The notes below the pieces were generated by a model that was not told where the DNA came from, ran no database searches, and was given only the letters and a program-made list of their open reading frames with translations. 11,536 nt of DNA from an uncultured Bacteroidia bacterium (GTDB lineage Bacteria > Bacteroidota > Bacteroidia > Bacteroidales > UBA932), in the NCBI GenBank assembly GCA_902773305.1, contig CACYEB010000201.1, forward strand, positions 1 through 11,536, given 5' to 3'. A program made the translations under genes and the position numbers. Positions 1 to 11,536 of this stretch are shown here, in pieces; the first letter of the stretch is position 1, and every line of letters begins with the position of its first letter.

Positions 1-722
1 CCGCCGGCCGCATCCTGCTGTTTGGGAATCCAGTTGTTGCACCCCTCCATCCTGGAGTAGTCAAAATAGGTGAAATCGTAGTTGCCGGCCAGCACCGAGT
101 CGGCCTTTGCAAACTGATCGGCCACTGTCCTCTGAATCTGCTCGGCTCCCTCAACACCGGGGAAAACCTCACTGACGGCATAGAACAATATATTGGGATA
201 TACGTCATACCACCAGTCGCGGCCGTAACCGCCGCCAAGCAGTGCAACTTCGGGGCAGGTGTTGTTCATAACTATATTCCAGCCGTTGTCTGTGTTGAAA
301 TAGTTCTGAGCCATCTTGACCCAATTGTAGCCATTCTGGCCGGTCTTGTCTATGCCGTTGAGTCCGGCGCCCAGCAGGGCGTGGAGGATATTCAAACTCT
401 CGTGGAACTCTCCGCCGTTGACATCGGCGCCTTGACGGGCGTCTGCCATAGCGGTATAGAGTCCAAATGTCGTCTGGTCGACATTGCGGCGGGCGTCATC
501 CAGCCAGATCACAGGACCGCAAGGATAGGGATTGTTGAAATCGAAGGCAAATGCGTCAAAGTCCAGCGCTTTCTGATGCCAGTCCAGAAGGACGTAAGGC
601 TCGGGCATTGTTGCCATCATATTAACTCTGGCTATATCCTGCTGAGTCACCGGCGAGCCTCCGTAACGCGGCACACAGGATACGGCGAGAGACAGTATTA
701 TGAATACCAGGTACTTTTTCAT
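1..722 (-). CDS. Lipoprotein of unknown family, C-terminus beyond the left edge
   Basis: I translated this frame by hand: it starts with ATG at 722-720 and stays open for 240 codons to the window edge, with no stop. The N-terminus is a short lipoprotein signal: two Lys, a hydrophobic run and the lipobox-like LAVSC, giving Cys16 as the likely lipidated residue. The mature part is rich in Trp, Tyr, Asn and Gly, with stretches such as FDFNNPYPCGPVIWLDDARR (61-80), GGGYGRDWWYDVYPN (163-177) and MEGCNNWIPKQQDAAGG (225-241). I do not recognise the family. Aromatic and acidic richness plus its place in a GH130/MFS operon would suit a carbohydrate-binding or carbohydrate-cleaving protein, possibly an alpha/alpha-toroid enzyme, but that is only inference. 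The start overlaps the stop of the upstream MFS gene as ATGA (4 bases), so it is the third gene of the operon. Certainty is high that it is a coding region, low for its function. Confidence 0.85.
   Translation of the reverse strand, partial: MKKYLVFIILSLAVSCVPRYGGSPVTQQDIARVNMMATMPEPYVLLDWHQKALDFDAFAFDFNNPYPCGPVIWLDDARRNVDQTTFGLYTAMADARQGADVNGGEFHESLNILHALLGAGLNGIDKTGQNGYNWVKMAQNYFNTDNGWNIVMNNTCPEVALLGGGYGRDWWYDVYPNILFYAVSEVFPGVEGAEQIQRTVADQFAKADSVLAGNYDFTYFDYSRMEGCNNWIPKQQDAAG
719..722 (-). other. ATGA stop/start overlap (translational coupling)
   Basis: On the minus strand the bases ATGA hold both the TGA stop of the MFS gene and the ATG of the lipoprotein gene. Such 4-base overlaps usually mean the two are on one mRNA and the second is translated by ribosomes that finish the first. 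This ties the unknown lipoprotein to the GH130/MFS pair. Confidence 0.8.
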
Positions 723-1963
723 TTTGTATATTTAGTGTCGATGTCCTTTATGATATTCTTGGCCAGGGGCAGTGAAATCAGCTGGATGGCACCCACAATC
801 GGGAGTGCGAAACGCAGCGCAAAATCTTCTGTAAATACGGCCGCAAGCACTATGAAAAGCACCATACCAAAGGCGCGGCCAAAGAACAGGCCTATTTCGT
901 GACTCATTATATAGGTGTATTCGTCGCGGTTTTCAAGTACCTTGACGCAGTCGATGGTTTTCATCATCGTGGGGAAGTATGCCAGATCGTGAATGGGCTG
1001 GAACATAACCTTGCACAGGATGAACACTATCACGCCGACTCCGGAGAAAAGGATTCCGTTGGCAAGTGTGCCGAGAAAGAACACCACCAGTCCAAAGCCG
1101 AAGATCTTCATTCTGTCCTTGGGCTTGGCCACGCGGCCCAGCACATACACCAGCACGGCGGTAAGCGCTCCTGCAACTCCTTGGATTATACCCAGCGAAC
1201 CCTCGCCGCCAATAAATTTCATAATGAGGATGGCGGGGGCGGTCACCAGGAAGCCCTGGACCATACCCTTCAGGGCCGCCAGCGAGAGCATCCGCTTCCA
1301 AAGGGAATGGAACTTCCAATGGAAGAAATTCTTGCTCCCGGGGCTCTTGAACTTCCCCCTGGAGAGGGCGATACAGGCCAGGATGCTTATGACGAAAGCA
1401 CCCACGGTGAGAGTCTGATAACCATTGTTGATCGAGAGTGTGCGGCCAAACAGAACTTTTCCGTCCATACCGGCAATCAACGCTCCGGCCACGATGGGAA
1501 TCACAATATTCCAAAGGGAGAAGAAGAAAGATTCAAATCCGAAGAAATAGTTGCGGTTGTCATCGTCGGTGGCATAGAGGGTCAGCAGATAGCGGTTGGT
1601 CCAGAAGAAACCGGTAGAGAGGCCTATCAGGAAGCCGGTAGAGCATATCATCACCATCCCGACGTTCTTGATGAACATCATCAGCATAAGTGACAGGGCG
1701 GAGATCAGGATACCGAAAGCATACAGACGAGCCGACTTGAACCACTTGAGAAGTACGCCGTTCACGAGGGCGGAAAGCACTACTCCGACATACATACAAA
1801 GCTGGTATATTATAACATAGGTCGGGGTACCCGTATTTCTCATTATATATGCCCCAGCGAAGATCTCTACCAGGGGCAGCACCATCGCGAACAGGAGGTT
1901 CGTGGTGAGCAGCGTCCTGATATTGAGCGGCTGGGAAGCGAAATGTTTGAACTCCTTGAACAT
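719..1963 (-). CDS. MFS-type sugar transporter (inner membrane)
   Basis: This 414-residue, very hydrophobic protein has about twelve predicted membrane segments, roughly at 18-40, 48-72, 78-98, 101-121, 140-165, 183-201, 228-249, 256-276, 286-306, 308-326, 354-378 and 381-402. A basic cytoplasmic loop (about 202-224, rich in Lys, His and Trp) separates the two six-helix halves, as in the major facilitator superfamily. Charged residues near the ends of helices (GRAFG at 362-366, RYLLT at 124-128) fit a substrate/proton carrier. In Bacteroides an MFS gene next to GH130 is a known arrangement, for example in the N-glycan mannoside locus of B. thetaiotaomicron, where the carrier is thought to bring the disaccharide into the cytoplasm for phosphorolysis. 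Here the ATG shares one base with the GH130 stop (TAATG) and the stop overlaps the next start (ATGA), so all three act as one operon. The sugar specificity, probably a manno-oligosaccharide, is inferred from the neighbour. Confidence 0.85.
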   Translation of the reverse strand: MFKEFKHFASQPLNIRTLLTTNLLFAMVLPLVEIFAGAYIMRNTGTPTYVIIYQLCMYVGVVLSALVNGVLLKWFKSARLYAFGILISALSLMLMMFIKNVGMVMICSTGFLIGLSTGFFWTNRYLLTLYATDDDNRNYFFGFESFFFSLWNIVIPIVAGALIAGMDGKVLFGRTLSINNGYQTLTVGAFVISILACIALSRGKFKSPGSKNFFHWKFHSLWKRMLSLAALKGMVQGFLVTAPAILIMKFIGGEGSLGIIQGVAGALTAVLVYVLGRVAKPKDRMKIFGFGLVVFFLGTLANGILFSGVGVIVFILCKVMFQPIHDLAYFPTMMKTIDCVKVLENRDEYTYIMSHEIGLFFGRAFGMVLFIVLAAVFTEDFALRFALPIVGAIQLISLPLAKNIIKDIDTKYTK

Positions 1964-1965
1964 TA
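1961..1965 (-). other. TAATG stop/start overlap (translational coupling)
   Basis: On the minus strand the TAA stop of the GH130 gene and the ATG of the MFS gene share one base. No Shine-Dalgarno-like motif is at normal distance; an AAGGAG lies about 20 bases upstream, too far to serve. Termination-reinitiation is the simplest explanation. Confidence 0.75.
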
Positions 1966-3009
1966 TCGTAGGGTATTGAGTATCTCCTTAACTGACATTT
2001 CCGCACTGCAGATCACCTCGTCGCTGGCTCCGTAGAACATCCGGATGGTGTCTGCATCTTTCATATAATAACCGTTGGTAAAGACCACGTTACCGAAGAA
2101 ACCGGTTTTTTCGTAGTCTGCTATAGGCTCCATAATGGGCTCATCGCTGCGGGCAAGGACCTTGGCAGGGTCGTTCAGATCGAGCAGGAGGGCTCCCAGA
2201 CAATAGCGGTTCTCTTTATTTGCACCGTGGTATATCTCCAGCCACCCTTCCGATGTTTTGATGGGGGCCGCACCTGCTCCTACGCGGGCACTGTCCCACT
2301 TGCCTTCCCTGGTAGTGGCGACGCAGATATGCCTGCCCCAGTGGATGCGGTCGGGCGACTCTGCCACCCATATGTAATTCCCGCCGAGTTCAGGGCTGCT
2401 GGGACGGTGGAAGGCGAAGTATTTGTCGCCGACCTTCTCCTGGAACAGGGCGCAGTCCTTATTGTGGGGAGGGAATATCATACCCTCTCGGCGCAGATTC
2501 TTGAAATCTGATGTCTGGATAAGGCCGACACCCACGGCGACGGGAGAGACTTCTGTGAAAGTCAGAAAAAAACCGTCGTCCATAGTGGCGACACGGCAGT
2601 CTTCAATGCCGAACGATTCCTGGAAACCTTCTCCGAAAATAGGTTTGATGGCAGGATCCTCAGCAAAGTGAACATCATCTTCACTGTAAACGGGGCGCAG
2701 GTAAGAAAGAGTCGTGAGGTAGTCCTGACCCTTATATTTAATTACGCGCGGGTCAGTGGCATCCAACTGGGGGTCGTCTGCCGCGAAACTCAGCACCTCA
2801 ATCTCGCCCTTCTGGTTATACACGGGGAAACTGATTACGCCTTCTTTCTGGACGGGACGCTCCGCCACCCTCAACAAGAGCCAGGTCTTGCCGTCCATAC
2901 GAAAGACGCCGGGATTGAGAAGGCAAGTGATCTCCATACCCGGTATACAGGGCTTCAAATCGGAGGGTCTGAGGATTGGATTGGCCTGATTTCGTTTTGC
3001 TATGTCCAT
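1963..3009 (-). CDS. GH130 family beta-mannoside phosphorylase (or mannosidase)
   Basis: With the start at 3009 this is a 348-residue cytoplasmic enzyme with no signal peptide, a normal GH130 length. GH130 enzymes are five-bladed beta-propellers that split beta-mannosides, mostly by phosphorolysis to mannose 1-phosphate; some are hydrolases. Family signs, numbered from this start: NPIL (10-13), RVAER (47-51), DPRV (86-89), GIEDCRV (135-141) with the presumed catalytic Asp137, NKD (183-185), FHRPS (200-204), GAGAAPI (244-250) and IYHG (259-262). The basic residues Arg47, Arg139, Lys184, His201 and Arg202 suit a phosphate site and favour phosphorolysis. The NPGVF and RVAER context resembles enzymes acting on beta-1,2-mannosides more than those acting on mannosyl-glucose, but linkage cannot be settled by eye. 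Cys138 stands where Pro is common. The frame is open up to an ATG at 3096 (377 residues), but the extra 29 residues look unlike the family and a promoter element lies inside them. Confidence 0.87.
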   Translation of the reverse strand: MDIAKRNQANPILRPSDLKPCIPGMEITCLLNPGVFRMDGKTWLLLRVAERPVQKEGVISFPVYNQKGEIEVLSFAADDPQLDATDPRVIKYKGQDYLTTLSYLRPVYSEDDVHFAEDPAIKPIFGEGFQESFGIEDCRVATMDDGFFLTFTEVSPVAVGVGLIQTSDFKNLRREGMIFPPHNKDCALFQEKVGDKYFAFHRPSSPELGGNYIWVAESPDRIHWGRHICVATTREGKWDSARVGAGAAPIKTSEGWLEIYHGANKENRYCLGALLLDLNDPAKVLARSDEPIMEPIADYEKTGFFGNVVFTNGYYMKDADTIRMFYGASDEVICSAEMSVKEILNTLR

Positions 3010-3139
3010 TTTTGTATTTTTTGATAGTACAAAATTATCGCTGCTCACAGGGGTATGAGTATACAATTTTTTCAATAGGGTGTACATATTCTTCATTGTT
3101 GCAAAAAATGTATAATTTTACAGAAGATTCCTTTGTTTT
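3010..3139. promoter_or_regulatory. Divergent control region between the GH130 operon and the regulator gene
   Basis: This AT-rich 130-base gap must hold the promoters for both directions. Apart from the minus-strand -7 element, the plus strand has TATAATTTTA at 3111-3120, one base off TAnnTTTG in its last eight bases, as a weak candidate for the regulator's own promoter. Short symmetric motifs are present: GTATAC at 3059-3064, TGTACA at 3081-3086, and TGTACAT (3081-3087) facing ATGTATA (3108-3114) with 20 bases between. These are possible operator pieces for the AraC-type output domain but are too short to be sure of. Confidence 0.4.
3030..3037 (-). promoter_or_regulatory. Candidate -7 promoter element for the GH130 operon
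   Basis: On the minus strand this reads TAATTTTG, a full match to the Bacteroidota -7 consensus TAnnTTTG. No clear TTTG-like -33 element sits 19-21 bases upstream, so the promoter may need an activator, which would fit control by the divergent AraC-type regulator. Transcription would begin near 3023, leaving a leader of roughly 14 bases before the ATG at 3009. This supports 3009 over 3096 as the start of GH130. Confidence 0.45.
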
Positions 3140-6100
3140 ATGAAACGCCTCCTCACCCTCATCATATCTTTAGGTACCGCGGTGCTCGCCCTGGCCCAGA
3201 ATTACGGCGTGGACTTCATTACCAGCTCCGACGGGTTGTCCAACAGCTCTGTAATCAAGGTTTTCCAAGACTCCGAAGGGGTAATTTGGCTGGGCACCTG
3301 GGATGGCCTTAATTCCTGGAACAGCCGTAACGTCCGCATCTGGAAGTCCACCGCCGATGATCCCGCAACCCTAAGTTCAAATGTCGTGAGAGACATCGCA
3401 GAAGACAAAGACGGATACCTTTGGGTCTGCACCGACCGCGGCGTAGACCGGCTTGACCGTAAGACGGGCAAATTCACCAGATTCTTCCCCACTGACGCCG
3501 CCTCATTATCCGGAGAGCAACCTTTCTCCATATACGCTGGCGAGGACGGTCTTTTCGTTTTCCTTGACAATAAGGGTATCTGGTGGTTCGAAGACGGCCA
3601 TTTCAAGAAAATATTCGATTCTGACCTCACCTGCCGCAAGTTTCGTATGGACGGCATCGTCCCTGTGGTACTGGACAAGGAGAACAATCTGTATCGAAGC
3701 AATTTCCCCATCGGATACGATGAGTACCTCACGCCCTTTATCGGCTGTAACGACTGCCTTATAGACGGGAATCTGGTGTATTCTGCCACTAATGACGGCC
3801 TGTACTTCAATGGCCAACCCGTGATCAAAGGAATCCCGGTGCTGTCAATATTACAAGGCACCCAGAACATAATATGGGCTGGCACCGATATGCGCGGAGT
3901 GGCCAGAATTAATCCGGAAGGTCCTATGTTCGCTACTGTCAGGGACATCTTCGGCGGCAGTGCCGTAAGGTGCCTGCTGCGGAATTCCCAGGGTCGCCTC
4001 ATGGTTGGCACCAAAGGCTCCGGCATCTACCTCCTGGCCGGTGACGGCACCATAACAAAGCAATTCACGACGGCCGACGGACTTATCTCCAATTCGGTAT
4101 ATTGCTTTGCTTCTGTGGGGGACAGGATATGGATTGGCACCGAAGGGCATGGCCTGAACTACACTGACGCATCCGGCGGCAATATATCCAGACTGAACAT
4201 TCCGGACACCCTTGCCAGCCTCTGCCCGGCATCTGTTTACACAATCCTGCCGATGGGCAGGGATACCCTCTGGATAGGAACCAGCGGTCACGGCTTGATT
4301 CGGACGGTAGTTTCGGGCAACACTATGGTCACTGCCAAACAATACAATGCTTCGCTGCTGGGCAGCAACGTTGTATATTCAGTGATAGACGGCGGTGACG
4401 GCAGTTTGTGGATAGGAACGCGCGGCGGCGGCGTACGGCGGCTCTACATTGACCAAGACAAGGTAGAGGACATTCCCTCCGACTATGACGTACTTTCCCT
4501 TGTAAAAACCACAGACGGCGATATCTGGGCAGGCACGGGCGATGGCCTGGACAGGATATCCGGCGATGGCGCACTGCGGAGATATACCGAAAAGGACGGA
4601 CTGCCCAACAACACCGTCCACGGTGTTATCGCAGATGAGTCCGGCAACTTATGGATAAGCACCAACCGCGGCATCGCCAAACTGGACCCGGCAAGCGGCG
4701 AAACTTTCTCTTATTTCGCCTCAGACGGTCTTCAGGACAACGAATTCTCCGATGGAGCTTATTATTACAGGGATGGGCAGATTTTGTTTGGCGGAATCCG
4801 CGGTCTCACCCGCTTCGATGCCGATTACAGCATCACCGACTCCTTTGTCCCGCACCTTCTTCAACACGGCTTCTTTATCAATAATGAACCTGCTGTGCTG
4901 GACGATTATATGCGCAAAGGCCGCCTGACGATACGTCACGGTAAAGGTTCTTTCAGTTTACTGTTTGTTCCCCTGGACTACCTCAACTCCCAGCGCTGCG
5001 AGCTGCAGTATATGCTGGAGGGTTTCGACCGGGACTGGGTACGGCTTGGAACGTCATCAATCGTGGTCATATCGAACTTGGAGACAGGCAATTATACCTT
5101 GCGCGTAAAGTGCTCTTCAGCCGACAGGAAATGGAGCGGGGAAGAGTATGTACTGCCGATCCGGATCACCCCGCGCTGGTGGGAAAGCCCGGTGGCCTTC
5201 TTACTTTATATTGCACTGCTTGCAGCCATATTCCTTAATATCCGCAAGGTCCGCAAAGACCGGGCCCAGGCACGCAAAGAAAAGGAGATCCACCAGGCAA
5301 AACTCCAGTTCTTCAGTGAAATGGGCTACGATCTGTCCAATGCCCTTACGCTAATGTATGGTCCTAAGGAACAGCTTGAAGGAGGACGCCTGACTTCCGG
5401 TCAGAAACAGTATCTGGAAACCATAGAATCGGGCTCTGACAGGATGCACAGCCTTGTAAAGCAATTTATCGCCGCCTTGGACGATATTCCGGCCCCTGAA
5501 GTCCCCGGGAACCGCGCGGTCTACCGTCAGAACGAGGATTTGGAGCCTGAGCAGATAAAGGCCGACGATTTACTTGTCGTGGACCATGATGCCGGCATCC
5601 GGGCCTTTGTCGGAGCACTTTTGGCTTCCAAATTCAACATTGCAGAGGCCTCCGGCGGAAGCGAGGCCCTTAAAATGATGAAACGCAGGTCCCCTACCCT
5701 GATTATCTGTGCAATGAAACTGGACGATATGGATGGCCTGGAGTTCCTCACAGAGATACGTGCAGAAGAGCGTTTCCGCCACATCCCCATCATTATTATC
5801 TCCGGGAAAGAGTCTATGGACCAGCAAATCTCAGCACTGGAAAAAGGCGCAGATGCCTATCTTCCCAAGCCATTCAATCCAAAGCACCTTATGGCCCTTG
5901 CCGACAGCCTGCTGGGCAGGGGCGAAATAAACCGGGAGTATGGCGGGTCTGCGCGGAGTGCAGTGCAGCAGATTGCCGGGAAAACTGTCAGGAATGAAGA
6001 CAAGGACCTTATCGTAAAGATTTCCGATATCATCATCAAGAATATCGAGAACGAGGCGCTGACCCCCGAGATGGTTGCCGCCGAGGCCGCCTTAAGCAAA

Positions 6101-6325
6101 ATGCAGTTATATCGCAAGTTGCGCTCGGCAGTCGGTATGACGCCCACGGAGTTTATCCGCAGCATCCGGCTGGAAAACGCGCGGAAGCTACTAAGGACCT
6201 CCCACAAGACGGCACTTGAGATCATGTATGCCTGCGGCTTCGCCAACAAGACTTATTTTTACAGGGAATTCAAGAAAAAATACGGCGTGACTCCCAAGCA
6301 GTACCGGAACAGCGAACAGAAATAA
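3140..6325 (+). CDS. Degenerate hybrid two-component regulator with AraC output (kinase domain missing)
   Basis: A 1061-residue membrane-spanning regulator. Residues 1-20 are a signal peptide (ending ALA/Q). Residues 25-560 hold two-component-regulator propeller repeats, seen as recurring (D/G)G-x-(I/L)W-(I/A/L)GT strands, e.g. GVIWLGT, NIIWAGT, DRIWIGT, DTLWIGT, GSLWIGT and NLWIST. A Y_Y_Y domain follows (about 598-676), then one membrane helix (683-701). The cytoplasmic part starts with a HisKA-like helical pair (711-782), then a short linker, a receiver-like domain (809-925) and an AraC-type double helix-turn-helix (about 960-1056). Usual hybrid sensors of this type in Bacteroides bind a glycan breakdown product in the periplasm and activate a nearby operon. 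Here the HisKA motif reads EMGYDLSNALTLM, with Tyr730 where the phospho-His belongs. No HATPase domain with N, G1 or G2 boxes exists. The receiver reads LIICAMKLDDMDG, with Ala858 where the phospho-Asp belongs; Asp815, Ser888 and Lys910 remain. The frame is unbroken and the DNA-binding part looks sound. Divergent placement points to the GH130 operon as its target. Confidence 0.93.
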   Translation: MKRLLTLIISLGTAVLALAQNYGVDFITSSDGLSNSSVIKVFQDSEGVIWLGTWDGLNSWNSRNVRIWKSTADDPATLSSNVVRDIAEDKDGYLWVCTDRGVDRLDRKTGKFTRFFPTDAASLSGEQPFSIYAGEDGLFVFLDNKGIWWFEDGHFKKIFDSDLTCRKFRMDGIVPVVLDKENNLYRSNFPIGYDEYLTPFIGCNDCLIDGNLVYSATNDGLYFNGQPVIKGIPVLSILQGTQNIIWAGTDMRGVARINPEGPMFATVRDIFGGSAVRCLLRNSQGRLMVGTKGSGIYLLAGDGTITKQFTTADGLISNSVYCFASVGDRIWIGTEGHGLNYTDASGGNISRLNIPDTLASLCPASVYTILPMGRDTLWIGTSGHGLIRTVVSGNTMVTAKQYNASLLGSNVVYSVIDGGDGSLWIGTRGGGVRRLYIDQDKVEDIPSDYDVLSLVKTTDGDIWAGTGDGLDRISGDGALRRYTEKDGLPNNTVHGVIADESGNLWISTNRGIAKLDPASGETFSYFASDGLQDNEFSDGAYYYRDGQILFGGIRGLTRFDADYSITDSFVPHLLQHGFFINNEPAVLDDYMRKGRLTIRHGKGSFSLLFVPLDYLNSQRCELQYMLEGFDRDWVRLGTSSIVVISNLETGNYTLRVKCSSADRKWSGEEYVLPIRITPRWWESPVAFLLYIALLAAIFLNIRKVRKDRAQARKEKEIHQAKLQFFSEMGYDLSNALTLMYGPKEQLEGGRLTSGQKQYLETIESGSDRMHSLVKQFIAALDDIPAPEVPGNRAVYRQNEDLEPEQIKADDLLVVDHDAGIRAFVGALLASKFNIAEASGGSEALKMMKRRSPTLIICAMKLDDMDGLEFLTEIRAEERFRHIPIIIISGKESMDQQISALEKGADAYLPKPFNPKHLMALADSLLGRGEINREYGGSARSAVQQIAGKTVRNEDKDLIVKISDIIIKNIENEALTPEMVAAEAALSKMQLYRKLRSAVGMTPTEFIRSIRLENARKLLRTSHKTALEIMYACGFANKTYFYREFKKKYGVTPKQYRNSEQK

Positions 6326-6327
6326 AA

Positions 6328-6347
6328 AAGGGCCCCGAAGGGCCCTT
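6328..6347. terminator. Intrinsic terminator between convergent genes, best on the minus strand
   Basis: An 8-bp perfect stem, AAGGGCCC paired with GGGCCCTT, closes a 4-base loop. On the minus strand the loop is TTCG closed by a C-G pair, the extra-stable UUCG tetraloop, and the stem runs into six T's followed by ATTTC: a textbook terminator for the outer-membrane protein gene ending at 6370. On the plus strand the tail after the stem is only TTGATTATTG, so it should stop the regulator transcript less efficiently. It starts 2 bases after the regulator stop codon and 22 bases past the other gene's stop. Confidence 0.85.
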
Positions 6348-6369
6348 GATTATTGATTGTCAGGTTAGA

Positions 6370-9300
6370 CTAGAAGAACCAGCGTGCACTGAAGAGCATC
6401 TGCCAGGTGTTGAACGTACTGCGGTAGTTCTTGACAGTGGGAGCCTTGAAGGTGTAAATGCTGGAGGCGTAGGAACCGTCTTTGTCAGCCTTGCTGATCT
6501 CAAGTATATTCTCTGAGCTGACCTGCTTGGTAAGACCCCAGTTGGAGTTGAACAGGTTGGCCACATTGTTGATGTCCACGCCAAGCTGGAGAGTGTTGGT
6601 CTTGCCGGCGATGTCGAACATAAAGTCCTGGGCAAGTTTGAAATTGATGCGGTTCTGCCAAGGAGCGATCTTTGCACCACGGATGGAATACTCGCCGCGA
6701 TGTGCGCTGAGGTACTTGTCACCTTCAATGAAGCTCTTAAAGGCAGCCTTGTTCTCATCATCCTTGAATGTCATCTTATCCAGATCGGCATTTGTCGGGA
6801 TGTAAAGCAGGTTCTGGGAGCCGCCTACACCGGTAACATCGTTAACATAGTCACCGCTGCGGACACCGAACGTGTAGGAGTAACGAGTGTAGGAGTAGCC
6901 GCCCACGAAGCAGTGGTTGTAGCCTTCGTAGAACAGGCCCAGTGTGGTTGCAAAGTGGCTGCCCTCTTTGATGCGGTAGCTTACGTTTGCAATCACGCGG
7001 TTGGGAGATACGAATGCGGAGTGGCCGAGTTCGGGAACATTGGAGCCGTTCTTGCTGTAGTTTCCACCTGCGAAGAGCGAAGAAACCTGGTCACCGTAGC
7101 CTTCCTGTATTGATCTAGAATCACTGCGGGTATAAGCGGCCATCATACTGAGACCGTTTGCAAAGTCCTTGGACAGACGGGCGGTAACTGAATAATAATG
7201 ACCGTGATGATTGGTGTTGGTGATGTAGTAGGGAGCCACGGTCTTGCCCATAGAGTTCTTGATATTTTCGGACCTCCACAAAGAACGTTTGTCGGGTTCG
7301 CCGGGGAGCTGTACGCCGTCGACCTCGGCGTAACCGAGACGGAGCGAAGCGACAGTGTTGAGGTCATAGTTGTAGATACCCTCAACAGATCCCTTGATGC
7401 CTAAAGGCAGGTTGAAGTCAACGGCGAGAGAAGATTTCCAGGTGGTGGGCATCTTCAGGTTCTTGTCAAGGATGGTGGTTGACTGGGGAGCAGCCAGATC
7501 CTGAGCCTTGAACGAACCGCCGTAGATATCCTTGAGGATGTCGTTCAGGTTCGAATGGAAAGTAGGAGTGTTGGCACCGGAACCGTCAGCATCGATGTAC
7601 TGGGCCTGGAGGCAGTTGCTGTTGCCGGCAACGGAAACAATCCACACGAACGGGATACGGCCGGTATAGATACCTGTACCGCCACGGACAATCATAGAAC
7701 GGTTCTTGAGGACATCCCAGTTGAAACCGATACGGGGAGAGAGGTTGACGGTGGTCTTGGGCATATCGGCAGTGCTCATACCCTTCATCGACTGGCTGGT
7801 TTCTGCAAGGGTCAGGAACTCCTTGTTTTCGTTGCCTGCGATTGCCGGATAGATGGGCACTTCTGCACGCAGACCGACGGTGAGCTTGAAGTAGTCACTG
7901 AAGTCGATCTCGTCCTGGAAGTAAGCAGAGAACTGGTTGTAAGTGAACGAAGGGAATACCTGTGCCAGGTCATCACGGTTGGAGTGGGTGATGGCGAATG
8001 CGGCGGGTTTAGCTTCTGCGAGGAAATCTTCCCAACTGTTGTAAACATAGTAGCCGAGGCCACCCTGCATATAACCGTTCTTGGTCAGGTCATATTCGTA
8101 CTGGAGACCAGCCACGAAGTTGTTGATGCCGGCAGAGAAAGAGATCTCGTCGGTAGCCACGACGGTGTGGACGTCACGCAGGTTGCCATAGGTGAAGGGG
8201 TCGGGACCGAAGGAGGTCAGGACGGCTTTGTTGTCCTTGCCTTCTGCGTCAACGTAGTTCTGAAGGATATCCACTGTGGGGAAGTTGCCGCCTACGAAAG
8301 AACGGGGCTCATTCTGGTGGGACCAGGTCACGCGGAACAGGTTTGCTGCGCGGCCGTCAAACAGACGGCTGTTGAGTTCGGCAGCAACTGAGGTAAAGTT
8401 CTGCTCCTGATAATAGCGGCTGGACTCGAAGAACTGAGCGTAAGTAGATGTACGGCCGTAAACGTTGCGGTCGTAAGGGTTGGGAGAAATCGGGTTCACG
8501 GAGCTGGAAGGGGTGTTGGAATTCATCGTGTGAGTGTGGCTGACACGGAGATTGAATTTGTTGTCCCTGTTGATAATCCAGTCCAGACGGCCCATTATCT
8601 TGTAGTCGGGAGTGCTGAGAGAGTAGTTCTGATAACGGCCGGGATTGTAATGGTACTTTTCGTCAAGCGTCTTGAGAACCTCTTCCATAAACTCTTTGGT
8701 AGGACGTACCACGTCGCTGTTGGGAACGAACGCGGGATCCACGCGGCCGGCTGCGTCGCTGACCACCTTGCTGGAACCGGGCACCACGTCAGAAGAATAC
8801 TCGGCGTTCACAAAGAAGAAGAGTTTGTTCTTTACGATGGGACCTCCGATGGTGAAACCGACGGTGTTGTCAAGGAACTTGGACTTGTTGAGATCCGTAC
8901 CCTCAACCTTGAAGCCGCGAACGGCGTCAGAGGTATAGTAATCGTAAACCGAAGCGTGGAACTCGTTGGTACCGCTCTTGGTAACGGCGTTGATGGCACC
9001 GCCGGTGAAACCGCTGTGGCGCACGTCAAAAGGAGTGATATTCACACTCATCTGCTCGATAGCATCCAGGGAGATGGGAGTACCGCCTGCGGGCAGGTTG
9101 CCTCCGATACCGAACGCATTGTTGAAAGCGGCACCGTCCACGGTTACATAAGAAGAACGATAGTTACCACCGCCGATGGCAAGACCGTTGGAAGTAGTCG
9201 ATGCCTGGGGGGTGAGTTTCATGATATCGTTCATGCTGCGGCTGACGGTAGGCATATTGGACATCGTCCTCTGACTTACGGATGTACCGGCGCCGGAGCG

Positions 9301-9699
9301 GCGGATGTTCATACCGGAATCATTTGCCTCGGCAACGAGCACAACGCCCTCAAGGCTTATGGACTCGTCTTCCATAGTTGCATCTATGACGGCTGTCTCG
9401 GCCAGGGGAGCATAAACGCCCTTGTTCTCTACCTCGCGGTAGCCCATCATCTGGAAAGACACCGTGTAGGGACCGCCGGCAGTAACGTTGTTGATACGAT
9501 AGTTACCGTTTTTGTCGGTAACAGCATAGAATGCCGTAGCAGTAGGCTGATAAACAGCGATAACCGCTACACCCGCAACGGCGCCGTCCTTATCGGTGAC
9601 GTGGCCGCTGATAGAGGATGTCGTAACCTGCGCAAATGCGGGTACGGCAAAAAGCATTACTGCCAAAGACAGTAATAAACTCTTGAAGGTTTGTTTCAT
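6370..9699 (-). CDS. Oar-like TonB-dependent outer-membrane protein
   Basis: This 1109-residue protein starts with a signal peptide ending AFAQ (1-24), then a carboxypeptidase-regulatory-like beta-sandwich (about 27-112, with SGHVTDKDGA and TDKNGNYRI typical of it), a possible TonB box (LEGVVLVAE, 117-125), a plug domain (about 135-245, containing VTVDGAAFNN and GGAINAVTKSGTN), and a long beta-barrel that ends in a membrane strand with terminal Phe (LFSARWFF). The order and the motifs GGAINAVTKSGTN and NNVANLFNSNWG match Oar-type TonB-dependent proteins, named after Myxococcus Oar, rather than SusC. No SusD-like lipoprotein is next to it. It probably moves an unknown substrate, or has an envelope or secretion role. 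The frame is open 43 codons further upstream, but the ATG at 9699 is the right start because the signal peptide begins there and the promoter lies within the extra stretch. The gene has its own promoter and terminator, so it looks monocistronic. Confidence 0.92.
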   Translation of the reverse strand: MKQTFKSLLLSLAVMLFAVPAFAQVTTSSISGHVTDKDGAVAGVAVIAVYQPTATAFYAVTDKNGNYRINNVTAGGPYTVSFQMMGYREVENKGVYAPLAETAVIDATMEDESISLEGVVLVAEANDSGMNIRRSGAGTSVSQRTMSNMPTVSRSMNDIMKLTPQASTTSNGLAIGGGNYRSSYVTVDGAAFNNAFGIGGNLPAGGTPISLDAIEQMSVNITPFDVRHSGFTGGAINAVTKSGTNEFHASVYDYYTSDAVRGFKVEGTDLNKSKFLDNTVGFTIGGPIVKNKLFFFVNAEYSSDVVPGSSKVVSDAAGRVDPAFVPNSDVVRPTKEFMEEVLKTLDEKYHYNPGRYQNYSLSTPDYKIMGRLDWIINRDNKFNLRVSHTHTMNSNTPSSSVNPISPNPYDRNVYGRTSTYAQFFESSRYYQEQNFTSVAAELNSRLFDGRAANLFRVTWSHQNEPRSFVGGNFPTVDILQNYVDAEGKDNKAVLTSFGPDPFTYGNLRDVHTVVATDEISFSAGINNFVAGLQYEYDLTKNGYMQGGLGYYVYNSWEDFLAEAKPAAFAITHSNRDDLAQVFPSFTYNQFSAYFQDEIDFSDYFKLTVGLRAEVPIYPAIAGNENKEFLTLAETSQSMKGMSTADMPKTTVNLSPRIGFNWDVLKNRSMIVRGGTGIYTGRIPFVWIVSVAGNSNCLQAQYIDADGSGANTPTFHSNLNDILKDIYGGSFKAQDLAAPQSTTILDKNLKMPTTWKSSLAVDFNLPLGIKGSVEGIYNYDLNTVASLRLGYAEVDGVQLPGEPDKRSLWRSENIKNSMGKTVAPYYITNTNHHGHYYSVTARLSKDFANGLSMMAAYTRSDSRSIQEGYGDQVSSLFAGGNYSKNGSNVPELGHSAFVSPNRVIANVSYRIKEGSHFATTLGLFYEGYNHCFVGGYSYTRYSYTFGVRSGDYVNDVTGVGGSQNLLYIPTNADLDKMTFKDDENKAAFKSFIEGDKYLSAHRGEYSIRGAKIAPWQNRINFKLAQDFMFDIAGKTNTLQLGVDINNVANLFNSNWGLTKQVSSENILEISKADKDGSYASSIYTFKAPTVKNYRSTFNTWQMLFSARWFF

Positions 9700-9750
9700 A
9701 ACTGTATTAATTGGTATGATTGGATAAAAATTCTTAACCAAATTGCTGCG

Positions 9751-9780
9751 CAAAGATAATAAATTAACCCAATTCCACAA
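9751..9780 (-). promoter_or_regulatory. Promoter of the Oar-like gene (-33/-7)
   Basis: On the minus strand TATCTTTG (9758-9751) fully matches the Bacteroidota -7 consensus TAnnTTTG. A TTG (9780-9778) lies 19 bases upstream, the expected distance for the -33 element. The -33 part lies inside the last codons of mutS2. Transcription should start near 9745, giving a leader of about 45 AT-rich bases with no Shine-Dalgarno motif, which is normal in this phylum. Confidence 0.65.
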
Positions 9781-11536
9781 CAGTGATTCCGGCGCCTCCC
9801 ATCTCCAGAGCCTCGTCGTGAACGGCAATCACTCCCGCCATTGTTTTCAAATATTTCCTGAGTTCCTCACGCAGCACGCCCGTCCCTTTTCCGTGGAGTA
9901 TCTTCACCTGCGAAATACCTATCATAGTGGCATCGTCCATAAAGCGGGTGACTATGTTCAGCGCACTCTCCAGCCGCTCTCCACGCACATCTATCTGCGG
10001 AGAGAAATTCATCTTGCGTTCCGAAATCGATTCCATACCCTTCACGGCGACTCCGCCGCTGGTCGCCTTTTGCGGTGCGGCAGTCTTTGAAGCCTCCCTA
10101 AACTCTTTGGCGCCGATGCGCTCAACCTTGCCCTGGTCTGCCCTGGTGGTGAGGCCGCCGACGGCCACCGTAACCTTCTTTGTGGAAATCTGTATGATTT
10201 CTCCCACCATACCGCTATCCTTTATACGTACCTTGTCCCCCACTTTCAGGGGGTCCTGCTTCTCCGTCTGCCTGACGGCCGGCTTCGGCAGTTCTTCCCC
10301 CACCCTGCGGGCCCGCTCCTCCTTCTTTTCCTGCTGCCGCTGGCGGCGGGCCAGTATCTGTTGCATCTTCTTCTCTATCAGATCGTCTGCGTCGGTGCGG
10401 GCAGGCGCTTCTTCCCGGAGTTCCTGCTGCAACTCGGTGACCCTTGAGCGGGCCTCCTTTGTCTTCTGCTTCTCGGCCTGCGCTTCTTTTATTTCGCGTA
10501 TAGTCTGCTCTATCCGCCGGTTGGCCCCCTCCACTATTTCGCGTGCCTCGGCCCTGGCCTGGGAAAGTATATTGTTTTTGAGAGCCTTTATCTCAGACAG
10601 TTCCTTCTCGTAACGTTCAGTGAGGTTTTCCAGGGTCCGGTCGGCGTTCTTGACACGGCTGAGCTTCTCGTCCAGCGCCCGGCGGTTGCGGGCTATCTTG
10701 CGCAGCTGCCTCTCCATATCCACGAAATCGTCGCCTGCTTTCTCCTCGGCACTGTGGACAATCTCTTCGGGCAGTCCCACTTTGCGGGCAAGTTCAAATG
10801 CGAACGAATTGCCTGGCAGTCCCTGCTCCAGGGTGAAAAGCGGTGTAAGGGCGGCCACATCAAACTGCATAGCCCCGTTTATGACGTGCGGCGAGTTGCC
10901 GGCGTACAGTTTGAGGTTGGTGTAATGGGTGGTGATGACACCATATACCCCCTTGCCTGCCAGATTGTCCAGAACCGCCTCCGCTATGGCACCTCCGGCG
11001 GCAGGCTCGGTGCCGCTTCCGAACTCGTCTATGAGCACCAGCGTCCGGCCGTCGGCACCAGACACCATCTCCGCCAGGTTCTTCAAGTGCGAAGAATAGG
11101 TGCTCAAGTCATTTTCCAGGCTCTGGTCATCGCCTATATCCACGTAGATGCGGTCGAAAATGAGCATCTCGGATATTTCTGAAGTAGGTATCAGCATTCC
11201 CCATTGGAACATATACTGCAGCAGCCCCACCGTCTTCAGGCACACGCTTTTGCCGCCGGCATTGGGGCCCGAGATAAGCATAATCCGGCGGTCCGGGGTC
11301 AGGGTCAGCGTCAACGGCACTATCTCTTTGTTTTCTTTTCGAAGGGCACGCTCCAGAAGCGGATGCCGGGCTTTGCGGAGAGTCATCTCGCCGGTGGCAG
11401 AGAGCACCGGCATCCCCGCTATCATATCCAGGGCGACAAGCGCCTTGGCCCGAATGAAATCTATCTTGATGAGAAAATCGGCACTCTCCAGTACATCGGG
11501 CAGATACGGGCGAAGGAAGTCGCTGAACTCCATTAA
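9764..11536 (-). CDS. mutS2: MutS2 family ATPase/nuclease, N-terminus beyond the right edge
   Basis: The frame is open through the window's last base (the codon before the ATG at 11533 reads Leu), so this is the C-terminal part, about 590 of some 800 residues. MutS2 is a MutS-like ATPase with an Smr nuclease tail, linked to suppression of recombination and, in some bacteria, to rescue of collided ribosomes. Numbered from Met at 11533: Walker A GPNAGGKS (89-96), DIGDDQSLENDLSTYSSHL (132-150), Walker B LVLIDEFGSGTEP (165-177), the switch His in TTHY (201-204), a long charged coiled coil (about 262-415), a KOW-like domain (429-472, VGDKVRIKDSG) and the Smr domain (about 509-589) with DVRGE (515-519) and ILHGKGTG (545-552). 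Smr proteins usually have DLRG; here Val replaces Leu. All main motifs are intact. The core MutS mismatch-recognition domain is not expected in this family. It reads toward the Oar-like gene, 64 bases away, with no terminator seen between them. Confidence 0.95.
   Translation of the reverse strand, partial: LMEFSDFLRPYLPDVLESADFLIKIDFIRAKALVALDMIAGMPVLSATGEMTLRKARHPLLERALRKENKEIVPLTLTLTPDRRIMLISGPNAGGKSVCLKTVGLLQYMFQWGMLIPTSEISEMLIFDRIYVDIGDDQSLENDLSTYSSHLKNLAEMVSGADGRTLVLIDEFGSGTEPAAGGAIAEAVLDNLAGKGVYGVITTHYTNLKLYAGNSPHVINGAMQFDVAALTPLFTLEQGLPGNSFAFELARKVGLPEEIVHSAEEKAGDDFVDMERQLRKIARNRRALDEKLSRVKNADRTLENLTERYEKELSEIKALKNNILSQARAEAREIVEGANRRIEQTIREIKEAQAEKQKTKEARSRVTELQQELREEAPARTDADDLIEKKMQQILARRQRQQEKKEERARRVGEELPKPAVRQTEKQDPLKVGDKVRIKDSGMVGEIIQISTKKVTVAVGGLTTRADQGKVERIGAKEFREASKTAAPQKATSGGVAVKGMESISERKMNFSPQIDVRGERLESALNIVTRFMDDATMIGISQVKILHGKGTGVLREELRKYLKTMAGVIAVHDEALEMGGAGITVVELG

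Follow-up and report, generated by a model that had tools for sequence, protein, structure and literature searches.

A Bacteroidales regulator derived from a hybrid two-component system has lost its whole phosphorelay in frame and is probably a transmembrane one-component regulator

The stretch of DNA analyzed here (the window, 11,536 nucleotides of an uncultured Bacteroidia bacterium) encodes a hybrid two-component (HTCS-type) regulator whose whole phosphorelay has been dismantled in frame, as a preliminary description of the window had claimed. The HATPase domain, the phospho-His, and the phospho-Asp are lost, part of this loss is shared by inheritance with an ortholog from another genus, and the protein remains under purifying selection. 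Its periplasmic sensor, its AraC-type DNA-binding domain, and most of a receiver-DNA-binding domain contact motif are retained, and an operator-like direct repeat lies upstream of the gene. The protein is probably a transmembrane one-component regulator that evolved from an HTCS through loss of the phosphorelay and would signal without phosphate. This is the best reading of the evidence, which upholds the similar proposal of the preliminary description.

The features of the regulator gene and its surroundings are collected in Table 1. The sensor consists of six Reg_prop stretches and a Y_Y_Y domain (Pfam) and matches the solved HTCS sensors 4a2l and 3v9f (phmmer), and thus the periplasmic part expected of an HTCS is present. 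A HisKA domain with its phospho-His followed by HATPase_c is not found, since the site is occupied by Tyr730 and a Pfam search of the protein gave no HATPase_c match at E ≤ 1. The receiver and the AraC DNA-binding domain are both there, with Ala858 in place of the phospho-Asp. The HMMER-type domain check suggested earlier thus recovers Response_reg clearly (80.4 bits), HisKA weakly at 24.9 bits, just under the cut-off of 26.9, and HATPase_c not at all. Judged by these domains and residues, the protein is HTCS-derived and is not a working HTCS. It carries the sensor and DNA-binding domain (Pfam) and a putative transmembrane helix recognized by eye in one chain, as in a transmembrane one-component regulator. 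Its HisKA relative is, by sequence alone, a pseudo-histidine kinase, and the receiver fold seen in the model and by Foldseek, combined with Ala858 and His816, is that of a pseudo-receiver.

Table 1. Coordinates of the regulator, its candidate operator, and the neighboring genes in the window.
Feature	Positions	Strand	Basis
HATPase-less hybrid two-component (HTCS-type) regulator, 1061 aa	3140..6325	+	Open frame; Pfam; same-architecture ortholog L061
Periplasmic sensor, Reg_prop propeller and Y_Y_Y, residues 20-676	3197..5167	+	Pfam; phmmer to 4a2l/3v9f
Probable transmembrane helix, approximately residues 685-701	5192..5242	+	Hydrophobic run in translation, by eye
Degenerate HisKA/DHp hairpin, residues 720-776	5297..5467	+	Pfam HisKA below cut-off; two modeled helices
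Tyr730 replacing phospho-His	5327..5329	+	Translation; alignment column
Linker, residues 778-808, at the position of the orthologs' HATPase	5471..5563	+	Ortholog comparison; junction common to L061
Pseudo-receiver (REC) domain, residues 811-926	5570..5917	+	Response_reg 80.4 bits; REC fold in model, Foldseek
His816 replacing second acidic-pocket Asp	5585..5587	+	Alignment column
Ala858 replacing phospho-Asp	5711..5713	+	Alignment column
RHIP (880-883), receiver half of published REC-DBD inhibitory motif S/CHIP-DK	5777..5788	+	Motif of PMC11253607
Asp954, DBD half of contact motif	5999..6001	+	39-residue spacing to Lys, cf. D1344/K1383 (PMC11253607)
Lys993, DBD half of contact motif, recognition helix	6116..6118	+	Motif comparison
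AraC-type DNA-binding domain, residues 960-1061	6017..6322	+	HTH_18 82.3 bits (Pfam)
Operator-like half-site 1, GTATACAATTTTTTCA	3059..3074	+	21-bp direct repeat, in many orthologous intergenic regions
Operator-like half-site 2, GTGTACATATTCTTCA	3080..3095	+	21 bp from half-site 1, candidate
GH130 mannoside phosphorylase, divergent neighbor	1963..3009	-	Pfam PF04041; NCBIfam NF050092 under cut-off
MFS transporter, same cluster	719..1963	-	Pfam MFS_1

Residue columns were counted after the window had been aligned with 79 homologous loci. The phospho-His column holds His in 78 of the 79, the lone exception being the Tyr of locus L061, and the phospho-Asp column holds Asp in all 77 homologs covered, with Ala unique to the window; both substitutions, Tyr730 (5327-5329) and Ala858 (5711-5713), are therefore confirmed. 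The second acidic residue is Asp in 76 of 76 covered homologs and His816 is found in the window only, while the receiver site retains Asp815, Ser888, and Lys910. The HATPase stretch is absent from the window and L061 only; L067 ends at a contig end, and the frame break of L091 lies behind this stretch. HisKA and the receiver are separated by 34 residues (777-810) in both proteins, versus 196-224 in 51 orthologs, a count that sets aside L160 and L010, which are cut at contig ends. Thus, the missing HATPase domain reported earlier stands, but the link is longer than the 25 or so residues given for it. Loss of the HE-R-P signature, likewise attributed to this protein, does not belong to its lineage, as the R and P are already absent in eight of eight kinase-intact orthologs in alignment A1, all of which read HEFSNSL at the His site. 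Since the window protein has no ATP-binding domain, no phospho-His, and no phospho-Asp, its independence of phosphorylation appears close to forced.

The ortholog L061 comes from the uncultured Bacteroidales RUG387, of another genus of the family, and is 1064 residues long and 60% identical to the window protein. Its deletion junction and its Tyr are identical to those of the window protein, and its gene adjoins GH130 and MFS genes head-to-head in the synteny seen in the window. Its receiver keeps the phospho-Asp and Lys, but Gly occupies the position of the first acidic residue. All of the relay losses are real, though they differ in age and are only partly common to orthologs: the HATPase deletion and the His to Tyr change are shared with L061, whereas Asp to Ala is confined to the window. 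The simplest history would be a single loss in the common ancestor of the two genes, in which an in-frame deletion removed the HATPase and Tyr replaced the phospho-His, after which the acidic and phospho-Asp sites of the receiver would have eroded separately in each line. A false deletion in assembly or a foreign contig in the bin might be suspected because the source is a MAG of 256 contigs (69.9% complete) and the window makes up the whole of contig C201. However, the identical junction occurs in the independent assembly of RUG387, and the contig's MutS2 shares 62-85% identity with the proteins of the 25 further genomes in the window's genus (at least 73% in 13 of them) versus 58-60% for six genomes of RUG387's genus, leaving an artifact of either kind with a negligible likelihood.

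In a tree of the sensor, built from 28 of 55 distinct orthologs hand-picked among the nearer ones, with a midpoint root that serves the drawing alone, a branch with an SH-aLRT support of 100 sets apart the window, L160, and L061, and the kinase-intact L062, L063, L011, and L010 adjoin this group (98). Within the window's genus, four of the 25 other genomes have a match at E ≤ 1e-60. Two of these (L011 in G010 and L012 in G007) are full length and kinase-intact, and two (L009 in G015 and L010 in G025) are cut at contig ends, their visible parts showing the His and the HATPase stretch. Close relatives with an intact HATPase domain and His/Asp pair, which the preliminary description had regarded as speaking against its reading, therefore do exist in the literal sense, but they are 41-44% identical to the window protein. 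Their presence indicates that the loss is derived and does not show that the gene has died.

The clade has two complete members among the loci recovered, the window protein and L061, and each comes from a MAG. A third candidate, L160 (G390), was rejected because its frame enters unrelated sequence after the transmembrane helix near a contig edge. The L160 sensor is 61% identical to that of the window, but homology stops before HisKA, so the locus says nothing about the HATPase. The unrelated tail (L160:128-277, G390 contig 106), which may resemble the C-terminus of QueF, reflects either chimeric joining or a genuine rearrangement. Searches of overlapping genome draws, which keep the best two candidates per genome (five in the 151-genome draw) and bound close relatives only, gave the following. 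Among 299 genomes of the family at E ≤ 1e-130, seven had a match, namely the window and six with frames that are of kinase length or cut by contig ends. Eight of 151 genomes of RUG387's genus matched at 1e-100, these being RUG387, G390, and six genomes whose frames measure 1293-1377 aa. The family at 1e-150 (398 genomes) yielded the window, G480 (the same as RUG387), and G493, where the frame is 1244 aa long, and RUG387's genus at 1e-180 (400 genomes) yielded G480, G601, whose match has the same coordinates and score as that of G390, and G708 with a 1278-aa frame. Only the window itself was recovered among 393 genomes of the order at 1e-180. A scan of genome contigs with the window protein as query found no match, and the same kind of scan with the ortholog alignment found L061 (best 80 of 545). 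A single-segment criterion applied to 59 genomes, by which only the window match spanned the query, was rejected as uninformative because in a control with the part from the HATPase to the linker excised, none of 52 cut orthologs spanned it either. With domain models, eight of 141 receiver-HTH frames (duplicates included) lack a HATPase match, comprising the window twice, L061 four times, and the split frames L091 and L116; this count covers the loci in hand and is no census of HTCSs. The last two loci (L091:4851-8974, from a Bacteroides nordii record, and L116:1571-5594) are HTCS homologs split across two frames. The window's own assembly also has another Reg_prop protein (L013, G000:C223:3769-6378), which is cut off by a contig end.

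Over the 1061 codons compared between the window and L061, pN is 0.267 and pS 0.713, and pN is compared here with pS in place of an exact dN/dS figure, which would be unreliable since synonymous sites are saturated. The respective values are 0.285 and 0.699 for the sensor, 0.181 and 0.766 for HisKA, 0.307 and 0.743 for the linker, 0.275 and 0.732 for REC, and 0.155 and 0.659 for HTH. Every domain is therefore under purifying selection, which bears out the earlier view that selection keeps the frame and the protein. A decaying gene that is still in frame by chance would account for the loss of catalytic residues one by one and for the rarity of the form in the searches made. Nevertheless, it is very improbable given that no frameshift or stop has arisen although synonymous sites are saturated, that pN is far below pS in all domains tested, and that the DNA-binding domain is more conserved than in matched controls.

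Near-invariant residues, defined as those present in at least 95% of 52 orthologs without the loss, show where the protein has degraded. The sensor (residues 20-680) keeps 71 of 73 in the window and 72 of 73 in L061, and the HTH keeps 12 of 13 and 13 of 13, respectively. HisKA (715-780) keeps 9 of 17 in both proteins, and REC keeps 11 of 16 in the window and 12 of 16 in L061. The corresponding leave-one-out minima among the 51-52 orthologs without the loss are 0.883 for the sensor, 0.786 for HTH, 0.824 for HisKA, and 0.875 for REC. By this measure, degradation is concentrated in HisKA and the receiver, and the sensor and AraC domain are nearly intact, as had been stated earlier. The sensor is also not evolving faster than in kinase-intact pairs: the GH130 enzymes of the window and L061 are 0.87 identical and their sensors 0.58, compared to a mean sensor identity of 0.52 (range 0.33-0.78) in 76 kinase-intact pairs of like GH130 identity (bin 0.84-0.88). 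Continued function of the regulator is well supported, and a putative continued control by a ligand draws support from the conserved sensor.

Constraint within the cytoplasmic part was compared with 202 kinase-intact pairs of sensor identity 0.52-0.64, which are not independent, over stretches that are short (5-33 residues) except for the HTH. Three elements are more alike between the window and L061 than in all but 1% of the matched pairs, namely receiver alpha1 (0.82 vs. a mean of 0.50), the new linker (0.52 vs. 0.31), and the HTH (0.78 vs. 0.68). The REC-HTH linker (0.73 vs. 0.54) and DHp alpha2 (0.79 vs. 0.68) are equaled by 5% and 6% of pairs, respectively. Identity is lower than the mean in DHp alpha1 (0.61 vs. 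0.89), receiver beta4 (0.40 vs. 0.90), receiver alpha4 (0.56 vs. 0.77), and alpha2 (0.30 vs. 0.43), and nothing unusual relative to the matched pairs was seen in receiver beta1, beta3-alpha3, or beta5-alpha5. Receiver alpha1 docks on DHp, and the four changes that rewire the HK853-RR468 interface reportedly lie in this helix. Because alpha1 and DHp alpha2 are more alike and DHp alpha1 and beta4 less alike, we infer that phosphate chemistry was abandoned while the probable docking faces persisted. The rewiring of the HK853-RR468 interface through four receiver changes is given in the titles of entries 4ja2 and 4jav.

An inhibitory contact between receiver and DNA-binding domain, with the motif S/CHIP-DK, has been described from predicted structures and tested by substitutions, which gave phosphorylation-independent DNA binding (PMC11253607). 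The window protein and L061 read RHIP-DK, matching five of the six positions with R in place of the first S/C, and the DxY of beta5 is present in both. Among 51 kinase-intact orthologs, H, D, and K of the motif are each conserved in 49, I in 50, and P in all 51, and the first position (residue 880) is R in 25, K in nine, G in six, and S in six. Since that position is mostly R and rarely S, the clamp between receiver and DNA-binding domain may be weak across the whole ortholog group, and kinase-intact members may also have altered control of DNA binding.

A model of the cytoplasmic part, built with 40 sequences, has a mean pLDDT of 80.8 and a pTM of 0.41, the latter making its domain arrangement uninterpretable, and so the arrangement was not used. 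The first helix runs from model position 2 to 58, interrupted at 50, and the second from 64 to 92; the receiver fold comes next and then the AraC part, which is helical. Receivers and response regulators make up most of the top 50 matches listed by Foldseek. The pLDDT drops below 50 at positions 97-117 (residues 786-806), which connect DHp to the receiver, and this linker is predicted to be disordered. Tight mechanical coupling is therefore less obvious, and the earlier picture of the receiver as a rigid spacer does not hold up well, as the disordered linker, the contact motif present at five of six positions, and the conserved alpha1 favor docking and a clamp over a rigid rod. The predicted disorder, the R at the first motif position, and the DNA binding of motif substitutions without phosphorylation (PMC11253607) would also suit a constitutive dimer, in which a tethered pair of DNA-binding domains always sits on the 21-bp repeat as a fixed activator or repressor while the sensor is idle. 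However, an idle sensor should drift, whereas this one retains nearly all near-invariant residues in both proteins with pN far below pS, and five of the motif residues (H, I, P, D, and K) are retained. The constitutive dimer is accordingly rated unlikely, and a ligand-controlled one-component regulator is preferred.

Phosphate or another input could also arrive in trans, from a different kinase or through a heterodimer with a full HTCS. L061 retains the phospho-Asp and the receiver Lys, so it may receive phosphate from elsewhere, and its genome has 13 HATPase_c matches, of which 12 exceed the cut-off and some lie in long frames. In contrast, neither the phospho-Asp nor one of the acidic-pocket Asp residues is present in the window protein, and the other member of the acidic pair is missing from L061. 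A receiver-AraC search of the window's own assembly (E ≤ 1e-20; 69.9% complete) returned the window gene as its sole match. The same assembly has five HATPase_c matches, three in complete frames read as non-HTCS (C184, C114, and C68) and two truncated at contig ends and not classifiable (C28 and C193). Signaling in trans is thus considered quite improbable.

The probable start of the divergent GH130 gene, by comparison with homologs, is MDIAKR at 3009, whereas the listed frame began at 3096; the start at 3009 opens a regulatory region of 130 bp (3010-3139) that holds the operator-like repeat. A consensus-free self-match of 16 bases was computed for 44 of 55 orthologous intergenic regions, a start-codon and length rule having excluded the other 11, and its mean best value is 10.32 of 16 at lag 21 compared to 7.93-9.0 at the 15 other lags between 17 and 32. 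Among the intergenic regions listed, the repeat is weak or absent in at least those of L077, L080, and L134. A consensus-based score (21.23 at lag 21; 17.4-19.7 at other lags; shuffles with a mean of 16.24 and a best of 100 of 16.66) was set aside as circular, the consensus having been drawn from these same sequences. Direct repeats have been reported for HTCS regulons, in one case as a pair of 12-bp sites separated by 9 bp and thus with a period of 21 bp (PMC3878776).

The cluster was probably moved between genera along with the regulator, since the cluster genes are nearer to those of L160, from RUG387's genus, while MutS2 is nearer to the window's own genus. Identities to the L160 locus are 90.5% for GH130, 88.5% for MFS, and 90% for the third gene, versus 87 and 81%, 71 and 74%, and 77 and 73% to G010 and G007 of the window's genus, respectively. 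MutS2 shows the opposite, with 83 and 81% to G010 and G007 and 60% to the L160 genome. Identities to L061 (88% for GH130, 67% for MFS, and 81% for the third gene) fit a transfer less simply.

In the proposed mechanism, the sensor would still read a periplasmic oligosaccharide, possibly a manno-oligosaccharide, and the AraC domain would still bind the 21-bp direct repeat between the regulator and the GH130 gene. The sensor, as a putative dimer, would move the DHp hairpin without phosphate, the docking of DHp on receiver alpha1 would shift, and this shift would open or close the inhibitory contact of the receiver with the DNA-binding domain. A specific form of this mechanism is put forward tentatively, in which a retuned contact between DHp alpha2 and receiver alpha1, together with the new conserved linker, would release the pseudo-receiver from the DNA-binding domain or bring the two into contact, with neither ATP nor phosphate.

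Close precedents exist for parts of this design. The Caulobacter pseudokinase DivL has Tyr at the phospho-His site, as does the window protein, but unlike the window protein it retains an ATPase-like domain and has no DNA-binding domain. The Bacteroides HTCSs BT4663 and BT4124 share with the window protein the domain order of sensor, transmembrane segment, HisKA, receiver, and AraC DNA-binding domain, as well as the HIP-DK residues between receiver and DNA-binding domain and direct-repeat motifs (PMC3878776), whereas the window protein lacks their HATPase, phospho-His, and phospho-Asp. BT4236 is an HTCS without the phospho-His, having Gln848 at the site, and the authors suggest a phosphorylation-independent mechanism for it (PMC11253607). 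Its motif is CSIP-EK, and the excerpted description on which this comparison draws does not mention for BT4236 the HATPase and receiver Asp losses seen here (PMC11253607). Transmembrane transcription regulators (TTRs) also place a membrane sensor and a DNA-binding domain in one chain, including the "hybrid TTRs" and the gonococcal Rsp, which fuses the PilS receptor to the PilR DNA-binding domain (PMC10269533); the window protein differs in keeping a DHp hairpin and a pseudo-receiver between the two. Pseudo-receivers and other Asp-less receivers likewise have the receiver fold without phosphorylation residues (PMC12632262; PMC4395418), and 2.0% of PF00072 domains are reported to lack the Asp and 0.9% of HisKA domains the His (PMC12632262), whereas the window chain has lost His, Asp, and the ATPase domain together. 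No HTCS without a HATPase domain was found in titles and abstract starts among the matches listed, which leave subscription journals mostly uncovered. Given BT4236, DivL, the pseudo-receivers, and the transmembrane regulators, the window protein is best described, by analogy, as a variant of known systems with a putative mechanism.

The switching of bacterial pseudo-receivers was termed a mystery in 2025 (PMC12632262), and a single residue of BT4236 has prompted the suggestion that HTCSs can signal without phosphorylation (PMC11253607). Two kinase-less orthologs now stand beside kinase-intact ones that face the same cluster and often the same 21-bp repeat, providing a natural comparison of like sensors and operators with and without the relay.

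A minor observation concerns the kinase-intact loci of the window's genus, where L009, L010, and L011 read NTSVGI at what is presumably the G1 box of the HATPase, several others reading NTGVGI or NTGIGV. A weakening of the kinase in the line of these three loci is possible.
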